From the NCBI GenBank assembly GCA_903882935.1, contig CAIRZB010000027.1:1-64000 (forward strand): 64,000 nt of DNA. Reading direction: 5' to 3'. Within the stretch, counting starts at the first letter, position 1. Each line of letters begins with the position of its first letter. This document shows positions 1 through 64,000 of this stretch, piece after piece. The notes under the pieces were generated by a model that saw only the letters and a list, made by a program, of their open reading frames with translations, did not search any database and was not told the DNA's origin. Both the position numbers and the translations under genes were made by a program. Source of the stretch: an uncultured Parafilimonas sp. Its GTDB lineage: Bacteria > Bacteroidota > Bacteroidia > Chitinophagales > Chitinophagaceae.

Positions 1-870
1 AATGCCCAGCTTTGGACATTGTTGCACCTGCGTTATTATAAAAATGTTATTGCGGAGGATGGGGAAAACGGCAGCAAAAACAATTGCAGCGGCCGCATGG
101 GCAAGGATATTTATATAGAAGTACCGCTTGGTACCATTGTGCGTGATGAAGAAACAGGCGAATTGGCTGCGGAGATTTTGGAAGACGGGCAGGAGGTTAT
201 TTTTATGCCCGGTGGGCGCGGCGGCTTGGGCAACAGCAATTTTGCCACCCCCACCAACCAGGTACCGGAACATGCACAGCCTGGTGAGGATGGTGTTGAA
301 GGTTGGAAAACACTGGAGCTGAAAGTGTTGGCCGATGTGGGCATGGTGGGCTTTCCCAATGCGGGCAAATCAACACTGCTGTCAGTAATAACCGCCGCAA
401 AGCCCAAAATTGCCGATTACGCTTTTACAACATTGATACCCCAGTTAGGTATAGTGGCCTATAGGGACAATAAATCTTTTTGCATTGCCGACTTACCGGG
501 CATTATTGAGGGTGCGGCAGAAGGCAAGGGCCTTGGCCACCGCTTTTTAAGGCATATTGAACGCAACTCAGTACTGCTGCTGCTGATACCGGCCGACAGC
601 GCAGACCATAAAAAAGAACTGGCAATACTGATAAACGAACTGGAAGAGTACAACCCCGAAATGTTGCAAAAGGAATTTGTGATTGCCATTAGCAAAAGCG
701 ACATGCTGGATGATGAACTGAAGGCAGCCATTGATAATGAACTGCCTGCAGACATACCGCATGTGTACATATCATCGCTTACCGGCAAAGGCCTTACCGA
801 GCTGAAAGACCTTTTGTGGCAAATGCTGAACAAGAATGCCGAGGCAATACTACAAATCAAACATGGGTAG
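1..870 (+). CDS. obg: GTPase Obg/CgtA, 5'-truncated by window edge
   Basis: Obg is a ribosome-associated GTPase acting in large-subunit assembly and the stringent response. The reading frame is open from base 1, so the start lies upstream of the window. The visible part holds the end of the glycine-rich Obg fold ([13 protein letters not shown]) followed by the G domain: GFPNAGKST (G1), a TTL switch (G2), DLPGI (G3), SKSD in place of NKxD (G4) and SSLTGKG (G5). It ends soon after the G domain, so it lacks the C-terminal OCT domain of some Obg proteins. Its last 21 bases overlap the convergent nucleotidase gene. The family assignment is secure; only about the first 50 residues are missing. Confidence 0.96.
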
Positions 871-1374
871 CGCTTCCTTCCAGTGGTTAATGCGCTCGTA
901 GTTGGTAAAATGTATGTTGTGCGAAGCCGTGAACATAATGGGCCTGCCACTAAATACTGATAGGTTAAAATCGTGGTCATCAATCAGCACGTCGGCCTTC
1001 AATACACTTTTGTCGCCGCAAAGTATTCTTCGCTTCCAGTGTATAAACGGAAAATGCTCATCCAGCCATTCGTATTTGTCGTATAGGGAATGTTTAAATT
1101 CCATCGCCGCGGAGGCAATATAAATCTCGTGCCGGTTATTTAGTTGTTCCAACACCTCACGCGCGCCGTCAATCACAGGCAGGTCCTTAAAAAAACCGGG
1201 CTGGTGCGGGTAAGCCAATACTGTTTGCCGGTGTTGTTCGGGTACCACGTAGGCCAGCTTGGTGCCCATCAATTGCTCTTCTTTGTACTTTATACCAAAA
1301 TCACGCTCATACCACTCAATAAACCTTGCAATGGCATCCGCCATCACTTCATCCATGTCAACAAGTATTCTCAT
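850..1374 (-). CDS. 5'(3')-deoxyribonucleotidase (NT5C-like HAD phosphatase)
   Basis: This 174-residue protein starts [13 protein letters not shown]. That is the DxDxV motif of the HAD superfamily, with the nucleophile Asp6 and the acid/base Asp8, as in the NT5C family of small 5'(3')-deoxyribonucleotidases that dephosphorylate dNMPs. Further support comes from the motif-II serine in YIASAA, the conserved WK-RRI-CGDKS segment (motif III) and the DVLIDD metal-binding motif near residue 130. It is probably cytosolic and acts in nucleotide-pool balance (family knowledge). It is transcribed convergently with obg, the two 3' ends overlapping by 21 bases. Exact substrate preference cannot be read from sequence. 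Confidence 0.88.
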
Positions 1375-1596
1375 AACTGTATATTGGTTAAAGTGCTAAG
1401 GTAATAATGGAAGCCCACAATTTTTAAATAAGGTACCGCTTTCATTAAACAGTAACACATGCGGTTGGTGTTACCAGCCGTTTTTGCCTGCCATATTATT
1501 GGCCAGTTTACGCCCAAGGCTACAAGATTGGCTTGTTTTTTACCCTTTGCGTAAACCCCTTTCCCGATACAGTAAGGCCTGCCTTAGTTGGGGGGA

Positions 1597-1604
1597 TAGC
1601 TTTG
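1597..1604 (+). promoter_or_regulatory. candidate -7 box TAGCTTTG upstream of porin
   Basis: The octamer matches the Bacteroidota -7 consensus TAnnTTTG exactly. It lies 6 bases before the ATG at 1611, which would put the transcription start at or next to the start codon (leaderless or nearly so). No clear TTG -33 element is present at the usual spacing. Confidence 0.35.
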
Positions 1605-1610
1605 CGCCCT

Positions 1611-2846
1611 ATGAGAAATATAGTACTTACATTAATTTTTGGCCTCGGTTTTGGTGTGGCAAATGCGCAGTACCGCACCAATGCCCAGCAGTTGGTGATG
1701 ACCAACGCGGATTCGTTAAACGCCGGCACTTCAAAAAATAAAACGGTTATTTCAGGGTATGGCAGCGCTTTTTACCAACAGGATTTTAACCAGCATTTGT
1801 CATCAGCAACGCTTGAAAGGGCGGTGTTGTTTGTGGGCCACCAGTTTAACCAAAGGATAGCTTTTTTTTCGGAGTTGGAGATTGAAAATGCCAAAGTGGA
1901 AGGTGGGGCAAGCAACGGTGCTGAAATATCTATGGAGCAGGCTTATTTGAAATTTAACCTAATTGCATCCCAATACATTGTGGCGGGGTTGTTTGTGCCG
2001 CGAATAGGCATTTTGAATGAAAACCACCTGCCCGTAAACTTTAACGGGGTGGAACGCCCCATGGTGGAAACCTTCATAATACCTGCCACTTGGCGGGAGC
2101 TTGGCGTAGGTTTTTACGGCAAGGCAAACCGTTTGCCTTTAAACTACACCGTAGCGTTATTAAACGGGCTAAACAGTGCCAATTTAAACCATGGCGATGG
2201 TATACGCGGTGCCCGTGCCGAAGGCAGCCTGGCCACCGCCAACAACCTGGCCGTTACCGCCTCGGTGCAATACAATGTGGGTGATTTTAAGTTTCAAGTA
2301 TCAGGCTACGTGAGCGGCACGGTTGGTTTGTCGCCCCGTGGGGCCGATAGCTTGGGGCTTAACAGCGGTGCATTTGGCACCCCTTTGTATTTGGGCGAGG
2401 CAAATGTGCAGTACAGTAAAAATGGCTTTTCCGCCAAGGCATTGGGTAGTTATATTGCCTACCCTAGTGCCGCCGACATTAATACCGCCTACGCCAAAAA
2501 CATTGCCAAAGGCATGTATGGTGCCTATGCAGAGCTTGCCTATAACTGGCTGTACACGAAAAAAACAGCCGTACAGTTCATCACTTTTTTGCGGGGAGAA
2601 ATGCTAGACATGAATGCATCCATACCTGCCGCCCCAAAGGCAATTTATGACGGTACGGAAAAACAATCGCATATCATTGTCGGCATAGGTTACCTGCCTG
2701 TGCCCAACGTGGTAGTAAAAGCCGATGTGCGCTTTATGCAAACAGGGGCGCAAAACCCCGATTTGGTCATCAACCCATCCCCCAGCGCATTGCCCTACAA
2801 ACAACAAAACCAGTTTTTGAATATAGGGATAGGCTATTCTTTCTGA
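1611..2846 (+). CDS. outer-membrane porin-like beta-barrel protein
   Basis: A 411-residue protein. I chose the ATG at 1611 because it begins a clean signal peptide (MRNIVLTLIFGLGFGVANA, cleaved before QYRTN); the upstream open frame has no signal character. The mature part has the alternating hydrophobic/polar strands and aromatic residues of an outer-membrane barrel and ends in an aromatic residue (IGYSF), a usual barrel-insertion signal. Segments such as VGHQFNQRIAFFSELEIENA and VAGLFVPRIGILNENHLPVN resemble phosphate-selective porin O/P-like proteins. It is the first gene of a run with Rieske, imelysin and di-heme genes, so a role in metal or small-solute passage is plausible but inferred. 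Confidence 0.75.
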   Translation: MRNIVLTLIFGLGFGVANAQYRTNAQQLVMTNADSLNAGTSKNKTVISGYGSAFYQQDFNQHLSSATLERAVLFVGHQFNQRIAFFSELEIENAKVEGGASNGAEISMEQAYLKFNLIASQYIVAGLFVPRIGILNENHLPVNFNGVERPMVETFIIPATWRELGVGFYGKANRLPLNYTVALLNGLNSANLNHGDGIRGARAEGSLATANNLAVTASVQYNVGDFKFQVSGYVSGTVGLSPRGADSLGLNSGAFGTPLYLGEANVQYSKNGFSAKALGSYIAYPSAADINTAYAKNIAKGMYGAYAELAYNWLYTKKTAVQFITFLRGEMLDMNASIPAAPKAIYDGTEKQSHIIVGIGYLPVPNVVVKADVRFMQTGAQNPDLVINPSPSALPYKQQNQFLNIGIGYSF

Positions 2847-2849
2847 GGG

Positions 2850-3084
2850 GTCCATGGCAATAAACAGCCATAGTCCATGGTCGATTGTCCATAGCCCATG
2901 GTAAGAAACAGCCTAGCCCTTAGTCCATGGCCCATGGTCGATGGCAAGAAACTGGGAAAGGATATAAATGGAAACGAGCGGCGGTTTTACTATGGACCAT
3001 GGGCTATGGACCATGGACAATGAACCATGGGCTAAAAAAATAATCAAGGATTTTACAATGGACTATGGACCATTAACCATGGAC
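2850..3084. repeat. inverted arrays of a degenerate 7-bp repeat (GTCCATR)
   Basis: Starting 4 bases after the porin stop codon, units of the form GTCCATG/GTCCATA/GCCCATG run in strict 7-base phase at 2866-2900 and 2923-2943 (with one isolated unit at 2850-2856). The reverse-complement form (TATGGAC/CATGGGC) runs in 7-base phase at 2991-3032 and 3057-3084. About 45 bases of non-repetitive sequence (2945-2989) separate the two orientations, so the transcript could fold into a long imperfect hairpin. A second region of the same architecture lies at 56688-56822. No ORF or mobile-element gene is inside. Function unknown. Confidence 0.85.
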
Positions 3085-3090
3085 TAAACT

Positions 3091-3534
3091 ATGCAACGAC
3101 GAAACTTTTTAAAATCATCCTGTAATATCTGCCTGCTGGGGGCGGCAGGGTTTGCACTTCCAAAACTTACCGGCTGTAGCCCGGCCTTGCACAGCACGGG
3201 GGTGTACAAAGCAACTATTGTGGGTAATGCATTGGAGATTCCATTGGCATTGTTTGAAAATACCAGCCTTCAGGTTGTGCGGCCACTGGGCTGGTTTTAC
3301 GACATAGCCGTTGAAAAGCGGGCAAACAATACGTACGCCGCCCTACTGATGCAATGCACCCATCAGGATAACCAGCTTACCGCAAGCGGCACGGGCTTTA
3401 GCTGTAGCCTACATGGCAGCCAGTTTGACAAAAACGGCAACGTGCTTAAAGGCCCTGCGGAAGACCCGTTGCGGCAGTACAAAACAACCATTGGCAAAAG
3501 CACCCTCACCATTGAGGTACCAAAAACACCATAA
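3091..3534 (+). CDS. Rieske [2Fe-2S] protein, Tat-exported
   Basis: A 147-residue protein with an N-terminal RRNFLKSS twin-arginine motif and a short hydrophobic stretch (residues 12-24), so it is probably exported folded by the Tat system; a CS pair at 29-30 could alternatively be a lipobox. The Rieske cluster ligands are clear: Cys89-Thr-His91 and Cys105-x-x-His108, followed by GSQFD-NG. It is shorter than the Rieske subunits of bc1/b6f complexes and there is no cytochrome b next to it, so it probably works as a small electron-transfer protein with the imelysin (1 base downstream) and the di-heme protein (inference). Confidence 0.88.
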   Translation: MQRRNFLKSSCNICLLGAAGFALPKLTGCSPALHSTGVYKATIVGNALEIPLALFENTSLQVVRPLGWFYDIAVEKRANNTYAALLMQCTHQDNQLTASGTGFSCSLHGSQFDKNGNVLKGPAEDPLRQYKTTIGKSTLTIEVPKTP

Positions 3535-3535
3535 C

Positions 3536-4612
3536 ATGAAAAATACCATATTTATATGTGCATTGGGTATTGCAACCATTACTGCGTCGTGCCACAAGGC
3601 TACCCAAAACCCCAGTGCCACGGAAAATTTTGCCACGCTGGAGCAAACCGTGATAAATGACTTTGCCAATAACACGGCACTGCCACAATACGCCAATATG
3701 GTAAGCGCGGCCGTTGCATTAAACAGTGCGGTAACCACGCTACATTCAGCCACCACAGATGCCAATTTGCAAACGGCACAAGCAGCCTGGAAAACCCTGC
3801 GCACAGGTTGGGAACAATGTGAAGGCTTTTTGATAGGCCCTGTGGAAGCCAACGACTACGACCCAAATACTGACACTTGGCCGACCGACAAAACCCAGCT
3901 AGACTCCCTATTGGCCAGTAACAACGCATTGCAGGCGGGTGATATTGCCGTTTTACCGCAATCGCTAAGGGGGTACCACCCGCTTGAATACATGCTTTTT
4001 GGGGTGGGTGGGTCACGCACGGCAGCCAGCCTTACCCAAAAGCAGAAGCAATACATGGTTAGCCTTGCGGCCGACATGCTCAACAATAACATTCAGCCAC
4101 TGTACCAAAGCTGGGTATCTGCACCCACTAATTATGCACAGCAGGTTATTACAGCAGGCAAAGGCAGTGCAGCCTACACCAAAAGGCTCGACTTTTTTCT
4201 TGACATAACCGGTGATAACGGCATGGCGGGTATTTGTGGCGAAGTAGGTAGCGAAAAAATGTATGAGCCGTTTATCAATAAGGATTCCACGATAACAGAG
4301 TCACCATACTCTGACAATACCCTGCTTGATTTTAAAAACAACATCATCGGTGCGCAAAATGTGTACCTAGGGCTTAATGGCGGCAAAGGGCTTAGAGACT
4401 TGGTGGCATTGCAAAACAAAAGCTTGGATAATAAAATACAGGCACAGTTTGCCGCTGCCATCAGTGCTTTTAGCAATATAACCGTACGGTATGAGCAGGC
4501 CATTTTTACGCAGCGGGTGCAAGTACAGCAGTTGATGGACCAATTGGCGGCCCTAAAAGATATTTTAGAAAACGATCTCACTGATTTTTTGAAGCAGTAT
4601 GTAAAGGATTAA
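3536..4612 (+). CDS. imelysin-family lipoprotein (periplasmic iron-binding type)
   Basis: A 358-residue protein. I chose the ATG at 3536 because it starts a lipoprotein signal peptide ending ITAS-Cys19 and lies 1 base after the Rieske stop; the longer open frame upstream lies inside the Rieske gene. The imelysin signature GxHxxE is present as GYHPLEY (His148, Glu151). The two-domain alpha-helical length is typical of the imelysin/IrpA/EfeO-like family, which is tied to iron acquisition. Direct coupling to the Rieske gene and the di-heme gene downstream matches the known pairing of imelysin with di-heme oxidoreductases in Bacteroidota. Confidence 0.9.
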   Translation: MKNTIFICALGIATITASCHKATQNPSATENFATLEQTVINDFANNTALPQYANMVSAAVALNSAVTTLHSATTDANLQTAQAAWKTLRTGWEQCEGFLIGPVEANDYDPNTDTWPTDKTQLDSLLASNNALQAGDIAVLPQSLRGYHPLEYMLFGVGGSRTAASLTQKQKQYMVSLAADMLNNNIQPLYQSWVSAPTNYAQQVITAGKGSAAYTKRLDFFLDITGDNGMAGICGEVGSEKMYEPFINKDSTITESPYSDNTLLDFKNNIIGAQNVYLGLNGGKGLRDLVALQNKSLDNKIQAQFAAAISAFSNITVRYEQAIFTQRVQVQQLMDQLAALKDILENDLTDFLKQYVKD

Positions 4613-4614
4613 AC

Positions 4615-4809
4615 GGCGGCGGGCACAATGCAATCATCAATGACTATCAGCTATTTGGTTTGGCTACCTATTGGTCGTCGCAGTTGTTGGGTGTTTTCAC
4701 CAACAACGATCATCCGGGGTTGATATTCCATGAGAATATGACGTGGCGGATGGCTAAAATACCAACCAATGCGGGCAAAGATTTTTTAAAGCTGGATGTA
4801 AAGGATTAA
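4615..4809 (+). pseudogene. orphan coding fragment after imelysin
   Basis: One frame is open for about 65 codons and reads like real protein (FGLATYWSS, GVFTNNDHPG, WRMAKIPTN), ending FLKLDVKD then TAA. There is no start codon at its beginning and it is in a different frame from imelysin. Its last bases resemble the end of imelysin (which ends FLKQYVKD then TAA), suggesting a recombination or duplication joint at the shared end. I do not recognise the family. It is best read as the 3' remnant of a deleted gene between imelysin and the di-heme gene. Confidence 0.4.
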
Positions 4810-4860
4810 AGGCAACTGGCGGTATTCAATTTTAAAATTACAATGGAGTAGTGAGAACAC

Positions 4861-6240
4861 ATGAAAAAGATTTATATAGTATTTGGCATTGCTGTTTTTG
4901 TATTGGCTTTTAGCATGTGCCATAAAGCGGCAGATTTTCCCGACAGCGGTTATGATGAACGCATGAGCGGCGGCGAAGCAACGGTGTTGGATGAATCGTC
5001 AAAGGCGTTTACCATAGCCATAAACGGCCTTAGTGCAAGGGATGCACGGGTACATGACATTGGCGACCAAACGTTTGACCAGGCATTTGTGGCACCCCCC
5101 TCTCCCATTTTTACAGGCTTGGGGCCGGTGTACAACAATATTTCCTGTGTTAATTGCCACCGTAACGACGGTGAAGGCATCCCCACGGCGGGTTTTTCAA
5201 ACTCGGGGTTGTTGTTCCGCATCAGCCAGCCGGGTACAGATGCACATGGCGGCCCGTTGGCGGTGCCAGAGTACGGCGGCCAGATACAGGACCAAGCGGT
5301 ATTGGGTGCCAAACCAGAAGCAAACATAAACATTGCCTATACAGATATGCCTGTAACCTACCCAGACGGCACCGTGGTAACGTTACGCAAACCCAATTAC
5401 ACGTTGCAAAACATGTACCTGCCTATTACCGGAAGCTATATGTTGTCGCCCCGCCTTGCGCCACCCATGGTAGGGTTGGGCTTGTTGGAAAACGTGCCAG
5501 AGCAAACCATTTTAAGCTTTGTTGACGCAGGCGATACTAACGGCGATGGCATTACCGGCAAAGCCAACTATGTGTACGATGTGTACACAAAAAAGCAAGA
5601 GATTGGCAAGTTTGGCCTGAAAGCCAATACGCCCACCTTGCTAACCCAAATTGCCACGGCCTACCAACAGGATATGGGTGTAACATCGTACGTGCAGCCG
5701 GTGGAAAGCGCCTACGGGCAACAACAGATGCATGGGGTTGCGGGCGATGCGCACCCAGAATTGGCTGACAGTTTGTTAAACTATGTACTGTATTATGTAA
5801 AAACACTTGCCGTGCCTGCAAGAAGGGATGTTACTGACGCAGATGTAAAAACAGGGCAGTTAATTTTTAACCAAATAAATTGCTCGGGTTGCCACCGGCC
5901 CACCATGCGCACCGGGGTGGATGTTACCATGCCGGAAATAAGCAACCAGCGCATACAGCCTTTTACCGATCTGTTGCTGCATGATATGGGTGAAGGCCTT
6001 GCCGACAACCGGCCAGACTTTTTAGCCACGGGTACCGAGTGGCGTACGCAACCGCTATGGGGCATAGGGCTGTTGCAAAAAACTACCGGAACGGCTTATT
6101 ACCTGCACGACGGTCGTGCCCGTACATTAGAGGAGGCGATTCTGTGGCATGACGGAGAAGCAAAAAAGAGCAAACAACAATTTTTGCAGCTAAGCAGCGG
6201 TGAGCGGGCTAAATTGTTGAAATTTTTGGGGTCGTTGTAG
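4861..6240 (+). CDS. di-heme oxidoreductase (DHOR, DUF1111) lipoprotein
   Basis: A 459-residue protein with a lipoprotein signal peptide (LAFSM-Cys20). It has two covalent heme sites, CVNCH (Cys96/Cys99/His100) and CSGCH (Cys341/Cys344/His345). Family blocks are present: LLLHDMGEGLADNRPDF, WRTQPLWGIGL, YYLHDGRA and EAILWHDGEA. Proteins of this family, sometimes called thiol oxidoreductases, are periplasmic multiheme redox enzymes often encoded next to imelysin. Context suggests they handle electrons with the Rieske protein during iron or copper oxidation/reduction at the outer face; the true substrate is not known. Confidence 0.92.
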   Translation: MKKIYIVFGIAVFVLAFSMCHKAADFPDSGYDERMSGGEATVLDESSKAFTIAINGLSARDARVHDIGDQTFDQAFVAPPSPIFTGLGPVYNNISCVNCHRNDGEGIPTAGFSNSGLLFRISQPGTDAHGGPLAVPEYGGQIQDQAVLGAKPEANINIAYTDMPVTYPDGTVVTLRKPNYTLQNMYLPITGSYMLSPRLAPPMVGLGLLENVPEQTILSFVDAGDTNGDGITGKANYVYDVYTKKQEIGKFGLKANTPTLLTQIATAYQQDMGVTSYVQPVESAYGQQQMHGVAGDAHPELADSLLNYVLYYVKTLAVPARRDVTDADVKTGQLIFNQINCSGCHRPTMRTGVDVTMPEISNQRIQPFTDLLLHDMGEGLADNRPDFLATGTEWRTQPLWGIGLLQKTTGTAYYLHDGRARTLEEAILWHDGEAKKSKQQFLQLSSGERAKLLKFLGSL

Positions 6241-6271
6241 GTTTTGCTAGGATGCAGACAAGTGCTGGCTT

Positions 6272-6820
6272 TTAGAAACCTTCGGCTTCAAAATCCAATT
6301 TCCAATCCAATAACTTGGATTCTATCAATCCCGTACCCTTAAAAAACTCATGGTATTCATCATTTACCAAAATAAAGCCGGTGGTGGCGTTATCGGCAGG
6401 GTCAACAATCCAATATTCGGTTACGCCAAAACGTGCGTATGCTTCTTTCTTTTCTGTCAAATCATAATTGGCGGTCGATGGGGACAGAATTTCAATAACA
6501 AATGAGGGTGCGCCGTGCAGGCCATTTGTCTTTATCAAATGTTTTCTTTCATTAGATATAAACACTATATCGGGTTGATAGACATTTTTTTCGTCAAAAT
6601 AAACATCATAAGGCGCTAAACGGACTGTGCCTTTTTTTGTTGCTTTTATAAAATTGCGAAGCTCTGCGCCTATTTCAGTTAACATCCATTGGTGGCGGTC
6701 GGTGGGTGCGGGTGACATAACAAGGTTATTTTCAATCAACTGTGCCATAGTACCTTCCGGAAGGCTGGTAAAAACCTCCATCATGGTGCGCGGTGGCCGT
6801 ATGGTTGTTTCAGATGACAT
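6272..6820 (-). CDS. Uma2 family endonuclease-like protein (DUF820)
   Basis: A 182-residue protein with the PD-(D/E)xK arrangement of Uma2 proteins: YQPDIVF (metal-binding Asp) and FVIEILSPST (Glu), followed by EKKEAYARFGVTEYWIVDP. The N-terminal block (PEGTMAQLIENNLVMSPAPTDRHQ) closely resembles that of the other Uma2 gene at 16161-16730. The family is predicted to be a nuclease, but its cellular role is not established. The gene stands alone, convergent with the di-heme gene. It is one of three Uma2 genes in this window. Confidence 0.88.
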   Translation of the reverse strand: MSSETTIRPPRTMMEVFTSLPEGTMAQLIENNLVMSPAPTDRHQWMLTEIGAELRNFIKATKKGTVRLAPYDVYFDEKNVYQPDIVFISNERKHLIKTNGLHGAPSFVIEILSPSTANYDLTEKKEAYARFGVTEYWIVDPADNATTGFILVNDEYHEFFKGTGLIESKLLDWKLDFEAEGF

Positions 6821-6878
6821 ACATGCAATTTACTTAATTTTTGCAACTGCCAATTGGTAAAATGTTAGCGTAAAGCCG

Positions 6879-7772
6879 TCAACCCACCCTGCGCATATCG
6901 ACCGAAACTTGCAGTTCGTGCGGCCCACTGCTTAAAATTACGCCTTTAAGGGGGCATATATCCGTATAGTCGCGGCCCCAACCAATGGTTACGTGCTGGC
7001 TGCCGGGTATGGTATTATTGGTAGGGTCAAAATCCATCCAACCCATGCCGGGTATGTAAACCGAAAACCAAGCGTGTGAGGCATCAACACCCACCAACTT
7101 TTCCTCGCCGGGTGGCGGCAGGGTTTCCACATAGCCGCTTACATAACGGGCGGGCAACCCCAATGATTTTAGACAGGCTATGGCTAAGTGTGCAAAATCT
7201 TGGCAAACGCCTTTACGTGCTTTAAATACCTCGGTGGCAGGTGTTGTAATGGTGGTAAAGCCGGGTGTAAAAGCAAAGTCTTTAAAAATACGCGCCATAA
7301 TATCAGTGGCTGCCTCCAATAAGGTTTTGCCGGCCGCAAACGACAGTAACGCGTAGTTTTTTATGTCGGTGTTATACTCGGTCATGGGCGTGGTTGCAGT
7401 GTACTGCCGGGCATCAATATACTCGGTGCTTTCCTGTATAAGCTGTTTTATTTCTTCCCAGCCGGCACGAGCGTACCAGTTAAACTCTGGGTTGGCGGCG
7501 ATTTTTTTTACAATATCCGACTTTACAGTAACCGTAAGTGCTTCATGTTCCTGCTGTATGGCAAAATATATAACCTTGTTGCCGTAAAAATCCTCGTATT
7601 CGTCCAACACCTCGGGCCTTGGTAAAATGGTAATTTCTGTGCTTTTGCACTCCTGTGTTTCCGTATCCCTTGGCAACAGTTTTGCAATATTGTGGCAAAG
7701 GCTTACTGGCCCGTAATATTTATATTCGGTGGTGTGTGTTATGCGGTACTGGTTGTTAAGCGTTTTTGTCAT
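6879..7772 (-). CDS. transglutaminase-like cysteine protease family protein
   Basis: A 297-residue cytosolic-looking protein without a signal peptide. The N-terminal third fits the bacterial transglutaminase-like N-terminal domain (YKYYGPVSLCHNIAKLLPR). The C-terminal part is a transglutaminase core with the full catalytic triad: Cys190 in KGVCQDFAH, His233 in ASHAW and Asp249 in WMDFDPTNN. Such proteins are usually peptidases or amide hydrolases and rarely true cross-linking enzymes. It lies downstream of the GH3 gene on the same strand, 138 bases away, so it may be independently transcribed. The substrate cannot be inferred. Confidence 0.88.
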   Translation of the reverse strand: MTKTLNNQYRITHTTEYKYYGPVSLCHNIAKLLPRDTETQECKSTEITILPRPEVLDEYEDFYGNKVIYFAIQQEHEALTVTVKSDIVKKIAANPEFNWYARAGWEEIKQLIQESTEYIDARQYTATTPMTEYNTDIKNYALLSFAAGKTLLEAATDIMARIFKDFAFTPGFTTITTPATEVFKARKGVCQDFAHLAIACLKSLGLPARYVSGYVETLPPPGEEKLVGVDASHAWFSVYIPGMGWMDFDPTNNTIPGSQHVTIGWGRDYTDICPLKGVILSSGPHELQVSVDMRRVG

Positions 7773-7910
7773 ATCAGTTTATTACCGTGGGATTGACAAC
7801 GGAAATCTTTCCGAACAATTGTTGGTTTAGTGCCTTCCGCCAAGTTGCAACCGCCAGCAGCAAAATGCCGTTTATTTTTGACCGTATAACTGTCTGATGG
7901 GCTGCAATTA

Positions 7911-9416
7911 TTACATAAACTTCATAATCTCTTCTATGCATTTGCGCTCGTTGCTCAGCCTGGGAATTTTGTGCTGGCCGCCGAGCTTGCCTTTTTGGCG
8001 CAGCCATTCGGTAAATACCCCTTTTTTTACTGCATGCACAATGGGCATGCCCAGCGCAATATCTTTATGTCGCTTAGCCTCATAGTCGCTGTTAACGGTT
8101 TTTAATGCGCAATCCAGCTCGTAGGCAAACTGTTGAATATTCTGCGGGGGCGTTTCAAACTCCACCAGCCATTCGTGGGCACCATTGCTGTTATCGCTAA
8201 AATATATGGGTGCGGCCGTATAATCATTTACAATGGTGCCGGTTTTTTCACTGGCTATGGCAATTGCTTTGTCGCTGTTATCTACTATCAGCTCTTCGCC
8301 AAAAGCGTTGATAAAATGTTTTAGCCTGCCGCTTACTTTTACCCTAAAAGGGTACAGTGTTGTAAATTGAACGGTGTCGCCGAGCAGGTAGCGCCATAAC
8401 CCACCGTTGGTTGAAATTACCAGCGCATAGTTTTTACCCAGTTCTACTTTGTTTAAACCAATGGTGCGTGGTTCTGGCTTGCCGTATTCTTCCACGGGCA
8501 TAAACTCATAAAAAATACCGTGCTGTAAAAAAAGCAGCATCCCGTCGCTGTCGGGGCTGTCTTGCGCAGCAAAAAAACCTTCACTGGCATTGTACAAATC
8601 CAAAAAGTGTATCGGGCCGCCTACAATTTTTTTAAATTGCTCCCGGTAAGGCACAAATGAAACGCCGCCGTGTATATACAATTCTAAGTTTGGCCAAACA
8701 TCTTTTATGGTAGCCTTACCTGATAGTTCTAATATTCGCTTTAGCAAAATCAACGTCCAAGTAGGTACGCCGCTTAGCGATGTTACATTTTCCTCAATGG
8801 TGGACTGTGCCAAACGCTCAATCTTGCCCTCCCACTCGTCCATTAAGGCTATAGATAGCTCTGGGGTACGTATCCATTGCCCCCAAAAAGGGGCATTTTC
8901 CAGCAATACCGCGCTTAGGTCGCCGTATGATGCCTCCTCATTAATGGGGCTTACTTGGTGGCTGCCGCCAATCACCAATCCTTTGCCGGTAAGCAAGTCG
9001 CTGTCGGGGTTAAAGGTGTAATACAGTGTAAGCACATCTTTAGCACCTTGGTAATGGCAATTTTGCAGGCTTTCTTCCGTAACGGGGATGAATTTGCTTT
9101 TTTCGCTGGTGGTTCCGCTGCTTTTGGCAAACCACTTAACAGGTGTGTCCCACAAAAGGTTTTGCTCGCCCTGCATCATCCTTTCAATGTATGGCTTCAG
9201 GTCGTTGTATTCGTGTATGGGTACCCGTTGCTTAAACGTTCTAACATTAAACAGTTCGTAAAAGCTGTATTTACGCCCAATTTCGGTATTCTGGGCACGG
9301 GTAACCAAGTCTTGTAACACTTCGCGCTGCGAAGCCACAGGTTCCTGCACCCATTGTTCAATGTTGCTTGCGCGGAGGCGGGCCAATCGTGATATTGCGG
9401 GGGATAATATTTTCAT
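7911..9416 (-). CDS. GH3 family acyl-adenylate-forming protein
   Basis: A 501-residue protein matching the GH3 superfamily along its length. GH3 proteins are ANL-type enzymes that in plants conjugate amino acids to jasmonate or auxin by acyl-adenylation. The P-loop-like AKSSGTTSEKSKFIPVT motif (about residues 92-108), the LYNASEGFFAAQD motif and the LLGDTVQFT motif are all visible. Bacterial members are common in Bacteroidota, but their substrate is unknown. It follows lptB on the same strand after 130 bases. Calling it auxin-responsive would be misleading; only the fold and chemistry are supported. Confidence 0.9.
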   Translation of the reverse strand: MKILSPAISRLARLRASNIEQWVQEPVASQREVLQDLVTRAQNTEIGRKYSFYELFNVRTFKQRVPIHEYNDLKPYIERMMQGEQNLLWDTPVKWFAKSSGTTSEKSKFIPVTEESLQNCHYQGAKDVLTLYYTFNPDSDLLTGKGLVIGGSHQVSPINEEASYGDLSAVLLENAPFWGQWIRTPELSIALMDEWEGKIERLAQSTIEENVTSLSGVPTWTLILLKRILELSGKATIKDVWPNLELYIHGGVSFVPYREQFKKIVGGPIHFLDLYNASEGFFAAQDSPDSDGMLLFLQHGIFYEFMPVEEYGKPEPRTIGLNKVELGKNYALVISTNGGLWRYLLGDTVQFTTLYPFRVKVSGRLKHFINAFGEELIVDNSDKAIAIASEKTGTIVNDYTAAPIYFSDNSNGAHEWLVEFETPPQNIQQFAYELDCALKTVNSDYEAKRHKDIALGMPIVHAVKKGVFTEWLRQKGKLGGQHKIPRLSNERKCIEEIMKFM

Positions 9417-9546
9417 GCTGACGAAAGCAAAGTAACTGATGATTTTTGAAAAACTAAGGATTGTTCGTTTTTATTTGGGAGCAGATGGGGAAAATCATAC
9501 CATCGGTGGCCATGCCAATTTCTTGGCCACTCCGTTAGATGCAAAA

Positions 9547-10644
9547 CTATTTTGTAGCCATTGTGCCCACGTTCTCCATCTTTAAAAAATCAATCAAGTC
9601 GTTCAGAGATAACAGGGTGTCGAACTGGCCAGTAAAAAGAAGCTCCCCTTTTTCAACTATCGCAGCATTATCTATTTGCTTGCCGTACGCTATTACCGAT
9701 TGTTTAACCTCGCTGAGGTTATGTTTATATTCGGTTAGCTGAAGGTCGGTTTCGCTTAACGAATTATTGTTTGCGGCATCTATGGCTTGTTGCCCCTGCT
9801 GCATCTCCGCCGCCTCACTGTTATACCCCGTAACTGCCCTTTCAAGTTTGCCCAATAAGGTTTCAAACGAAATCTTATGTTGGTCTTTCATGCCCATTTC
9901 AATAATCCAGTCCTTTCTTTTCAGTTCAAAATTGGTACCAAGGTATAAACGCCTCACTTGGTCGTCGTCTGCCAATTGCTCAGCGGTTCCGTGTTTAAAT
10001 ATCTTGCCGTCAATCAGCAAATAGGCACGGTCACAAATGGAGAGCGTTTCGTTTACATTGTGGTCGGTAATCAGTATGCCTATGTTCCTATATTTAAGCT
10101 TAGCTACCACCGTTTGTATGTCTTCTACGGCTATCGGGTCAACCCCAGCAAAAGGCTCATCCAACAAAATAAACTTTGGGTCAACAGCCAAGGCGCGGGC
10201 TATTTCCGTACGCCTGCGTTCACCGCCGCTCAAGCTGTCGCCGTTGTTTTTCCGCACATGGTTAAGGTTAAATTCCTTCAGCAAGGCTTCTAATTTCTCC
10301 CGGCGGTCTTTTTTTGACAGTTTTGTCATTTCCAGCACAGCCAAAATATTATCCTCCACGCTCAGTTTACGAAAAACGCTGGCTTCTTGCGGCAGGTAGC
10401 CTATACCCATTTGCGCCCGTTTGTACATGGGCAGCTTGGTAATTTCTTCTTTGTTTAAAAAAACCTTCCCCTCATCGGGTTTAATCAAACCCACCACCAT
10501 GTAAAAGGTGGTGGTTTTACCGGCACCGTTAGGGCCTAACAGCCCAACAATTTCACCTTGTTTTACCTCAATTGAAACATGGTTTACAACCTTGCGGCTG
10601 CCATACATTTTAACAAGTTCGGTAGTGGTTATGGTAAGGCTCAA
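9547..10644 (-). CDS. lptB: LPS export ABC transporter ATPase LptB with C-terminal extension
   Basis: LptB powers extraction of LPS from the inner membrane together with LptFG. Walker A ([10 protein letters not shown]), signature (LSGGERRR), Walker B ([13 protein letters not shown]) and the H-loop (ITDHN) are all intact, and the LptB-like VRRLYLG-NFELKRK segment marks where normal LptB proteins end. Here another roughly 125 residues follow, glutamine/asparagine-rich and probably helical. I chose the TTG at 10644 because the protein then starts at the usual LptB position and a TAnnTTTG box lies at 10660-10667; a GTG at 10680 would lie upstream of that box. Confidence 0.9.
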
Positions 10645-10659
10645 TGTTTTGTGTTTGGG

Positions 10660-10667
10660 CAAAAATA
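10660..10667 (-). promoter_or_regulatory. candidate -7 box TATTTTTG for lptB
   Basis: An exact TAnnTTTG match on the minus strand, 15 bases before the TTG start of lptB. It argues for the shorter lptB start, since the alternative GTG at 10680 would not be transcribed from it. No well-spaced -33 TTG was found. Confidence 0.4.
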
Positions 10668-10696
10668 GAGTAAGAAACACAATAAGCGTGGGCAGA

Positions 10697-10717
10697 GTTA
10701 AAAGTTAAAAGTTAAAA
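10697..10717 (+). repeat. three tandem copies of GTTAAAA
   Basis: A perfect 7-base unit is repeated three times in the lptB-metF intergenic region. It is short and AT-rich and could be chance or slippage. It shares the 7-base period of the larger arrays at 2850-3084 and 56688-56822 but not their sequence. Confidence 0.6.
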
Positions 10718-10790
10718 ATTGGGGTTAGGCTTTACAATGTGCGGGTTTTTTAAACTTTTGCCCCTTGCCTTTGCACAATTGGGGCCTATA

Positions 10791-10798
10791 TAATTTTG
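10791..10798 (+). promoter_or_regulatory. candidate metF promoter (-7 box TAATTTTG)
   Basis: An exact TAnnTTTG match 31 bases before the metF ATG, with TTTG at 10770-10773 as a -33 element 17 bases upstream. This is the most complete Bacteroidota-type promoter I see in the window. Confidence 0.5.
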
Positions 10799-10829
10799 CT
10801 GGTGTATATTGCAGGCATTTTAATGCAAA

Positions 10830-11783
10830 ATGAAAGTAACTGACCACATACAACAAGCGGATAAAACGCTAGTGTCGTTCGAAATACTGCCGCCGTTAAA
10901 AGGCCGCGACATCAATTCAATTTATAACCACCTTAACCCCTTGATGGAGTTTAAGCCGGCTTGGATAAATGTTACCTACCACCGAAGCGAAACGGCTTTT
11001 AAAAAAAGAAAAGACGGTAGCTTTGAGAAAGTGGAAGTGCGTAAACGCCCCGGCACAGTGGGTATTTGTGCAGCTATTATGAACCATTACAAGGTGGATG
11101 CGGTACCCCATATTATTTGCGGTGGTTTTACCATGCGCGAAACCGAAGACGCCTTGATTGACTTGAATTTTTTAGGCATAGACAATGTGCTGGCTTTGCG
11201 CGGTGATGCCGGTAAAAACGAGGCCAGTTTTGAGCCTGAGCCAGAAGGGCACCGGTATGCCATTGACCTTTTAAAGCAAGTGGCCAACCTAAACAATGGT
11301 ATTTACTTGGACGATGATATACGCGACGGCGGCAAAACAAAATTTTGCATTGGCGTTGCCGGTTACCCAGAGAAGCATTTTGAGGCACCCAACCTGGCTA
11401 CAGACATGCAGCATTTGAAAGACAAAGTGGATGCAGGCGCTGAGTACATTATGACCCAAATGTTTTTTGACAACAGTAAGTTTTTTAGCTATGTGCAAAT
11501 GTGCAGGGATAACGGCATACACATACCCATTATACCCGGCCTTAAGCCAATAACCAGCAAAAAGCAACTATCTGTGCTGCCTAGGATTTTTAATGTGGAT
11601 ATACCGACCGAATTATCCAGCGAGATTTTGAAGTGCAAAACTGACGAAGATTGTGAAAAAGTGGGTACAGAATGGTTGATACAACAATCGAAAGAGTTAA
11701 AGGCTTTTGGTGTGCCGGTACTGCATTATTACACGTTGGGCAAGCCCAAGGTTATTTGGAATGTGGTAAAGGAAGTGATGTAA
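10830..11783 (+). CDS. metF: 5,10-methylenetetrahydrofolate reductase
   Basis: A 317-residue flavoprotein that reduces methylene-THF to methyl-THF for methionine synthesis. Family motifs are clear: SFEILPP near the N-terminus (the catalytic Glu region), the VLALRGDAGK block, the TQMFFD segment and IPGLKPI. The length suits a single-domain bacterial MetF. It is transcribed divergently from lptB and convergently with the EEP gene 14 bases downstream. No SAM riboswitch was recognised upstream. Confidence 0.95.
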   Translation: MKVTDHIQQADKTLVSFEILPPLKGRDINSIYNHLNPLMEFKPAWINVTYHRSETAFKKRKDGSFEKVEVRKRPGTVGICAAIMNHYKVDAVPHIICGGFTMRETEDALIDLNFLGIDNVLALRGDAGKNEASFEPEPEGHRYAIDLLKQVANLNNGIYLDDDIRDGGKTKFCIGVAGYPEKHFEAPNLATDMQHLKDKVDAGAEYIMTQMFFDNSKFFSYVQMCRDNGIHIPIIPGLKPITSKKQLSVLPRIFNVDIPTELSSEILKCKTDEDCEKVGTEWLIQQSKELKAFGVPVLHYYTLGKPKVIWNVVKEVM

Positions 11784-11797
11784 GGGTTATAAATCAA

Positions 11798-12916
11798 CTA
11801 CCGCCAAGTAACATCGGTTACCACCGGAAAATGGTCTGAAAGGTATAGCTGCGGCACGGTGCATTGCAACACTTTAAGGCTTTTATGGGGCAGGCAAACA
11901 TCAATTCTGATGGTGCTGGGTAATTTGTAAAATGTACCGCCCAGCCCCGCACCTTTTTGCAAAAAAGCATCTTGTAAATCACCCCTTAACACATTGTAGG
12001 TATAGGTGGCTGGTGTGGAATTTATATCGCCGCAATACACAACAGGGTACGTACTTGTGTCAATTACACCCCTTATTATAGCCACCTCACGTTTGTGTTC
12101 AATTTCTGTTTCGCGTATCTTATACTCTATGCTGTGCTTTCGCTCGTATGTTAATTCATATATATTTTTATGCGTTCCTGTTTTTACGGTGTCAGTATAC
12201 AGCCTAAAAGATGAAAGATGCCCGGTAATAATGCGTAAAGGATGGTTGTTAAACTTAATATCGGTATAAATAAGGTTTTCTTTTGAAAGGATGTGGGCAA
12301 GGTTTACCCTGCTGCTGTCTACCAGCGGTGTTTTTGAATAAATGGCACAACCCTGAAAAACGATAATTGGGGCCCACGTTTTTACTACCGTATCGTTGGA
12401 TACATACGAGTACCGGTACCCTAATGAATCTAACTCCTTCTTAACCGACATGTAGGAGAAGCCATCGCCAAACACATCAATGTATTCCTGTAAACATAAA
12501 ACATCTGGGTTGTAGGCATGTATCGCATTAAGCATTTGCACCCGTGTTTGTGCTTGTGGTTTATCTTGGGGTGCCAAACTCACAAACTGTTCCACATTCC
12601 ATGTTAGTATGCGCAGGCTGTTGGGGGCTTTTTTCATGTCCCAGTTTCCCGAATTTAACGCCACGGTGTTTGAGAGGTTTTTAAACCCGAGGATAAATAT
12701 TGCAACTAATACTATAAGGGCAGTTTTTTTGTGTATAAAAAGTAGCGACACCGCACATAAAAACGCGGCGAGAAAAACAAACGGGAACAATAAAGCAAAC
12801 AGGCTGATAAACGAAAAGGAATAGGGGTTTATAACACTGGTTAAACAAGATATGGCGTAAAACGCCAACACAGCAACGCAAATAACTACCCAGCTTATGC
12901 GTAAAAATTTCTTCAT
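11798..12916 (-). CDS. membrane-anchored endonuclease/exonuclease/phosphatase (EEP) family protein
   Basis: A 372-residue protein with three N-terminal transmembrane segments (about residues 8-27, 36-60 and 65-80), followed by an EEP domain. EEP motifs include ILTWNVEQF, DVLCLQEY (metal-binding Glu), VVYCGDINSTPATYTYN and SDHFPVV (catalytic Asp-His). The family includes nucleases, phosphodiesterases and sphingomyelinase-like enzymes, and the substrate cannot be assigned. Its start overlaps the rhomboid stop codon by 4 bases, so the two are translationally coupled in one minus-strand operon with the second rhomboid. Confidence 0.87.
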   Translation of the reverse strand: MKKFLRISWVVICVAVLAFYAISCLTSVINPYSFSFISLFALLFPFVFLAAFLCAVSLLFIHKKTALIVLVAIFILGFKNLSNTVALNSGNWDMKKAPNSLRILTWNVEQFVSLAPQDKPQAQTRVQMLNAIHAYNPDVLCLQEYIDVFGDGFSYMSVKKELDSLGYRYSYVSNDTVVKTWAPIIVFQGCAIYSKTPLVDSSRVNLAHILSKENLIYTDIKFNNHPLRIITGHLSSFRLYTDTVKTGTHKNIYELTYERKHSIEYKIRETEIEHKREVAIIRGVIDTSTYPVVYCGDINSTPATYTYNVLRGDLQDAFLQKGAGLGGTFYKLPSTIRIDVCLPHKSLKVLQCTVPQLYLSDHFPVVTDVTWR

Positions 12917-13851
12917 TTAGTAAAATCTTGTTGGCTTGCCTTTCTTAAAAAATCTTTTTCGTCATCCGTAAGCAAATGGTACCCCTCACGGCTTATTTTA
13001 TCAAGCAAGTCATCCACCCGTTGCTGGGTTACGGCAGATGTTTTTTCATACGGCTTTCGGGTGGCTTTGTAAAATAGCCGTTGTTTATTTGTTTGTACAG
13101 CGTGTTTTTTTATGGGGTTAAACAGGTCGTCGGCCCAGTTGTAAACACTCGTCATCCAAGCACCCCAGTCGCGGCCCCTGCGCAGTTCGTAAATAAAAAA
13201 GAAACCTACTAAACCACCGCCAATGTGGGCGGCCGCATAAGCAGTGTTGGTACGTACAACGGACGAAAAATCGATGATCACAAAAATGAGCGCGAGTATC
13301 CAAAGCGGTATGCCGCCGTTTATCATGGGCAAAAGCCTATAGCGGGGCGCCAAACTGGCCACGGCCACGGCGATGGCCACTACTGGTACACTGCCACCTA
13401 AAAAATAGGGGGTCTCCGCTAAGTGGGCCCTTAACGCGGGAAGCATGTTTTCAGCAACTATAAACAACAGGCCCGATACCACACCGCTATACAAGTAAAC
13501 CGGTATTAGCTTGTTATTACCCGCAAGGTCTTGCAAAATATACCCAAATGCCCAAAGCCACAACACAGTACCTATAAGCCCCAACGGGCTGTCGTGCACA
13601 AACATGTGTGTAATAAGCGTCCAAGGCCTGCCCGCAAGCTTTGCCAGTGAAGGGGGCAGCGTTAACCAGTCTTGTATATTTTTTTGAAAGATAAGCTCTG
13701 CGTTACCGGTGTCAAAGGTTATGCGGTAAATAAACTTGGTAAAATAAAGGCCTACAAAAACCACGGCGTTTATTAAAATAAGCCAAGTTAACGCATTGTC
13801 GTTTTGACCCAGCAGAATGTTGTTTTTCCGATTTTGATGCATTACGGCCAT
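12913..13851 (-). CDS. rhomboid family intramembrane protease with C-terminal DUF6576-like tail
   Basis: A 312-residue polytopic membrane protein. The rhomboid serine is present as Ser154 in GGSVPV, where the canonical GxSG has Val instead of the second Gly. The histidine is His209 in AAAHIGGGLVGF. The C-terminal tail (DDLLDKISREGYHLLTDDEK) matches the short DUF6576-type domain attached to many Bacteroidota rhomboids. Activity is likely but less certain than for the neighbour because of the altered GxSG motif. It is coupled to the EEP gene downstream and follows the second rhomboid by 59 bases. Confidence 0.87.
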   Translation of the reverse strand: MAVMHQNRKNNILLGQNDNALTWLILINAVVFVGLYFTKFIYRITFDTGNAELIFQKNIQDWLTLPPSLAKLAGRPWTLITHMFVHDSPLGLIGTVLWLWAFGYILQDLAGNNKLIPVYLYSGVVSGLLFIVAENMLPALRAHLAETPYFLGGSVPVVAIAVAVASLAPRYRLLPMINGGIPLWILALIFVIIDFSSVVRTNTAYAAAHIGGGLVGFFFIYELRRGRDWGAWMTSVYNWADDLFNPIKKHAVQTNKQRLFYKATRKPYEKTSAVTQQRVDDLLDKISREGYHLLTDDEKDFLRKASQQDFTK

Positions 13852-13910
13852 ATATCTAAAAGTATTTCTACTTACCCTGCAAAATTGCTGCTAAAAAACC
13901 ATTTCTATTG

Positions 13911-14606
13911 TTAATAAATACTTCGCCGGTTATTTTTTTTCCAATAGTACACCATCAAAAACCCTACCAAGGCCCCGCCAAGGTGGGCCATATGGGCGAT
14001 GCCACCCCCGGCAGAATTTTGAAACTCCAAGTATAACTCACCTCCAACCGCTATTATCACAAACCATTTAATTTTCATTGGGAATATCATCCTGAAATAT
14101 ATAATATCATCAGGAAACAGATATCCAAAACCAACAAGGCAGCCATAAATCGCACCAGAGGCCCCTAAAGTAGGCACATTTAATATTCGGATAAAGCTTC
14201 CTTGGTACTGTGCCTGCAGGCTAGGGTCCATCGCATAAAATTCCCTGATAATGGATTCATTTTCAAAATAAAGCGTTGTCATATGCGCCAAGGCACCTCC
14301 CAAGCCGCAGGCAATGTAAAACACCAAAAAACGCCAAGGCCCCCAACTGGTTTCTAGCGACGGGGCACAAATCCATAAATAAAACATGTTACCGATCAGG
14401 TGCCACCAGCCGCCATGTAAAAACATGTAGGTAATAAATTGCCAAGGTTTAAACAAGGGGCTTTGCCATGTATGCAGCGCAAACGTATCCTCAATAAAAG
14501 GGAGTTTAAGCGTAGACTGCGCCAAATAAACCAGCACATTAATAATCAATAGGTTTTTCACCACCATCGGCAATATCTGAAAACCGCTAGGCCTGAATTG
14601 TGTCAT
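13911..14606 (-). CDS. rhomboid family intramembrane serine protease
   Basis: A 231-residue, six-helix-type rhomboid. It has the canonical catalytic motif GASGA (Ser150), HMAHLGG (catalytic His208) and the L1-loop motif HLIGNMFYLW. It cleaves transmembrane substrates within the inner membrane (family knowledge); the substrate is unknown. It sits first in a run of rhomboid-rhomboid-EEP genes on the minus strand, 36 bases after rlmD. Confidence 0.93.
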   Translation of the reverse strand: MTQFRPSGFQILPMVVKNLLIINVLVYLAQSTLKLPFIEDTFALHTWQSPLFKPWQFITYMFLHGGWWHLIGNMFYLWICAPSLETSWGPWRFLVFYIACGLGGALAHMTTLYFENESIIREFYAMDPSLQAQYQGSFIRILNVPTLGASGAIYGCLVGFGYLFPDDIIYFRMIFPMKIKWFVIIAVGGELYLEFQNSAGGGIAHMAHLGGALVGFLMVYYWKKNNRRSIY

Positions 14607-14642
14607 GTCAAAAAAATTTAACGCGTTTTAAAATACCGGTAC

Positions 14643-16070
14643 TTACCCCCTCAACTTCAACTGCACCACATTTTCAATATGGTGGGTGTGCGGAAACATA
14701 TCTACCGGCTGTATTTTTTCCACGGTATATTTTTCACCCAGCAATGCCAGGTCCCTGGCCTGGGTGGCAGGGTTACAGCTTACGTAAACCATTAAAGGGG
14801 CGGCCATTTCCAGCAGCTTATTTACCAATTTTTCGTGCATGCCAGCCCGCGGGGGGTCGGTTATTACCACATCTGGCTTACCGTTTTGGGCAAAAAATGC
14901 ATCGTTGCATACATCAATCACATCGCCTGCATAAAATGCCGCATGGCTTAGGTTATTTAGCAAAGCATTCTCCCGCGCGTCGGTAATGGCATCCACCACC
15001 ACATCCACCCCCACAATTTTCTGGGCTTTGTCGCTGCAAAAAATACCAATGCTGCCGGTGCCGCAGTATAGGTCGTACAGGGTTTGCCCGCCTGTAAGTG
15101 CCGCGTATTCCCTGGTTACCTGGTAAAGCTTTTCGGCTTGCTTGGTATTGGTTTGGAAAAACGATTTTGGGCTAATTTTAAACCTAAACCCTTCCAGTTT
15201 TTCCAAAATATAGCCCTTGCCAAAATACACCTGCGGCTCAATGTCAAAAATACTGTCGTTCCACTTAGTGTTAATGGTATACAGCAGCGTTGTAATTTCA
15301 GGAAACTGCTGCAACACCGCGTTTAACAACGCCTTTCTTACGGTCTCGTCCTCATAGCCCAACACAATGTTTACCATCAGCTCCCCGGTGGCGGCCATCC
15401 TTATCAGCACGTTACGCAGCCAGCCGGTATGCAAGCGCGCATCGTAAAATTGCATATTATTCTGCAATGCCAATGCCGCAATGGCTTTTCTTATTTTATT
15501 GGTCGGCTCGTTTTGTAAGTGGCAAATATCTATCTCCACCACCTTGTCAAACACCCCTTTTGCATGAAAACCGCCGTAGCCTGTTGGCCCTTCCGGCAAC
15601 ACTATGCCTTCCTCGCGCATTTTTCTAAACTCATCGGTGGGTATAAACCTTTTGTTGCTAAAGGTGTATTCCATTTTGTTGCGGTACCCGGTGGTATTGT
15701 CGCAGCCAATAATGGTGTTTATACTGGGCAATTCCACCTTGCCAATACGCTGCAAATTATCGGCAACCTGCTTTTGTTTATAGGCAAGTTGTTGTTGGTA
15801 GGGCAGCATTTGCCATTGGCACCCGCCGCAAACGCCAAAATGGGTGCAAAACGGCTGCACGCGGTGCGGAGAGTACGATTGAAAACGGATGGCCTCCCCT
15901 TCGGCCCAGTCTTTCTTGTTTTTATGCAGCCGTATATCGGCCACGTCACCGGGTATGGCATTTTCAATAAAAATAACCTTACCATTTACGCGGGCCAGGC
16001 TTTTGCCTTCGGCGGCATAGTCTTCCACTAAAACGTTTTCTAATATAACAGTCTTATTCCTATGTTTCAC
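14643..16070 (-). CDS. rlmD: 23S rRNA (uracil-C5)-methyltransferase, RlmD/RumA type
   Basis: A 475-residue SAM-dependent methyltransferase. An N-terminal TRAM domain (about residues 8-65) is followed by the [4Fe-4S] cysteines in CTHFGVCGGC, then the SAM motif LYDLYCGTGSIG, the ITDPPRAG motif and the catalytic VSCNPATQARDL Cys block. Bacteroidota usually carry a single RlmD-like enzyme that can modify more than one uracil, so the exact 23S position is not assured. A TACCTTTG box lies directly before the start codon. The downstream rhomboid may be cotranscribed. Confidence 0.93.
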   Translation of the reverse strand: MKHRNKTVILENVLVEDYAAEGKSLARVNGKVIFIENAIPGDVADIRLHKNKKDWAEGEAIRFQSYSPHRVQPFCTHFGVCGGCQWQMLPYQQQLAYKQKQVADNLQRIGKVELPSINTIIGCDNTTGYRNKMEYTFSNKRFIPTDEFRKMREEGIVLPEGPTGYGGFHAKGVFDKVVEIDICHLQNEPTNKIRKAIAALALQNNMQFYDARLHTGWLRNVLIRMAATGELMVNIVLGYEDETVRKALLNAVLQQFPEITTLLYTINTKWNDSIFDIEPQVYFGKGYILEKLEGFRFKISPKSFFQTNTKQAEKLYQVTREYAALTGGQTLYDLYCGTGSIGIFCSDKAQKIVGVDVVVDAITDARENALLNNLSHAAFYAGDVIDVCNDAFFAQNGKPDVVITDPPRAGMHEKLVNKLLEMAAPLMVYVSCNPATQARDLALLGEKYTVEKIQPVDMFPHTHHIENVVQLKLRG

Positions 16071-16074
16071 GGCA

Positions 16075-16082
16075 CAAAGGTA
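16075..16082 (-). promoter_or_regulatory. candidate -7 box TACCTTTG for rlmD
   Basis: An exact TAnnTTTG octamer on the minus strand, ending 4 bases before the rlmD ATG; the predicted transcript would have almost no leader. The same octamer occurs upstream of hemA (51927-51934). Confidence 0.4.
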
Positions 16083-16160
16083 ACCGGTTTGGGGTTTTGG
16101 CTTTAGGGTTTTATGTTTTTTGGTATTTAAGTTGTGGGATTTTTACTTTTCAACTTTGTT

Positions 16161-16730
16161 TTAAAAATTAAACGTAAGCCCCAATAATGCTGATTTGAAT
16201 ACGCCTTCTTCTGCATATGCCAGTTCGTAGCGGCCATCAACCAATACAAAACATTCAATTTTCTTGGTTTTGGGGTTAGCAATAAAAAATTCCTTCACCC
16301 CCGCCCTTTCGTAAAGGCTTTTCTTTTTTACTTTATCCCTTTTAACATCGCCGGATAAAACCTCTACAATTAAATCCGGGACACCGTGGATGTAACCGTC
16401 ATCTTTTAAAATATTTGCGTTTGCTTGGGAAACGAAAGCAATATCTGGCTGTACGGCAGATAAATGATGTTCGAGATAAACATCAAAAGGTGATATAAAT
16501 ACCTCTCCAACATTCTCTATTTCAACAAAATCTGCTAGTTTTCTTGCAAATAAAAATACTAACCGCTGGTCGGTAAGGTTTGGGGCTGGTGACATATACA
16601 ATATATTATCAATTACCTCGCACAATGTGCCTTCTGGTAATATGCGAAAAACATCCAAGGCTGTTTTGGGCACTGTTTCTATAAATTCCATCACAACATC
16701 GTCTTTTGTTAAAGGTACAAAGTATTTCAT
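16161..16730 (-). CDS. Uma2 family endonuclease-like protein (DUF820)
   Basis: A 189-residue Uma2 protein: the N-terminal PEGTLCEVIDNILYMSPAPN block, AVQPDIAFV with the metal-binding Asp, and LIVEVLSGD with the catalytic Glu, then KKKSLYERAGVKEFFIANP. It is a paralogue of the genes at 6272-6820 and 45031-45615, closer to the first than to the second. It lies alone between rlmD and the divergent TlpA-like gene. The role is unknown; these proteins are abundant as singletons in Bacteroidota and Cyanobacteria. Confidence 0.88.
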   Translation of the reverse strand: MKYFVPLTKDDVVMEFIETVPKTALDVFRILPEGTLCEVIDNILYMSPAPNLTDQRLVFLFARKLADFVEIENVGEVFISPFDVYLEHHLSAVQPDIAFVSQANANILKDDGYIHGVPDLIVEVLSGDVKRDKVKKKSLYERAGVKEFFIANPKTKKIECFVLVDGRYELAYAEEGVFKSALLGLTFNF

Positions 16731-16921
16731 TTTAATTGTTTGGGTATAACACCAATTTTGTGTACTGGCATCCTAACGATATGAATGTATTTTTACGCAA
16801 AGCCCGCCTATGTCATCCAATCCTCCCTTAATTTATGCTTTAAACCAATTTTCTTTTACAACCTGTTAACATGGGTTATAGCCATTTGCGTTAAATTTAC
16901 GGCCAAATCAATTTTATACCA

Positions 16922-18430
16922 ATGAAGCGTATATTGTTAGTACCCACTTTTACGGCACTTTGTTTTTTTGCCCTTGCACAAACAGTTGTAAAAAAGCCAA
17001 CCCCAAACGCCAACACAGCCAGCACCGCCGCAGGCTACAATATTTCCACAACACTTACGCCCTACAAAAACCAATGGCTTTACCTAGGTACTTATTTTGG
17101 TAAAAATTTAATTTTGGCCGACTCGGCGCGTACCGACGCCCAAAGCCACTGTGTTTTTAAGGGAAGCAATAAACTTACCCCCGGTATATATTTTTACGTT
17201 ACGCCTGCGCGCAGCAAACTTTTTGAAATACTCGTTGACGAACCACAGCATTTTTCAGTTGTTGCAGACAGTGCCCACCCCGAAGCCGTTGTGGTTACCG
17301 GCTCGCCAGAAAATACCCTGTTTTTTAATTATACCAAGTTTTTAAACGACGAAGGGCCAAAGCTTAACGAAGCACAGATAAAACTTAAAAACCCCAACCT
17401 TACCAAGGCAGACGGTGACGTTTTAAAAGCCCAAGCCATGGAAATTAGCCGAAAGATGAACGACTATAGGGAAAACGTGATGAAAGCACACCCCAACTCA
17501 ATGTTGGCGTTGTTTTTACGGGTGGTTAAATTTCCGGATGTGCCGGCCGCCCCATTACTGCCCAACGGTAAAATTGACTCAACCTTTGCCGGCCGGTATG
17601 TTAAAACCCATTACTGGGACAATGTGGCTTTTAACGACGACAGGTTGCTGCACACGCCTTTTTTTGACGGCAAGGATAACAGCAAACTGGAAGACTATTT
17701 TAAATACTACGTTTCCCCCAACCCCGACAGCGTTTACAGCGAAATAAATTATATGCTGCTGTACGCACGCGGCACAAAAGAGATGGAACATTATTTATTG
17801 GGCAGGTTTACCGATAAATACATTAACCCCGAAATAATGGGGCAGGATAAAGTGTTTGTGGAATTGTTTAAGAATTACTTTTTAAAGGGCGACACATTAT
17901 GGCTGAATGCCACACAGCGCAAGTTTATATTTGACCGTGGCTGGAGCCTGATAACCAATACGGTTGGCGAAGCTGCCCCCGCCTTAAATTTGGTTGACAC
18001 AGCGGGCAAGCCCTTGCGCCTGTACGATGTTAAGGCCCCTTTTACGTTTGTGGTATTTTGGGACCCCACCTGCAGCCATTGTAAGGAACAGGTGCCAGAA
18101 GTTGACAGCATTTATGAGGCCAAATGGAAAGCCATGGGTATAAAAATATTTGCTGTAAACACCAACGAAGCCACGCACGACGAATGGAAGGCCTTTATAC
18201 GCGACCATAACCTTAACGGATGGTACCATGCCTGGCAAACGAAAAAAGACCACGACCAGGAAACCAAGGACGGCCTGCCTAACTACAGGCAGTTGTTTGA
18301 TGTTTACCAAACCCCCACCATGTACCTTTTGGATGCAGACAAGCGCATTATTGCCAAAAAAATTGGCCTTTTGCAGTTTGACGACTTTATACAATTTAAA
18401 TTAAAACAACCGCAAGCTGTAACCAAATAA
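16922..18430 (+). CDS. exported TlpA-like thioredoxin-fold protein (DUF5106-type)
   Basis: A 502-residue protein with a signal peptide (about residues 1-19, cleaved after ALA). An N-terminal DUF4369-like beta domain is followed by a helical DUF5106-type region and a C-terminal thioredoxin fold. The active-site motif is FWDPTCSHCKEQVPE, with a Cys384-Ser-His-Cys387 CxxC pair. TlpA-like proteins act as periplasmic disulfide reductases, for example for heme attachment. It is followed after 1 base by a PpiC-type chaperone, so the pair is probably an envelope protein-folding operon. Confidence 0.86.
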   Translation: MKRILLVPTFTALCFFALAQTVVKKPTPNANTASTAAGYNISTTLTPYKNQWLYLGTYFGKNLILADSARTDAQSHCVFKGSNKLTPGIYFYVTPARSKLFEILVDEPQHFSVVADSAHPEAVVVTGSPENTLFFNYTKFLNDEGPKLNEAQIKLKNPNLTKADGDVLKAQAMEISRKMNDYRENVMKAHPNSMLALFLRVVKFPDVPAAPLLPNGKIDSTFAGRYVKTHYWDNVAFNDDRLLHTPFFDGKDNSKLEDYFKYYVSPNPDSVYSEINYMLLYARGTKEMEHYLLGRFTDKYINPEIMGQDKVFVELFKNYFLKGDTLWLNATQRKFIFDRGWSLITNTVGEAAPALNLVDTAGKPLRLYDVKAPFTFVVFWDPTCSHCKEQVPEVDSIYEAKWKAMGIKIFAVNTNEATHDEWKAFIRDHNLNGWYHAWQTKKDHDQETKDGLPNYRQLFDVYQTPTMYLLDADKRIIAKKIGLLQFDDFIQFKLKQPQAVTK

Positions 18431-18431
18431 C

Positions 18432-20369
18432 ATGATGTTTAACAAACACCTGCCGGCATTACTTATAGCAATGGCTGCCTGCGCTAGCGTAACCCCCACG
18501 CAAGCCCAAACCGTTTTTACGTACAATAACAAAGCCGTAAGTAAAAATGAGTTTTTAAAGGCGTTTAACAAAAACCCCGACACAACTGGCAACCAAACGC
18601 AAAAGCTAAAGGATTACCTTAACCTGTACATAAATTTTAAGCTTAAGTTGCAGGAGGCATACAACGAAAAGTTAGAAACAAAAGATGAGTTTAAAGAAGA
18701 AGCACAAAACTTTAAAAACCAGCTTAGTGAAAACTTTATTAACAGCCAGGCTAACATAGGCAGGCTGGTGCATGAGGCTTTTGAACGCAGCCAAAAGGAT
18801 GTGTTGTTAAAAGAAGTGCTTGTGGCCACAGCCGCCGGGGCCGACACTACCGCTGCCCGCAAAAAAATACAGGATGCTTTGGCAGCCTTAAAAGCTGGCA
18901 AAAGCTTTGAAGAGGTAACGATGGCCTTTTCAACCGACGAATACATTAAGGCCCAAAAAGGCAATATTGGCTATATAACCACCTTTACCTTGCCTTACGA
19001 GCTGGAAAACCTGGTGTACGCCCTAAAGCCGGGCGCATACACTGGCGTTTACCACAGCAGCATAGGCTACCATATTTTTCAAAACGCGGAGGAACGACCA
19101 GCCGCCGGAACAAGGAAAATTCAACAAATTTTATTGCCCATTGCACAAGGCTTTACACCAGAGGAAACAGAGGCGGTTGCCCATAAAGCCGACAGCCTAT
19201 ACCAACTGATTGCCAGCGGCAGCCTGTTTGAGGAACAGGCCATTAAGTATGCCAACCCCAACCTGGGCGGCCAGCGCAACGGCATAACCACCGTTGGCGT
19301 GGGCATGTACAGCCCCGCTTTTGAAAACGCCATATATGCACTTAAAAAAGTTGGCGACATCAGCCGGCCCTTTTTAAACGAGTACGGCTACAATATTGTA
19401 AAACTGCTGGAAGTACTGCCGCCCCCAACCAAAGAAGACGATGTGGTAACACAGGCCAACCTGCAACAATTGGTACAAGGGGATGACCGCTTAACACTGG
19501 CAAAAAACAACCTGGTAACTGAATGGCTTACGCTTACCAAATATAAAAAAGGCGTGTACGCCGATGCGGATTTATGGCGTTACACCGACAGCGCAGTGGC
19601 TAACCATGCTACTCCATTTAAATCAGTTGACAGCTTAACGGTGCTGTTTTCTTTCCCTTCCAAAAAAATAACGGTGGCAGATTGGGTTAATTATGTGCAA
19701 TCAGCAAAGGAATTGGGCGGTGCCGGCGCGCAAAAAAAATACCCCTCGCTGTTAAGCGATTTTACCCGCCAAAGCTGCGCCGAATACTATAAGAGCCATA
19801 TTGAAGACTACAACAGTGGCATAAAAGAGCAGTTGACTGAGTTTAATGAGGCAAACCTGCTTTTTGCCGTTATGGATAAACACGTATGGGGCAAGGCATC
19901 CCAGGATACTGCGGCGTTGCTTAAGTATTATGTAGCCCACCAAAAAAATTACATTTGGGCCCCCAGTGTTAGCGCATTAACCGTAACATCGGCCAACAAA
20001 GATATTATTGACAGCATAGCACAAAAAGTAAAAGCATCCCCCAGCTTATGGCGAAAAATAACAGGCGGTTATAATAACTTGGTAAATGCAGACAGCAGCC
20101 GCTACGAAAATGGCCAGTTGCCTGTTAAGCAAACCATACCTATGCGGGCTGGGTTTGCATCCACACCAGAACCAAACCAATCTGGCGACGGCTTTACATT
20201 TGTATATGTTTTTAATGCGTATCCACAACAAGCGCAAAGAACTTTTGAAGATGCCAAGGGCATGGTTATTAACGATTACCAGCAATTGCTTGAAAACGAA
20301 TGGCTTGAGACATTAAAAAAGAAATACCCGGTTAAAGTAAACGAAGATGTGCTAAAAACGTTGCGGTAA
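18432..20369 (+). CDS. periplasmic peptidyl-prolyl isomerase/chaperone (SurA/PpiC-like)
   Basis: A 645-residue exported protein with a signal peptide ending TPTQA-Q (about residue 25). Two parvulin (PpiC) domains follow, at about residues 125-225 and 228-335, each with the FS/AxP-Y-like and GYHIF/GYNIV strands of the fold. The long C-terminal region resembles SurA-like chaperones that escort outer-membrane proteins. It starts 1 base after the TlpA-like gene and is surely cotranscribed. ATG codons occur at both 18432 and 18435; either could be used. The isomerase activity of the two domains has not been judged residue by residue. Confidence 0.87.
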   Translation: MMFNKHLPALLIAMAACASVTPTQAQTVFTYNNKAVSKNEFLKAFNKNPDTTGNQTQKLKDYLNLYINFKLKLQEAYNEKLETKDEFKEEAQNFKNQLSENFINSQANIGRLVHEAFERSQKDVLLKEVLVATAAGADTTAARKKIQDALAALKAGKSFEEVTMAFSTDEYIKAQKGNIGYITTFTLPYELENLVYALKPGAYTGVYHSSIGYHIFQNAEERPAAGTRKIQQILLPIAQGFTPEETEAVAHKADSLYQLIASGSLFEEQAIKYANPNLGGQRNGITTVGVGMYSPAFENAIYALKKVGDISRPFLNEYGYNIVKLLEVLPPPTKEDDVVTQANLQQLVQGDDRLTLAKNNLVTEWLTLTKYKKGVYADADLWRYTDSAVANHATPFKSVDSLTVLFSFPSKKITVADWVNYVQSAKELGGAGAQKKYPSLLSDFTRQSCAEYYKSHIEDYNSGIKEQLTEFNEANLLFAVMDKHVWGKASQDTAALLKYYVAHQKNYIWAPSVSALTVTSANKDIIDSIAQKVKASPSLWRKITGGYNNLVNADSSRYENGQLPVKQTIPMRAGFASTPEPNQSGDGFTFVYVFNAYPQQAQRTFEDAKGMVINDYQQLLENEWLETLKKKYPVKVNEDVLKTLR

Positions 20370-20421
20370 GCCTGCCTTGCGTCTTTTGGCCGTATTGCAT
20401 AACACCAACTGGAAGACAAAC

Positions 20422-20967
20422 ATGCAGTTTAATTCAACCATACTTATCTTGCCCGGCTTGGGAAACTCGGGCGAAGGCCATTGGCAAACAAAATGGCAAA
20501 ACCGTTTTGGCTTCGAGCGGGTTGGGCAGGCCAATTGGGATGAACCCGTATGCGATGATTGGATAGCGTGCATTGATGCTGCGGTAGTAAAACACGGCAT
20601 CACCAATGTTATTCTGGTGGCGCACAGCTTGGCCAATACTACCGTGGCCGCCTGGGCAAAAAAATATAACCGAGCCATAAAAGCGGCCTTGCTTGTTGCA
20701 CCCAGCGACACAGAGGCAGAAAGTTACCCGCATGGCACCACAGGCTTTATGCCCATGGCGTTGAACAAACTTCCCTTTCCATCAACAGTGGTGGCCAGTG
20801 AAAACGATTTTTACGTAACCCTAGCCAGGGCAACCTATTTTGCCGATTGCTGGGGAAGCCGGTTGGTAACCATCGGTAATGTAGGCCATATAAATGTTGC
20901 ATCTGGCCATGGCGATTGGGAAGAAGGGTTGCCATTGTTAAAAGAGCTGGACATGCTGCACCAGTAA
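20422..20967 (+). CDS. RBBP9/YdeN-type alpha/beta hydrolase
   Basis: A 181-residue serine hydrolase. I prefer the ATG at 20422 to a TTG at 20377 because the RBBP9 family begins with the ILPGLGNSGEGHWQ block. The nucleophile is Ser69 in VAHSLA, with acid Asp in ASENDFYV and the His in the GHINVASGHGDW segment. These small hydrolases occur widely and their substrates are unknown. The gene lies 52 bases after the PpiC gene on the same strand, so read-through is possible. Confidence 0.88.
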   Translation: MQFNSTILILPGLGNSGEGHWQTKWQNRFGFERVGQANWDEPVCDDWIACIDAAVVKHGITNVILVAHSLANTTVAAWAKKYNRAIKAALLVAPSDTEAESYPHGTTGFMPMALNKLPFPSTVVASENDFYVTLARATYFADCWGSRLVTIGNVGHINVASGHGDWEEGLPLLKELDMLHQ

Positions 20968-21148
20968 CGACCTGCGATTTTTTTAAGCGTTTATTATTGT
21001 ATCCAACAGGCTACTAAGCCTGCATCTGCCCGATTTGTAACTACCCACAACTTTACTTTTCAAACAAAGCAAAAGCTATTAACCCTTGCCGTTTAACATT
21101 ACCCAGCCGTCCAAACCGCATAAAACACCGTTTTTTGTACCGCTAAAA

Positions 21149-21156
21149 TATTTTTG
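21149..21156 (+). promoter_or_regulatory. candidate -7 box TATTTTTG upstream of ECF sigma gene
   Basis: An exact TAnnTTTG match 58 bases before the sigma-factor ATG, followed by a short perfect inverted repeat at 21171-21186. No -33 TTG at canonical spacing. Confidence 0.35.
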
Positions 21157-21170
21157 CACCAAATGCAATG

Positions 21171-21186
21171 CTTTGCACTTGCAAAG
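21171..21186. promoter_or_regulatory. inverted repeat CTTTGCA-N2-TGCAAAG before ECF sigma gene
   Basis: A perfect 7-bp inverted repeat with a 2-base spacer lies in the 5' leader of the sigma-factor gene, 28 bases before its ATG. It could be a regulator site or a small hairpin in the leader RNA. No matching copy was noticed elsewhere in the window. Confidence 0.4.
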
Positions 21187-21214
21187 GGTCATACATATGC
21201 AGCAACACCAGTAA

Positions 21215-21778
21215 ATGCAGGAAAAGGAACTTATACGCGAATGTTTGAATGGCAGCAGAACCGCACAGCATGATTTATACAATAAATACGCTGAGGTGAT
21301 GCTTGGTACCTGTTATAGGTATACCAAAAGCCTTGCGGATGCCGAGGATATTTTGCAGGACGGATTTATAAAAGTGTTTACACGGCTGCACCAGTTTAAA
21401 GGCAATGGGGAACTGGGGGCATGGATAAGGCGAATAATGGTAAACACGGCCATCACCTACATACAAAAACACAACCGTTACAAAAGGGAAATGCAAGTAG
21501 ATGATGTTGCCGTACACCCGGTGAGCGATGAAAACCCCGAAATACACATGGATACCAAGGAGCTTGTGGAGCTGGTACGGGCACTGCCTGTAAGCTACCA
21601 AGTGGTGTTTAACCTGGTGGGGGTGGAAGGGTTTAGCCATGTGGAGGTGGCAAAAATGCTGAACATGAACGAAAACACGCTGCGCAGCCAGTATAACAGG
21701 GCAAGGATGATGCTTATTAATAAGCTTAAAAAAAACAGTAACGTTTTAGAAAACCAGGCATATGCAGGAAGAATTTGA
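21215..21778 (+). CDS. ECF-family RNA polymerase sigma factor
   Basis: A 187-residue protein with region 2 (YNKYAEVMLGTCYRYTKSLADAEDILQDGFIKVF, given here by its core D-AEDILQD) and region 4 (LPVSYQVVFNLVGVEGFSHVEVAKMLNMNE) helix-turn-helix; sigma-1.1 and region 3 are absent, as in ECF sigma factors. It redirects RNA polymerase to a small regulon, usually in response to envelope or nutrient signals. Its 3' end overlaps the next gene by 17 bases, so it is coupled to a membrane protein that is the obvious candidate anti-sigma factor. Confidence 0.95.
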   Translation: MQEKELIRECLNGSRTAQHDLYNKYAEVMLGTCYRYTKSLADAEDILQDGFIKVFTRLHQFKGNGELGAWIRRIMVNTAITYIQKHNRYKREMQVDDVAVHPVSDENPEIHMDTKELVELVRALPVSYQVVFNLVGVEGFSHVEVAKMLNMNENTLRSQYNRARMMLINKLKKNSNVLENQAYAGRI

Positions 21779-23261
21779 AAAGACGGTAAGGGAACGGATG
21801 CATACGTTCGGCATACAGCCATCCCACCAGGTGTGGGGTGAAATAGATGCTGTATTGAACAAGAAAAAGCACCGCCGTGTGTTTGTGGGGTGGTGGATAC
21901 TGCTTGGCTTGGTAGTGTTTGGCGGTGCCATTTTATATTATGAAAAAGACTCAATCAACCGTGACGGCTTAAACCAACAGCCCGTGATTATTGCCGATAC
22001 CGCCAGCAACGCCCACATTACACAAAACCTTACGCCCTCCAAAACCGAAAGGGATGAAGCAAACCCGCTTGATAACAAAAAAATAAACGCAAAAGACAAT
22101 AGTAAACCGAAGCAGAACCCACCTACCGTTACCGCCAATGCAACTGACGGTAGCAACAACATCCCTAAAACCAAAGCGAACACCGCTAGTAGCGGCAAAC
22201 CGGTTTTTTTTGCAAAAACACGCTTTCCTTCCCTAGTAACAAGCGGGGCGGATAACAGCCAAACAACTGCCCAAGCAAGTACAAAATTTGTGGAGTTACC
22301 AAAAGCCGTTGCTTCAATACCTAGCAAACAAACACCAACAAATAATGAAGTTTCCGTAGCCCAAGCGTTGCCCCCCCAGGCGGCGCAAATGAGTGCGGAT
22401 ACGGCAACAGGTGCCGCCATGATTACGCGCGATAGCTCTTTTGCTGAGCAAGCCACCACCAAGCCCTTTAAACCAAGCGAACCGGCAACAAAAACCACTA
22501 TTACCGCACAAAAAAAACACGCTTGGTTTGTAACCCTTTCTGCCGGCACAACACGCACAGTTACTTTTGGGCAGTTTAATGGGTCGCCACCGGGCAATAC
22601 TTTGCTGGCAGCCAATGCGGCCTATGCAAATGTGCCTGCCGTAACAGCCTTGAATTTTTTTAAATACGATATTACCGCGCCGGGCACTGGTTTTAATATT
22701 GCATTTGGCGCATTATACGAAAAAGAGCTTTCGCCCCGCTGGAAAATATCTGGCGGCCTTTCGTTCAATTACCTGTCAAACACGCAAAGGGTGGGTTCAT
22801 CATACAAATCGGCCTTGTCTGTTACAGCAGGTAATTTATATAACATAACAGCACCACAAATTACCGTCCAATCCTATTACCAACCCGGCAAAGACGCATT
22901 GTTGGTTAACAAAGCATGGCAGGCACAATTGCCTGTTAGCGTGGGTTATGTATTTAACCCAAAAGGCAAAACAAAGTTTTTATTCAACGGTGGTTTGTCA
23001 TTTTCCTGGCTGTTTAACAGCCAATGGTTAATACCAGACAACAGGTATGGCAAACTGTATTACAGCGATGCCGTATTTAACAATACAGCGTTCAATTGGC
23101 AGGTTGGCCCTGCTATACAATTACCCAACCAGTGGAAGTTTGGCCTGCAATACCAACAAAGCTTTGGCACCGTGGCAAAAAATTACATTACGCCAAAACT
23201 GTACTGGCAACATATAAGCATTTACACAGCCATACCGTTTGGCGGTAAAAGAAGGCACTAG
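21762..23261 (+). CDS. membrane-anchored anti-sigma-like protein with C-terminal outer-membrane barrel domain
   Basis: A 499-residue protein. A short charged N-terminus (residues 1-38), a single transmembrane helix (VGWWILLGLVVFGGAILYY, about 41-59), then a low-complexity Thr/Ala/Lys/Asn-rich linker to about residue 245 and a C-terminal domain with alternating aromatic beta strands (WFVTLSAGTT to the end) resembling small outer-membrane barrels. The overlap with the ECF sigma gene and the short cytoplasmic tail make it a likely anti-sigma or signal sensor (inference); no zinc HxxxCxxC anti-sigma motif is present. The design suggests a protein spanning the periplasm between both membranes. Confidence 0.75.
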   Translation: MQEEFEKTVRERMHTFGIQPSHQVWGEIDAVLNKKKHRRVFVGWWILLGLVVFGGAILYYEKDSINRDGLNQQPVIIADTASNAHITQNLTPSKTERDEANPLDNKKINAKDNSKPKQNPPTVTANATDGSNNIPKTKANTASSGKPVFFAKTRFPSLVTSGADNSQTTAQASTKFVELPKAVASIPSKQTPTNNEVSVAQALPPQAAQMSADTATGAAMITRDSSFAEQATTKPFKPSEPATKTTITAQKKHAWFVTLSAGTTRTVTFGQFNGSPPGNTLLAANAAYANVPAVTALNFFKYDITAPGTGFNIAFGALYEKELSPRWKISGGLSFNYLSNTQRVGSSYKSALSVTAGNLYNITAPQITVQSYYQPGKDALLVNKAWQAQLPVSVGYVFNPKGKTKFLFNGGLSFSWLFNSQWLIPDNRYGKLYYSDAVFNNTAFNWQVGPAIQLPNQWKFGLQYQQSFGTVAKNYITPKLYWQHISIYTAIPFGGKRRH

Positions 23262-23329
23262 CAACAACACGACGGTTTATATACAACCAATGGTTGGCAA
23301 TTTTCTTACGCTTGCAATTATGTCATAAT

Positions 23330-23986
23330 TTACAACCCCATTTCCGGCACAAAGGCTGGCACAACAAGCCGGCCTTTTGTTTTTTCCTGTATTTCCTGCA
23401 CGGTTACACCCGGCGCACGCTCCACTAACAAAAAACCTTCCGGGGTAATTTCCAGCACGGCAAGCTCGGTAACCACTTTTTTAACACATGCCACGCCTGT
23501 TAGCGGCAGGGTACAGGCAGGCAATAATTTGCTCTCCCCATTTGGGTTGGTATGTTGCATGGCTACGATAATGTTTTTGGCACTGGCCACAAGGTCCATG
23601 GCGCCGCCCATGCCTTTTACCATTTTGCCGGGTATTTTCCAATTGGCAATGTCGCCGGTATCGCTTACTTCCATGGCACCCAATACAGTTAGGTCAATTT
23701 TGCCGGCCCGTATCATGCCAAAGCTTTCGGCACTGTCAAAAAAAACGCCCCCTTTTATAAGGGTAACCGTTTCCTTGCCGGCATTTATTATTTCGGCGTC
23801 AATCTCGTCCTCAGTGGGGTATGGCCCTATACCCAAAATGCCGTTCTCGCTCTGCAGTATTACCTGCATGCCTGCCGGTATAAAATTGGCCACCACCGTT
23901 GGTATGCCAATGCCTAGGTTTACGTACATACCATCGTGCAGTTCCTGCGCTATGCGTTTGGCTATACCGTATTTATCTAAGGCCAT
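23330..23986 (-). CDS. scoB: 3-oxoacid CoA-transferase subunit B
   Basis: A 218-residue CoA-transferase family I subunit B. The catalytic glutamate lies in the SENGILG motif, preceded by VNLGIGIPT and followed by GGAMDLV. Together with an A subunit it moves CoA between succinate and acetoacetate in ketone-body or short-chain acid use. Normally scoA lies directly next to scoB; here the flanks are an anti-sigma-like gene and a DUF6688-like gene, and no A subunit is found in the window. The partner must be elsewhere, or the locus was split. Confidence 0.92.
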   Translation of the reverse strand: MALDKYGIAKRIAQELHDGMYVNLGIGIPTVVANFIPAGMQVILQSENGILGIGPYPTEDEIDAEIINAGKETVTLIKGGVFFDSAESFGMIRAGKIDLTVLGAMEVSDTGDIANWKIPGKMVKGMGGAMDLVASAKNIIVAMQHTNPNGESKLLPACTLPLTGVACVKKVVTELAVLEITPEGFLLVERAPGVTVQEIQEKTKGRLVVPAFVPEMGL

Positions 23987-24154
23987 ACATCGGGTGTTTT
24001 GAGATTTGGTGATTGTGGGATATTAAAGTTATGGTACCCGCCTTTATGTAAAAACAGGGGGCAAAATACAATATCGTGCTTTGTGCAATAACAAAGATAG
24101 ACTTGTGAGTTGTAGGGTATAGCTGTATTTTAGCTTTTTGTAAAACCAACCCTT

Positions 24155-25249
24155 ATGATTTTTTTCGTTTTTTACTTTGTATACCCCCTGGTAGTGCTGG
24201 TAGAGCTTTTTTATACATTGTTTCTTAAAAATAACAATGTACCAACAGTTATTATACGGTTAACCCAATTATTGGCGGTTGCCGTGTTTCCATGTTTGTT
24301 TTTTGCAATACTAGATACTGGGGAAAAGAACGATTGCTGTAACCACGACACCTTTTTCTCCCCCCAACATAGGTTAACAATTTATACAATAGTATCCCTG
24401 TGTGCCGCCGCGTATTTTTTCTCGGTTTACCGGAAAAAAATAGCATCCCCATTGCTTGAGATAGCCGTTAACAGCCTCTTGCTGGCGGGTATAATCCTTT
24501 GTATTTTCATCACAATCCAATTTAAAGAGAATGATCGGTGGGGTTTTGCACCAGGAACAGGCTCTGTAATTGTATTATTTGTAATTGCGCTTATAAAAAA
24601 TCAGCGGCTATTGCTTAACCATTTTGAAAAAACCGAGCTAAAAGCCAGCAACGCATTGGAGCGGTTTTTTTGGCGGGTTTTACAGCTAAACCCCTTTATA
24701 AAAACACCCATTTTTATTTTACTCTGCCTACCGTTGATGGTAATTATTACAGGCCTATTGCTGTTACTTGGGCAAAAACCAGATTCATTGATCCGTGCTT
24801 TTACAGATACCTATTATCAAGGATTTTCTATGTTAAACCACGAATGTGATAATGTGCAATGCGGTGGCCATTATTTATGCTCGGTAGCCGCCAATGGCCA
24901 TAGGCAGATTGTTAAGCCGCAGAGGCTGGGTGAACGCAACGGCCATAAAATTATTTGTAACAGGCAGTTGTTGGTATCCAACGCTTTTGAGCAACTGGTT
25001 CAGCAAAAGCTTCCCCTCATGCACAAAGCTATCAGAAAAGCCTATAACCATGTAGGCCACTTTGTACACCGGTACTATGGCGTATTTAACAATCAGTATG
25101 TGGCGGACGCTGTGTACATTTTGATGAAGCCTCTGGAATGGCTTTTTATACTAGTACTGTATACTTTTGACAGGAACCCTGAAAATAGGATTGCACTGCA
25201 ATATTTGAGAACGGAAGACAATCTGCGTATTCACGGAGCAATGAAATGA
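24155..25249 (+). CDS. polytopic membrane protein, DUF6688-like
   Basis: A 364-residue protein with at least five hydrophobic segments in its first 215 residues (for example YPLVVLVELFYTLF at the N-terminus and LLCLPLMVIITGLLLLLG near residue 190). A soluble region follows with the conserved block GGHYLCSVAANGH, KPQRLGERNGHKIICNRQLLVSNAFEQL, which I associate with DUF6688. Function is unknown; the Cys/His residues around CDNVQCGGHYLC could bind metal (inference). The gene is monocistronic between scoB and pyrF. Confidence 0.72.
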   Translation: MIFFVFYFVYPLVVLVELFYTLFLKNNNVPTVIIRLTQLLAVAVFPCLFFAILDTGEKNDCCNHDTFFSPQHRLTIYTIVSLCAAAYFFSVYRKKIASPLLEIAVNSLLLAGIILCIFITIQFKENDRWGFAPGTGSVIVLFVIALIKNQRLLLNHFEKTELKASNALERFFWRVLQLNPFIKTPIFILLCLPLMVIITGLLLLLGQKPDSLIRAFTDTYYQGFSMLNHECDNVQCGGHYLCSVAANGHRQIVKPQRLGERNGHKIICNRQLLVSNAFEQLVQQKLPLMHKAIRKAYNHVGHFVHRYYGVFNNQYVADAVYILMKPLEWLFILVLYTFDRNPENRIALQYLRTEDNLRIHGAMK

Positions 25250-25369
25250 GGCTGCTATTTCAATATTTTGGTTTTACACCCGGTTTAAATGCGGCTTATT
25301 CACCGTTGGCCGAATAATGATTCAATTGGTTTTGCGAGAAAACCGTTATCATGCCCCCCCAATACAAGA

Positions 25370-26221
25370 CTACAAATACCCCGCCATCTCCTGCGAATAC
25401 TCCTTGGCCGCAGCTGTTGCCGCGGCTTCAAAATCCTCGCCTTGCGAAGCATAAATTACCGCCCGGCTGGCATTTACCAGCAGACCGCAGTCTTTATTAA
25501 GACCATATTTGGCCACTTCTTGCAAGCTGCCGCCCTGGGCACCAACGCCGGGTACCAATAAAAAATTGTTGGGTATAATATCGCGGATGGCTGCCAAATC
25601 CCTTGCCTTGGTGGCACCTACAACAAACATCAGGTTGTCAGGCGTGCCCCAGCCCGCTATTTTTTTAAGCAGGTATTCGTACAAATAGGTTTCCCGGTTG
25701 GGTTCAATAATACTAGGCACCAACGAAAGGTCATCGTGTGTATGCCGCACCACCAGCTTTTGAAAGTCGTTTGCACCCGCATTGCTCGTAAGCCCCAGCA
25801 CAATGGTAAACTTACCCGGGTATTCCAAAAATGGCCGTACACTGTCCTCGCCCATATAGGGTGCCACGGTAACGGCATCAAAAGGCAGCGTTTCAAAAAA
25901 TGTTTTGGCGTATTGGGCACTGGTGTTGCCTATATCGCCGCGTTTGGCATCGGCTATGGTAAAATGCGTTTTGGGTATGTAATGCAGTGTTTGCTCCATG
26001 GCCTCCCAGCCCTTTAGCCCCAACGACTCGTAAAACGCGGTATTTATTTTGTATGCAACACAATAATCTTTCGTGGCATCAACAATAGCTTTGTTAAAGG
26101 CAAAAATAGCGTTTGGCTGCTGTTGCAGGTGTTTGGGTATCTTGGCTAAATCGGTATCCAGCCCCACACATAAAAACGATTTCTTTTGCTGTATCTGCCC
26201 AATCAGTTGTAAGCGGTTCAT
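25370..26221 (-). CDS. pyrF: orotidine-5'-phosphate decarboxylase
   Basis: A 283-residue OMP decarboxylase of the longer type-2 (PyrF2) group, making UMP in the last step of pyrimidine synthesis. The core active-site motif [10 protein letters not shown] (Lys93 from the chosen start) is intact, with FLCVGLD-D at the N-terminus and [11 protein letters not shown] near the phosphate site. I chose the ATG at 26221 (MNRLQ) because homologues begin there; an upstream in-frame ATG at 26260 would add 13 residues without family support. Confidence 0.94.
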
Positions 26222-26349
26222 GGGGGCGAAGATACTAAAGGTGTGCGGGTCATTCGTCAAAAAGTCGGGGTAAAATGCCTGCTGTACCCCGATATGGCAG
26301 TTTCTGTGTGGAAGTATTGTATAGACAATTTATTCCTGTAATTTAGCTT

Positions 26350-26586
26350 ATGCTTTTAGAATTACAAAATACCAGCACCGACGATGTACGCAAATTGCTT
26401 GCTTTTGCGCAGCAAAACAACCTGCAATTATCAGTTATTGACGATGATTTCAACAATTATCACCTTCCCGGAAAACCGCTTACTTCGAGCCAATTAGATA
26501 GTATAATTGCCAATAGCCGTATATCTGGCACCATCAGTTTAGGGGAGGCGCATGAAATAATCTGTAGCAATCTCCATGGAAATTAG
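26350..26586 (+). CDS. small putative antitoxin
   Basis: A 78-residue acidic-to-neutral protein. The C-terminal half (LTSSQLDSIIANSRISGTISLGEAHEII) has the short helix-rich look of type II antitoxins of Bacteroidota. The next gene, overlapping its end by 11 bases, is a RelE/ParE-like toxin with a frameshift, which is the main reason for the call. I cannot assign a named antitoxin family. Confidence 0.6.
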   Translation: MLLELQNTSTDDVRKLLAFAQQNNLQLSVIDDDFNNYHLPGKPLTSSQLDSIIANSRISGTISLGEAHEIICSNLHGN

Positions 26587-26864
26587 ATACACAAAGGATA
26601 CATATAGGGTTTTAATACAGCTCATCAATTACATAGAAGAAAAGAATACAGAAGGTGCCGGATTGCGGTGGTTAGGCAGGTATGAAAGCTGGCTCCTCAA
26701 AAAAGTTGACTGATGGGGCACATATAAAAACCTGCAATAATGCCACCTTAAAAAGGGTAGGATTAAGGTGCTTATATTACAATAATTGGGTTATTGCCTG
26801 TTCTATTCATACTGAATATGTTCTTATTGAAGCACTGCTGCATCAGTCAAGAATAGCGGATTAA
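26576..26864 (+). pseudogene. RelE/ParE-like toxin disrupted by a frameshift
   Basis: The ATG at 26576 opens a frame reading MEIRYTKDTYRVLIQL and GAGLRWLGRYESWLLKK that stops at TGA 26711-26713. The matching C-terminal half continues one frame over (CNNATLKRVGLRCLYYNNWVIA, ending EALLHQSRIAD at 26864). Removing one A from the six-A run at 26699-26704 would join them into a normal toxin of about 95 residues. The N- and C-terminal blocks together match a Bacteroidota plasmid-stabilisation/RelE toxin family I recognise. It is either inactivated, phase-variable through the A tract, or affected by a homopolymer sequencing error. Confidence 0.65.
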
Positions 26865-26980
26865 CAACCAACAAAACCAATGGCCGCATCTACTGAATGT
26901 TTTTTGCCTCTCAATTCCCAAAAAATTTCCAAATAGTAACTTAATCGTATTCGTCAACTATTTTATCTTTTTGATTTTAA

Positions 26981-27030
26981 AACACATGCGCCCAATGCTG
27001 CATTTTTATACAAAATTGCGCGCATGTGTT
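26981..27030. terminator. stable hairpin between toxin remnant and carboxylesterase
   Basis: An 11-bp perfect inverted repeat (AACACATGCGC, 26981-26991, and its complement, 27020-27030) can extend by four more pairs after one mismatch, leaving an 18-base loop. It lies 25 bases past the carboxylesterase stop codon on the minus strand. Only a weak T-rich stretch follows on either strand, so termination is not certain. Confidence 0.4.
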
Positions 27031-27055
27031 GCTAATAAATAACACGAACTAACCG

Positions 27056-28633
27056 CTACTTCATATACTCCTTATCCAAAAACAAATAACGCGCATCATT
27101 AGCCGCCGGGCCTGCTTTTGTTTGCACGTTTATATCAATTACTTGTGCAGGTGCAGTGCCGGTGTTGGCGGGCCATTTTGGTAAACCCTTGCCATTAGGG
27201 TTGCCCGTTTTAATAAAGTTGGCAAAATATCCCTCCATGGTGGCCGATACTTTGTAATCATCTGGTGTCCACGCATACACGCTGTCCGCTGAGAGGTTTC
27301 CGAGCGCATACTCAATTTCCGATGCATGCGATGCACCAACCATGGCGGGCGGTAGGCCACCGGCAGGCGCAGGTTTTGCGTTTACCTCAGCCGGCCGCGC
27401 ATGCGAAAACAAATAGCGGTATACCGGTTTTCCTGCGGTTTTAGTTTGTAGGTCAAGCCATTTCCAAGTGCTGTATACAATAAAACGGTCACTGGCAAGG
27501 GCGGTGGCACTCTGTATCACTTCGTCCTGGGTTGTGCCGGGGTATAGTTTTAATATTTCGTCTGCCCTATCACCATACGCGGCACTCACTTTTTCCTTGT
27601 ACTTTTCGGGGGTGGGTGCCGTGCCCTGCATAAACGCTTGGTAGGGTATTTCGGCAGAGTTCCAACCGGCCAGCAAAGGTACTTTCGCCTGCTCACCAGC
27701 GGCAAAAATGTCGGGTAGCTGTTTAGGTAAAAAATAGCCGTCAACGGTAGGCGCTTGCCTTGCTGAGGTTGGCTTTGAAGCAATGTCAAGCAATTGCTCG
27801 GCAGGTATGGCCCTTAAGTCAGCCAAGGTTTTCGCGCCTGCCTGTTCGGCAAAGGCCAACCCACTTTTTTCACCCTGTGCCAATGGCACGGGTGCCAACG
27901 TTGGGTTTATAGATGCACCGCTTTCGCCAATGGCACCGGCTATAATGTTTTTTGACAGGGGCGAAGCCATTTGCAGAGATACGGAGATGGAACCTGCAGA
28001 CTCGCCCGCAATAGTAATTTTAGCAGGGTCGCCGCCGAACGATGCAATGTTTTTCTGCACCCAAACAAGGGCTGCATTTTGGTCTAGCAAACCGTAGTTG
28101 CCAGATGCATTGTGCGGAGATTCCTTTGTAAGCTCGGGGTGGGCGAGAAAACCAAATATACCCAGCCTATAGTTTACGGTAACGGCAACAATGCCTTTAC
28201 GGGAAAGGCTTTCGCCATCATAACGGGGTTCTGAGCCATCGCCGGCCATATAACCACCGCCGTAAAAATATACCAGCACCGGCAATTTCTGGCCGGGTTT
28301 GGCACCACTCCAAACATTCAGGTACAGGCAGTCCTCGCTGGTGCCTGCTGAACGGAAAACCATGTCGGAAAATATTCTTTTCTGCATGGCTTGCGGGCCA
28401 AAATGGTCGGCCTTACGCACCCCGTCCCAATTTTTTACGGGTTGCGGTTCCTTCCAACGCAAATCGCCCACGGGCGGCTGCCCAAATGGTATGCCCATAA
28501 AAATATGTATACCATGGGCATTGGTAACACCTTCAACAACACCATTAACGGTTTTCACCTGTGGCGGGGCTTGGGCATTTACAGCCAAACCGGTGGTTTG
28601 CAATAACAACACAAAGGCTAAGATTTTTTTCAT
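27056..28633 (-). CDS. secreted type-B carboxylesterase
   Basis: A 525-residue alpha/beta hydrolase of the COesterase family with a signal peptide (MKKILAFVLLLQTTGLAVNA). Catalytic Ser212 lies in GESAGS, the oxyanion hole in YFYGGGYMAG, the EDCLYLNVW family signature near residue 100, and a His in GASHASEIEYA. It hydrolyses carboxylic esters, possibly acyl decorations of glycans or polyesters (inference). It is divergent from the Nudix regulator gene, with a perfect 13-bp palindrome between them, so it is the probable target of that regulator. Confidence 0.9.
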   Translation of the reverse strand: MKKILAFVLLLQTTGLAVNAQAPPQVKTVNGVVEGVTNAHGIHIFMGIPFGQPPVGDLRWKEPQPVKNWDGVRKADHFGPQAMQKRIFSDMVFRSAGTSEDCLYLNVWSGAKPGQKLPVLVYFYGGGYMAGDGSEPRYDGESLSRKGIVAVTVNYRLGIFGFLAHPELTKESPHNASGNYGLLDQNAALVWVQKNIASFGGDPAKITIAGESAGSISVSLQMASPLSKNIIAGAIGESGASINPTLAPVPLAQGEKSGLAFAEQAGAKTLADLRAIPAEQLLDIASKPTSARQAPTVDGYFLPKQLPDIFAAGEQAKVPLLAGWNSAEIPYQAFMQGTAPTPEKYKEKVSAAYGDRADEILKLYPGTTQDEVIQSATALASDRFIVYSTWKWLDLQTKTAGKPVYRYLFSHARPAEVNAKPAPAGGLPPAMVGASHASEIEYALGNLSADSVYAWTPDDYKVSATMEGYFANFIKTGNPNGKGLPKWPANTGTAPAQVIDINVQTKAGPAANDARYLFLDKEYMK

Positions 28634-28683
28634 AAAACAAGTTGGTTAAAATGGATGTATGGTATAGGAATGAACAAGCAAAA

Positions 28684-28712
28684 TATTATTGTATCATTTT
28701 GATACAATAATA
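28684..28712. promoter_or_regulatory. perfect 13-bp palindrome, probable operator of the Nudix regulator
   Basis: Arms TATTATTGTATCA (28684-28696) and its exact complement (28700-28712) are separated by TTT. It lies 50 bases before the carboxylesterase start and 53 bases before the Nudix-regulator start, between two divergent genes. A perfect 26-base dyad here is very unlikely by chance and fits a dimeric winged-helix repressor or activator site. Confidence 0.8.
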
Positions 28713-28765
28713 AGCAGTATTGGCAATATGTCAAAAAATCGCCTTATTTTTCGGTAAAATTTAAT

Positions 28766-29500
28766 ATGGCTGACGGATATGGCTATGACAAAAGGGCTGC
28801 AGACGGCAAGGGTTTTATGCACGGCATTGCCATTGACGCAGTGATTTTTGGCTTTCACGACCGGCAGTTGAAGGTGCTGTTGCTAGAATACAGCTTGGCG
28901 GGTATTTTTGCCCTGCCGGGTGGCTTTATTCGGGAAACGGAGAATGTAAACGACGCAGCATTGCGTGTGGTACGGGAGCGTACAGGCTTGGGGAATATTT
29001 TTCTTGACCAGTTTTATGTTTTTGGCGACTATGGCCGTTTTGATAACCGGCCGTTAAAGGCCATTATGCAGGCCGGCGGCACCGCATTTGACGAAAACCA
29101 TTGGCTGTTGCAGCGTTTTATTACTGTTGATTATTACGCCCTTGTAGATTTTACCAAGGCCGTGCCTGCACCCGATGAAGAATCTGACATTTGCCGCTGG
29201 TACGATTTGGACACAATACCCCCATTGATACAGGACCATAAACAAATTATTGCCAAGGCATTAAGCACGTTGCAGGACGGGCTTGACAAAAAGCTGATAG
29301 GTTTTAACCTACTGCCCGACACTTTTACCATGGCCGATTTGCAGGCGGTGTACGAAACCATATTGGGCAAAAAACTACAGCGCACGGTTTTTCAACGCAA
29401 AATGCTGGGCTTGGGCATATTGCAAAGGATAGCAAAAAAACACACGGGTCGTGCGCACAAAGCACCTTATTTGTATAGGTTTGTAAGCCAGCCTGCTTAA
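28766..29500 (+). CDS. NrtR-like Nudix-domain transcriptional regulator
   Basis: A 244-residue protein. The N-terminal Nudix fold (about residues 20-150) contains ALPGGFIRETENVNDAALRVVRERTGL, in which the box is degenerate: the REUxEE core reads RVVRERT, so hydrolase activity is probably lost. The C-terminal winged helix (LPDTFTMADLQAVYETILGKKLQRTVFQRKM, by its core residues FTM-DLQ and R-VFQRKML) is the NrtR-family DNA-binding domain. Bacteroidota members of this group control sugar or NAD genes and sense a small effector through the Nudix fold. Position suggests it controls the divergent carboxylesterase. Confidence 0.88.
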   Translation: MADGYGYDKRAADGKGFMHGIAIDAVIFGFHDRQLKVLLLEYSLAGIFALPGGFIRETENVNDAALRVVRERTGLGNIFLDQFYVFGDYGRFDNRPLKAIMQAGGTAFDENHWLLQRFITVDYYALVDFTKAVPAPDEESDICRWYDLDTIPPLIQDHKQIIAKALSTLQDGLDKKLIGFNLLPDTFTMADLQAVYETILGKKLQRTVFQRKMLGLGILQRIAKKHTGRAHKAPYLYRFVSQPA

Positions 29501-29519
29501 CCGATAATGGCAAACTCCA

Positions 29520-30422
29520 TTAAAACAAGTTGGGGTAATCGGTTATAATACCATCCACACCAAGGTTGGTTAGGTTTGTTATGGTGGGTTTGTCATTCAC
29601 CGTCCAAGGTATTATTTGTATGCCGGTATCGTGGCACTGCTTAACCAACAACGGGGTAACCAAATGGTATTCGGGGCTGTAAATGGTTGGGATGAAGCCA
29701 AGGCCCTTTAGCTGCATGGCAAAATTCTTTTTATCAGCAAAATCTACCAATAACGCCGTTTTTATCATCGGATATTTCTCATGCAGGTATTGCAGGCTCC
29801 GTGGGTCAAATGATTGTATGATTACCCGCTTTTCAATTTTTTTCTCCAAAATAACCGCCATCAACAACTCCACAAAAGGGCCTGGCTTTGGGTGGTAAAT
29901 GCCATCGGTTTCGGGCACGCATTTTGTTTCTATGTTGTATTGCAGCGGGTGCTTGTGGTTTTTGGCAGCGTAAGCCTCCACGCTGTCAATCACATCTTTT
30001 AATAACGGTTTAATGGCAGCCAACTTTTGTTGCTGTGGAAAACGGGGGTGCGGCTTTAGGCCAACATCGTACCGCTGAATATCGGCATAAGGCATGTTAT
30101 ACAACACCAACGATTTTTCTTCACCAGCTGCAACATAACCGCCATCGGGTTTTGTGGTAATATCTGTGTTAAAATATGGGTCGTGGCTTATAACCACCTG
30201 GGTATCTTTGGTTATATGGGCATCCATCTCCAAGGTAGTAACACCTAAATCAACCGCTTTTAAAAAAGCGGGTATGGTATTTTCAGGCATCAAACCCCGG
30301 CAGCCCCGGTGGCCTTCTTTATCAAAAGCTTTTTTGCCGCCCAAGGGCTTGTAGGATGAGTTGATATGCGAACTACAGGCCGCCAAAGCCGCCAATACTA
30401 CAACAACAGTTATTTTTTTCAT
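29520..30422 (-). CDS. glycerophosphodiester phosphodiesterase, lipoprotein
   Basis: A 300-residue GDPD-family TIM-barrel protein that cleaves glycerophosphodiesters to glycerol-3-phosphate and an alcohol. A lipoprotein signal peptide ends LAAC-SSH. Catalytic motifs are HRGCRGLMPENT, TTLEMDAHIT and VISHDPY. Its start overlaps the paiB-like stop by 4 bases (ATGA), so the two are coupled. It converges on the Nudix-regulator gene with 19 bases between the stops. Confidence 0.93.
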   Translation of the reverse strand: MKKITVVVVLAALAACSSHINSSYKPLGGKKAFDKEGHRGCRGLMPENTIPAFLKAVDLGVTTLEMDAHITKDTQVVISHDPYFNTDITTKPDGGYVAAGEEKSLVLYNMPYADIQRYDVGLKPHPRFPQQQKLAAIKPLLKDVIDSVEAYAAKNHKHPLQYNIETKCVPETDGIYHPKPGPFVELLMAVILEKKIEKRVIIQSFDPRSLQYLHEKYPMIKTALLVDFADKKNFAMQLKGLGFIPTIYSPEYHLVTPLLVKQCHDTGIQIIPWTVNDKPTITNLTNLGVDGIITDYPNLF

Positions 30423-31051
30423 CGATGGAATACCTGGCCTTTTCTGTCAGCCATAGTTGAAGCTACAGCTTTTGCCTCACTGTCGCCTTGGTTAAGGTGA
30501 TGTATAATGTTTTCATAACTTTTGGCATCCCGGTTCTGGCTTAACTTAAACACATGCTCAATGCTAGTGATTTCAATCTCTAACGCAACAATGGCCTTCA
30601 TCATATTGGTTACGTACCCATCCGGCATTTTATCCACTAACGATGGGGAATGCGGGTTATTTTCAAAGTGGTCGGTAAGTTTTGATAATAAAGCCTGCAA
30701 GCCGGCATCGTCTAAAAACCGGAGGGTGCCCTTTGCGTGTACGGCCTGGTAATTCCAGGTGCTGGCAGATTGCGGGTTGCTGTACACACTTGCGCTTACA
30801 TAGGTATGGGCACCGTTAAAAATGGCCAATACATTCGGGTTTTGTTCAAAAGCCAAGGTATGGTCTTGTTTGCGCATGATGTGTGCCTGAATATATAATT
30901 TATCATCCCGCTGTTCCATCAAAACAGGTAAATGGGTTGCGACAGGTTTGCCTTCACTATCTACACCACACAAAGTAATAAATGGGTGGGCGTGCATAAA
31001 GGATAACACCTCTTCGTCGCTACCTGCCTTAAAATGAGATAAGTTGTACAT
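30419..31051 (-). CDS. PaiB-type FMN-binding negative transcriptional regulator
   Basis: A 210-residue protein with PaiB family blocks: THLPVLME, HIMRKQDH, VLAIFNGAHTYVSASVY, WNYQAVHAKG and the C-terminal MMKAIVALEIEI. It has a split-barrel flavin-binding fold. PaiB was named from Bacillus subtilis for effects on protease and sporulation genes, but in most bacteria the target is unknown. The gene is translationally coupled to the GDPD gene. Confidence 0.92.
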   Translation of the reverse strand: MYNLSHFKAGSDEEVLSFMHAHPFITLCGVDSEGKPVATHLPVLMEQRDDKLYIQAHIMRKQDHTLAFEQNPNVLAIFNGAHTYVSASVYSNPQSASTWNYQAVHAKGTLRFLDDAGLQALLSKLTDHFENNPHSPSLVDKMPDGYVTNMMKAIVALEIEITSIEHVFKLSQNRDAKSYENIIHHLNQGDSEAKAVASTMADRKGQVFHR

Positions 31052-31124
31052 ACCCCGAAGATAATTGAAAGTTTGATGTGTGGAAAACCTTGCTTAAATT
31101 ACAGCCATTCAACCAAAAAATGCA

Positions 31125-31682
31125 ATGTATAAATCTATTCAAATTCCCTTGTTTTTTTGCTTAATCCTGTGTTTTAACGTGTTGATTTCAAATGCACAAA
31201 CAGACACCGTACGCAAACAATCCGTGGATAGTTCAATTGCCAGAAATAACATCTCTGGAACCTCTGCTGCTGATGACGATTTTAACGCCGGTTTACTACT
31301 CATGGCTTCAGTAGTGATTTGTGCTATGGTTGGCGCGGCAATTGTCGGGTCATTTTTAGCAGCTTTTGCATTTTTGCTCGCAATTGTATTTATTTCGGCA
31401 GGTATTTTCTCCGCTTCATTGCTTATTGCCTTTTATAAGAAATCGATTACCACAGGTTTTAAAACCTTTGTAGTTATTATTTGCTCCATCGGCGGCACAG
31501 CCATCGGGTCAATCGGTCTTTTTATTGTAACAGGAATTTTTCATCTGGACTTGTCCAATCAAACTGCATTATTAATTGGCGGGGTTGGTGGCCTGTTAGG
31601 AGGTGTTTTGATGGGCTTTGTTATTTATAAAATTCTCGTTTTGTGTATGCTATATATCAAAAAGAAATTCGCCCTTGTATAA
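31125..31682 (+). CDS. hypothetical exported membrane protein, glycine-rich
   Basis: A 185-residue protein. After a signal-like N-terminus (FFCLILCFNVLISNAQ) come a short polar stretch and four hydrophobic segments (about 55-82, 84-104, 112-134, 145-172) rich in Gly and Ala. No family recognised. It is convergent with mrp. Confidence 0.6.
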   Translation: MYKSIQIPLFFCLILCFNVLISNAQTDTVRKQSVDSSIARNNISGTSAADDDFNAGLLLMASVVICAMVGAAIVGSFLAAFAFLLAIVFISAGIFSASLLIAFYKKSITTGFKTFVVIICSIGGTAIGSIGLFIVTGIFHLDLSNQTALLIGGVGGLLGGVLMGFVIYKILVLCMLYIKKKFALV

Positions 31683-31728
31683 GGGTTTGGGTTTTCCACG
31701 AAACTGGGTCAGAGCATACATTATTAAA

Positions 31729-31757
31729 ATTCCCCGGCTTTTTTATGGCCGGGGAAT
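31729..31757 (-). terminator. hairpin downstream of mrp
   Basis: A perfect 10-bp stem (ATTCCCCGGC, 31729-31738, with 31748-31757) and a 9-base loop lie 13 bases past the mrp stop codon. On the minus strand the stem is followed by a TTTTAAT stretch. It sits between two convergent genes. Confidence 0.55.
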
Positions 31758-31769
31758 GGAACAATATTA

Positions 31770-32870
31770 TCAGCCCTCTACCATCTCAATCATCTTAGTC
31801 GGCTGCCTGTTGGCATTGCGTTGGGAAATATTGCGCACGGTAATGGCCGCTACCTCCCAAAATGCTTTTTGTGTGGGTATGTCGTTACCTTCCATGGCCG
31901 GTACACCAGCATCCCCTCCTTCGCGTATGCTTTGCACCAACGGTATCTGGCCCAGAAAAGGCAGGTCGTATTCGTCGGCCAGCCGTTTGCCGCCGTCCTT
32001 ACCGAAAATGTAGTACTTGTTATTGGGCAGCTCCGCCGGGGTAAAATAGGCCATGTTTTCCACCAACCCAATAATAGGCACGTTTACTTGTGCTTGGCCA
32101 AACATGGCTATGCCCTTTTTCGCATCAGCCAAGGCCACGTTTTGCGGGGTGGTTACAATTACTACGCCGGTAACAGGCACGGCTTGCATTAATGTAAGGT
32201 GTATGTCGCCGGTGCCGGGCGGCATGTCAATTACCAAATAATCCAATTCGCCCCAGTCAACATCAGTTATAAACTGGCGTATGGCACTGCTAACCATGGG
32301 GCCTCGCCACACCACCGCACTTTTTTCATCCACTAACAGGCCTATACTCATTAGTTTAATGCCAAATTTTTCCAGTGGTATAATCAGCCCTTTGCCATCC
32401 ACATCCTTCATCATGGGCCTTTCACCCCGTACGCCGAACATTATAGGTACGCTGGGGCCGTATATATCGGCATCCATCAAGCCCACTTTGGCACCGCCTT
32501 GGGCAAATGCCAGGGCTAGGTTTGCCGCAACGGTGCTTTTGCCTACGCCGCCCTTGCCGCTAACCACCGCAATAATATTTTTTACACCCGCCAGTACCTG
32601 CTTATTGTCTTTACGGTTGCTGCTTGTGTTGGAGGTAAAGTTTACGGTAACATTGGCTTCCTTATTTACCAACAGCTTTACTGCGTTTACGCACGCGCGG
32701 TTTATCATATCCTTCATAGGGCAGGCAGGCGTGGTTAACACCACGGTAAAAGCCACATCGTTGCCCTTGATAACCACATCTTTAACCATGTTTAGCGTAA
32801 CAATATCCTTACCCAAGTCAGGCTCCTGCACATTGCTGAGTGCCTTAATAACTTCCGCTTCAGTCATCAC
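31770..32870 (-). CDS. Mrp/NBP35-family iron-sulfur cluster carrier ATPase
   Basis: A 366-residue protein. An N-terminal DUF59/MIP18-type domain (residues 1-85, with TTPACPMKDMI) is followed by a deviant-Walker P-loop GKGGVGKST, the switch block LIDMPPGTGD and YFTP-ELP. A CxxC pair typical of many Mrp proteins is not obvious in this sequence, which may weaken cluster binding. Mrp proteins help move Fe-S clusters to target enzymes. The gene is monocistronic, with a promoter-like box upstream. Confidence 0.92.
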   Translation of the reverse strand: MMTEAEVIKALSNVQEPDLGKDIVTLNMVKDVVIKGNDVAFTVVLTTPACPMKDMINRACVNAVKLLVNKEANVTVNFTSNTSSNRKDNKQVLAGVKNIIAVVSGKGGVGKSTVAANLALAFAQGGAKVGLMDADIYGPSVPIMFGVRGERPMMKDVDGKGLIIPLEKFGIKLMSIGLLVDEKSAVVWRGPMVSSAIRQFITDVDWGELDYLVIDMPPGTGDIHLTLMQAVPVTGVVIVTTPQNVALADAKKGIAMFGQAQVNVPIIGLVENMAYFTPAELPNNKYYIFGKDGGKRLADEYDLPFLGQIPLVQSIREGGDAGVPAMEGNDIPTQKAFWEVAAITVRNISQRNANRQPTKMIEMVEG

Positions 32871-32901
32871 ACATTATTTTGTTAAAAGAAATATTTTGAG
32901 G

Positions 32902-32909
32902 CAAAATTA
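32902..32909 (-). promoter_or_regulatory. candidate -7 box TAATTTTG for mrp
   Basis: An exact TAnnTTTG match on the minus strand, 31 bases before the mrp ATG. No -33 element at usual spacing. Confidence 0.4.
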
Positions 32910-33101
32910 ACCATCAACAAGGTTATTTTGTTTTTTAGTTCAAATACCTTGCAACAATAATTAACGGGCCAAGGTTTTTTGTTTATTGCGGTATGTTTTT
33001 GTTTGCGGTTACTTATTTTTATGCCAAAGTGTAAAATAACAGGCGCAACTGTAAAACAAAAGCATGTAAGAACAAAACACGGCAAAACCAATCACATTTT
33101 C

Positions 33102-33788
33102 ATGAAGCAATTTGTACAATATAGCTTGCTTAGCATAACAATGCTTATTGCCACCCTGCATTTGGCCGCGCAAAACACCCAAACCCAGCAGGATTCCGTT
33201 GTACAGTTGTACGGCGTAGTTATGACGGCAGACAGTCTGCAAGGCCTGCCCGCAGCCAGTATTGTGGTTGAAAATAAAGGCCGGGGTACCCTAACCAACG
33301 AACAGGGGGTGTTCTCCATTGTGGTGTTGAAAGGTGATAAAATTCGCTTTTCATCAGTTGGCTTCAAGGATAAATTGATAAACATACCCTACAACCTAAA
33401 GGGCAACCAGTACAGCGTAATACAGTTGCTGGTGAACGATACCGCCTACCTGCCAGCCACCATTTTAAAAGCCAGGCCTACACCGGGCCAGTTTGAACGG
33501 GATTTTGTAAACACCGAAGTACCCGCCGACCAGCTTGAACTGGCGCGCCAAGCGATGAGCGAAGCCAAAAGGCGCGTATTGCTGGCCGGGCTGCCAGCCG
33601 ACAGCCGCGAGGCGGTAAACATGCAATTAAGGCAAAATGCCCAAAAATATTACTACCAAGGCCAAGTGCCGCCGATGAACATTTTAAACCCGCTGGCATG
33701 GGCTGATTTTATAAAGGCCTGGAAACGTGGCGACTTTAAGCGCAAGGAAGATACGAGCTCTTCGTCTTCCGGTTCATCGGATAATTAA
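33102..33788 (+). CDS. exported CarboxypepD_reg-like (beta-sandwich) protein
   Basis: A 228-residue protein. I chose the ATG at 33102, which starts a signal peptide ending LHLAAQ; the longer upstream frame has no such feature. Residues about 37-120 (VQLYGVVMTADSLQGLPAASIVVENKGRGTLTNEQGVFSI, core G-V and GT-TN--G-FS) form the carboxypeptidase-regulatory-like domain common at the N-terminus of SusC receptors, here free-standing. The C-terminal region is helical and ends in a serine-rich tail. Function unknown; probably periplasmic or at the outer membrane. Confidence 0.8.
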   Translation: MKQFVQYSLLSITMLIATLHLAAQNTQTQQDSVVQLYGVVMTADSLQGLPAASIVVENKGRGTLTNEQGVFSIVVLKGDKIRFSSVGFKDKLINIPYNLKGNQYSVIQLLVNDTAYLPATILKARPTPGQFERDFVNTEVPADQLELARQAMSEAKRRVLLAGLPADSREAVNMQLRQNAQKYYYQGQVPPMNILNPLAWADFIKAWKRGDFKRKEDTSSSSSGSSDN

Positions 33789-33829
33789 ACTATGGCATAG
33801 AAGATTTTGGGCAACGTTGGATAAACGTC

Positions 33830-33858
33830 AAAATATCCCATTAAGCTGGGGTATTTTT
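33830..33858 (+). terminator. Rho-independent-type terminator after the CarboxypepD_reg-like gene
   Basis: A 10-bp stem (33830-33839 with 33848-33857, one G-T pair) with an 8-base loop ends in a T-rich arm. It lies about 40 bases past the stop codon. The rest of this 356-base gap (33789-34144) is AT-rich with no other coding-like stretch; it holds a promoter-like box at 34103-34110. Confidence 0.55.
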
Positions 33859-34102
33859 ATCCCGTTGTTTATACATTACAAGCTGCCCTTTTTTATAACC
33901 AGCTCGGTGGCCCAGCCAGTAAAATATAATACACAAACCAGCGGGGATAACAATTCTAATTAAGATAAATAATGGCGTGTTAAATCCGTAGCTGCCCATA
34001 AATTTAGCTCGGGTAAAAATAAGGCGATATTAATAAAGTATCGGCACTTAGTAATTTTTTTAAAGTGTATTGCTCCCATATTAAAAATCCTTACCCCTTG
34101 CT

Positions 34103-34110
34103 TATTTTTG
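34103..34110 (+). promoter_or_regulatory. candidate -7 box TATTTTTG upstream of 3-hydroxyacyl-CoA dehydrogenase
   Basis: An exact TAnnTTTG match 34 bases before the ATG. No -33 TTG at normal spacing. Confidence 0.4.
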
Positions 34111-34144
34111 TTGCCACATCCATTTTTTTAAATCTTGCCGAACA

Positions 34145-35038
34145 ATGGTTATACAACATATTGCAGTTATTGGCGCAGGCACCATGGGTAATGGCATTGC
34201 CCATGTTTTTGCGCAACACGGGTTTACGGTTAATTTGGTAGACACAGCACCTATGCAGTTGCAAAAAGCCCTGCAAACTATAGCCCATAACCTTGGCCGG
34301 CAGGTAACAAAGGGTACCCTTAGCGAAGCACAAAAAAACCAAGCACTGGCCAATATTGTACCCTTTACCAACCTTGCAGAAGGTGTACAAAATGTTGACT
34401 TGGTGGTAGAAGCGGCCACTGAAAACGCAGGTTTGAAACTGCAAATATTTAAACAGCTGGATGAGGCAGCCCCTGCGCATACCATATTGGCCACCAACAC
34501 ATCCTCCATCTCCATTACCAAAATAGCGGCAGCCACCAACAGGCCAGGTAAAGTAATCGGTATGCATTTTATGAACCCGGTACCCGTAATGCAGCTGGTA
34601 GAAGTGATAAATGGCTATGCCACTGAAAAAGCAGTAACCGAAACCATTGTTGCGTTAAGCAAACAGGTAGGCAAAGTGCCCTGTGTGGCGAATGATTACC
34701 CGGGGTTTATTGCCAACAGAATTTTGATGCCTATGTTGAACGAAGCAATTTACAGCGTGTATGAAGGCGTGGCCGGCGTTGAAGCGGTTGATACCATTAT
34801 GAAGCTGGGCATGGCCCACCCAATGGGCCCACTGCAATTGGCCGATTTTATAGGGCTGGATGTATGCCTTAGCATATTGCGCGTACTGCACGAGGGTTTT
34901 GGCAACCCCAAATACGCCCCCTGCCCGCTGCTGGTAAACATGGTGGCGGCCGGTAAACTGGGTGTAAAATCTGGTGAAGGTTTTTATGTCTATACGCCAG
35001 GGAGCAAGGAGTTGGTGGTGAGCGGACAGTTTGGGTAA
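34145..35038 (+). CDS. 3-hydroxybutyryl-CoA (3-hydroxyacyl-CoA) dehydrogenase
   Basis: A 297-residue NAD-dependent dehydrogenase. The N-terminal Rossmann motif is GAGTMGNGIA, the catalytic His lies in GMHFMNPVPVM, and Glu in the LVVEAATEN block. The C-terminal dimerisation domain contains FIANRILMPMLNEA and GLAHPMGPL-like motifs (here GMAHPMGPLQLADFIGLD). It oxidises 3-hydroxyacyl-CoA to 3-oxoacyl-CoA in beta-oxidation or butyrate-type metabolism. It is a single-domain enzyme without the enoyl-CoA hydratase half of FadB. No other beta-oxidation gene is adjacent. Confidence 0.94.
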   Translation: MVIQHIAVIGAGTMGNGIAHVFAQHGFTVNLVDTAPMQLQKALQTIAHNLGRQVTKGTLSEAQKNQALANIVPFTNLAEGVQNVDLVVEAATENAGLKLQIFKQLDEAAPAHTILATNTSSISITKIAAATNRPGKVIGMHFMNPVPVMQLVEVINGYATEKAVTETIVALSKQVGKVPCVANDYPGFIANRILMPMLNEAIYSVYEGVAGVEAVDTIMKLGMAHPMGPLQLADFIGLDVCLSILRVLHEGFGNPKYAPCPLLVNMVAAGKLGVKSGEGFYVYTPGSKELVVSGQFG

Positions 35039-35168
35039 TAGTTTTGCCTGTAGAAAGGAACGCTGCTGTTGGTTGGTGCCACTTGGCAATTTTTACTGGT
35101 AGCTAACTGCTTGCTGGCAAGCAATCAAACTGCCTCATAGATTATTGTACTTTCTTTTAAATACGTTT

Positions 35169-36128
35169 ATGAAATACCTTCTGCTCTTGATGCTACTGCC
35201 TGTTGCTGCCTACGCACAGCAAACCGCCCCAGTAAAAGTGGATTTGGGTAGCAATAGCGTTAAAACAATCACAGTGCTGGAGCAGCCCGATTTTTTGGCC
35301 GCCGATGGTAACGAAGCCTGGGTAATTGATAATACAAAAAACCGCATACATAAACTGGAAGTTGCCAGCAATAAGCCTTTGGTAACGGTAAATATTGCAG
35401 GAGCTTGTGCCGCACCGGTAATTGCGTTTGATGCCGTTTGGGTGATGAGCTGTACAGAGAAAACACTGTATAAGTTAGATAAGAACACCGGTAAAATAAT
35501 CGGCAAAATAGTAACTGGTGTTGCAGACCCCAACGGCGAAATGGCTATTGCCGCCGGGGCTGGTTCTGTTTGGCTGCTTACCGATAGTGCAGGCATTTTA
35601 ACAAGGGTAAACCCAGCCAATAATACGGTACAGCAGGTTATTCAGGTAAGCCCAGGTTCGTACTGTGCTGGCTTTGGTTTTAATGCTGTTTGGGTAACCA
35701 ATTATACCTTAAACACCGTGCAAAAAATTGATATTAATAAAAACCGGGTAACAGCAACCATAAAGGTTGGCAAAAAACCGAGGTTTATTGCAGTTGGCGA
35801 ACAGGGTGTTTGGACGCTTAACCAAGGCGATGGCACCGTTACCAAAATTAACCCCGTTACAGGCAGCGTTGCAGCAACCATTGATGTAAAAGCGGTGGGC
35901 GGCGGGGGTGATATTGCCGCTGGCGCAGGCGGGGTTTGGGTGGTTTCTACCAATAACCAATGGCCGCTACAGCGGATAGACCCTGTAACAGCTACCATTA
36001 AAACAGTTTACACGCTGCAGCCACAGCAAGGCCAACCATTTAAGGTTGATGGAGCCGTGCGCACCTCAAAAAACTATATTTGGGTAAGTAACCTTTACCG
36101 TAAAACGGTTTGGGTGCTAAAAAACTAA
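35169..36128 (+). CDS. secreted seven-bladed beta-propeller (YncE/YVTN-like) protein
   Basis: A 319-residue protein. I chose the ATG at 35169 because it opens a signal peptide (MKYLLLLMLLPVAAYAQ). Seven repeats with a VWV/AWV strand start are visible (for example DAVWVMSC, GSVWLLTD, NAVWVTNY, QGVWTLNQ, GGVWVVST), each followed by an I/L-N/D-P-x-T-G turn, which fits a seven-bladed propeller. Propellers of this class often bind ligands or act as lyases of the Vgb type; no catalytic residue can be named. It is followed after 25 bases by the GH43-like gene and probably belongs to the same glycan operon. Confidence 0.83.
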   Translation: MKYLLLLMLLPVAAYAQQTAPVKVDLGSNSVKTITVLEQPDFLAADGNEAWVIDNTKNRIHKLEVASNKPLVTVNIAGACAAPVIAFDAVWVMSCTEKTLYKLDKNTGKIIGKIVTGVADPNGEMAIAAGAGSVWLLTDSAGILTRVNPANNTVQQVIQVSPGSYCAGFGFNAVWVTNYTLNTVQKIDINKNRVTATIKVGKKPRFIAVGEQGVWTLNQGDGTVTKINPVTGSVAATIDVKAVGGGGDIAAGAGGVWVVSTNNQWPLQRIDPVTATIKTVYTLQPQQGQPFKVDGAVRTSKNYIWVSNLYRKTVWVLKN

Positions 36129-36153
36129 CAATACTTAACACTATTAAAGCAAC

Positions 36154-37095
36154 ATGAAAAAACACCTGTTTACCAGCTTATTCGTAATACTACTTGCACC
36201 AAAATTAGCTATTGCCCAAAAGGCCGAAAACGTTTTCATGTTCTCATACTTTAACAACAATGGGGAAGACGGGTTGCATTTGGCTTACAGCCACGATGGG
36301 CTACACTGGCTGGCACTAAAACACGACAGCAGTTTTGTTACTCCCACTGTAAGTAATGATAAACTGATGCGCGACCCTTGCATCATCCGTGGTGCCGACG
36401 GACTCTTCCACATGGTGTGGACGGTTAGCTGGAACGAGAGGGGCATTGGCCATGCCAGTTCGCCAGACTTGGTGCATTGGAGCGTGCAACAGTATATACC
36501 GGTTATGCAGCAGGAGCCAACTGCCTTAAACTGCTGGGCCCCTGAAATTATTTACAGTACCCAGGCAAAAGCGTATATGATTTATTGGGCCACCACCATA
36601 CCGGGGCGTTTTGCCAATACAGATACCCTTGGCGATGAAAAATACAACCACCGTATTTATTACACCCTTACCAAGGACTTTAAAACATTTACCACCGGAA
36701 AATTGCTATACGACAAAGGTTTTAACGTGATTGATGCTACCATACAGCCCAACGGCCAAGGGTATGTGATGTTTTTGAAAGATGAAACGTTAAAACCAGT
36801 TGCGCAGAAAAACCTGCGCACTGCCACCAGCAGCACTTTAACCGGTGGGTACAGTAAACCTTCGGCACCTATTACAGGCAATTACTGGGCAGAAGGGCCA
36901 ACGGCTATTAAAATAAAAAATACCTGGATTGTTTATTTTGATAAATATGCACAAGAAAAATACGGTGCAGTAAGCTCAACAGACTTAAAAACGTGGAAAG
37001 ATATTTCTAACCAAATCAATCTCCCCAAAGGCCTTAGGCACGGTACAGTGTTTGCTATTACCCAAAGTGAATTTGATAAATGGTTTGGCAAATAG
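36154..37095 (+). CDS. secreted GH43-like glycoside hydrolase
   Basis: A 313-residue five-bladed beta-propeller enzyme with a signal peptide (LFVILLAPKLAIAQ). The GH43/62-type elements are MRDPCII (blade motif around the general base region), CWAPEI (the conserved PE), and NVIDATI. GH43 enzymes usually release arabinose, xylose or galactose from side chains. Lack of clear subfamily markers prevents naming the linkage. It precedes two alpha-galactosidase genes on the same strand, so the cluster probably processes a galactose-containing glycan in the periplasm (inference). Confidence 0.85.
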   Translation: MKKHLFTSLFVILLAPKLAIAQKAENVFMFSYFNNNGEDGLHLAYSHDGLHWLALKHDSSFVTPTVSNDKLMRDPCIIRGADGLFHMVWTVSWNERGIGHASSPDLVHWSVQQYIPVMQQEPTALNCWAPEIIYSTQAKAYMIYWATTIPGRFANTDTLGDEKYNHRIYYTLTKDFKTFTTGKLLYDKGFNVIDATIQPNGQGYVMFLKDETLKPVAQKNLRTATSSTLTGGYSKPSAPITGNYWAEGPTAIKIKNTWIVYFDKYAQEKYGAVSSTDLKTWKDISNQINLPKGLRHGTVFAITQSEFDKWFGK

Positions 37096-37284
37096 GCAGT
37101 CAAAAAAAATAGCAGCGGCAAAAACAGAAGGCGCTACCAAGCAGCTAGCGATTAGAAAACCAATAACTTTTAAGCGCTACAAGGTTTTGGCGGAAAACAA
37201 AACGCGGCACAAAAACCTTATTTTTGGCAAACCCAGTAGGGTGTGCAAACGATTTTGCTATCGCACCTTAAAAAAAGTCGCCAC

Positions 37285-39393
37285 ATGAAAAGAATTGCAT
37301 TTTTGCTGCCAGTTATTTTTTTAATGACAATCGCCAACGCCCAGCCATTCGCCAAATGGACCACCCAAACACTAACCTTAAACAACGGAATGGCTGAAAG
37401 GGTAATAACACTGCCCACAAGCAGCGGGCAATTCACCACCACATCGTACAAGCCTATAAAAGGCGCTTTTAATTATTTCGACACAGCCAGTACCGATTTT
37501 CAGTTTGAGGTAAACGGCCAAGTATATTCCGGTCTGGGCAACTGGGCATTAAAAGGTGTTGATAAATGTACAGATGCAACCGGTGGCGACGGGGCAACAG
37601 TAACCCTTACCAGTGCCGACGGAAAAGCAGAAGTAGCCATACAGTTTTTATTATACCCCAACTTGCCGGTTATACGCAAAAGCCTAGCTATAAAAAACCT
37701 TACGAGAGAAACAATTCAACTGGAGTCAGTAGACGTGGAAAAATTTGACATAACACAATACTGGGCGGCCACCTTTAGCTGGGTATGCCACGATTACGGC
37801 AGGCGGCGCTCGATAGGCCCTTACGACGGCAACCTGCAAGATGCCTTGGTTACTATCCACAACAGCGACTGGCAACAGGGCATCGTTATTGGCAATGAGG
37901 CCTCGGGTGTAATAAAGCATACCTCCGCATTTTGGCAAGGGCTTACGATATGTAGCGGGCTAACGCATAAGGATGCGGCCTTCCCTTTTAGAAAATACAT
38001 CGCACCAGGCGAAACATTTACCACGCCGCAAGTATTCACTATGGTGTACAACAACCATAAAGACCCCGATGAAATGCTCAACACGGCCGTACCCGCTTTT
38101 GTGAACAAGCATTTGGGTACGCGCCTATCCGTTTTGCAGCAAAAACCAACGTTTGTTTACAATACTTGGAAGCCTTTTGAAACAAACATCAACGAAAAAA
38201 TAGTGATGGATTTGGCGAAAGCCGCCGCCGCTGCTGGCATGAAGGAATTTGTAATTGACGACGGCTGGCAGGAAAACTACGGCGACTGGGTGATTGACAA
38301 AAAGAAATTCCCCAACGGGCTAAAACCTGTGTTTGACTATATAAAATCGTTGGGCATGAAGCCGGGGCTATGGGTAAGTATTGGCAGTGCCGCCACTACC
38401 AGCTATGTGTATAAACAGCACCCCGAATGGTTTATAAAAGACAAAGACAGCAAAGCCTCTTCTATTCAATGGGTAGGCGATACCACCAAATTAACGGCCT
38501 GCTTTTCAACCGGCTGGTACGGGTATATTAAAGATGTTTTGATGAAATTATCGCTGGAGTACGGTCTGGAATATATGAAACTTGACTTTGCAGTGGTAAC
38601 CAGCCCTTACCGATACAACAGGGAGATATCGGGTTGTTATGCGACAGACCACCCTGGGCATAGGGACCATAACGAATCACTGTACGCCAACTACGAGCAG
38701 GTATGGAAATTGTTTGACGAGCTGCATGCCGCCAAGCCCGATGTTTTTATTGACTGCACATTTGAAGCCATGGGTGGCTTACAGTTAATTGATTATGCCA
38801 TGTTGAAGCACGCGGAAGGCAACTGGCTCTCAAACTTTACCAGCACTGGCTCTAAAGTTGACCTGCGCATCCGTAACATGGCTTGGTGGCGCAGCCCCGC
38901 CATACCTGCCACGGCATTGGTGATTGGCAATCCTGAAATGCAAGACAGCGGCTGGGCCATGCACATTAAAAGCCTTGTCGGGGCACTACCCATAATGTTG
39001 GGCGACCCCCGGAAATTAACCCAGGCCGACTTGGCTATATACCATGGTTATGCCACTTGGATTCAGCAGATGGAAGCACGATATGGCATAATGGCCTACC
39101 GGCAGGACTTGCCCGGTTTTGGCGAACCTATGGAAGGCATGTGGGACGGTTTTGCACGAATTAATGCCGATACAAAAAAAGGCGGTATCATCGGGGTATT
39201 TAGGCAAGGCGCCATCGAGGGGAAACACTTGGTTACCATCAGCGGCCTTGATGCCGCCACAATTTACTTGGTAAAACAAATGAACGGTAAAGTGATAACC
39301 ACACAAACAGGCAGCTACTTAAGCACCAAAGGTTTTACCGTTGCTTTAGGCCAATTTTACGACGGCGAATTGTTTGAAGTGGCAGGGCTATAA
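37285..39393 (+). CDS. secreted alpha-galactosidase, GH36-like (copy 1)
   Basis: A 702-residue protein. I chose the ATG at 37285, which opens a signal peptide ending IANA-QPFAKW. An N-terminal beta-supersandwich (to about residue 285) precedes a TIM barrel with EFVIDDGWQ (beta-2 strand motif of GH36/raffinose synthase types), KLDF carrying the likely nucleophile Asp434, and FIDCTFEAMGG near the acid/base position. It should release terminal alpha-galactose. A paralogue of the same length follows 271 bases downstream. The GH family boundary (GH36 versus related clan-D groups) needs a profile search. Confidence 0.87.
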   Translation: MKRIAFLLPVIFLMTIANAQPFAKWTTQTLTLNNGMAERVITLPTSSGQFTTTSYKPIKGAFNYFDTASTDFQFEVNGQVYSGLGNWALKGVDKCTDATGGDGATVTLTSADGKAEVAIQFLLYPNLPVIRKSLAIKNLTRETIQLESVDVEKFDITQYWAATFSWVCHDYGRRRSIGPYDGNLQDALVTIHNSDWQQGIVIGNEASGVIKHTSAFWQGLTICSGLTHKDAAFPFRKYIAPGETFTTPQVFTMVYNNHKDPDEMLNTAVPAFVNKHLGTRLSVLQQKPTFVYNTWKPFETNINEKIVMDLAKAAAAAGMKEFVIDDGWQENYGDWVIDKKKFPNGLKPVFDYIKSLGMKPGLWVSIGSAATTSYVYKQHPEWFIKDKDSKASSIQWVGDTTKLTACFSTGWYGYIKDVLMKLSLEYGLEYMKLDFAVVTSPYRYNREISGCYATDHPGHRDHNESLYANYEQVWKLFDELHAAKPDVFIDCTFEAMGGLQLIDYAMLKHAEGNWLSNFTSTGSKVDLRIRNMAWWRSPAIPATALVIGNPEMQDSGWAMHIKSLVGALPIMLGDPRKLTQADLAIYHGYATWIQQMEARYGIMAYRQDLPGFGEPMEGMWDGFARINADTKKGGIIGVFRQGAIEGKHLVTISGLDAATIYLVKQMNGKVITTQTGSYLSTKGFTVALGQFYDGELFEVAGL

Positions 39394-39664
39394 CATGCCA
39401 AAAAAAATAGGTTAGTGTTAGTGGTTGGGAACTTTTTTTTGCTAACTGCTTGAGATTATTTTCTCTATAATAAATACCGGTTTATACCCCTTAAAGCGGA
39501 CCTTAAACATTTTTGCGGTTTTGGCAGGCAAAGGCGTTAAACTAGGTAGTTAATAGTATTCCTTGGCATAGTTGGTACTATAGTATATCTGTCGCTATTG
39601 ATATTAAAGCTTTTACTTATTTATATTGCAGCTTATTGTTAACTGTTAATCACAGTATTGTAGC

Positions 39665-41773
39665 ATGAAGAAATTATTTCCATTAGCTTTTTCGGTATTC
39701 ATCGTTGCTGTCGCCACCGCGCAACCTTTTGCCAAATGGACAAGCGAAACATTAACCTTAAGCAATGGCCTTGTGGAAAGGGTAATAACGCTACCTGTGG
39801 GCAACGGGCATTTCAATACCACATCATACAAGCCGGTGCAAGGGTTTTTCAATTATTTTGACACCGCCAGTACCGATTTTCAGTTTGAGGTAAACGGCCA
39901 AGTGTACGGCGGCTCGGGCGACTGGGCCTTGAAAAACGTAGACAAATGCACCGACGCCACCGGTGGGGATGGCGCCACGGTAACCCTAACAAGTGCCGAC
40001 AGCAAGGTGGCTGTAGCCATACAGTTTTTATTGTACCCCAACCAACCCGCGATACGCAAAAGCCTATCCATAAAAAACCTCACGGGCGAAACATTACAAC
40101 TGGAGTCCGTTGACGTGGAGAAATTTGACATCACCCCCTACTGGGCACCCACCTTTAGCTGGGTATGCCACGATTACGGCCGGCGGCGGTCCATCGGCCC
40201 CTACGACGGCAATATGCAGGATGCGTTGGTTACGGTACACAATGCCGATTGGCAGCAAGGCATCGTTATCGGCAACGAGGCGGCAGGCGTTATTAAGCAC
40301 ACCTCCGCTTTTTGGCAGGGCCTAAACATTTGCAGCGGGCTAACCCATAAGGATGCCGCTTACCCCTTTAGAAAATACATCGCCCCCGGCGAAACATTTA
40401 ACACCCCGCAGGTATTTACCATGGTGTACAATAACCATAAAGACCCTGATGAAGTACTTAACGCCCTTGTGCCTGCTTTTGTAAACAAGCATTTGGGCAC
40501 CCGCCTTTCCGTATTGCAACAAAAACCCACCTTCGTGTACAATACTTGGGAGCCTTTTGAACACAACATTAATGAAAAGCTGGTGATGGAGCTGGCCAAA
40601 GCCGCCGCTGCGGCCGGCATGAAGGAGTTTGTGATTGACGACGGATGGCAGGAAAACAACGGCGACTGGGAGATTAACAAGAAGAAATTCCCCAATGGGC
40701 TGAAGCCTGTATTTGACTACATAAAATCGCTGGGCATGAAGCCCGGCCTTTGGATAAGCGTAGGCAGTGCCACCACCGGCTGCAAAGTGTTTAAACAACA
40801 CCCCGAATGGTTTGTGCTGGATGAGAAAGGAAAAACAACCTTCCTGCACTGGCCCGGCGAAACGGATGAAGTAACCGCCTGCTTCTCCACCGGTTGGTAC
40901 GGGTATATGAAAGGTATTTTGATGAAGTTGGCACTGGAATACGGCCTTGAATACATGAAGCTTGATTTTACCGTGGTTACCAGCCCCTACCGTTTCGGCA
41001 GTAATATCTCTGGCTGTTACGCCACAGACCACCCCGGCCATAAGGACCACAATGAATCGCTGTACACCAATTACGAACAGGTTTGGAGGCTGTTTGACGA
41101 GCTGCATGCCGCCAAGCCCGACCTGTTTATTGACTGCACCTTCGAGGCCATGGGCGGCCTGCAATTGATTGATTATGCGATGCTTAAACATGCCGAGGGC
41201 AACTGGCTCTCAAACTTCAATGGCCCCGGCCCAAAAGTTGATTTGCGGGTACGCAACATGGCTTGGTGGCGCAGCCCCGCCATACCCAGCACAGCATTGG
41301 TTATCGGCAACCCCGAAATGCAGGATACCGGCTGGCTGCTGCATGCCAAAAGCCTGGCAGGCACTTTGCCTATTATGCTGGGCGACCCCCGTAAATTATC
41401 CGGCGCAGATTTGGTGGCTTACAGAGGCTTCGCCAACTGGATGCAGCAAATGGAAGCGCGTTATGGCATAATGGCCTACCGGCAGGACTTACCCGGCTTT
41501 GGCGAACCCATGGAAGGCATGTGGGACGGATTTCAACGTATCAATACCGATACAAAAAAAGGCGGCCTCATCGGCGTGTTCCGGCAGGGGGCCGTTGAGG
41601 GCAAACGGCTGGTTACTATACGAGGCCTAGATGCTGCAACAGCCTACATCGTAAAAACGATGGACGGTAAAATAATCGCCGCAAAAACCGGATACGAGTT
41701 AAGCACTAAGGGATTTTCTGTTACCTTAGGCCAACTATACGACGGCGAGTTGTTTGAAGTGCGGGCAGAATAG
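39665..41773 (+). CDS. secreted alpha-galactosidase, GH36-like (copy 2)
   Basis: A 702-residue tandem paralogue of the gene at 37285, with the same signal peptide type (ATAQPFAKW), EFVIDDGWQ, KLDF and FIDCTFEAMGG motifs. By eye most positions are identical across the whole length, with no large gaps. The clearest difference is a cluster in the barrel at about residues 370-405, where copy 1 reads TSYVYKQHP and copy 2 GCKVFKQHP, followed by a fully diverged stretch before TACFSTGWYGY. This suggests altered substrate range after duplication (inference). The 271-base gap before it contains no second gene. Confidence 0.87.
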   Translation: MKKLFPLAFSVFIVAVATAQPFAKWTSETLTLSNGLVERVITLPVGNGHFNTTSYKPVQGFFNYFDTASTDFQFEVNGQVYGGSGDWALKNVDKCTDATGGDGATVTLTSADSKVAVAIQFLLYPNQPAIRKSLSIKNLTGETLQLESVDVEKFDITPYWAPTFSWVCHDYGRRRSIGPYDGNMQDALVTVHNADWQQGIVIGNEAAGVIKHTSAFWQGLNICSGLTHKDAAYPFRKYIAPGETFNTPQVFTMVYNNHKDPDEVLNALVPAFVNKHLGTRLSVLQQKPTFVYNTWEPFEHNINEKLVMELAKAAAAAGMKEFVIDDGWQENNGDWEINKKKFPNGLKPVFDYIKSLGMKPGLWISVGSATTGCKVFKQHPEWFVLDEKGKTTFLHWPGETDEVTACFSTGWYGYMKGILMKLALEYGLEYMKLDFTVVTSPYRFGSNISGCYATDHPGHKDHNESLYTNYEQVWRLFDELHAAKPDLFIDCTFEAMGGLQLIDYAMLKHAEGNWLSNFNGPGPKVDLRVRNMAWWRSPAIPSTALVIGNPEMQDTGWLLHAKSLAGTLPIMLGDPRKLSGADLVAYRGFANWMQQMEARYGIMAYRQDLPGFGEPMEGMWDGFQRINTDTKKGGLIGVFRQGAVEGKRLVTIRGLDAATAYIVKTMDGKIIAAKTGYELSTKGFSVTLGQLYDGELFEVRAE

Positions 41774-41837
41774 TGAGTAAAAACAACGCGCAAATGGCTT
41801 TGGTAGCGGGCTGTGGTATGCTTGGCATCGCCGGTTG

Positions 41838-41854
41838 CCCAAGGACTCCTTGGG
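41838..41854. repeat. 17-base palindrome CCCAAGGA-C-TCCTTGGG
   Basis: A perfect 8-bp inverted repeat with a single-base centre lies 64 bases after the copy-2 galactosidase stop codon. No T-run follows, so it is not a standard terminator. It could be part of a dispersed intergenic repeat. Confidence 0.6.
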
Positions 41855-41919
41855 AGTGTCACACCATTCAAAGTTTGGGGCTATAGGGAGCATGGAGGGA
41901 TGTGAGGCTTTTGAAACAT

Positions 41920-41979
41920 GCAGTCAGACGGGGACCGTCAGACTGCGACAATCCGGTCTGACGGTCTCCGTCTGACCGG
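41920..41979. repeat. pair of tandem imperfect hairpins with GTCnGACGG cores
   Basis: Two dyads sit back to back: 41920-41931/41935-41946 and 41953-41964/41968-41979, each with 12-base arms differing at a single central position and a 3-base spacer. They share the core GTC(A/T)GACGG, so one may be a duplicate of the other. They lie between the galactosidase and the sugar isomerase and could end or attenuate transcription, or be a REP-like element. Confidence 0.7.
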
Positions 41980-42038
41980 AATGAAATAAGTATTGGCTGC
42001 ACCAATTACAAACACATTTGCCATATAAAAATACGCTT

Positions 42039-42857
42039 ATGAAACTGCTATTTTTTTGCCCCCGCTGGGGCCAAGAACATACCGACTGGGATAGTTTTTG
42101 CCAAAAGGTAAAACACGCTGGTTACGACGGCGTGGAAGTAAGCCTGCCTTACGACGAGCAGGAGAAAAACGATATTTTACAAAGCCTGCAACACCATGGC
42201 CTGCTGTTGATTGCACAGCATTGGGAAACCGTGGAAAAAGACTTTGCCACGCACTGCCAACAATTTGAACAGCGGCTGCGCAACCTTGCGTCTGCCAAAC
42301 CTTTATTCATTAACACCCAAACCGGTAAGGACTATTACCCCTTCGAAAAAAACGCGCAGCTGATTGCTTTAGCCGACGCGGTGGCAAAGGAAACCGGTGT
42401 TAAAGTGGTACACGAAACCCACCGGGGCAAGTTTAGTTTTGCAGCCCACGTGGCGCAGCAGTATTTTGAAAAAATTGAGGGCCTGCGCATTACATTAGAC
42501 ATCTCCCATTGGGTTAATACCGCCGAAACATTTTTGCACGACCAGCAAGAGGCGGTTGACCTTGCGATTTCGCGAACCGACCATATCCATTCCCGTGTGG
42601 GCTATACCGAAGGCCCGCAAATAACCGATCCCCGCGCACCTGAGTGGAAAGAAGCGTTGGATTTTCACCTGCAATGCTGGGATAAAGTGGTCGCGTTAAA
42701 ACAACAGCAAAATGCAGCAGTGTTAACCATTACCCCAGAATTTGGCGCACCACCTTACCTGCCGCTGTTTCCCTATACCATGCAGCCCCTTGTAAGCCAG
42801 TGGGATGTGAATGTGTTTATGATGAACCTACTAAAGGCACGTTACGTTGATTTGTGA
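42039..42857 (+). CDS. sugar phosphate isomerase/epimerase-type TIM-barrel protein
   Basis: A 272-residue xylose-isomerase-like TIM barrel. I chose the ATG at 42039 (MKLLFFCPRWGQ) over an upstream TTG. Features include GYDGVEVSLPYDE, KVVHETHRGKFSF (metal-binding Glu/His), RITLDISHWV and HSRVGYTEGPQ, then ITPEFGAPPY with a further metal-binding Glu. Members isomerise or epimerise keto-sugars or inositol derivatives. It follows the galactosidase genes on the same strand and probably handles a downstream sugar, but the two hairpins in between argue for separate control. Confidence 0.83.
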   Translation: MKLLFFCPRWGQEHTDWDSFCQKVKHAGYDGVEVSLPYDEQEKNDILQSLQHHGLLLIAQHWETVEKDFATHCQQFEQRLRNLASAKPLFINTQTGKDYYPFEKNAQLIALADAVAKETGVKVVHETHRGKFSFAAHVAQQYFEKIEGLRITLDISHWVNTAETFLHDQQEAVDLAISRTDHIHSRVGYTEGPQITDPRAPEWKEALDFHLQCWDKVVALKQQQNAAVLTITPEFGAPPYLPLFPYTMQPLVSQWDVNVFMMNLLKARYVDL

Positions 42858-42950
42858 CTATTAAAAGCGGGTTGATGCCATGCTGGCAGGGGTTTAAGGC
42901 TTTGGGCTTATTCGGCATAGAATATGCGTTGCAATAACAAACGAAGTTAT

Positions 42951-43268
42951 ATGGAAGGCCAAAAAAAAGAAACATTGCAAGATATTCTGCAAGGTGAAAA
43001 GCCGGTTTTGGTAGATTTTTCTGCGGAATGGTGCGGCCCCTGTAAAATGATGCCACCCATTTTAAAGCAATTGCATGATAATATGGGCGGAAGTGTGCGA
43101 ATTTTAAAGATTGACATTGATAAGAACCCTGCCTTGGCATCAGCCTATAACGTGCAAAGTGTGCCAACGTTGGCGTTGTTTAAGCAGGGCAATCTTTTGT
43201 GGCGGCAATCGGGTGTTATGCAGGCAAAACAATTGGAACAAGTAATAAAAAGCAAGGTTACACTATAA
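42951..43268 (+). CDS. thioredoxin
   Basis: A 105-residue thioredoxin. The active site is WCGPCKM (Cys28, Cys31), with the cis-proline in VPTLALF. It has no signal peptide, so it is cytoplasmic. I chose the ATG at 42951; an upstream in-frame start at 42924 adds residues not seen in thioredoxins. It converges with hemL over a shared bidirectional terminator. Confidence 0.93.
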   Translation: MEGQKKETLQDILQGEKPVLVDFSAEWCGPCKMMPPILKQLHDNMGGSVRILKIDIDKNPALASAYNVQSVPTLALFKQGNLLWRQSGVMQAKQLEQVIKSKVTL

Positions 43269-43301
43269 CCAAGTAGGGTTGTTTACAAGCTTCACGTATA
43301 A

Positions 43302-43340
43302 AAAAAGGGATGGAATCATTAAAAAATTCCATCCCTTTTT
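43302..43340. terminator. bidirectional intrinsic terminator between thioredoxin and hemL
   Basis: A perfect stem (GGGATGGAAT at 43307-43316 with 43326-43335) is flanked by an A-run on the left and a T-run on the right, giving a terminator in both directions. It lies between convergent thioredoxin and hemL stop codons and ends the heme operon. Confidence 0.9.
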
Positions 43341-43357
43341 ATGCTTATAGACTGCAT

Positions 43358-44650
43358 TTACAATATCTCCTTCAAACTCTCCTCCGTTGCTTTTATGGTT
43401 TCATCAAGGTCTTCTTTGGTTAAGGCGTTGTTTAAAAACCAGCTTTCAAAAGCCGATGGGGGCAAGTATATCCCGCGTTTTAGCATTGCGTGAAAATATT
43501 TTTTAAACAACTCGTTATTGGCTGCGGCGGCACTGGTAAAATCTGTAACTGGCTGTTTGCTAAAATGTATGCTGAGCATGGAGCCAAGGTGGTTGATTAC
43601 ATATGGCGTGCCGGATGCGGCCAACACTTTGTTAAGCCCTTCTTTCAGGTAGGCTGTTTTTTCGTCCAGCTCTTTCAGCAAGCCGGGTTGCTCCTTTAAA
43701 ATGGATAATAATGTGTACCCTGCTATCATGGCTATGGGGTTACCGCTTAAGGTACCCGCCTGGTAAACATTGCCCAACGGTGCCACCACCTGCATAATAT
43801 GTTTTTTGCCGCCAAACGCCCCAACCGGCATACCTGCGCCAATTACCTTGCCGTAGGTAACCAAGTCGGCTTCAATGCCTAATTTTTCCTGGGCACCGCC
43901 CAAGGCCAGCCTGAAGCCGTTCATTACTTCATCAAAAATAAAAATGATGCCTTCCGTGTCGCAAATCTTTCTAATCCCCTCCAAAAAGCCGGGTTTAGGT
44001 ACTATGCAACCCATGTTGCCAGCCACAGGCTCTACAATAATGGCTGCTACCTCACCCTTGTTTTCCTGTACCAGTTTTTCCACTGCTGCAAGGTCGTTAT
44101 AGGCGCAGGTTAGGGTATCGTTGGCTGTACCCGCTGTTACCCCCGGTACGGTTTGAATATTTAGCGTAGCCACGCCACTGCCGGCCTTTACCAAAAAGCT
44201 GTCGGCATGGCCGTGGTAGCAACCTTCAAATTTTATTATTTTGTTGCGGCCAGTGTAGCCCCTTGCTACCCGTATAGCACTCATGCAGGCTTCGGTGCCG
44301 CTGCTAACCATGCGTATCAGGTCAACGTTAGGGGCCATGCTTATAATAAGCTCGGCCATTTTAATCTCCAGCTCGGTAGGGGCGCCGTAGGATGTTGAAT
44401 ACACTGCTTGCTCCTGTATGGCTTTTACCACGGGTTCGTATGCGTGGCCCAGTATCATGGGCCCCCACGATGCTATGTAGTCAATATACTTGTTGCCGTC
44501 TGCGTCATATAAATAAGCGCCTTTGGCTTTTGAAATAAACAACGGCGTGCCCCCAACACTTTTAAAAGCCCTTACCGGGGAGTTTACCCCGCCGGGTATG
44601 GATTGCTGCGCACGTTCAAAAAGCTGCTGGCTTGTTGTGATTGGATTCAT
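43358..44650 (-). CDS. hemL: glutamate-1-semialdehyde 2,1-aminomutase
   Basis: A 430-residue PLP enzyme that turns glutamate-1-semialdehyde into 5-aminolevulinate in the C5 route of heme synthesis. The PLP lysine is in [20 protein letters not shown], with [12 protein letters not shown] at the N-terminus and GCYHGHAD nearby. I chose the ATG at 44650 (MNPITTSQ); the longer upstream start lacks family support. It is last in the minus-strand heme cluster, separated from hemB by the YciI and Uma2 genes. Confidence 0.96.
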
Positions 44651-44722
44651 TATGGGAAATTGAGATAATTCTGATTTTGAGATTTGATTTCTGCACCAGC
44701 GAAGCAAATAACGAATTGCGTA

Positions 44723-45019
44723 CTATTGTTCGTCACCCACAAATTCATCGTAACCCTTATTTTTCTTGGTGGCTTTAAATTCGATAATTCTGTAGTCAGA
44801 GAGGCCATTGATGTTAAATGGGTCTTCGGCAATAATTTCCTCTATCCTTTTTCTGCTGGATGCTTTGGCAAAAATAAGCCCACCGTCGCGCGGCTCTTTT
44901 CTGCCCGAAGCCAGAAAATGCCCCGAGTGGTAATATTTTTCCAGGTAGGCAATATGTGGGGCCATGTGCGCGTCAATTTCTGCCGCAGGCACTTTGTAGG
45001 TTAATTCTATAATAAACAT
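44723..45019 (-). CDS. YciI-like (YCII-related) protein
   Basis: A 98-residue ferredoxin-fold protein of the YCII family, with the typical LEKYYHSGHFLASGRKEPRDGGLI block (core FLASG and P-GG-I) and DPF near residue 70. Members are of unclear function, sometimes linked to small-molecule dehalogenation. It sits 11 bases after the third Uma2 gene and 72 bases before hemL, inside the heme operon, suggesting cotranscription but not a known heme role. Confidence 0.87.
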   Translation of the reverse strand: MFIIELTYKVPAAEIDAHMAPHIAYLEKYYHSGHFLASGRKEPRDGGLIFAKASSRKRIEEIIAEDPFNINGLSDYRIIEFKATKKNKGYDEFVGDEQ

Positions 45020-45030
45020 GTTATTAAATT

Positions 45031-45615
45031 TTAATGATTTGGTTGAGCAAACAATACCCGGTAATAAATATCAGCCAACGGCATGGTTAAGCCTATGGTA
45101 TTTATCGTTAAACTGGCATTGATTTGCTCAATGGTTTCAAATTTCCAGGACTCATCCTGTTGTTTTTGGATAGTTTGTAAATAACAGCTTAGCGAATCAA
45201 TTAAAATATATTCCTTTACAGAAGGTATTTGCTGGTAATAGAAAAATTTGTAGCCTTGATCTTTTTCGCGGGTGCTTTCGCTCATTATTTCTATGATAAC
45301 AGTAGGGTTGGTGCAGGTGTCAAATTCGCCTTCCTTCTTTTGAGTATCCCCGCAAACAATGCTCACGTCCGGGTACATGTAGGCATTAGATGACGGGGTT
45401 GCAACCCTGAAATCGGAGGGGAACACATCGCAGGTTTTTCCTTTTAAAAAAGCACCGATGTCTCTTATAAGGTTTGCAACAATCCTATTATGCGCTTCCC
45501 TCGCTCCGGCCATTGCAACTATATTGCCGTCAAAGTATTCGTGCTTTTCTTCAGCCAATACTTCTGCTTCCAGGTATTCCTTTGGCGATACGTATTTTAT
45601 AGCTGTGGCACCCAT
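45031..45615 (-). CDS. Uma2 family endonuclease-like protein (DUF820)
   Basis: A 194-residue Uma2 protein of the YLEAEVLAEEKHEYFDGNI type, more like cyanobacterial Uma2 proteins than the two other copies in the window. The metal-binding Asp is in MYPDVSIVCG, and the Glu in VIIEIMSEST. It lies between hemB (25 bases upstream) and the YciI gene (11 bases downstream), so it is probably cotranscribed with the heme genes. Role unknown. Confidence 0.88.
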   Translation of the reverse strand: MGATAIKYVSPKEYLEAEVLAEEKHEYFDGNIVAMAGAREAHNRIVANLIRDIGAFLKGKTCDVFPSDFRVATPSSNAYMYPDVSIVCGDTQKKEGEFDTCTNPTVIIEIMSESTREKDQGYKFFYYQQIPSVKEYILIDSLSCYLQTIQKQQDESWKFETIEQINASLTINTIGLTMPLADIYYRVLFAQPNH

Positions 45616-45640
45616 ACAAAGTGGTTTTACACAAATTTAC

Positions 45641-46621
45641 TTAAATAGCGTTTAACAGCTTCACTGCATCTTTGGCAAAATAGGTGGCTATTAAATCGGC
45701 ACCGGCCCTTTTAATGGCTGTAAGTGTTTCTACAATGGCTTTGTCCTCGTTCAACCAGCCCATTTTGGCGGCGGCTTTTACCATGGCGTATTCACCGCTT
45801 ATGTTATACGCGCTTACTGGTACATCCACCGCGTCCTTCACCTCGCGTATGATGTCTAGGTAAGCCAACGCTGGTTTTACCATCACAATATCTGCGCCTT
45901 CTTCAATATCCATAAGCGTTTCCTTAATGGCTTCACTGCGGTTGGCATAATCCATCTGGTAGGTTTTCTTATCTCCAAAGCCGGGTGCGCTATCCAACGC
46001 ATCGCGAAAGGGGCCGTAAAAGCAGGATGCGTATTTGGCACTGTACGCCATAATGCCTGTTTTGGTATAGCCGTTTTGTTCAAGCGCCTGGCGTATTGCC
46101 CCAATGCGGCCATCCATCATATCGCTGGGGGCCACCACGTCTGCGCCTGCGGCGGCATGGCTAAGGCTCATTTTTACCAACGCATCCACGGTTTCATCAT
46201 TCACAATGTCACCGTCTTTTACAATGCCGTCATGGCCATAAATTGAGTAGGGGTCAAGTGCAACATCCGTCATAACCACCATGCCGGGTACGGCATCTTT
46301 AATCGCTTTTATGCTGCGCTGCATTAAGCCATCGGGGTTCCAGGCTTCCAGGCCGGTGTTGTCTTTAGTGTCATCGGCAGCCTTTACAAACAGCAATACA
46401 CTTTTAATGCCCAGGCTCCATAACAGCTTAACTTCTTTAATGGTTAAATCAAGCGAGTAACGGTAATAGTTGGGCATGGAGGGTATTTCAAACGCAATAT
46501 TTTCGCCCTCATCAATAAATAGGGGGGCTATAAAATCGCTGGGTGTTAAAATAGTTTCCGCCACCATGCTCCTGATGGCGGGAGACTGGCGGAGGATGCG
46601 GTTTCTTCTCTGCAAATACAT
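45641..46621 (-). CDS. hemB: porphobilinogen synthase (delta-aminolevulinate dehydratase)
   Basis: A 326-residue enzyme that condenses two aminolevulinates into porphobilinogen. The Schiff-base lysines are in MAYSAKYAS and MVKPALAYLD, and the allosteric/metal region includes VAPSDMMDGRIGAIR. The zinc-site cysteine cluster of many bacterial HemB proteins (DVCLCEYTSHGHCG) is replaced here by DVALDPYSIYGHDG, which points to the magnesium-dependent, zinc-free type (family knowledge). Confidence 0.96.
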   Translation of the reverse strand: MYLQRRNRILRQSPAIRSMVAETILTPSDFIAPLFIDEGENIAFEIPSMPNYYRYSLDLTIKEVKLLWSLGIKSVLLFVKAADDTKDNTGLEAWNPDGLMQRSIKAIKDAVPGMVVMTDVALDPYSIYGHDGIVKDGDIVNDETVDALVKMSLSHAAAGADVVAPSDMMDGRIGAIRQALEQNGYTKTGIMAYSAKYASCFYGPFRDALDSAPGFGDKKTYQMDYANRSEAIKETLMDIEEGADIVMVKPALAYLDIIREVKDAVDVPVSAYNISGEYAMVKAAAKMGWLNEDKAIVETLTAIKRAGADLIATYFAKDAVKLLNAI

Positions 46622-46740
46622 GTTAATTATGATTTTGAGATTTTGAAATAATTCGATTCATCGCACTTTTAACTATGGCTGATTTTGAGGTTTTGGAAGT
46701 TTTGTCAAATAAGAGGGCCTCAAAATCAATAAATCTGCCA

Positions 46741-47700
46741 TCATCCACCTACCCATTGCCGGGGGCATAAACATGCCTGCCATAACTTGTCTTCTTCGCT
46801 GCCGGGTTCGGGGGCATAATCATACTCCCACCTTGCCCTTGGGGGCAGGCTCATAAGTATGCTTTCGGTGCGGCCGTTTGTTTTTAAGCCAAAAAGGGTA
46901 CCCCTGTCGTGTACCAGGTTAAACTCCACATAACGGCCGCGGCGTATTTCCTGCCAGGCAATTTGCTTTTCGGTATAAGGGGTATCTTTTCTTTTATCAA
47001 CAATGGGCAGGTATGCAGTAAGAAAGGCATCGCCGTTTGCCTGCTGAAAAGCCATCAGGCGCTCTGCTTCATCATCACTTTGGGGCCGTAGGTGGTCGTA
47101 AAAAACACCACCTATGCCCCGCATTTCGTTGTTGCGGTGGGTATTGGTAAAATATTCGTCGCACCATTTTTTATACTTGGGGTACAAATCACTGCCAAAA
47201 GGCGCCAAGGTGGTTTTTAATGTTTGGTGAAAATGCAAGGCATCCTCCTCAAAAAGGTAATAGGGGGTAAGGTCGGTACCGCCGCCAAACCAGCGGTCAA
47301 TCACCGCACCAGTTTCATCGTATAATTCAAAATAGCGCCAATTGGCATGCACCGTTGGCACATACGGGTTAAGCGGGTGTATTACCAGCGAAAGGCCGCA
47401 GGCAAACCATTGGTGGCCCTCCAGCTTAAGCTGTTTGCGCATGGCATCGGTTACCGCGCCAAACACTACCGAGGTATTTACGCCACCTTTCTCAAACACA
47501 TGGCCTTTGGCAATTACTTTTGTTATGCCGCCACCGCCTTCACCGCCGGGGTGCCTTTGCCATTCATCGGTTTTAAAAACGGCCAGCCCATCTGTGTCTT
47601 CAAGGCCCTTGCAAATACGCAACTGCAGTGCGTGTATGTACGCTATCCAACGTTGCCTGAACCCAACTTTTTCCGTTGTATAAAACTGGTCAGTATCCAT
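46741..47700 (-). CDS. hemF: oxygen-dependent coproporphyrinogen III oxidase
   Basis: A 319-residue HemF that converts coproporphyrinogen III to protoporphyrinogen IX using O2. Motifs include GGEGGGGITKVIAKG, HPLNPYVPTVHANWRYFE, WFGGGTDLTPYYL and RGIGGVFYDHL. I chose the ATG at 47700 (MDTDQF) because homologues start there. The presence of only the O2-dependent enzyme in this cluster implies aerobic heme synthesis; a HemN elsewhere is not excluded. It lies 60 bases after hemE. Confidence 0.96.
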   Translation of the reverse strand: MDTDQFYTTEKVGFRQRWIAYIHALQLRICKGLEDTDGLAVFKTDEWQRHPGGEGGGGITKVIAKGHVFEKGGVNTSVVFGAVTDAMRKQLKLEGHQWFACGLSLVIHPLNPYVPTVHANWRYFELYDETGAVIDRWFGGGTDLTPYYLFEEDALHFHQTLKTTLAPFGSDLYPKYKKWCDEYFTNTHRNNEMRGIGGVFYDHLRPQSDDEAERLMAFQQANGDAFLTAYLPIVDKRKDTPYTEKQIAWQEIRRGRYVEFNLVHDRGTLFGLKTNGRTESILMSLPPRARWEYDYAPEPGSEEDKLWQACLCPRQWVGG

Positions 47701-47760
47701 TGCCCCAATTATTATTTTAACTGATGCGTTATTTAATAAACCCCAACGCTGCACGGGCAG

Positions 47761-48786
47761 TTATGCTTCCTTAACGGCATCTACAAAAGCCCTTGCGTGG
47801 TCAACCGGCACATTTGGCAATATGCCATGGCCAAGGTTGGCAATATGCCTGCCAGGCCCAAAAGCCTTGAGCATATTTTTAACCTCTGCCTTTATAACCG
47901 GTATTGGCGACAGTAATTTGGCGGGGTCAAAATTACCCTGTAGGGTAACGTTGTTACCGGCAAATTGCCTGGCAAGCTGGGGTTTTATGCACCAGTCAAT
48001 ACCCAAGCCATGTGCGCCGGTGGCGGCCATGCTTTCCAACGAATGCCATGCACCTTTGGCGAAAATAATTGTAAGGGCTTCGTCTTTTAACGCCTCCACA
48101 ATTTGCCTTATGTACCGTAAAGAAATATTTTCAAAATCCTCAGGGCCCAACAAACCACCCCAGCTGTCAAAAATTTGTATTACGTCCGCCCCTGCTTTTA
48201 CTTGGCCTTTTAAGTAGGCAATGGTAGTGTCTGTAATCATCTGCAAAAGCTTGTGGGCAAGTGCCGGTTGGGTATAGCAGAAAATTTTTGCCTCATCAAA
48301 TGTTTTTGACCCCTTGCCCTGCACCATGTAACAAAGTATCGTCCAAGGTGCGCCGGCAAAACCTATCAAAGGCACGCGGCCGTTGAGTTCCTGTTTAATA
48401 AGTTTTATGGCGTCAAAAACATAGCCCAGCGTTTCATCGGTATCGGGTACCCGTATACGGTTAAAGTCAGCTTCAGTTTTTATTGGTTCGGGCAGCAACG
48501 GGCCGCGGCTCTCTACCATCTGCACCTCAAGGCCCATGGCCTGGGGTATCACCAAAATATCCGAAAACAAAATGGCAGCGTCCACACCCACAATGTCAAC
48601 AGGCTGTATGGTTATTTCTGCCGCAAGTGCCGGTGTTTGGCAACGTTCAAAAAAGCCATATTTCTGCCGCAGCACCATATATTCCGGTAAATAACGGCCG
48701 GCCTGGCGCATCATCCAAACTGGGGTTCGCTCAACTGCTTCACCACGCAGCGTCCTCAAAATCAAATCATTCTTCATATCTGTCAT
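47761..48786 (-). CDS. hemE: uroporphyrinogen decarboxylase
   Basis: A 341-residue enzyme removing four carboxylates from uroporphyrinogen III. The signature [17 protein letters not shown] is at residues about 20-36, with [16 protein letters not shown] and the C-terminal [11 protein letters not shown] codons at 48786 and 48777 are both possible starts. It follows hemD after 152 bases in which I see no gene. Confidence 0.96.
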
Positions 48787-48938
48787 ATAACTCTATTAGT
48801 TGAAGTATATCCTCAAAAGCAAATAAATCCATTTGGGGGCGAGGCCAAAACCCAATACTCTGCCTGTAAAAAAGCTTAATGGGCAAGTCTCCAATATTGC
48901 CATTCCCGTTTTACCATTGACGTTTTATATTTCCCTTT

Positions 48939-49637
48939 TCAACCAAAATACTCCACTACCCTTTCCACCAAATTCTCCTGCCCCGGCCACTCACTGGTTA
49001 CCACTTTGTTGGTGCAGTACGACTGTATGGTGGCGGTGGTGGTTCTGCCGATAGAAAAGAGGACCACGTCAATACGTACCGTATTGTTGGAAAAAAAGCT
49101 GTGTACCGCAGTTGGGCTAAAAAAGAGAACCCCTGCATAATCTTCCTCCACATCGTGGGGTGTTTGCAAGGTTTGGTAAGCTACTACCTCCTGCACCGGT
49201 ATATTGTTGGCGCGCAGCGTTTCGGGCAAATCGTCCAGGCGCTGGTCTCCACAAAAAAACAACACCTCTCCAATGTCACCAGTCTCAATAATTTTTCTGG
49301 CCAACGCTGATGCGTTTTTTGCCGTTACCACCAAGCTGTCTTCACCAAAATATTTTGCCACGGTTTCTTTAGTTACCCCGCCAATACAGCATATTTTCCA
49401 GTTAGGTTTACCAACCAAATTCAACGCAACGCTTTCCACAGAGTACTGGCTCGTAAATGCAACATCCGCCTTTGTTAAAGCCAAGCTCTCCACCTGCGCT
49501 CTAAAAGCGGCGGTTTGTAATTTGTTTATTTCAATAAACGGCAGCACGGTAATATCAATATTTTTCTCGGCTGCTTTGCTAATCAGTAACTGGTCAAGGG
49601 GCCTTGTGCAAAGTATTCGGGTATTATTGTGCTGCAT
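48939..49637 (-). CDS. hemD: uroporphyrinogen-III synthase
   Basis: A 232-residue protein of the poorly conserved HemD family: ILCTRPLDQ at the start, DVAFTSQYSVESV, ICCIGGVTKETVAKYFG and LFFSPTAVHSFF in order. It closes hydroxymethylbilane with D-ring inversion. Position directly after hemC, overlapping its 3' end by 14 bases, makes the call firm. I chose the ATG at 49637; a GTG at 49664 would give an extra nine residues. Confidence 0.9.
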   Translation of the reverse strand: MQHNNTRILCTRPLDQLLISKAAEKNIDITVLPFIEINKLQTAAFRAQVESLALTKADVAFTSQYSVESVALNLVGKPNWKICCIGGVTKETVAKYFGEDSLVVTAKNASALARKIIETGDIGEVLFFCGDQRLDDLPETLRANNIPVQEVVAYQTLQTPHDVEEDYAGVLFFSPTAVHSFFSNNTVRIDVVLFSIGRTTTATIQSYCTNKVVTSEWPGQENLVERVVEYFG

Positions 49638-50610
49638 TGCGTATTGTTTCTGCAATATTAGCACCTCCGTTGCTTAAAACCTCGTTTGCGCAATCAATGC
49701 CAATGCCATCAATGCTTAAGCCGCTGTTAACATAACCATCCAACCCATCCGGTAGGTTATATTGCTTTTCCACCGCTACTTTTTGCCTGCCATCCAGCGA
49801 CAAAATGCTACCCCTGAAGCGCAGGTTGCTTTCGGTTAACTCAGCCAAAGCGCTAATGGGGGTTGAACAGCCCCCCATCAATGCTTTTAAAAAATCCCTT
49901 TCCAATTTGGTACACAAGGCAGTGCTTGCATCGTTTAATACACTGCATATTTCTTTAGCCTCATCATCACCCTGCCTGCAAACAACCATTATGGCCCCTT
50001 GTGCAGGCGCGGGTAACATCCAGTTAAGTTCAATGCTATTGGCGGGGCGTACATTTATCCGCTCTACACCGGCTGCGGCAAACACGGCACCATGCCAGTG
50101 GCTTTCTTCTACTTTGCGCAGCCGCGTATTTACATTGCCGCGCAGGTTTTCAATGGTTGTGTTTGGGTAACGGTTTAGCCATTGCGCTTTACGGCGTATG
50201 CTGCTGGTGGCAATGGTAACGTCATCGCCTAAAGCATTACTTAGCGTCTCTGCCTGCAACTGCAGCCTTTCAATAATAGTTGCATCTTTATAAACAAAAA
50301 TATCCTTGTACGAGGCCCGTTTCAACACTGCTGCCTGCTGAATGCCCTGTGCCAGCTGGGTGGGCACATCTTTCATAGAGTGGACCGCAATATCAATGCG
50401 TTTGCTTAGTAGGGCAGCATCTAAGGTGCGGGTAAAAACGCCCTGCACGTTCATTGCGTACAGTGGCGTTACAAGGTCAATATCACCCTCGCTTTTAATC
50501 AATACCAATTCGGCCTGTATATTATGGTTGGCCAATGCAACTTGTACAAATGTTGCCTGCCAAACGGCCAATTGGCTGTCGCGCGTACCTATTTTTAAAA
50601 CCTTGCCCAA
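49624..50610 (-). CDS. hemC: hydroxymethylbilane synthase (porphobilinogen deaminase)
   Basis: A 328-residue enzyme that polymerises four porphobilinogens. The dipyrromethane cofactor is attached at Cys248 in LMGGCSTPI, the catalytic Asp81 lies in HSMKDVP, and the N-terminus KIGTRDSQLAVWQA is typical. The start is TTG at 50610, since no ATG lies near the conserved N-terminus. It follows hemA by 64 bases and overlaps hemD. Confidence 0.95.
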   Translation of the reverse strand: MGKVLKIGTRDSQLAVWQATFVQVALANHNIQAELVLIKSEGDIDLVTPLYAMNVQGVFTRTLDAALLSKRIDIAVHSMKDVPTQLAQGIQQAAVLKRASYKDIFVYKDATIIERLQLQAETLSNALGDDVTIATSSIRRKAQWLNRYPNTTIENLRGNVNTRLRKVEESHWHGAVFAAAGVERINVRPANSIELNWMLPAPAQGAIMVVCRQGDDEAKEICSVLNDASTALCTKLERDFLKALMGGCSTPISALAELTESNLRFRGSILSLDGRQKVAVEKQYNLPDGLDGYVNSGLSIDGIGIDCANEVLSNGGANIAETIRNAAQ

Positions 50611-50674
50611 GTTGAATAAAGGTTAATAGTTTAAGTGCAAAAATTTATACACCGCTAAAAATTAGTGGGCCGCC

Positions 50675-51895
50675 CTAATTTAGGCAACCGCTAATGTAGT
50701 CGTTAATGGCTTCAATATAATTACAACCAGGCTGGCGTTGGTGTTGCATTTTTACAGCCATGTTGGTAATAACTTTTTGGATATTGTCCTGTGGCACGTA
50801 ACCAGGCATGGTGGCGTTTGCATACGCTGCCTGAAACAGTGCGCAGTTGTGCATGTTGTGTAACTTTTCCTTGGCGGCCTTTAACACCGGCACGTTGCGC
50901 CGCATGCCATGCCATGCGGTAAACTCAACCATGTGCTCATTTATTATGGCCTTGGCTTTGGGTACTTCGGCAACGCGCTTTTGCAATGTTATGTCGTTTA
51001 TAGCCGAAAGGCCGTCTACGTTAACCAAGGTAATATGGGTAAGTTGCGCACAGGCTGGTTCAATATTGTTGGGTATGGAAAGGTCAATCAATATTTTTTT
51101 GGTACTGTGTTGCAAGTCGGCCTTGGTAATTACCGGTTCGGCGGAGTTGGTGGCCACAATAATTATATCCGCATCCATTACTTCTTGCTTCAATGCTTCA
51201 AAAGGGGCGGTACGCAAGCCAAGCTCACTTGCCAGTTCAGCGGCCTTGGCATCGGTACGGTTTAGCAATGTTATGTTGCGGGTTTCTAAGTAATCTACCA
51301 GGTTTTTGCAGGTATTGCGGCCAATTTTGCCGGTACCCAGCAACAGTATTTTCTTCTGCTGAATGTTAGTACATTGCTCCTTTAAAAACTGGATAGCCGC
51401 AAATGACACAGACACGGTGCCGCCGCTTAGCTGCGTTTGCGTTTTGATGGCTTTTGACGATTGCAACACACAGTTAAGCAGCCTTTCTAAAAAAGTGCCA
51501 ATATAACCCTGCTCCTTTGCAATACGCGAAGCCAATTTTAACTGGCCTACAATTTCGTAATCACCCAATATTTGCGAATCAAGGCCCGCAGCCACCGAAA
51601 ACAGGTGTTCAACTGCGGCGTGGCCATTTTTTATATAAGCCAGTTGGTTAAATGTGTTTGTGGTACCTGCCGTTTCGCTGCACAGTAAGTTAACAAGGTC
51701 GGCAACATGGCTGGCGCGCCCATAAATTTCAGTGCGGTTGCAGGTGCTTAACACAAAAAATTCGGTTATGCCATAGTGCGCAGCCTTTTGGGTTAAGGCA
51801 ATATACTGGTTGTTATTAATAGCAAACTGCCCCCGCACTGCGGCGTCAGTTTTCTTGTAATTTATCCCGGCTATGTAAAATTGGCTTATTTCCAT
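50675..51895 (-). CDS. hemA: glutamyl-tRNA reductase
   Basis: A 406-residue NADPH-dependent enzyme that reduces glutamyl-tRNA to glutamate-1-semialdehyde and commits the C5 pathway. The nucleophile Cys52 is in VLSTCNRTEIYG, and the nucleotide-binding block LLLGTGKIGRNTCKNL is intact, as are GLDSQILGDYEI and the C-terminal dimerisation helix. It is the first gene of the minus-strand hem cluster, with a TACCTTTG box 31 bases before its start and hemH divergent beyond that. Confidence 0.96.
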   Translation of the reverse strand: MEISQFYIAGINYKKTDAAVRGQFAINNNQYIALTQKAAHYGITEFFVLSTCNRTEIYGRASHVADLVNLLCSETAGTTNTFNQLAYIKNGHAAVEHLFSVAAGLDSQILGDYEIVGQLKLASRIAKEQGYIGTFLERLLNCVLQSSKAIKTQTQLSGGTVSVSFAAIQFLKEQCTNIQQKKILLLGTGKIGRNTCKNLVDYLETRNITLLNRTDAKAAELASELGLRTAPFEALKQEVMDADIIIVATNSAEPVITKADLQHSTKKILIDLSIPNNIEPACAQLTHITLVNVDGLSAINDITLQKRVAEVPKAKAIINEHMVEFTAWHGMRRNVPVLKAAKEKLHNMHNCALFQAAYANATMPGYVPQDNIQKVITNMAVKMQHQRQPGCNYIEAINDYISGCLN

Positions 51896-51926
51896 AATAG
51901 TATATCGTAATCCGAATAATGTACGG

Positions 51927-51934
51927 CAAAGGTA
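51927..51934 (-). promoter_or_regulatory. candidate -7 box TACCTTTG for hemA operon
   Basis: An exact TAnnTTTG octamer on the minus strand, 31 bases before the hemA ATG in the 257-base hemA-hemH divergent region. It is identical to the box upstream of rlmD. No canonical -33. Confidence 0.45.
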
Positions 51935-52128
51935 GCCGCGCCATTTTTTTTAAACCATTACAATCGTCAATTGCCTGTCATTTAATTGTCATGTTTTTAA
52001 TTACATAAAAATGAAAGGTGTAAGTATTTGCCCATTTTGTGCTGTAACCCAACACGTTTTGCCTACCCCCAATACCGCTATACCACAAAATCAGCAATAC
52101 GGCAACGCCTGCATTGGCGCGCTTAAGT

Positions 52129-52136
52129 TACTTTTG
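52129..52136 (+). promoter_or_regulatory. candidate -7 box TACTTTTG for hemH
   Basis: An exact TAnnTTTG match 16 bases before the hemH ATG, in the shared divergent hemA-hemH region. No canonical -33 element. Confidence 0.45.
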
Positions 52137-52152
52137 TAAAAATTATAACTGA

Positions 52153-53175
52153 ATGGCACAAACGGGCGTAATACTGGCTAACCTAGGCTCACCCGACTCA
52201 ACAGCGGTGAAAGACGTAAGGAGGTACCTGAATGAATTTTTAATGGACGGGCGCGTGATTGATGTGCCGTTTATTGCCCGTGCCCTGTTGGTAAGGGGTA
52301 TTATTGTACCTTTTAGGGCGCCAAAATCGGCCGAAGCCTACCGCACCATCTGGTGGAAGGAAGGGTCGCCGCTTATCACCATATCCCGCCAGTTGCAACA
52401 AGCGGTGCAGGCCCAGCTTGACATACCTGTGGAGCTGGCCATGCGCTACGGCAACCCCAGCCCCAAAGCGGCCTATGACCATTTATTGGCCGCCAACCCC
52501 GATTTGAAGGAAGTGATTGTTTTTCCCCTTTATCCCCATTATGCCATGAGCAGTTACGAAACTGCCGTGGAATACATGAAGGAAGTACACGAAAAGTATA
52601 ATTATAATTTTACCCTACGCTTTGTTGATGCCTATTACAGCAACGAGGAATACATCCATTCGCTGGCGGAGAGCATTAAACCTTATCTGGAACAGGAGTA
52701 TGACCAAATATTGTTCAGCTACCATGGCATACCCGGCAGGCATTTGAAAAAGACCGACCCTACGAAAAAGCATTGCCTTATAGTCAACGATTGTTGCAAT
52801 GTAGCCTCACCCGCCCACGGCATGTGTTACCGGCACCAAGTGTTTGAAACTACCCGCTTGGTTACCGAGAGGCTGGGCATACCCAAAAATAAGTTCGCGT
52901 TATCGTTTCAGTCGCGCCTGGGCAAGGGTTGGCTGGAACCTTTTACCGATATACGCCTTGAGCATTTACCTAAAGAGGGCGTAAAGAAGCTGTTGATATT
53001 ATGCCCTGCGTTTGTAAGCGACTGCCTTGAAACATTGGAAGAAATTGCTGAACGTGGAAAAGAAACCTTTATGGAGGCAGGCGGAGAAAGCTACACCATG
53101 ATACCATGCCTTAACACCAGCCCTTTGTGGGTTAACACGGTGGTGGGCCTGCTAAACGCAAAACGGGCAGGTTAA
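52153..53175 (+). CDS. hemH: ferrochelatase
   Basis: A 340-residue enzyme inserting Fe2+ into protoporphyrin IX. The catalytic His is in LFSYHGIPGRHL and the partner Glu in FVSDCLETLEEI; the N-terminal ANLGSPDS and SFQSRLGKGWLEPFT blocks are typical. Cysteines in DCCN and MCYRHQVF could form an Fe-S site as in some ferrochelatases (inference). It is divergent from hemA and followed by a strong terminator, so it is its own transcript. Confidence 0.96.
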   Translation: MAQTGVILANLGSPDSTAVKDVRRYLNEFLMDGRVIDVPFIARALLVRGIIVPFRAPKSAEAYRTIWWKEGSPLITISRQLQQAVQAQLDIPVELAMRYGNPSPKAAYDHLLAANPDLKEVIVFPLYPHYAMSSYETAVEYMKEVHEKYNYNFTLRFVDAYYSNEEYIHSLAESIKPYLEQEYDQILFSYHGIPGRHLKKTDPTKKHCLIVNDCCNVASPAHGMCYRHQVFETTRLVTERLGIPKNKFALSFQSRLGKGWLEPFTDIRLEHLPKEGVKKLLILCPAFVSDCLETLEEIAERGKETFMEAGGESYTMIPCLNTSPLWVNTVVGLLNAKRAG

Positions 53176-53203
53176 CTACCTGTAAATAATAAACTGTTTT
53201 TTA

Positions 53204-53241
53204 AAAAAGGCCTTGGGTAAAACGATACCCAAGGCCTTTTT
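53204..53241 (+). terminator. intrinsic terminator after hemH
   Basis: A perfect 11-bp stem (GGCCTTGGGTA at 53209-53219 with 53226-53236), flanked by an A-run and a T-run, 28 bases past the hemH stop codon. Confidence 0.9.
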
Positions 53242-53364
53242 ATGGGTGGCAATTACTTTGCTTTGTGTTTATACAACACTGGTTACAATTTTTGCTTCCG
53301 TACAAAATATTGGTTGGCGGGGATGATTTTTATCATGCCACACCAACAGCGTATAATTATAAAG

Positions 53365-53372
53365 TACATTTG
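53365..53372 (+). promoter_or_regulatory. candidate -7 box TACATTTG for hemJ
   Basis: An exact TAnnTTTG match 90 bases before the hemJ ATG. The long leader and missing -33 lower the confidence. Confidence 0.3.
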
Positions 53373-53462
53373 TTAGTAACCGGGGGTATTAGGTTCCACT
53401 TGCAAACAATTACACTTTTTGTTTAAGGTGGTTTAACCGGGCCGCTGTTTAAGCGTTTAATT

Positions 53463-54008
53463 ATGTTGTACCTAAAAGCAGTGCACATTATTTTTGTAGT
53501 TACTTGGTTTGCGGGTATTTTTTATATGCCCCGCCTGTTTATTTACAATACCGAAGCTGCGGAAAAGCCTGCGGACGCTAAAGCAGCATTGCGGGAGCAG
53601 TTTACCATAATGATGAAGCGGCTTTGGTACGGCATTACTTGGCCTTCGGCCATATTAACCCTAATTTTTGGCCCTTGGGTAATGCTTAACGAGGGCTGGG
53701 ATAAACTGCTTATGCTGCCCGTGGGCAGGTGGTTGCTTGTTAAACTGGCTTTTGTGGTGGTATTGTACCTTTATTTTTATTCGTTGCACCGCATTTTTAA
53801 GCAACAGGTTAACGGCTTATTCAAATACTCCTCCCAGCAACTGCGCATTTATAACGAAGTGGCAACCGTTTTACTGGTGGCCATTGTGGTACTGGCCACC
53901 GTAAAAGACAGCCTCAGCTTTGTATGGGGGCTTATAATACTAGCGGGTTTTATTATTGTGTTAATGAGTGCCATAAAAATTTATAAAATAATACGAAATA
54001 AGGCATAG
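53463..54008 (+). CDS. hemJ: protoporphyrinogen oxidase HemJ (CopD/UPF0093 family)
   Basis: A 181-residue membrane protein with four to five hydrophobic helices. The family hallmark KAVHIIFVVTWFAGIFYMPRLFIYN is at its start, with the conserved His8, followed by LWYGITWPSAILTLIFGPW. HemJ oxidises protoporphyrinogen IX to protoporphyrin IX, the step between HemF and HemH; its proximity to hemH supports the call over a general copper-resistance CopD role. Confidence 0.88.
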   Translation: MLYLKAVHIIFVVTWFAGIFYMPRLFIYNTEAAEKPADAKAALREQFTIMMKRLWYGITWPSAILTLIFGPWVMLNEGWDKLLMLPVGRWLLVKLAFVVVLYLYFYSLHRIFKQQVNGLFKYSSQQLRIYNEVATVLLVAIVVLATVKDSLSFVWGLIILAGFIIVLMSAIKIYKIIRNKA

Positions 54009-54136
54009 CAAATGTTTTGCATAATACCTGCATAAGATTTGGTAGCCAATGGTGATGTATATTTAGCTAATTGGTAAGCCTGCCATGCGGCAAAATTGTT
54101 AAATTTGCTGGGGGTATATATTAATACATTTGTATT

Positions 54137-54976
54137 ATGAAGGCAAAATACGTTAACCCATTTACCGATTTTGGGTTCAAGAAAATTTTTGGGGAGGAGG
54201 CAAGCAAGCCTTTATTGCTTGATTTTTTAAACACTCTTTTGCCTGAACATACCAAAATTAAAGACCTATTATTTAAAAACACTGAACAGCTTAGCATTAT
54301 CAATGCTGACCGTAAAGCCATTTATGATATTTACTGCGAAAATGAGAAAGGCGAGAAATTTATAGTGGAGCTACAAAAGGCTAAGCAGAATTTTTTTAAA
54401 GAAAGAACTATCTATTATTCAACTTTCCCCATCCGCGAGCAGGCCGAAAAAGGGGAATGGAATTATAATTTAAAGGCTGTTTATTGTATTGGCATCTTAG
54501 ATTTTACGTTTGATGATTATGAGAGCAAAACGGAAAAGGGCGAAGTTATACACACAATAAAACTAAAAAACCAGCATGGCAAGACCTTTTACCATAAGCT
54601 AACTTACATATACCTTGAAATGCCAAATTTTGGCAAAGAGGAAAGTGAATTGACCACACGCCTTGACAAATGGTTGTTTTTTATTAAACACCTTGAGGAT
54701 TTTCAAGGCATCCCAGCTGTTTTTGTTGAGGAAGTAATTTTTGAAAAGGCATTTGAAAAGGCTGAATTGGCAAAATTTAACCAAACAGAAATGGACAGCT
54801 ACTAGAACAGCCTGAAAATTTATCGCGATTTAAAAGGGGTTATTGATACTGCCAAGATGGATGGGAAAGCAGAACGCAATATTGAAATAGCAAAAAATTT
54901 GACATTAGAGGGCATCCCAATGGAGATTATTGTAAAAGCAACAGGGCTTTCTGCAGAAGCGATAAGTAATTTGTAA
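54137..54976 (+). pseudogene. Rpn-family PD-(D/E)XK nuclease/transposase interrupted by an amber codon
   Basis: The frame opens with MKAKYVNPFTDFGFKKIFGEE, the hallmark of Rpn/PD-(D/E)XK family transposase proteins, and keeps the nuclease motif AIYDIYCENEKGEKFIVELQKA (core D and ExQ). A TAG at 54803-54805 ends it after 222 residues, but the same frame continues with NSLKIYRDLKGVIDTA and closes at TAA 54976, with the usual C-terminal region. A single CAG-to-TAG change would explain the break. The N-terminal fragment could still be made; full function is doubtful. Confidence 0.8.
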
Positions 54977-55070
54977 TGGCGATCATAACAAAGGTATGGC
55001 GGCATACAACAATCCATTAGTATAAAAAATATTCATAATTCATATCTCCTCCCTTTAAAGAGCTTTCGCC

Positions 55071-56702
55071 ATGCGCCTAACAATTTTAACCATCTGCCTT
55101 TTGGCATTTTTCTCCTGCACACCCAAGCAACAGGCCGACCTAATTATACACAACGCGCTGGTGTACACGGTAGACAGCAGTTTTAGCAACACGGAGGCCA
55201 TTGCTGTAAAAGACGGCAAAATACTTGCTTTGGGCAGCGGCGACAGCCTATTGAAAGTTTTTGATGCCAAAGAAATAGTGGATGCCAAGGGCCAGGCTAT
55301 TTACCCCGGTTTTATTGATGCCCATGCCCATTTTTTACAATACGGCCAAAGCCTGTTTACCGTTAATTTATATGGTTGTGCCAGCACCGAGGAAATGGTG
55401 GCCCGGGTGCAGAAATTTGCCGCCGAACACCCCGGCGAAGCCTGGATTACCGGCCGCGGTTGGGACCAAAACAAATTTCCGGGCAAGCAATTCCCCTCCA
55501 ATGAGCGGCTTAACCAATTGTTTCCAGATAAACCCGTGGTATTGGGCCGGGTAGATGGCCATGCCCTGTTGGTAAACAACAAGGCCTTAGGTTTAGCCGG
55601 CATAAAACCGGGGCAAACCCTTACCGGCGGTTCAGTTGAAACAAAAAATGGCGAACTTACCGGTATATTAATTGACAATGCCGAACGCCTAATGTTTGCC
55701 GTAATGCCCAAACCCACAAAAAATGATTACGCCAAATGGTTGGTAGCCGCCCAACAAAACTGCTTTGCGCAGGGGCTTACCACCATAACCGATTGCGGTT
55801 TGGGCTACAAAGATGTAGACGCCATTGATTCGTTGCAGCAGGAGGGTAAATTGGCCATGCGCTTATACGTTATGCTGAGTGATGCAAAAGATAATTACGA
55901 CCGCTTTTTGGCACGCGGACCCTACAAAACCAATAAGCTTTATGTGCGGGCCTTTAAGGTGTATGCCGATGGTGCCCTTGGCAGCCGCGGTGCCTGCCTG
56001 TTGCAGCCCTATAGCGATAAAAAGGCCTGGGGCGGCTTTTTGTTAAACACCCAAGCGCATTACGACTCTGTTGCAAACTTATTGGCAGGCACTAATTTTC
56101 AACTGTGTACCCATGCCATCGGTGACTCGGGCAACCGTATGATACTAACAGCTTACAATAAATACCTGCAGGGCAAAAATGATAAACGTTGGCGTATTGA
56201 ACATGCCCAAATTATTAACCCAGCGGATGTTAGCCTGTTTGGCAACGCCTCCGTCATCCCATCCGTGCAGCCAACCCATGCCACCAGCGATATGTATTGG
56301 GCGGGCGACAGGCTGGGGGCAGAAAGGTTAAAAGGCGGGTATGCATACAAACAGTTGCTACAACAAAACGGTTGGATTGCATTGGGCACTGATTTTCCTG
56401 TGGAAGATATTAGCCCTTTTAAAACATTTTTGGCGGCTGTTTTTAGGGTGGATGCAAAGGGATACCCAACGGGCGGTTTTCAAATGGAGAATGCGTTGAG
56501 CCGGGAAGAAACCATACGCGGCATGACGATATGGGCCGCCAAAGCGGATTTTTTAGAACAAGAAACCGGTAGCTTGGAAGTGGGCAAAGCGGCCGATTTT
56601 ATCATACTGGACAAAGACCTGATGAAAATACCTTGGAACGAGGTGCTGCAAACAAAAGTGGTGGCAACGTACTTGCAGGGGAAAAGAGTCCATGGGTCAT
56701 AG
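55071..56702 (+). CDS. YtcJ-like amidohydrolase family lipoprotein
   Basis: A 543-residue member of amidohydrolase family 3. A lipoprotein signal peptide ends LAFFS-Cys. Metal ligands are visible as PGFIDAHAHFLQYG, THAIGDSGNR, HAQIINPAD and GTDFPVED. YtcJ-type enzymes hydrolyse amides of unknown nature. The last four codons (VHGS) and the stop codon lie inside the 7-bp repeat array beginning at 56688, so the repeat has supplied the C-terminus. Confidence 0.9.
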   Translation: MRLTILTICLLAFFSCTPKQQADLIIHNALVYTVDSSFSNTEAIAVKDGKILALGSGDSLLKVFDAKEIVDAKGQAIYPGFIDAHAHFLQYGQSLFTVNLYGCASTEEMVARVQKFAAEHPGEAWITGRGWDQNKFPGKQFPSNERLNQLFPDKPVVLGRVDGHALLVNNKALGLAGIKPGQTLTGGSVETKNGELTGILIDNAERLMFAVMPKPTKNDYAKWLVAAQQNCFAQGLTTITDCGLGYKDVDAIDSLQQEGKLAMRLYVMLSDAKDNYDRFLARGPYKTNKLYVRAFKVYADGALGSRGACLLQPYSDKKAWGGFLLNTQAHYDSVANLLAGTNFQLCTHAIGDSGNRMILTAYNKYLQGKNDKRWRIEHAQIINPADVSLFGNASVIPSVQPTHATSDMYWAGDRLGAERLKGGYAYKQLLQQNGWIALGTDFPVEDISPFKTFLAAVFRVDAKGYPTGGFQMENALSREETIRGMTIWAAKADFLEQETGSLEVGKAADFIILDKDLMKIPWNEVLQTKVVATYLQGKRVHGS

Positions 56703-56822
56703 TCCATGGTTGATGGCCCATAGTCCATAGTAAAGCAACCACCGTGGGTGTTTCAGGGCGAGTAGTTTGCATTGTATTGCCATGGACAATCGACTATAGA
56801 TTATGGGCTATCGACTATAGAA
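56688..56822. repeat. second inverted array of the 7-bp repeat (GTCCATR)
   Basis: Six consecutive in-phase 7-base units of the GTCCATG/GCCCATA type (56688-56729) face six in-phase units of the reverse-complement type (CATGGAC/TATCGAC, 56781-56822), around a unique core of about 51 bases. The array overlaps the amidohydrolase stop codon and ends 7 bases before the gldA stop codon on the other strand. Same architecture as 2850-3084. Confidence 0.85.
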
Positions 56823-56828
56823 CAAACA

Positions 56829-57734
56829 CTACCCCTTTGTTAATTCCCTAAAAATATCTTCCAATTTATTGCCTTTGGTACCCAGGGATGTAATATCCAA
56901 ATTATGGCGGATGGAAAGCTCCAACAATTGCTTACGTGCTTCATCAATATTGCTGGTGGTTAGCTGCCAAGTGCCGTCGTTGGTTTGGTTGGCACCAGTA
57001 ATGGCGGGTAAGTTTTGTAATAATTGGGCATCTACTGGCGTTTTAAAGGCCACCTGTACAACATCCCCATGGTTGGCCTTTTGCAGGTTTGCCAGCAAGC
57101 TGTCGGCCACTATCTCGCCCTTGTTTATAATAATCACCCGGTCGCAAATGGCTTGTACCTCCTGCAATATATGGCTGGAGAAAAGCACGGTTTTGTTGGC
57201 TCCCTGCGCCTTAATCACATTCCTTATCTCAATAATCTGGTTGGGGTCAAGCCCGGTGGTAGGTTCGTCTAAAATAAGCACTTCGGGGTTATGCACCAAG
57301 GCTGCGGCAAGCCCCACGCGCTGTTTATATCCCTTAGACAATTGGCCGGTTTTCTTCCTGCTTTCCAAGGTTAGCCCCGTAAGGGCAATTACATCATCAA
57401 TGGCCTGCTTGCTATTTTTTATGTTGTGTACCCCTGCCACAAACTGTAGGTATTCCCGCACATACATATCGTAATACAATGGGTTGGCCTCAGCCAGGTA
57501 GCCTATGGTACGTTTAACCGCCAAAGGGTTTTCGTGTACATCCAACCCGCAAACGGTGGCATGGCCCGCATCGGGTGCCAAGTAACCGGTAATAATTTTC
57601 ATGGTGGTGCTTTTGCCCGCGCCATTTGGCCCAAGAAAACCCACTATCTCCCCTTTGTTTATCGAAAATGAAATATTATTTACTGCTTTTTGCGGGCCGT
57701 ATGTTTTTAATAACTGGCTAACCCTTATTGACAT
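56829..57734 (-). CDS. gldA: gliding-motility ABC transporter ATPase GldA
   Basis: A 301-residue ABC ATPase with [20 protein letters not shown] (Walker A), QLSKGYKQRVGLAAAL (signature) and VLILDEPTTGLDPNQ (Walker B). The GYLAEANPLYYDMYVREYLQFVAG block is typical of GldA, which with GldF and GldG forms an ABC complex needed for gliding motility in Flavobacterium. GldFG are not in this window, so motility cannot be concluded. A general ABC-2 role is the alternative. Confidence 0.88.
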   Translation of the reverse strand: MSIRVSQLLKTYGPQKAVNNISFSINKGEIVGFLGPNGAGKSTTMKIITGYLAPDAGHATVCGLDVHENPLAVKRTIGYLAEANPLYYDMYVREYLQFVAGVHNIKNSKQAIDDVIALTGLTLESRKKTGQLSKGYKQRVGLAAALVHNPEVLILDEPTTGLDPNQIIEIRNVIKAQGANKTVLFSSHILQEVQAICDRVIIINKGEIVADSLLANLQKANHGDVVQVAFKTPVDAQLLQNLPAITGANQTNDGTWQLTTSNIDEARKQLLELSIRHNLDITSLGTKGNKLEDIFRELTKG

Positions 57735-57791
57735 GCACTTTGTTTTTGCCCTAAAACGTTAAAAATTCAAATTACGGTATGCTATTGTTGG

Positions 57792-58067
57792 CTAAGTAAG
57801 CAGTTTAACAAAAATGAGGATGGTTGCTACTATATAAATAAAAATACTCATAAAGTTTTGCAAGCTCATTACAAAGCGCTCCGTGTTCGTTTCCGCCATA
57901 TCACGTTCCACAATGCTGTTCCAGCGGAAAATGTAGGATACGATGCCGATAACAGTACGTTCATAATTTCTTATAAAGGCCACCGTGAGCAGAATTTTAA
58001 AAACAACAAGGCACCCTAAAAATATAAGTGCGAGTTTATTGTAGTTTGCTAAAAAAAAGGCCCACAT
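57792..58067 (-). CDS. small membrane protein
   Basis: A 91-residue protein with two hydrophobic helices (about residues 11-31 and 67-89) separated by a charged loop (RWNSIVERDMAETNTERF). It lies 57 bases upstream of gldA on the same strand and could be cotranscribed. No family recognised. Confidence 0.65.
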   Translation of the reverse strand: MWAFFLANYNKLALIFLGCLVVFKILLTVAFIRNYERTVIGIVSYIFRWNSIVERDMAETNTERFVMSLQNFMSIFIYIVATILIFVKLLT

Positions 58068-58072
58068 ACTGT

Positions 58073-58309
58073 TTATTTATTTTTTTTGTTAAAATTTTGA
58101 CGATAAGGTGGGAACGGTTGAAAGCTAATCGCAGGCAAATATATTGTAAAAACCATAGGATTTGTTATTGTTAACATGCCAGCTTTTTCTTGCCGGGCAA
58201 CATGTAGTTTTAATCCATAATTCCTTGGCTGCTTGCCAATACCCAATAGTTGTACAATTTGATTACTTTTCAGATAAATTTGGCCAATAATTATTGTTGC
58301 CGCTTTCAT
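58073..58309 (-). CDS. small hypothetical protein, uncertain
   Basis: A 78-residue frame directly upstream of the small membrane protein (5-base gap), same strand. It begins MKAATIIIGQIYLKSNQ and ends in a basic tail. No family recognised and no strong coding evidence beyond its position; it could be a chance ORF. Confidence 0.3.
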   Translation of the reverse strand: MKAATIIIGQIYLKSNQIVQLLGIGKQPRNYGLKLHVARQEKAGMLTITNPMVFTIYLPAISFQPFPPYRQNFNKKNK

Positions 58310-58501
58310 GTGTTGCTATTTTACGCAGGGCAGGTACATAGCTTTTACCCATTGGGTACCCCTGCCATACCAATGCATTTGTACTGCTTTTGTTTAACAA
58401 TCAACCAAAAAACCCATAGCAATATTATACCTAATAATTAATTTACTGTTCAAATTTCCTTGCGGTACTGTATTTTTACGCCCTCTAAAAAACCGGTTGA
58501 C

Positions 58502-60418
58502 ATGTCATATCCTTATCAAATCAAGTCGCTTGAACAGTACCACGAAGCCTACGCGCAAAGTATTAAGAACCCCGAAAACTTTTGGGGAGATGTGGCAGGG
58601 CATTTTCAATGGCGCAGGCGCTGGGACAAGGTGTTGGATTGGAATTTTACGGAGCCCAAAATTGAGTGGTTTAAGGGTGCCAAGCTTAACATAACTGAGA
58701 ACTGTATTGACCGGCATTTGGAGAATTTTGGCAACCGGCCCGCCATTATATGGGAGCCTAACGACCCCGAGGAACACCACCGCATTATTACCTACCGCGA
58801 TTTATACAACAAGGTTTGCCAGTTTGCCAATGTGTTAAAAAACAACGGCGTTAAAAAAGGCGACCGCGTATGCATTTACATGGGTATGATACCCGAGCTG
58901 GCCATTGCCGTTTTGGCCTGCGCCCGTATTGGGGCGGTACACTCGGTAATTTTTGGCGGCTTTAGCGCCCAAAGCATATCCGACAGGTTGTACGATGCGC
59001 AAAGCGAATACATAATAACCTGCGACGGTGCCTACCGCGGTGCCAAGGATATACCGTTGAAAAGCGTAATTGACGATGCCCTTATTGGCAACCGTACCGT
59101 AAAACGCGTAATAGTTTGTACCCGCACAAGAACAGCGGTAAGTATGATAAAAGGCCGCGACGTGTGGTGGGAAGACGAGATAAAAAAAATTGAAACCCTT
59201 GGCATGACCGATTGCCCCGCCGAGGAAATGGATGCCGAGGACCCGCTGTTTATACTGTACACCTCCGGCTCAACCGGCAAACCCAAAGGCGTGGTGCATG
59301 CCAACGCCGGTTATATGGTGTACACCAACTACAGTTTTGTAAACGTGTTTCAATACCAGCCGGGCGACATACATTTTTGCACGGCCGATATTGGCTGGAT
59401 AACCGGCCACAGCTACATTGTATATGGCCCTTTAAGCGCGGGTGCCACCAGCTTAATGTTTGAAGGGGTGCCTACTTGGCCAGATGCCGGCCGTTTTTGG
59501 GAAATTATTGACAAGTTTAGCGTAAATATTTTATACACCGCCCCCACCGCCATACGCAGCCTGATGGGGTTTGGCCTGGGGCCGTTACAGGGCAAAAAGC
59601 TCAATTCATTAAAAGTGCTGGGTACCGTGGGCGAACCAATTAACGAAGAGGCTTGGCATTGGTATGATGAGCATATTGGCAACGGCAAATGCCCCATTGT
59701 TGATACTTGGTGGCAAACTGAAACCGGCGGCATACTCATATCAAACCTGGCTGGCATAACGCCATCCAGGCCAAGCTGGGCCACACTGCCCATGCCGGGC
59801 GTTGAACCCATATTGGTGGATGAAAACGGCAAAGAGGTTACGGGCGAAGGTGAGGTTTCGGGCAATTTGTGCATAAAATCGCCCTGGCCGTCTATCATCC
59901 GTACCACTTATGGCGACCATGACCGCTGTAAGAAAAATTATTTTAGCACCTACCCCGAATTGTATTTTACCGGCGACGGTGCCCTGCGCGATGCGGAAGG
60001 CAACTACCGCATAACCGGCCGCGTGGATGATGTGTTGAACGTTAGCGGCCACCGTATTGGCACTGCCGAGGTGGAAAATGCCATTAACATGCATGCCGGT
60101 GTGGTAGAAAGTGCCGTGGTGGGCTACCCGCACGATATTAAAGGGCAGGGCATTTATGCCTATGTTATCTACAACGGTACCCACGGCGACGAAGCCCTGC
60201 GCCGGAAGGATATACTGCAAACAGTTACCCGCATAATAGGCCCCATTGCCAAACCCGACAAAATACAATTTGTAAGCGGCCTGCCCAAAACACGCAGTGG
60301 CAAAATAATGCGCAGGATACTGCGTAAAATAGCCGAAGGCGAAACCGAAAACCTGGGTGACATCACCACTTTGTTAGACCCGGGCGTAGTGGAAGAAATT
60401 AAGAATGGGAAGATATAG
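58502..60418 (+). CDS. acs: acetyl-CoA synthetase
   Basis: A 638-residue AMP-forming acetyl-CoA synthetase. I chose the ATG at 58502 (MSYPYQIKS) because homologues start there. Motifs are YTSGSTGKPKGVVH (P-loop), TWWQTETGG, YFTGDGALRD, and the regulatory lysine in KTRSGKIMRR. It activates acetate for the TCA cycle or lipid synthesis. No acs-associated regulator is adjacent. An 8-bp degenerate tandem repeat starts right after its stop codon. Confidence 0.97.
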   Translation: MSYPYQIKSLEQYHEAYAQSIKNPENFWGDVAGHFQWRRRWDKVLDWNFTEPKIEWFKGAKLNITENCIDRHLENFGNRPAIIWEPNDPEEHHRIITYRDLYNKVCQFANVLKNNGVKKGDRVCIYMGMIPELAIAVLACARIGAVHSVIFGGFSAQSISDRLYDAQSEYIITCDGAYRGAKDIPLKSVIDDALIGNRTVKRVIVCTRTRTAVSMIKGRDVWWEDEIKKIETLGMTDCPAEEMDAEDPLFILYTSGSTGKPKGVVHANAGYMVYTNYSFVNVFQYQPGDIHFCTADIGWITGHSYIVYGPLSAGATSLMFEGVPTWPDAGRFWEIIDKFSVNILYTAPTAIRSLMGFGLGPLQGKKLNSLKVLGTVGEPINEEAWHWYDEHIGNGKCPIVDTWWQTETGGILISNLAGITPSRPSWATLPMPGVEPILVDENGKEVTGEGEVSGNLCIKSPWPSIIRTTYGDHDRCKKNYFSTYPELYFTGDGALRDAEGNYRITGRVDDVLNVSGHRIGTAEVENAINMHAGVVESAVVGYPHDIKGQGIYAYVIYNGTHGDEALRRKDILQTVTRIIGPIAKPDKIQFVSGLPKTRSGKIMRRILRKIAEGETENLGDITTLLDPGVVEEIKNGKI

Positions 60419-60482
60419 GGGGAGGTCGGGAAGACGGAAACTCAGGGAGTCAGAAAGACGGTAAGTTAGAAGGCTTGGAAGT
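60419..60482 (+). repeat. degenerate 8-bp tandem repeat after acs
   Basis: Eight consecutive 8-base units fitting roughly CRGRAAGT (for example CGGGAAGA at 60427-60434, CAGAAAGA at 60451-60458, CGGTAAGT at 60459-60466) begin on the first base after the acs stop codon. The period is exact although the sequence varies. It recalls the 7-bp arrays in being adjacent to a stop codon. Confidence 0.7.
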
Positions 60483-60491
60483 ACCTACAAA

Positions 60492-60571
60492 GCCCTTAAA
60501 GGGCGACATCTGTTAGCGAAGGGTGAAGCCCATCGGAAAAGTGTAAAAATGTTAAAAAGCCCTGAATGGGC
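60492..60571. repeat. two copies of a GCCC-N5-GGGC palindrome
   Basis: AAAGCCCTTAAAGGGC with a trailing GACAT (60489-60509) and AAAGCCCTGAATGGGC with a trailing GGCAT (60556-60576) share the plan AAAGCCC-N5-GGGCGnCAT. A third relative is at 61591-61609. They look like a small dispersed intergenic element rather than terminators, since no T-run follows. Confidence 0.6.
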
Positions 60572-60627
60572 GGCATACAATAGCATGTGATTGTTTGCGA
60601 ACGTTGCGCGTAATTCTAAGAAAGTGT

Positions 60628-61254
60628 ATGCTTAAACTCCTTACTATCTTTCTTGTGCTGCCCGGCGGTTTTTTATTTGCGCAGTCAAATAAAATTGAGA
60701 TTTATCTTGTAAAACCAAATCTTCCTATTCAAGGCGACTTGTCAGGCTATTTTAAGCCCCGAATGGAAGATTTAGAATCTATCCCATTTATAGCTGACGC
60801 TGATATAAAAGGTTATAGGGTTATAGAGGATACTTTTCGAATGTCTGCAAAGCGGCTGGAATTAACAGATGGAACCGTATCACCCGCTGCCAGTGATTCC
60901 GCATGGATGGTTGCTTTTTTACATGAAGACACGACCACTGTAAGTGTGGTACATAGTACGCATGTTATAGAGATTGACTCTTCGGCTTCGTCAAAACAAA
61001 ACGCCCTTCATCCGCCGCTTCCTTTCGGAGTAAGATTTGCGGTAGTTGTTAACCGCCAAGTTATTTATGGCGGCTACTTTTGGAATGTTTTTTCGTCTTT
61101 CGGCTGTCACTGGGTATGTGCATTTGAGTTAGGAAACGAAATAAGAATATATAGAAAAATGCCGGACTATTGGGTTGAAACAAAAGAAAACGACCCTCGC
61201 CAAAATGATTTGCTTTTTACTTGCCTTCGCAAAACAAAACGGTTAAGGAAATGA
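60628..61254 (+). CDS. hypothetical exported protein
   Basis: A 208-residue protein. I chose the ATG at 60628, opening a signal peptide (MLKLLTIFLVLPGGFLFAQ). The mature part is about equally strand- and loop-rich with YGGYFWNVFSSFGCHWVCAFEL near the C-terminus; two cysteines there could pair. No family recognised. Base composition is a little more AT-rich than that of the neighbours, and the flanks are repeats, so it may be an acquired gene (weak inference). Confidence 0.62.
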   Translation: MLKLLTIFLVLPGGFLFAQSNKIEIYLVKPNLPIQGDLSGYFKPRMEDLESIPFIADADIKGYRVIEDTFRMSAKRLELTDGTVSPAASDSAWMVAFLHEDTTTVSVVHSTHVIEIDSSASSKQNALHPPLPFGVRFAVVVNRQVIYGGYFWNVFSSFGCHWVCAFELGNEIRIYRKMPDYWVETKENDPRQNDLLFTCLRKTKRLRK

Positions 61255-61522
61255 AATCCACGCATTTTGGCATTATGTTAGCGCCGTTGCGCGAAACGCG
61301 GGAACAATGTTTACCGTTTTCCCTGAACGCCCAACGGGGTTCAACAATCCCTATGTATACCCGCCATGCATAATTACTTTGCAAAAAACTATAAAAAAAT
61401 GGGCTGTTTGTGATTTTTCACATTGTGCAACAATATGGTAAGCCTTTACTTTATCGCTGTTTAGCACATTGCCCTTTTTTCAACATTATTTACCCTACTC
61501 GCAATGCTCTTCAAAAAACAAA

Positions 61523-61553
61523 CCCGCTTGGCGTTTTGCCAGGCGGGCTTTTT
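61523..61553. terminator. intrinsic terminator in the 61255-61692 gap
   Basis: A 10-bp stem (CCCGCTTGGC at 61523-61532 with 61538-61547, one G-T pair) and 5-base loop is followed by CTTTTTA; an A-run before the stem makes it usable on the minus strand too. It is 268 bases past the nearest plus-strand stop codon (61254). The rest of this 438-base gap shows no coding-like stretch or tRNA; it could contain a small RNA ending here, which I cannot confirm. Confidence 0.65.
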
Positions 61554-61593
61554 ATTGATGGGTAAAACCGCATCGTACTGCCCTACAAACAAA

Positions 61594-61605
61594 GCCCCGC
61601 AGGGC
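61594..61605. repeat. third GCCC-GGGC palindrome
   Basis: AAAGCCCCGCAGGGC followed by ACAT has the same plan as the two copies at 60492-60571, with a shorter loop. Upstream of the cytochrome lipoprotein gene. Confidence 0.5.
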
Positions 61606-61692
61606 ACATTATTGGGTATGGCTAAATAATTATTACCGTCTTTGAAACGATTGGATATAAGCGTTAGTCATATTTTGAAACCTTTCTACATT

Positions 61693-62046
61693 ATGAACCG
61701 TGCATTCGCTACGCCGCTCCTTCTTTTTATTTCATCCGTGGTTATTTATTCCGCTTGCAGCAACAGCAAAGTAGTCGATACGCCATCAGATACCCCTTAT
61801 TTTCCAAAAGTAAAAGCCATCATAACGGCCAATTGCATCAGCTGCCACCAACCGGGCGGCCAAGGCATGCCTTTGTTTTTTACAAGCGACAGTAGTATCG
61901 TGGCCAACGCAGCACTTATTAAAGCCGCCGTAATTGACCCTGTAAGCCCCCGTAACAAACGTATGCCATTGGGCAGCAGCCTGCTGCCGGCCGATACCAC
62001 CATTATTGGCAGGTGGTTTGCCAAAGGCGGCAAGGCAACAGATTAG
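61693..62046 (+). CDS. small c-type cytochrome lipoprotein
   Basis: A 117-residue protein. I chose the ATG at 61693, which opens a lipoprotein signal peptide ending IYSA-Cys22. One covalent heme motif is present, CISCH (Cys48, Cys51, His52), in the context VKAIITANCISCHQPGG, the style of planctomycete-type cytochrome C domains. A Met in NKRMPLG may be the distal ligand (inference). It is probably a periplasmic electron carrier. No redox partner is adjacent. Confidence 0.8.
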   Translation: MNRAFATPLLLFISSVVIYSACSNSKVVDTPSDTPYFPKVKAIITANCISCHQPGGQGMPLFFTSDSSIVANAALIKAAVIDPVSPRNKRMPLGSSLLPADTTIIGRWFAKGGKATD

Positions 62047-62156
62047 TTGAAACAACTCGTTTTTCGAGATGTTCCAAAGGGCAACGCACAATTGATAATG
62101 GCCCTAACGCATTGGCACTTAAATGATGTAAGAAAATAAAAACATTCTTGTGCAGC

Positions 62157-62195
62157 ACAGCCGCTGAGTGTAAAAGCCCAGTGGCTGTTTTGTTT
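62157..62195 (+). terminator. terminator-like hairpin after the cytochrome gene
   Basis: A 10-bp stem (ACAGCCGCTG at 62157-62166 with 62179-62188, one G-T pair) is followed by TTTTGTTTG. It lies about 110 bases past the cytochrome stop codon. Confidence 0.5.
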
Positions 62196-62381
62196 GATAA
62201 TGAACTAGGCACACATGTAATTGGTAGCTGGTGTTACCGGCTGAATTGTGTACTTTAGTGTGTGATGAAGAATAGCGAACATTACCGTTGGGCAATTTGC
62301 CCATAGGCTGTAGCATAACTGCAAATCGGTCGCTGGTTTTTTAACGCCTTATAAAGAATAGTAATTAACAACGCAAAGCAG

Positions 62382-62543
62382 ATGCCTTTTAGTAAGCCTG
62401 AAATTACTCAACAGGTAGCTTTTTTGCAGCGCATGGCGAAGAATTTGCTTCGGCCGGGCCAACGCATAATGCGCCAGGCTAACTGACCCATGGCGAAAAA
62501 CGAAATGCTGGGGCAAACCTACCAGCAAAGCGGTATTCGCTAA
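62382..62543 (+). other. possible decayed coding remnant in a 588-base gap
   Basis: Between 62047 and 62634 no clear gene is present. One frame starting at ATG 62382 reads 34 codons (ITQQVAFLQRMAKNLL in the middle), meets TGA at 62484, and continues in the same frame for 18 codons to TAA 62543. The reading is not clearly protein-like and may be chance. Confidence 0.2.
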
Positions 62544-62634
62544 TAAAAGGTGTAAATAGGGTGGGTTAGCCGGTTAAAACACCAATTTTTATATAACTGA
62601 TCATTTGCAATTTGCATATCATAAAACCAAAACC

Positions 62635-62958
62635 ATGGCTACAAACTTTCATTTTGAAATAACTGTACCTTCCGGTGCTGCTATTACGCTTATCAACATA
62701 AATGGCACCGAGATAAAAAGTGACGAGCTGGCAGCACTTGGCCAGCGCGCTGAAAACAACATTATAAAAGGAGACAAGCTCGTACTTGTTCCGGTTGAAA
62801 CAATTCTCTTTATCGTCGAGGCCGTTGGGGAACCCAACCTTGAAATTGCCGCCGTACTTAATTTTTTTGGCAAAACAGTTACGCTTGACCCCGATAAATT
62901 CCAGATTGGCAACAATCGCCGAGGCCAGTTAACCCTTACAAATGTTATACTCCCTTAA
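62635..62958 (+). CDS. small hypothetical protein upstream of a secreted protein
   Basis: A 107-residue protein without a signal peptide, starting at ATG 62635. It alternates short strands (NFHFEITVPSGAAITLININGTEI, core ITVPSG and ININGT) with acidic stretches, suggesting a small beta domain. The next gene starts 10 bases downstream, so the two are one unit. No family recognised. Confidence 0.65.
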   Translation: MATNFHFEITVPSGAAITLININGTEIKSDELAALGQRAENNIIKGDKLVLVPVETILFIVEAVGEPNLEIAAVLNFFGKTVTLDPDKFQIGNNRRGQLTLTNVILP

Positions 62959-62968
62959 CCCAAATACA

Positions 62969-64000
62969 ATGAAAAAAACCACATTTCTTGTCATCAGTTT
63001 AGCATATGCCACAATTGTTGCAGCACAGGGAATAACGCAAAGCGCGGACGGCAAAAGCACCGTGCTTTTGCCCGGTGCAGCTGCAAGCATTGACATTACC
63101 AAAACCAATCTTTCGTTTGGCTATAACAACTTAGATAATATTGTTGTACAACGAAATAACAGATGGATGTTAGGCGGTTCCATGGCCGTTAAAAATAAAG
63201 ACGGGATTGGCAACCTGTTCTCATCAGGCACGTTGGTACCAGATGGAACGTTAGATATTTTTGGCGGCTATACCTGGTCAAACGCCATTCTTGGTGTAGA
63301 AGGCACTGCTAACGCTTATTTCAAAAATTATGTAGCAGCCCTCTTAAAAACTTTTGAAGATTCAGCTAATGGTGTTTTTTTAACAGAGTCCGCAGTTATT
63401 CTTGACCCAGGCGACAGAAACATTGCATACAAAAAGCTGTTGGGTGAATATCAAACCTTTGTATCGGCAGGCCATGTTGCAAATAGATTTCCAGCCGGCA
63501 TGAATTTGACCGATACCGACCCTTCGGTGGCGCAATACCGGAAAAACGTTCAGGATAAACTGACCAAAATATTTGCTGGGATTACAGAAAAAACCACAGA
63601 TTTCGACGCCTACCGTAAAAAGGCAGCCCAAGAAAGGATTGCGGACAACCGTTCAAATTTTTACCGCATCTCGCTATTTACGTTTGGGGGGATTCATGCT
63701 ACCGAATTCAAGCGCTTTACCAAATTGGACACAGCTGATTATTCTAAAAGTTTTGCAAACGAATATTTTCGCGGAGGCAAAATAGGTATCGGCGTTAATG
63801 TAGCATACAGGCAGTGGCGGCTGGGCGTTACCTATGCTTATGAAATGACCAATAACCTAGCCTCGCTAAACTCCGCCGACTATACCATCAAAAACGAGTC
63901 AACTAATAACGGTCAAAGTATTTCCACAGAAGATAAAATAACGGCCTATTCAGGTAATTATGGTAAGGTAGAGGTAAATGAACTAAATGTTGACCTGATC
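62969..64000 (+). CDS. unrecognised secreted protein, 3' end cut by window
   Basis: The frame from ATG 62969 is open to the last base (344 complete codons). It opens with a signal peptide (TFLVISLAYATIVAAQ) and continues with aromatic/polar alternation (GYTWSNAILGVEGTANAYF, IGIGVNVAYRQWRLGVTYAYE) that looks like outer-membrane beta strands in its second half, with a helical, charged insert (about residues 130-215). I do not recognise the family. It forms a unit with the 107-residue gene 10 bases upstream. Confidence 0.75.
   Translation, partial: MKKTTFLVISLAYATIVAAQGITQSADGKSTVLLPGAAASIDITKTNLSFGYNNLDNIVVQRNNRWMLGGSMAVKNKDGIGNLFSSGTLVPDGTLDIFGGYTWSNAILGVEGTANAYFKNYVAALLKTFEDSANGVFLTESAVILDPGDRNIAYKKLLGEYQTFVSAGHVANRFPAGMNLTDTDPSVAQYRKNVQDKLTKIFAGITEKTTDFDAYRKKAAQERIADNRSNFYRISLFTFGGIHATEFKRFTKLDTADYSKSFANEYFRGGKIGIGVNVAYRQWRLGVTYAYEMTNNLASLNSADYTIKNESTNNGQSISTEDKITAYSGNYGKVEVNELNVDLI

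What the first reader, a model, noticed from the sequence alone, without database searches (positions are those of the whole stretch)
2850..3084. Inverted arrays of an in-phase 7-bp degenerate repeat between the porin and Rieske genes
Read in steps of 7 from 2866, units of the form GTCCATG/GTCCATA/GCCCATG recur without loss of phase, and after a unique 45-base core the reverse-complement form recurs in phase. The phase is kept although single bases drift, so this is more than low complexity. It sits directly after a stop codon inside what otherwise looks like one operon. It could fold as a long stem, act as a terminator or attenuator, or be a dispersed element that grows by slippage.
Basis: seen in the sequence. 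Interest (0 to 1): 0.7.

Follow-up and report, generated by a model that had tools for sequence, protein, structure and literature searches.

The report
Four-unit heptamer boxes between bacterial genes
Between two genes of a Bacteroidota bacterium lies a long DNA hairpin built from small boxes of 7-letter repeats, usually four to a box; such boxes are scattered through the genome, and close relatives often carry the same kind of box at the same spot written in other letters, which points to an undescribed repeat system rather than random slippage.

Summary
The repeat is real and far above chance. It is not one in-phase array but two nested inverted pairs of short boxes that fill the gap between the two genes. 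Arrays sampled from this genome and two same-genus genomes have exactly four units in 103 of 136 cases (87 of 117 without local near-copies), mostly followed by a G and an A-rich trailer; of the four focal boxes two have four strict units. Two-armed clusters in this genus are convergent in 34 of 35. The unit is GTCCAT here, GTTCAT in one sister, both in the other. An 8-bp unit also peaks at four (17 of 30). Sister genomes hold some array at the same junction in 13 of 18 cases against 3 of 13 control junctions (Fisher p 0.011; 0.029 at a stricter cut-off). At the focal junction the three closest relatives found carry arrays of at least two other units, while nine more distant ones have a bare gap of about 0-60 bp. 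Best reading: dispersed extragenic foldback boxes kept in a genome-specific dialect by an unidentified trans-acting factor, behaving somewhat like REPINs or DNA-uptake dialects but failing defining features of both. Slippage alone fits poorly. No RNA function was shown.

The parts
   Evidence: the same neighbour in 14 related contigs
2850..2865 (+). one-unit remnant GTCCATG plus GCAATAAAC
2866..2900 (+). outer left box: degenerate AGCCATA, then four strict units from 2873
2901..2909 (+). trailer GTAAGAAAC
2916..2943 (+). inner left box: degenerate GCCCTTA, then three strict units from 2923; register differs by 1 from the outer box
2944..2952 (+). trailer GCAAGAAAC
2953..2983 (.). core between the inner boxes
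   Evidence: cores of sampled elements are mostly unrelated
2984..3032 (-). inner right box: trailer 2984-2990, six units 2991-3032
3050..3084 (-). outer right box: trailer 3050-3056, four units 3057-3084
3091..3534 (+). Rieske [2Fe-2S] protein gene
   Evidence: PF00355, E 1.5e-10
3536..4612 (+). imelysin (Peptidase_M75) gene
   Evidence: PF09375
4861..6240 (+). di-haem oxidoreductase gene (DHOR), anchor for finding relatives
   Evidence: (PF06537)
56688..56736 (+). second element, left box: six units and trailer GTAAAGC; the TAG at 56700-56702 inside unit 2 is the stop of the upstream frame by my gene caller
56781..56829 (-). second element, right box (more degenerate)

Best explanation
The feature belongs to a dispersed family of extragenic foldback elements. 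Its basic part is a box of usually four 7-bp units (about GYCVATN in this genome) followed by a G and an A-rich trailer. Boxes sit singly near the edge of an intergenic gap or as convergent pairs that can form a long hairpin. Shown in the sampled loci: dispersal, the peak at four units, convergent order in this genus, a genome-specific unit, and arrays at the same junctions in relatives, often in another unit. Inferred: a trans-acting factor recognises or writes the box (a transposase-like enzyme as for REPs, or a binding protein as for uptake sequences), so that the boxes of a genome share a dialect which can be replaced at the same sites. A hairpin between cistrons may then act on the mRNA; this step was not shown.
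For: 166 overlapping two-unit hits against 8 for the reversed control. Exactly four units in 54 of 75, 20 of 23 and 29 of 38 arrays of three same-genus genomes; 40 of 59, 20 of 22 and 27 of 36 after removing local near-copies; 17 of 30 for the 8-bp unit. Three-unit pattern hits in G000, G001, G002: GTCCAT 69, 0, 33; GTTCAT 0, 32, 23. In G002, 6 of 41 arrays mix the two dialects against 32.6 expected; in the 7 arrays that hold no selecting pattern, 0 are mixed against 3.4 expected. Order first plus, last minus in 34 of 35 two-armed clusters. Same-junction arrays 13 of 18 against 3 of 13. L055: both arms GTCCAT-type in G000 and GTTCAT-type in G001. Hairpin z below -2 in 22 of 24 chosen two-armed elements.
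Against: No enzyme or binding protein was looked for. No two of 37 boxes from different places are identical, with only a mild excess of close pairs (94 at 3 or fewer differences against 68 expected, 7 of 300 simulations reaching it), so recent copying is not shown. Arms of one element are no more alike than arms of different elements (17 elements, permutation p 0.35). Pair spacing varies from 35 to 280 bp in 11 strict pairs. Purity beyond expectation was seen only in G002 (G000: 22 mixed against 22.0 expected; G001: 2 against 2.9), and most G002 loci were picked by near-pure patterns. In G002 arms agree in dialect in 8 of 10 only. The G001 focal junction folds no better than shuffles (z -0.8). 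Order is minus then plus in G415 (L105), in G078 (L091, L093, minus arm of a TATTGAG type) and by my reading in L178. Arrays of 9-10 near-identical units occur in G389, G431 and G320 (one locus each).
Confidence: 0.4

Rival explanations
1. Satellite-like evolution: units arise by polymerase slippage with a 7-8 nt step, inverted arms by template switching, and dialects spread between loci by gene conversion; no dedicated factor, no function.
For: In 235 intergenic regions without the selected units, period 7 arrays occur in 35 and period 8 in 6, in many unrelated units. Heptanucleotides as the commonest class and a polymerase explanation are reported for Mrazek 2007 in PMC4679880 (section read). 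Long near-identical arrays in other lineages.
Against: Sharp peak at four units for two unit types. A unit shared by many loci of one genome and lacking as a three-unit match in the sister needs more than local slippage. Arms are not homogenised within elements.
Confidence: 0.26
2. Selected RNA hairpins between cistrons (mRNA stabilisers, processing sites, terminators or insulators); the repeats are only the way the stems are made.
For: 22 of 24 chosen two-armed elements fold better than shuffles. The focal right arm ends 6 bases before the Rieske start codon. In L172 the 74-bp gap before DHOR is almost wholly one hairpin.
Against: 45 of 63 clusters in G000 are single-armed. Single arrays border gene starts (13) as well as stops (8) and 12 of 52 clusters lie between divergent genes by crude calls. 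The G001 focal junction folds weakly. A hairpin needs no 7-nt period.
Confidence: 0.16
3. An uptake or recombination signal: the boxes are recognised during DNA uptake and dialects spread by biased replacement at homologous loci, as for DUS dialects.
For: Site kept while dialect changes, one genome with two dialects, inverted pairs: the last two have a direct parallel in DUS (PMC3630211, passages).
Against: 166 overlapping two-unit hits against 1543-3770 DUS in three genomes of that paper; DUS are single short motifs. Competence was not examined.
Confidence: 0.1
4. The boxes are written by an RNA-templated, telomerase-like reverse transcriptase.
For: A fixed short unit of arbitrary sequence; DRT10 makes 9-nt tandem repeats from a poorly conserved RNA template (PMC12632851, abstract and passages).
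Against: No enzyme or template was looked for; DRT10 products were recovered by enriching non-chromosomal DNA in that paper.
Confidence: 0.05
5. Chance or low complexity.
For: None found.
Confidence: 0.01

Closest known systems
Intergenic TAACTGA heptamer repeats (MacGregor 2015, PMC4679880; abstract and two sections read)
   Same: Intergenic 7-bp repeats, patchy in Bacteroidetes, Cyanobacteria and Beggiatoaceae; indels in 7-nt steps; arrays present in a species and missing in the shorter gap of its relative.
   Different: One unit, almost only direct repeats, sets of two to six with arrays up to 43. Here degenerate units, a peak at four, convergent pairs, a trailer, and other units at the same junction in relatives.
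REP / REPIN elements with RAYT transposases (PMC3116915; passages read)
   Same: Small extragenic repeats as singlets and inverted doublets that can form hairpins.
   Different: REPs have highly conserved ends and a set spacing within a group; here tandem units, variable spacing, no identical copies in the sample. RAYT not tested.
DNA uptake sequence dialects in Neisseriaceae (PMC3630211; passages read)
   Same: Species-specific dialects, inverted pairs, one genome with two dialects.
   Different: Single short motif at higher copy number with uptake shown; here multi-unit boxes and no function shown.
Long simple sequence repeats of 5-11 nt (Mrazek 2007; known here only through PMC4679880)
   Same: Heptanucleotide units are a common class.
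   Different: Tandem arrays defined by exceeding an expected length; no four-unit boxes or inverted pairs in the account I read.

Membership tests
REP/REPIN | inverted doublets able to form hairpins | tested here: met
   34 of 35 two-armed clusters convergent; 22 of 24 fold z below -2; but 45 of 63 G000 clusters are single-armed
REP/REPIN | highly conserved ends and roughly constant spacing | tested here: not met
   no identical pair among 37 boxes, spacing 35-280 bp in 11 pairs; cores mostly unrelated
REP/REPIN | associated RAYT transposase | not tested
TAACTGA-type intergenic heptamer repeats | intergenic 7-bp tandem units | tested here: met
   11 of 52 clusters overlap a called open frame by more than 30 bases, real or spurious
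TAACTGA-type intergenic heptamer repeats | unit TAACTGA in direct repeats | tested here: not met
   unit about GYCVATN, inverted pairs
DNA uptake sequence | single short motif at high copy number | tested here: not met
   multi-unit boxes, 166 overlapping two-unit hits
DNA uptake sequence | preferential uptake of DNA bearing the motif | not testable with these tools
   needs transformation assays
intrinsic terminator | hairpin followed at once by a U-run | tested here: inconclusive
   not met at the focal site; T-run of 4 or more within 20 nt on at least one side in 9 of 24 elements, no control
known Rfam RNA | match at or above a family's gathering score | tested here: not met
   0 matches in the window
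MITE-like element | internal sequence shared by copies | tested here: not met
   50 masked elements: apart from repeat-like matches, distant loci share sequence only in two groups, L033/L036/L037 and L053/L056

The most novel reading that the evidence does not exclude
Chitinophagaceae-like Bacteroidota carry a genome-wide repeat code: boxes of four short units at the edges of intergenic gaps, in inverted pairs, read or written by a trans-acting system whose specificity changes between species, so that sets of boxes switch unit (GTCCAT, GTTCAT, GTCSGRAA and others) at sites that stay put.
Probability: 0.3. Interest if true: 0.85.

Novelty: new variant of a known kind. Interest (0 to 1): 0.62.

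Why it matters
Heptamer repeats between bacterial genes have been reported without an evident mechanism. A peak at four units, genome-specific dialects and other units at the same junctions in sister species make that puzzle testable: they suggest a factor to look for and give natural same-site comparisons. If the hairpins act on mRNA, they would be an unrecognised kind of operon punctuation.

Tried and rejected
Slippage as sole cause: fits poorly with the four-unit peak. Correction of one arm by the other: arms within an element are no more alike than between elements. Transposition of whole elements with a shared core: not supported. Preference for convergent genes: not seen (11 convergent, 26 tandem, 12 divergent, 3 at a contig or locus edge, of 52; background gaps 33, 130, 49). 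Rfam: no match. Intrinsic terminator at the focal site: no U-run directly after the arm. Literature searches listed heptamer-repeat, REP, DUS and reverse-transcriptase papers; I saw none that describes this architecture, but only four papers were opened, none in full. The search for unit strings hit only wheat and fly papers.

Limits: gene calls come from a small codon-score caller of mine. Loci were chosen for holding a pattern, so counts are not genome totals, and box detection imposes part of the consensus. G001 and G002 are 63% and 69% complete. Junction table: five rows with a target locus fetched for its arrays were dropped (L038/L101, L049/L100, L052/L115 twice, L126/L070); five rows were carried by hand; other rows were left out as duplicates of gene-anchored rows, as lying in genes, or with no array on either side. 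Some junctions count twice, once per sister genome. The target cut-off was 0.0125; at 0.01 it is 12 of 18 against 3 of 13, p 0.029, and for GTCCAT elements alone 9 of 14 against 3 of 13, p 0.054. L051B, which looks to me like an inverted ACGAAT-type pair, was counted as no array. The second window element (56688) gave no comparable junction. Of 74 loci, 20 were examined.

Full report
Observation. The two-unit pattern with up to two mismatches occurs 21 times in the window against 0.81 expected, none of 100 shuffles reaching 21; five of the hits form a second element at 56688-56829. Phase is kept only inside boxes. The focal boxes have 4, 3, 6 and 4 strict units. RNA folding of 2840-3095 gives -100.2 kcal/mol, z -7.4, 0 of 200 shuffles as stable.

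Genome-wide. In the own genome (5.5 Mb, 114 contigs) the two-unit pattern with one mismatch has 166 overlapping hits, the reversed control 8. Arrays were first parsed in the window and 40 fetched loci, 33 of G000 and 7 of G002. In larger sets, two-armed clusters run plus first and minus last in 18 of 18 (G000), 6 of 7 (G001) and 10 of 10 (G002); 45 of 63 clusters in G000 are single-armed. In a few G000 clusters (L050, L052, L058) one arm is of another unit type. Single arrays read GTC inward from the nearer gene edge in 17 of 21, the outer edge being a start in 13 and a stop in 8 of the 21. Of 52 clusters, 11 overlap a called open frame by more than 30 bases.

Box size. Exactly four units: 54 of 75 arrays in G000, 20 of 23 in G001, 29 of 38 in G002; without local near-copies 40 of 59, 20 of 22, 27 of 36. 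Among 54 four-unit arrays of G000 the unit is GTCCAT in 45, 27, 22 and 43 at places 1 to 4. The next bases are G (91-97%) and then A-rich: A at trailer places 3 and 4 in 78% and 81% of 54 G000 boxes, 65% and 60% of 20 in G001, 66% and 72% of 29 in G002. An 8-bp unit, GTCSGRAA, shows convergent pairs (for example L117, L120, L121, L124) and a peak at four units, 17 of 30, with a weaker trailer. Among 235 intergenic regions without the selected units, period 7 arrays occur in 35, period 8 in 6, periods 5, 6, 9, 10 and 11 together 10 times, against 2 in one shuffle per region; they use many other units.

Dialects. The three-unit GTCCAT pattern with one mismatch has 69, 0 and 33 hits in G000, G001 and G002, GTTCAT 0, 32 and 23, GTCSGRAA 6, 18 and 15. 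Place 3 of the unit is C or T 328:37, 5:100 and 102:69. Mixed arrays: 22 of 79 in G000 (22.0 expected), 2 of 25 in G001 (2.9 expected), 6 of 41 in G002 (32.6 expected, minimum 25 of 2000 shuffles). Most G002 loci had been picked by near-pure patterns; in the 7 arrays that hold no such pattern 0 are mixed against 3.4 expected. Arms agree in dialect in 13 of 13, 6 of 6 and 8 of 10. Beyond the genus the pattern is patchy: 7 of 79 relatives (the two same-genus genomes and the window's own genome being in that list), 24 of 395 genomes of the phylum. In G415 and G078 the order is minus then plus; in G389, G431 and G320 single loci hold 9-10 near-identical units; G171, G286 and G431 show plus then minus.

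Same junctions. Of junctions with any array in G000, 13 of 18 have a period 7 or 8 array in the sister genome, against 3 of 13 without (Fisher p 0.011; 0.029 with a 0.01 cut-off). At L039 three junctions in G001 hold GTTCAT units or an AACATAA/AACACAG array. At L055 both arms are GTCCAT-type in G000 and GTTCAT-type in G001; the G002 version has a T-type left and a C-type right arm. At L034 a similar AAACTNT array stays in all three genomes. A scan of named genomes with the di-haem oxidoreductase alignment gave 74 loci; 20 were examined and 14 have the focal gene order. Nine others have gaps of about 0-60 bp without arrays; L176 and L245 have longer gaps without a significant array. L178 has a second inverted pair in the same unit. 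Between imelysin and DHOR, L172 and L178 carry different array pairs where L184 has 15 bp.

Against a simple mobile element. Cores are mostly unrelated, no two of 37 boxes are identical, spacing is variable, and arms of one element are no more alike than those of different elements.

Interpretation. Slippage alone fits poorly with four-unit boxes and shared dialects; a selected hairpin alone does not explain the 7-nt period or the single boxes. I favour dispersed foldback boxes maintained by an unidentified trans-acting factor, with REPINs (PMC3116915, passages), DUS dialects (PMC3630211, passages) and TAACTGA heptamers (PMC4679880, abstract and two sections) as nearest known kinds. The trans-acting factor is inference; no gene for it was looked for.

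Noticed in passing
window 4613-4860: The gap between imelysin and DHOR holds a stretch like the imelysin 3' end (GGATGTAAAGGATTAA), as if the gene end was duplicated; the gap is 3-152 bp in 13 relatives.
   Followed up: partly
L058, L044 5123-5233, L062, L040 4682-4807: A second heptamer family, GTGAATC/GTGAAAC/GTCAATC, forms long arrays in the same genome and is sometimes the opposite arm of a GTCCAT box (L050, L058).
   Followed up: partly
G194, G195, G176, G337: The control pattern read backwards has many hits (for example 161 in G194), so other genomes of the phylum seem to have an abundant heptamer of the form GNTACCT.
   Followed up: no
L246-L275: Thirty stretches of the viral collection hold the exact three-unit GTCCAT pattern; not opened.
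   Followed up: no
window 10696-10717: AGTTAAA repeated about three times, another period-7 array.
   Followed up: no
L034 about 1934-2073 and orthologues in L147, L148: An AAACTNT heptamer array is kept at the same junction in all three genomes with nearly the same unit, unlike many GTCCAT sites.
   Followed up: partly
window 56697-56702: The second element's left box runs into the upstream open frame and supplies its stop codon TAG.
   Followed up: partly
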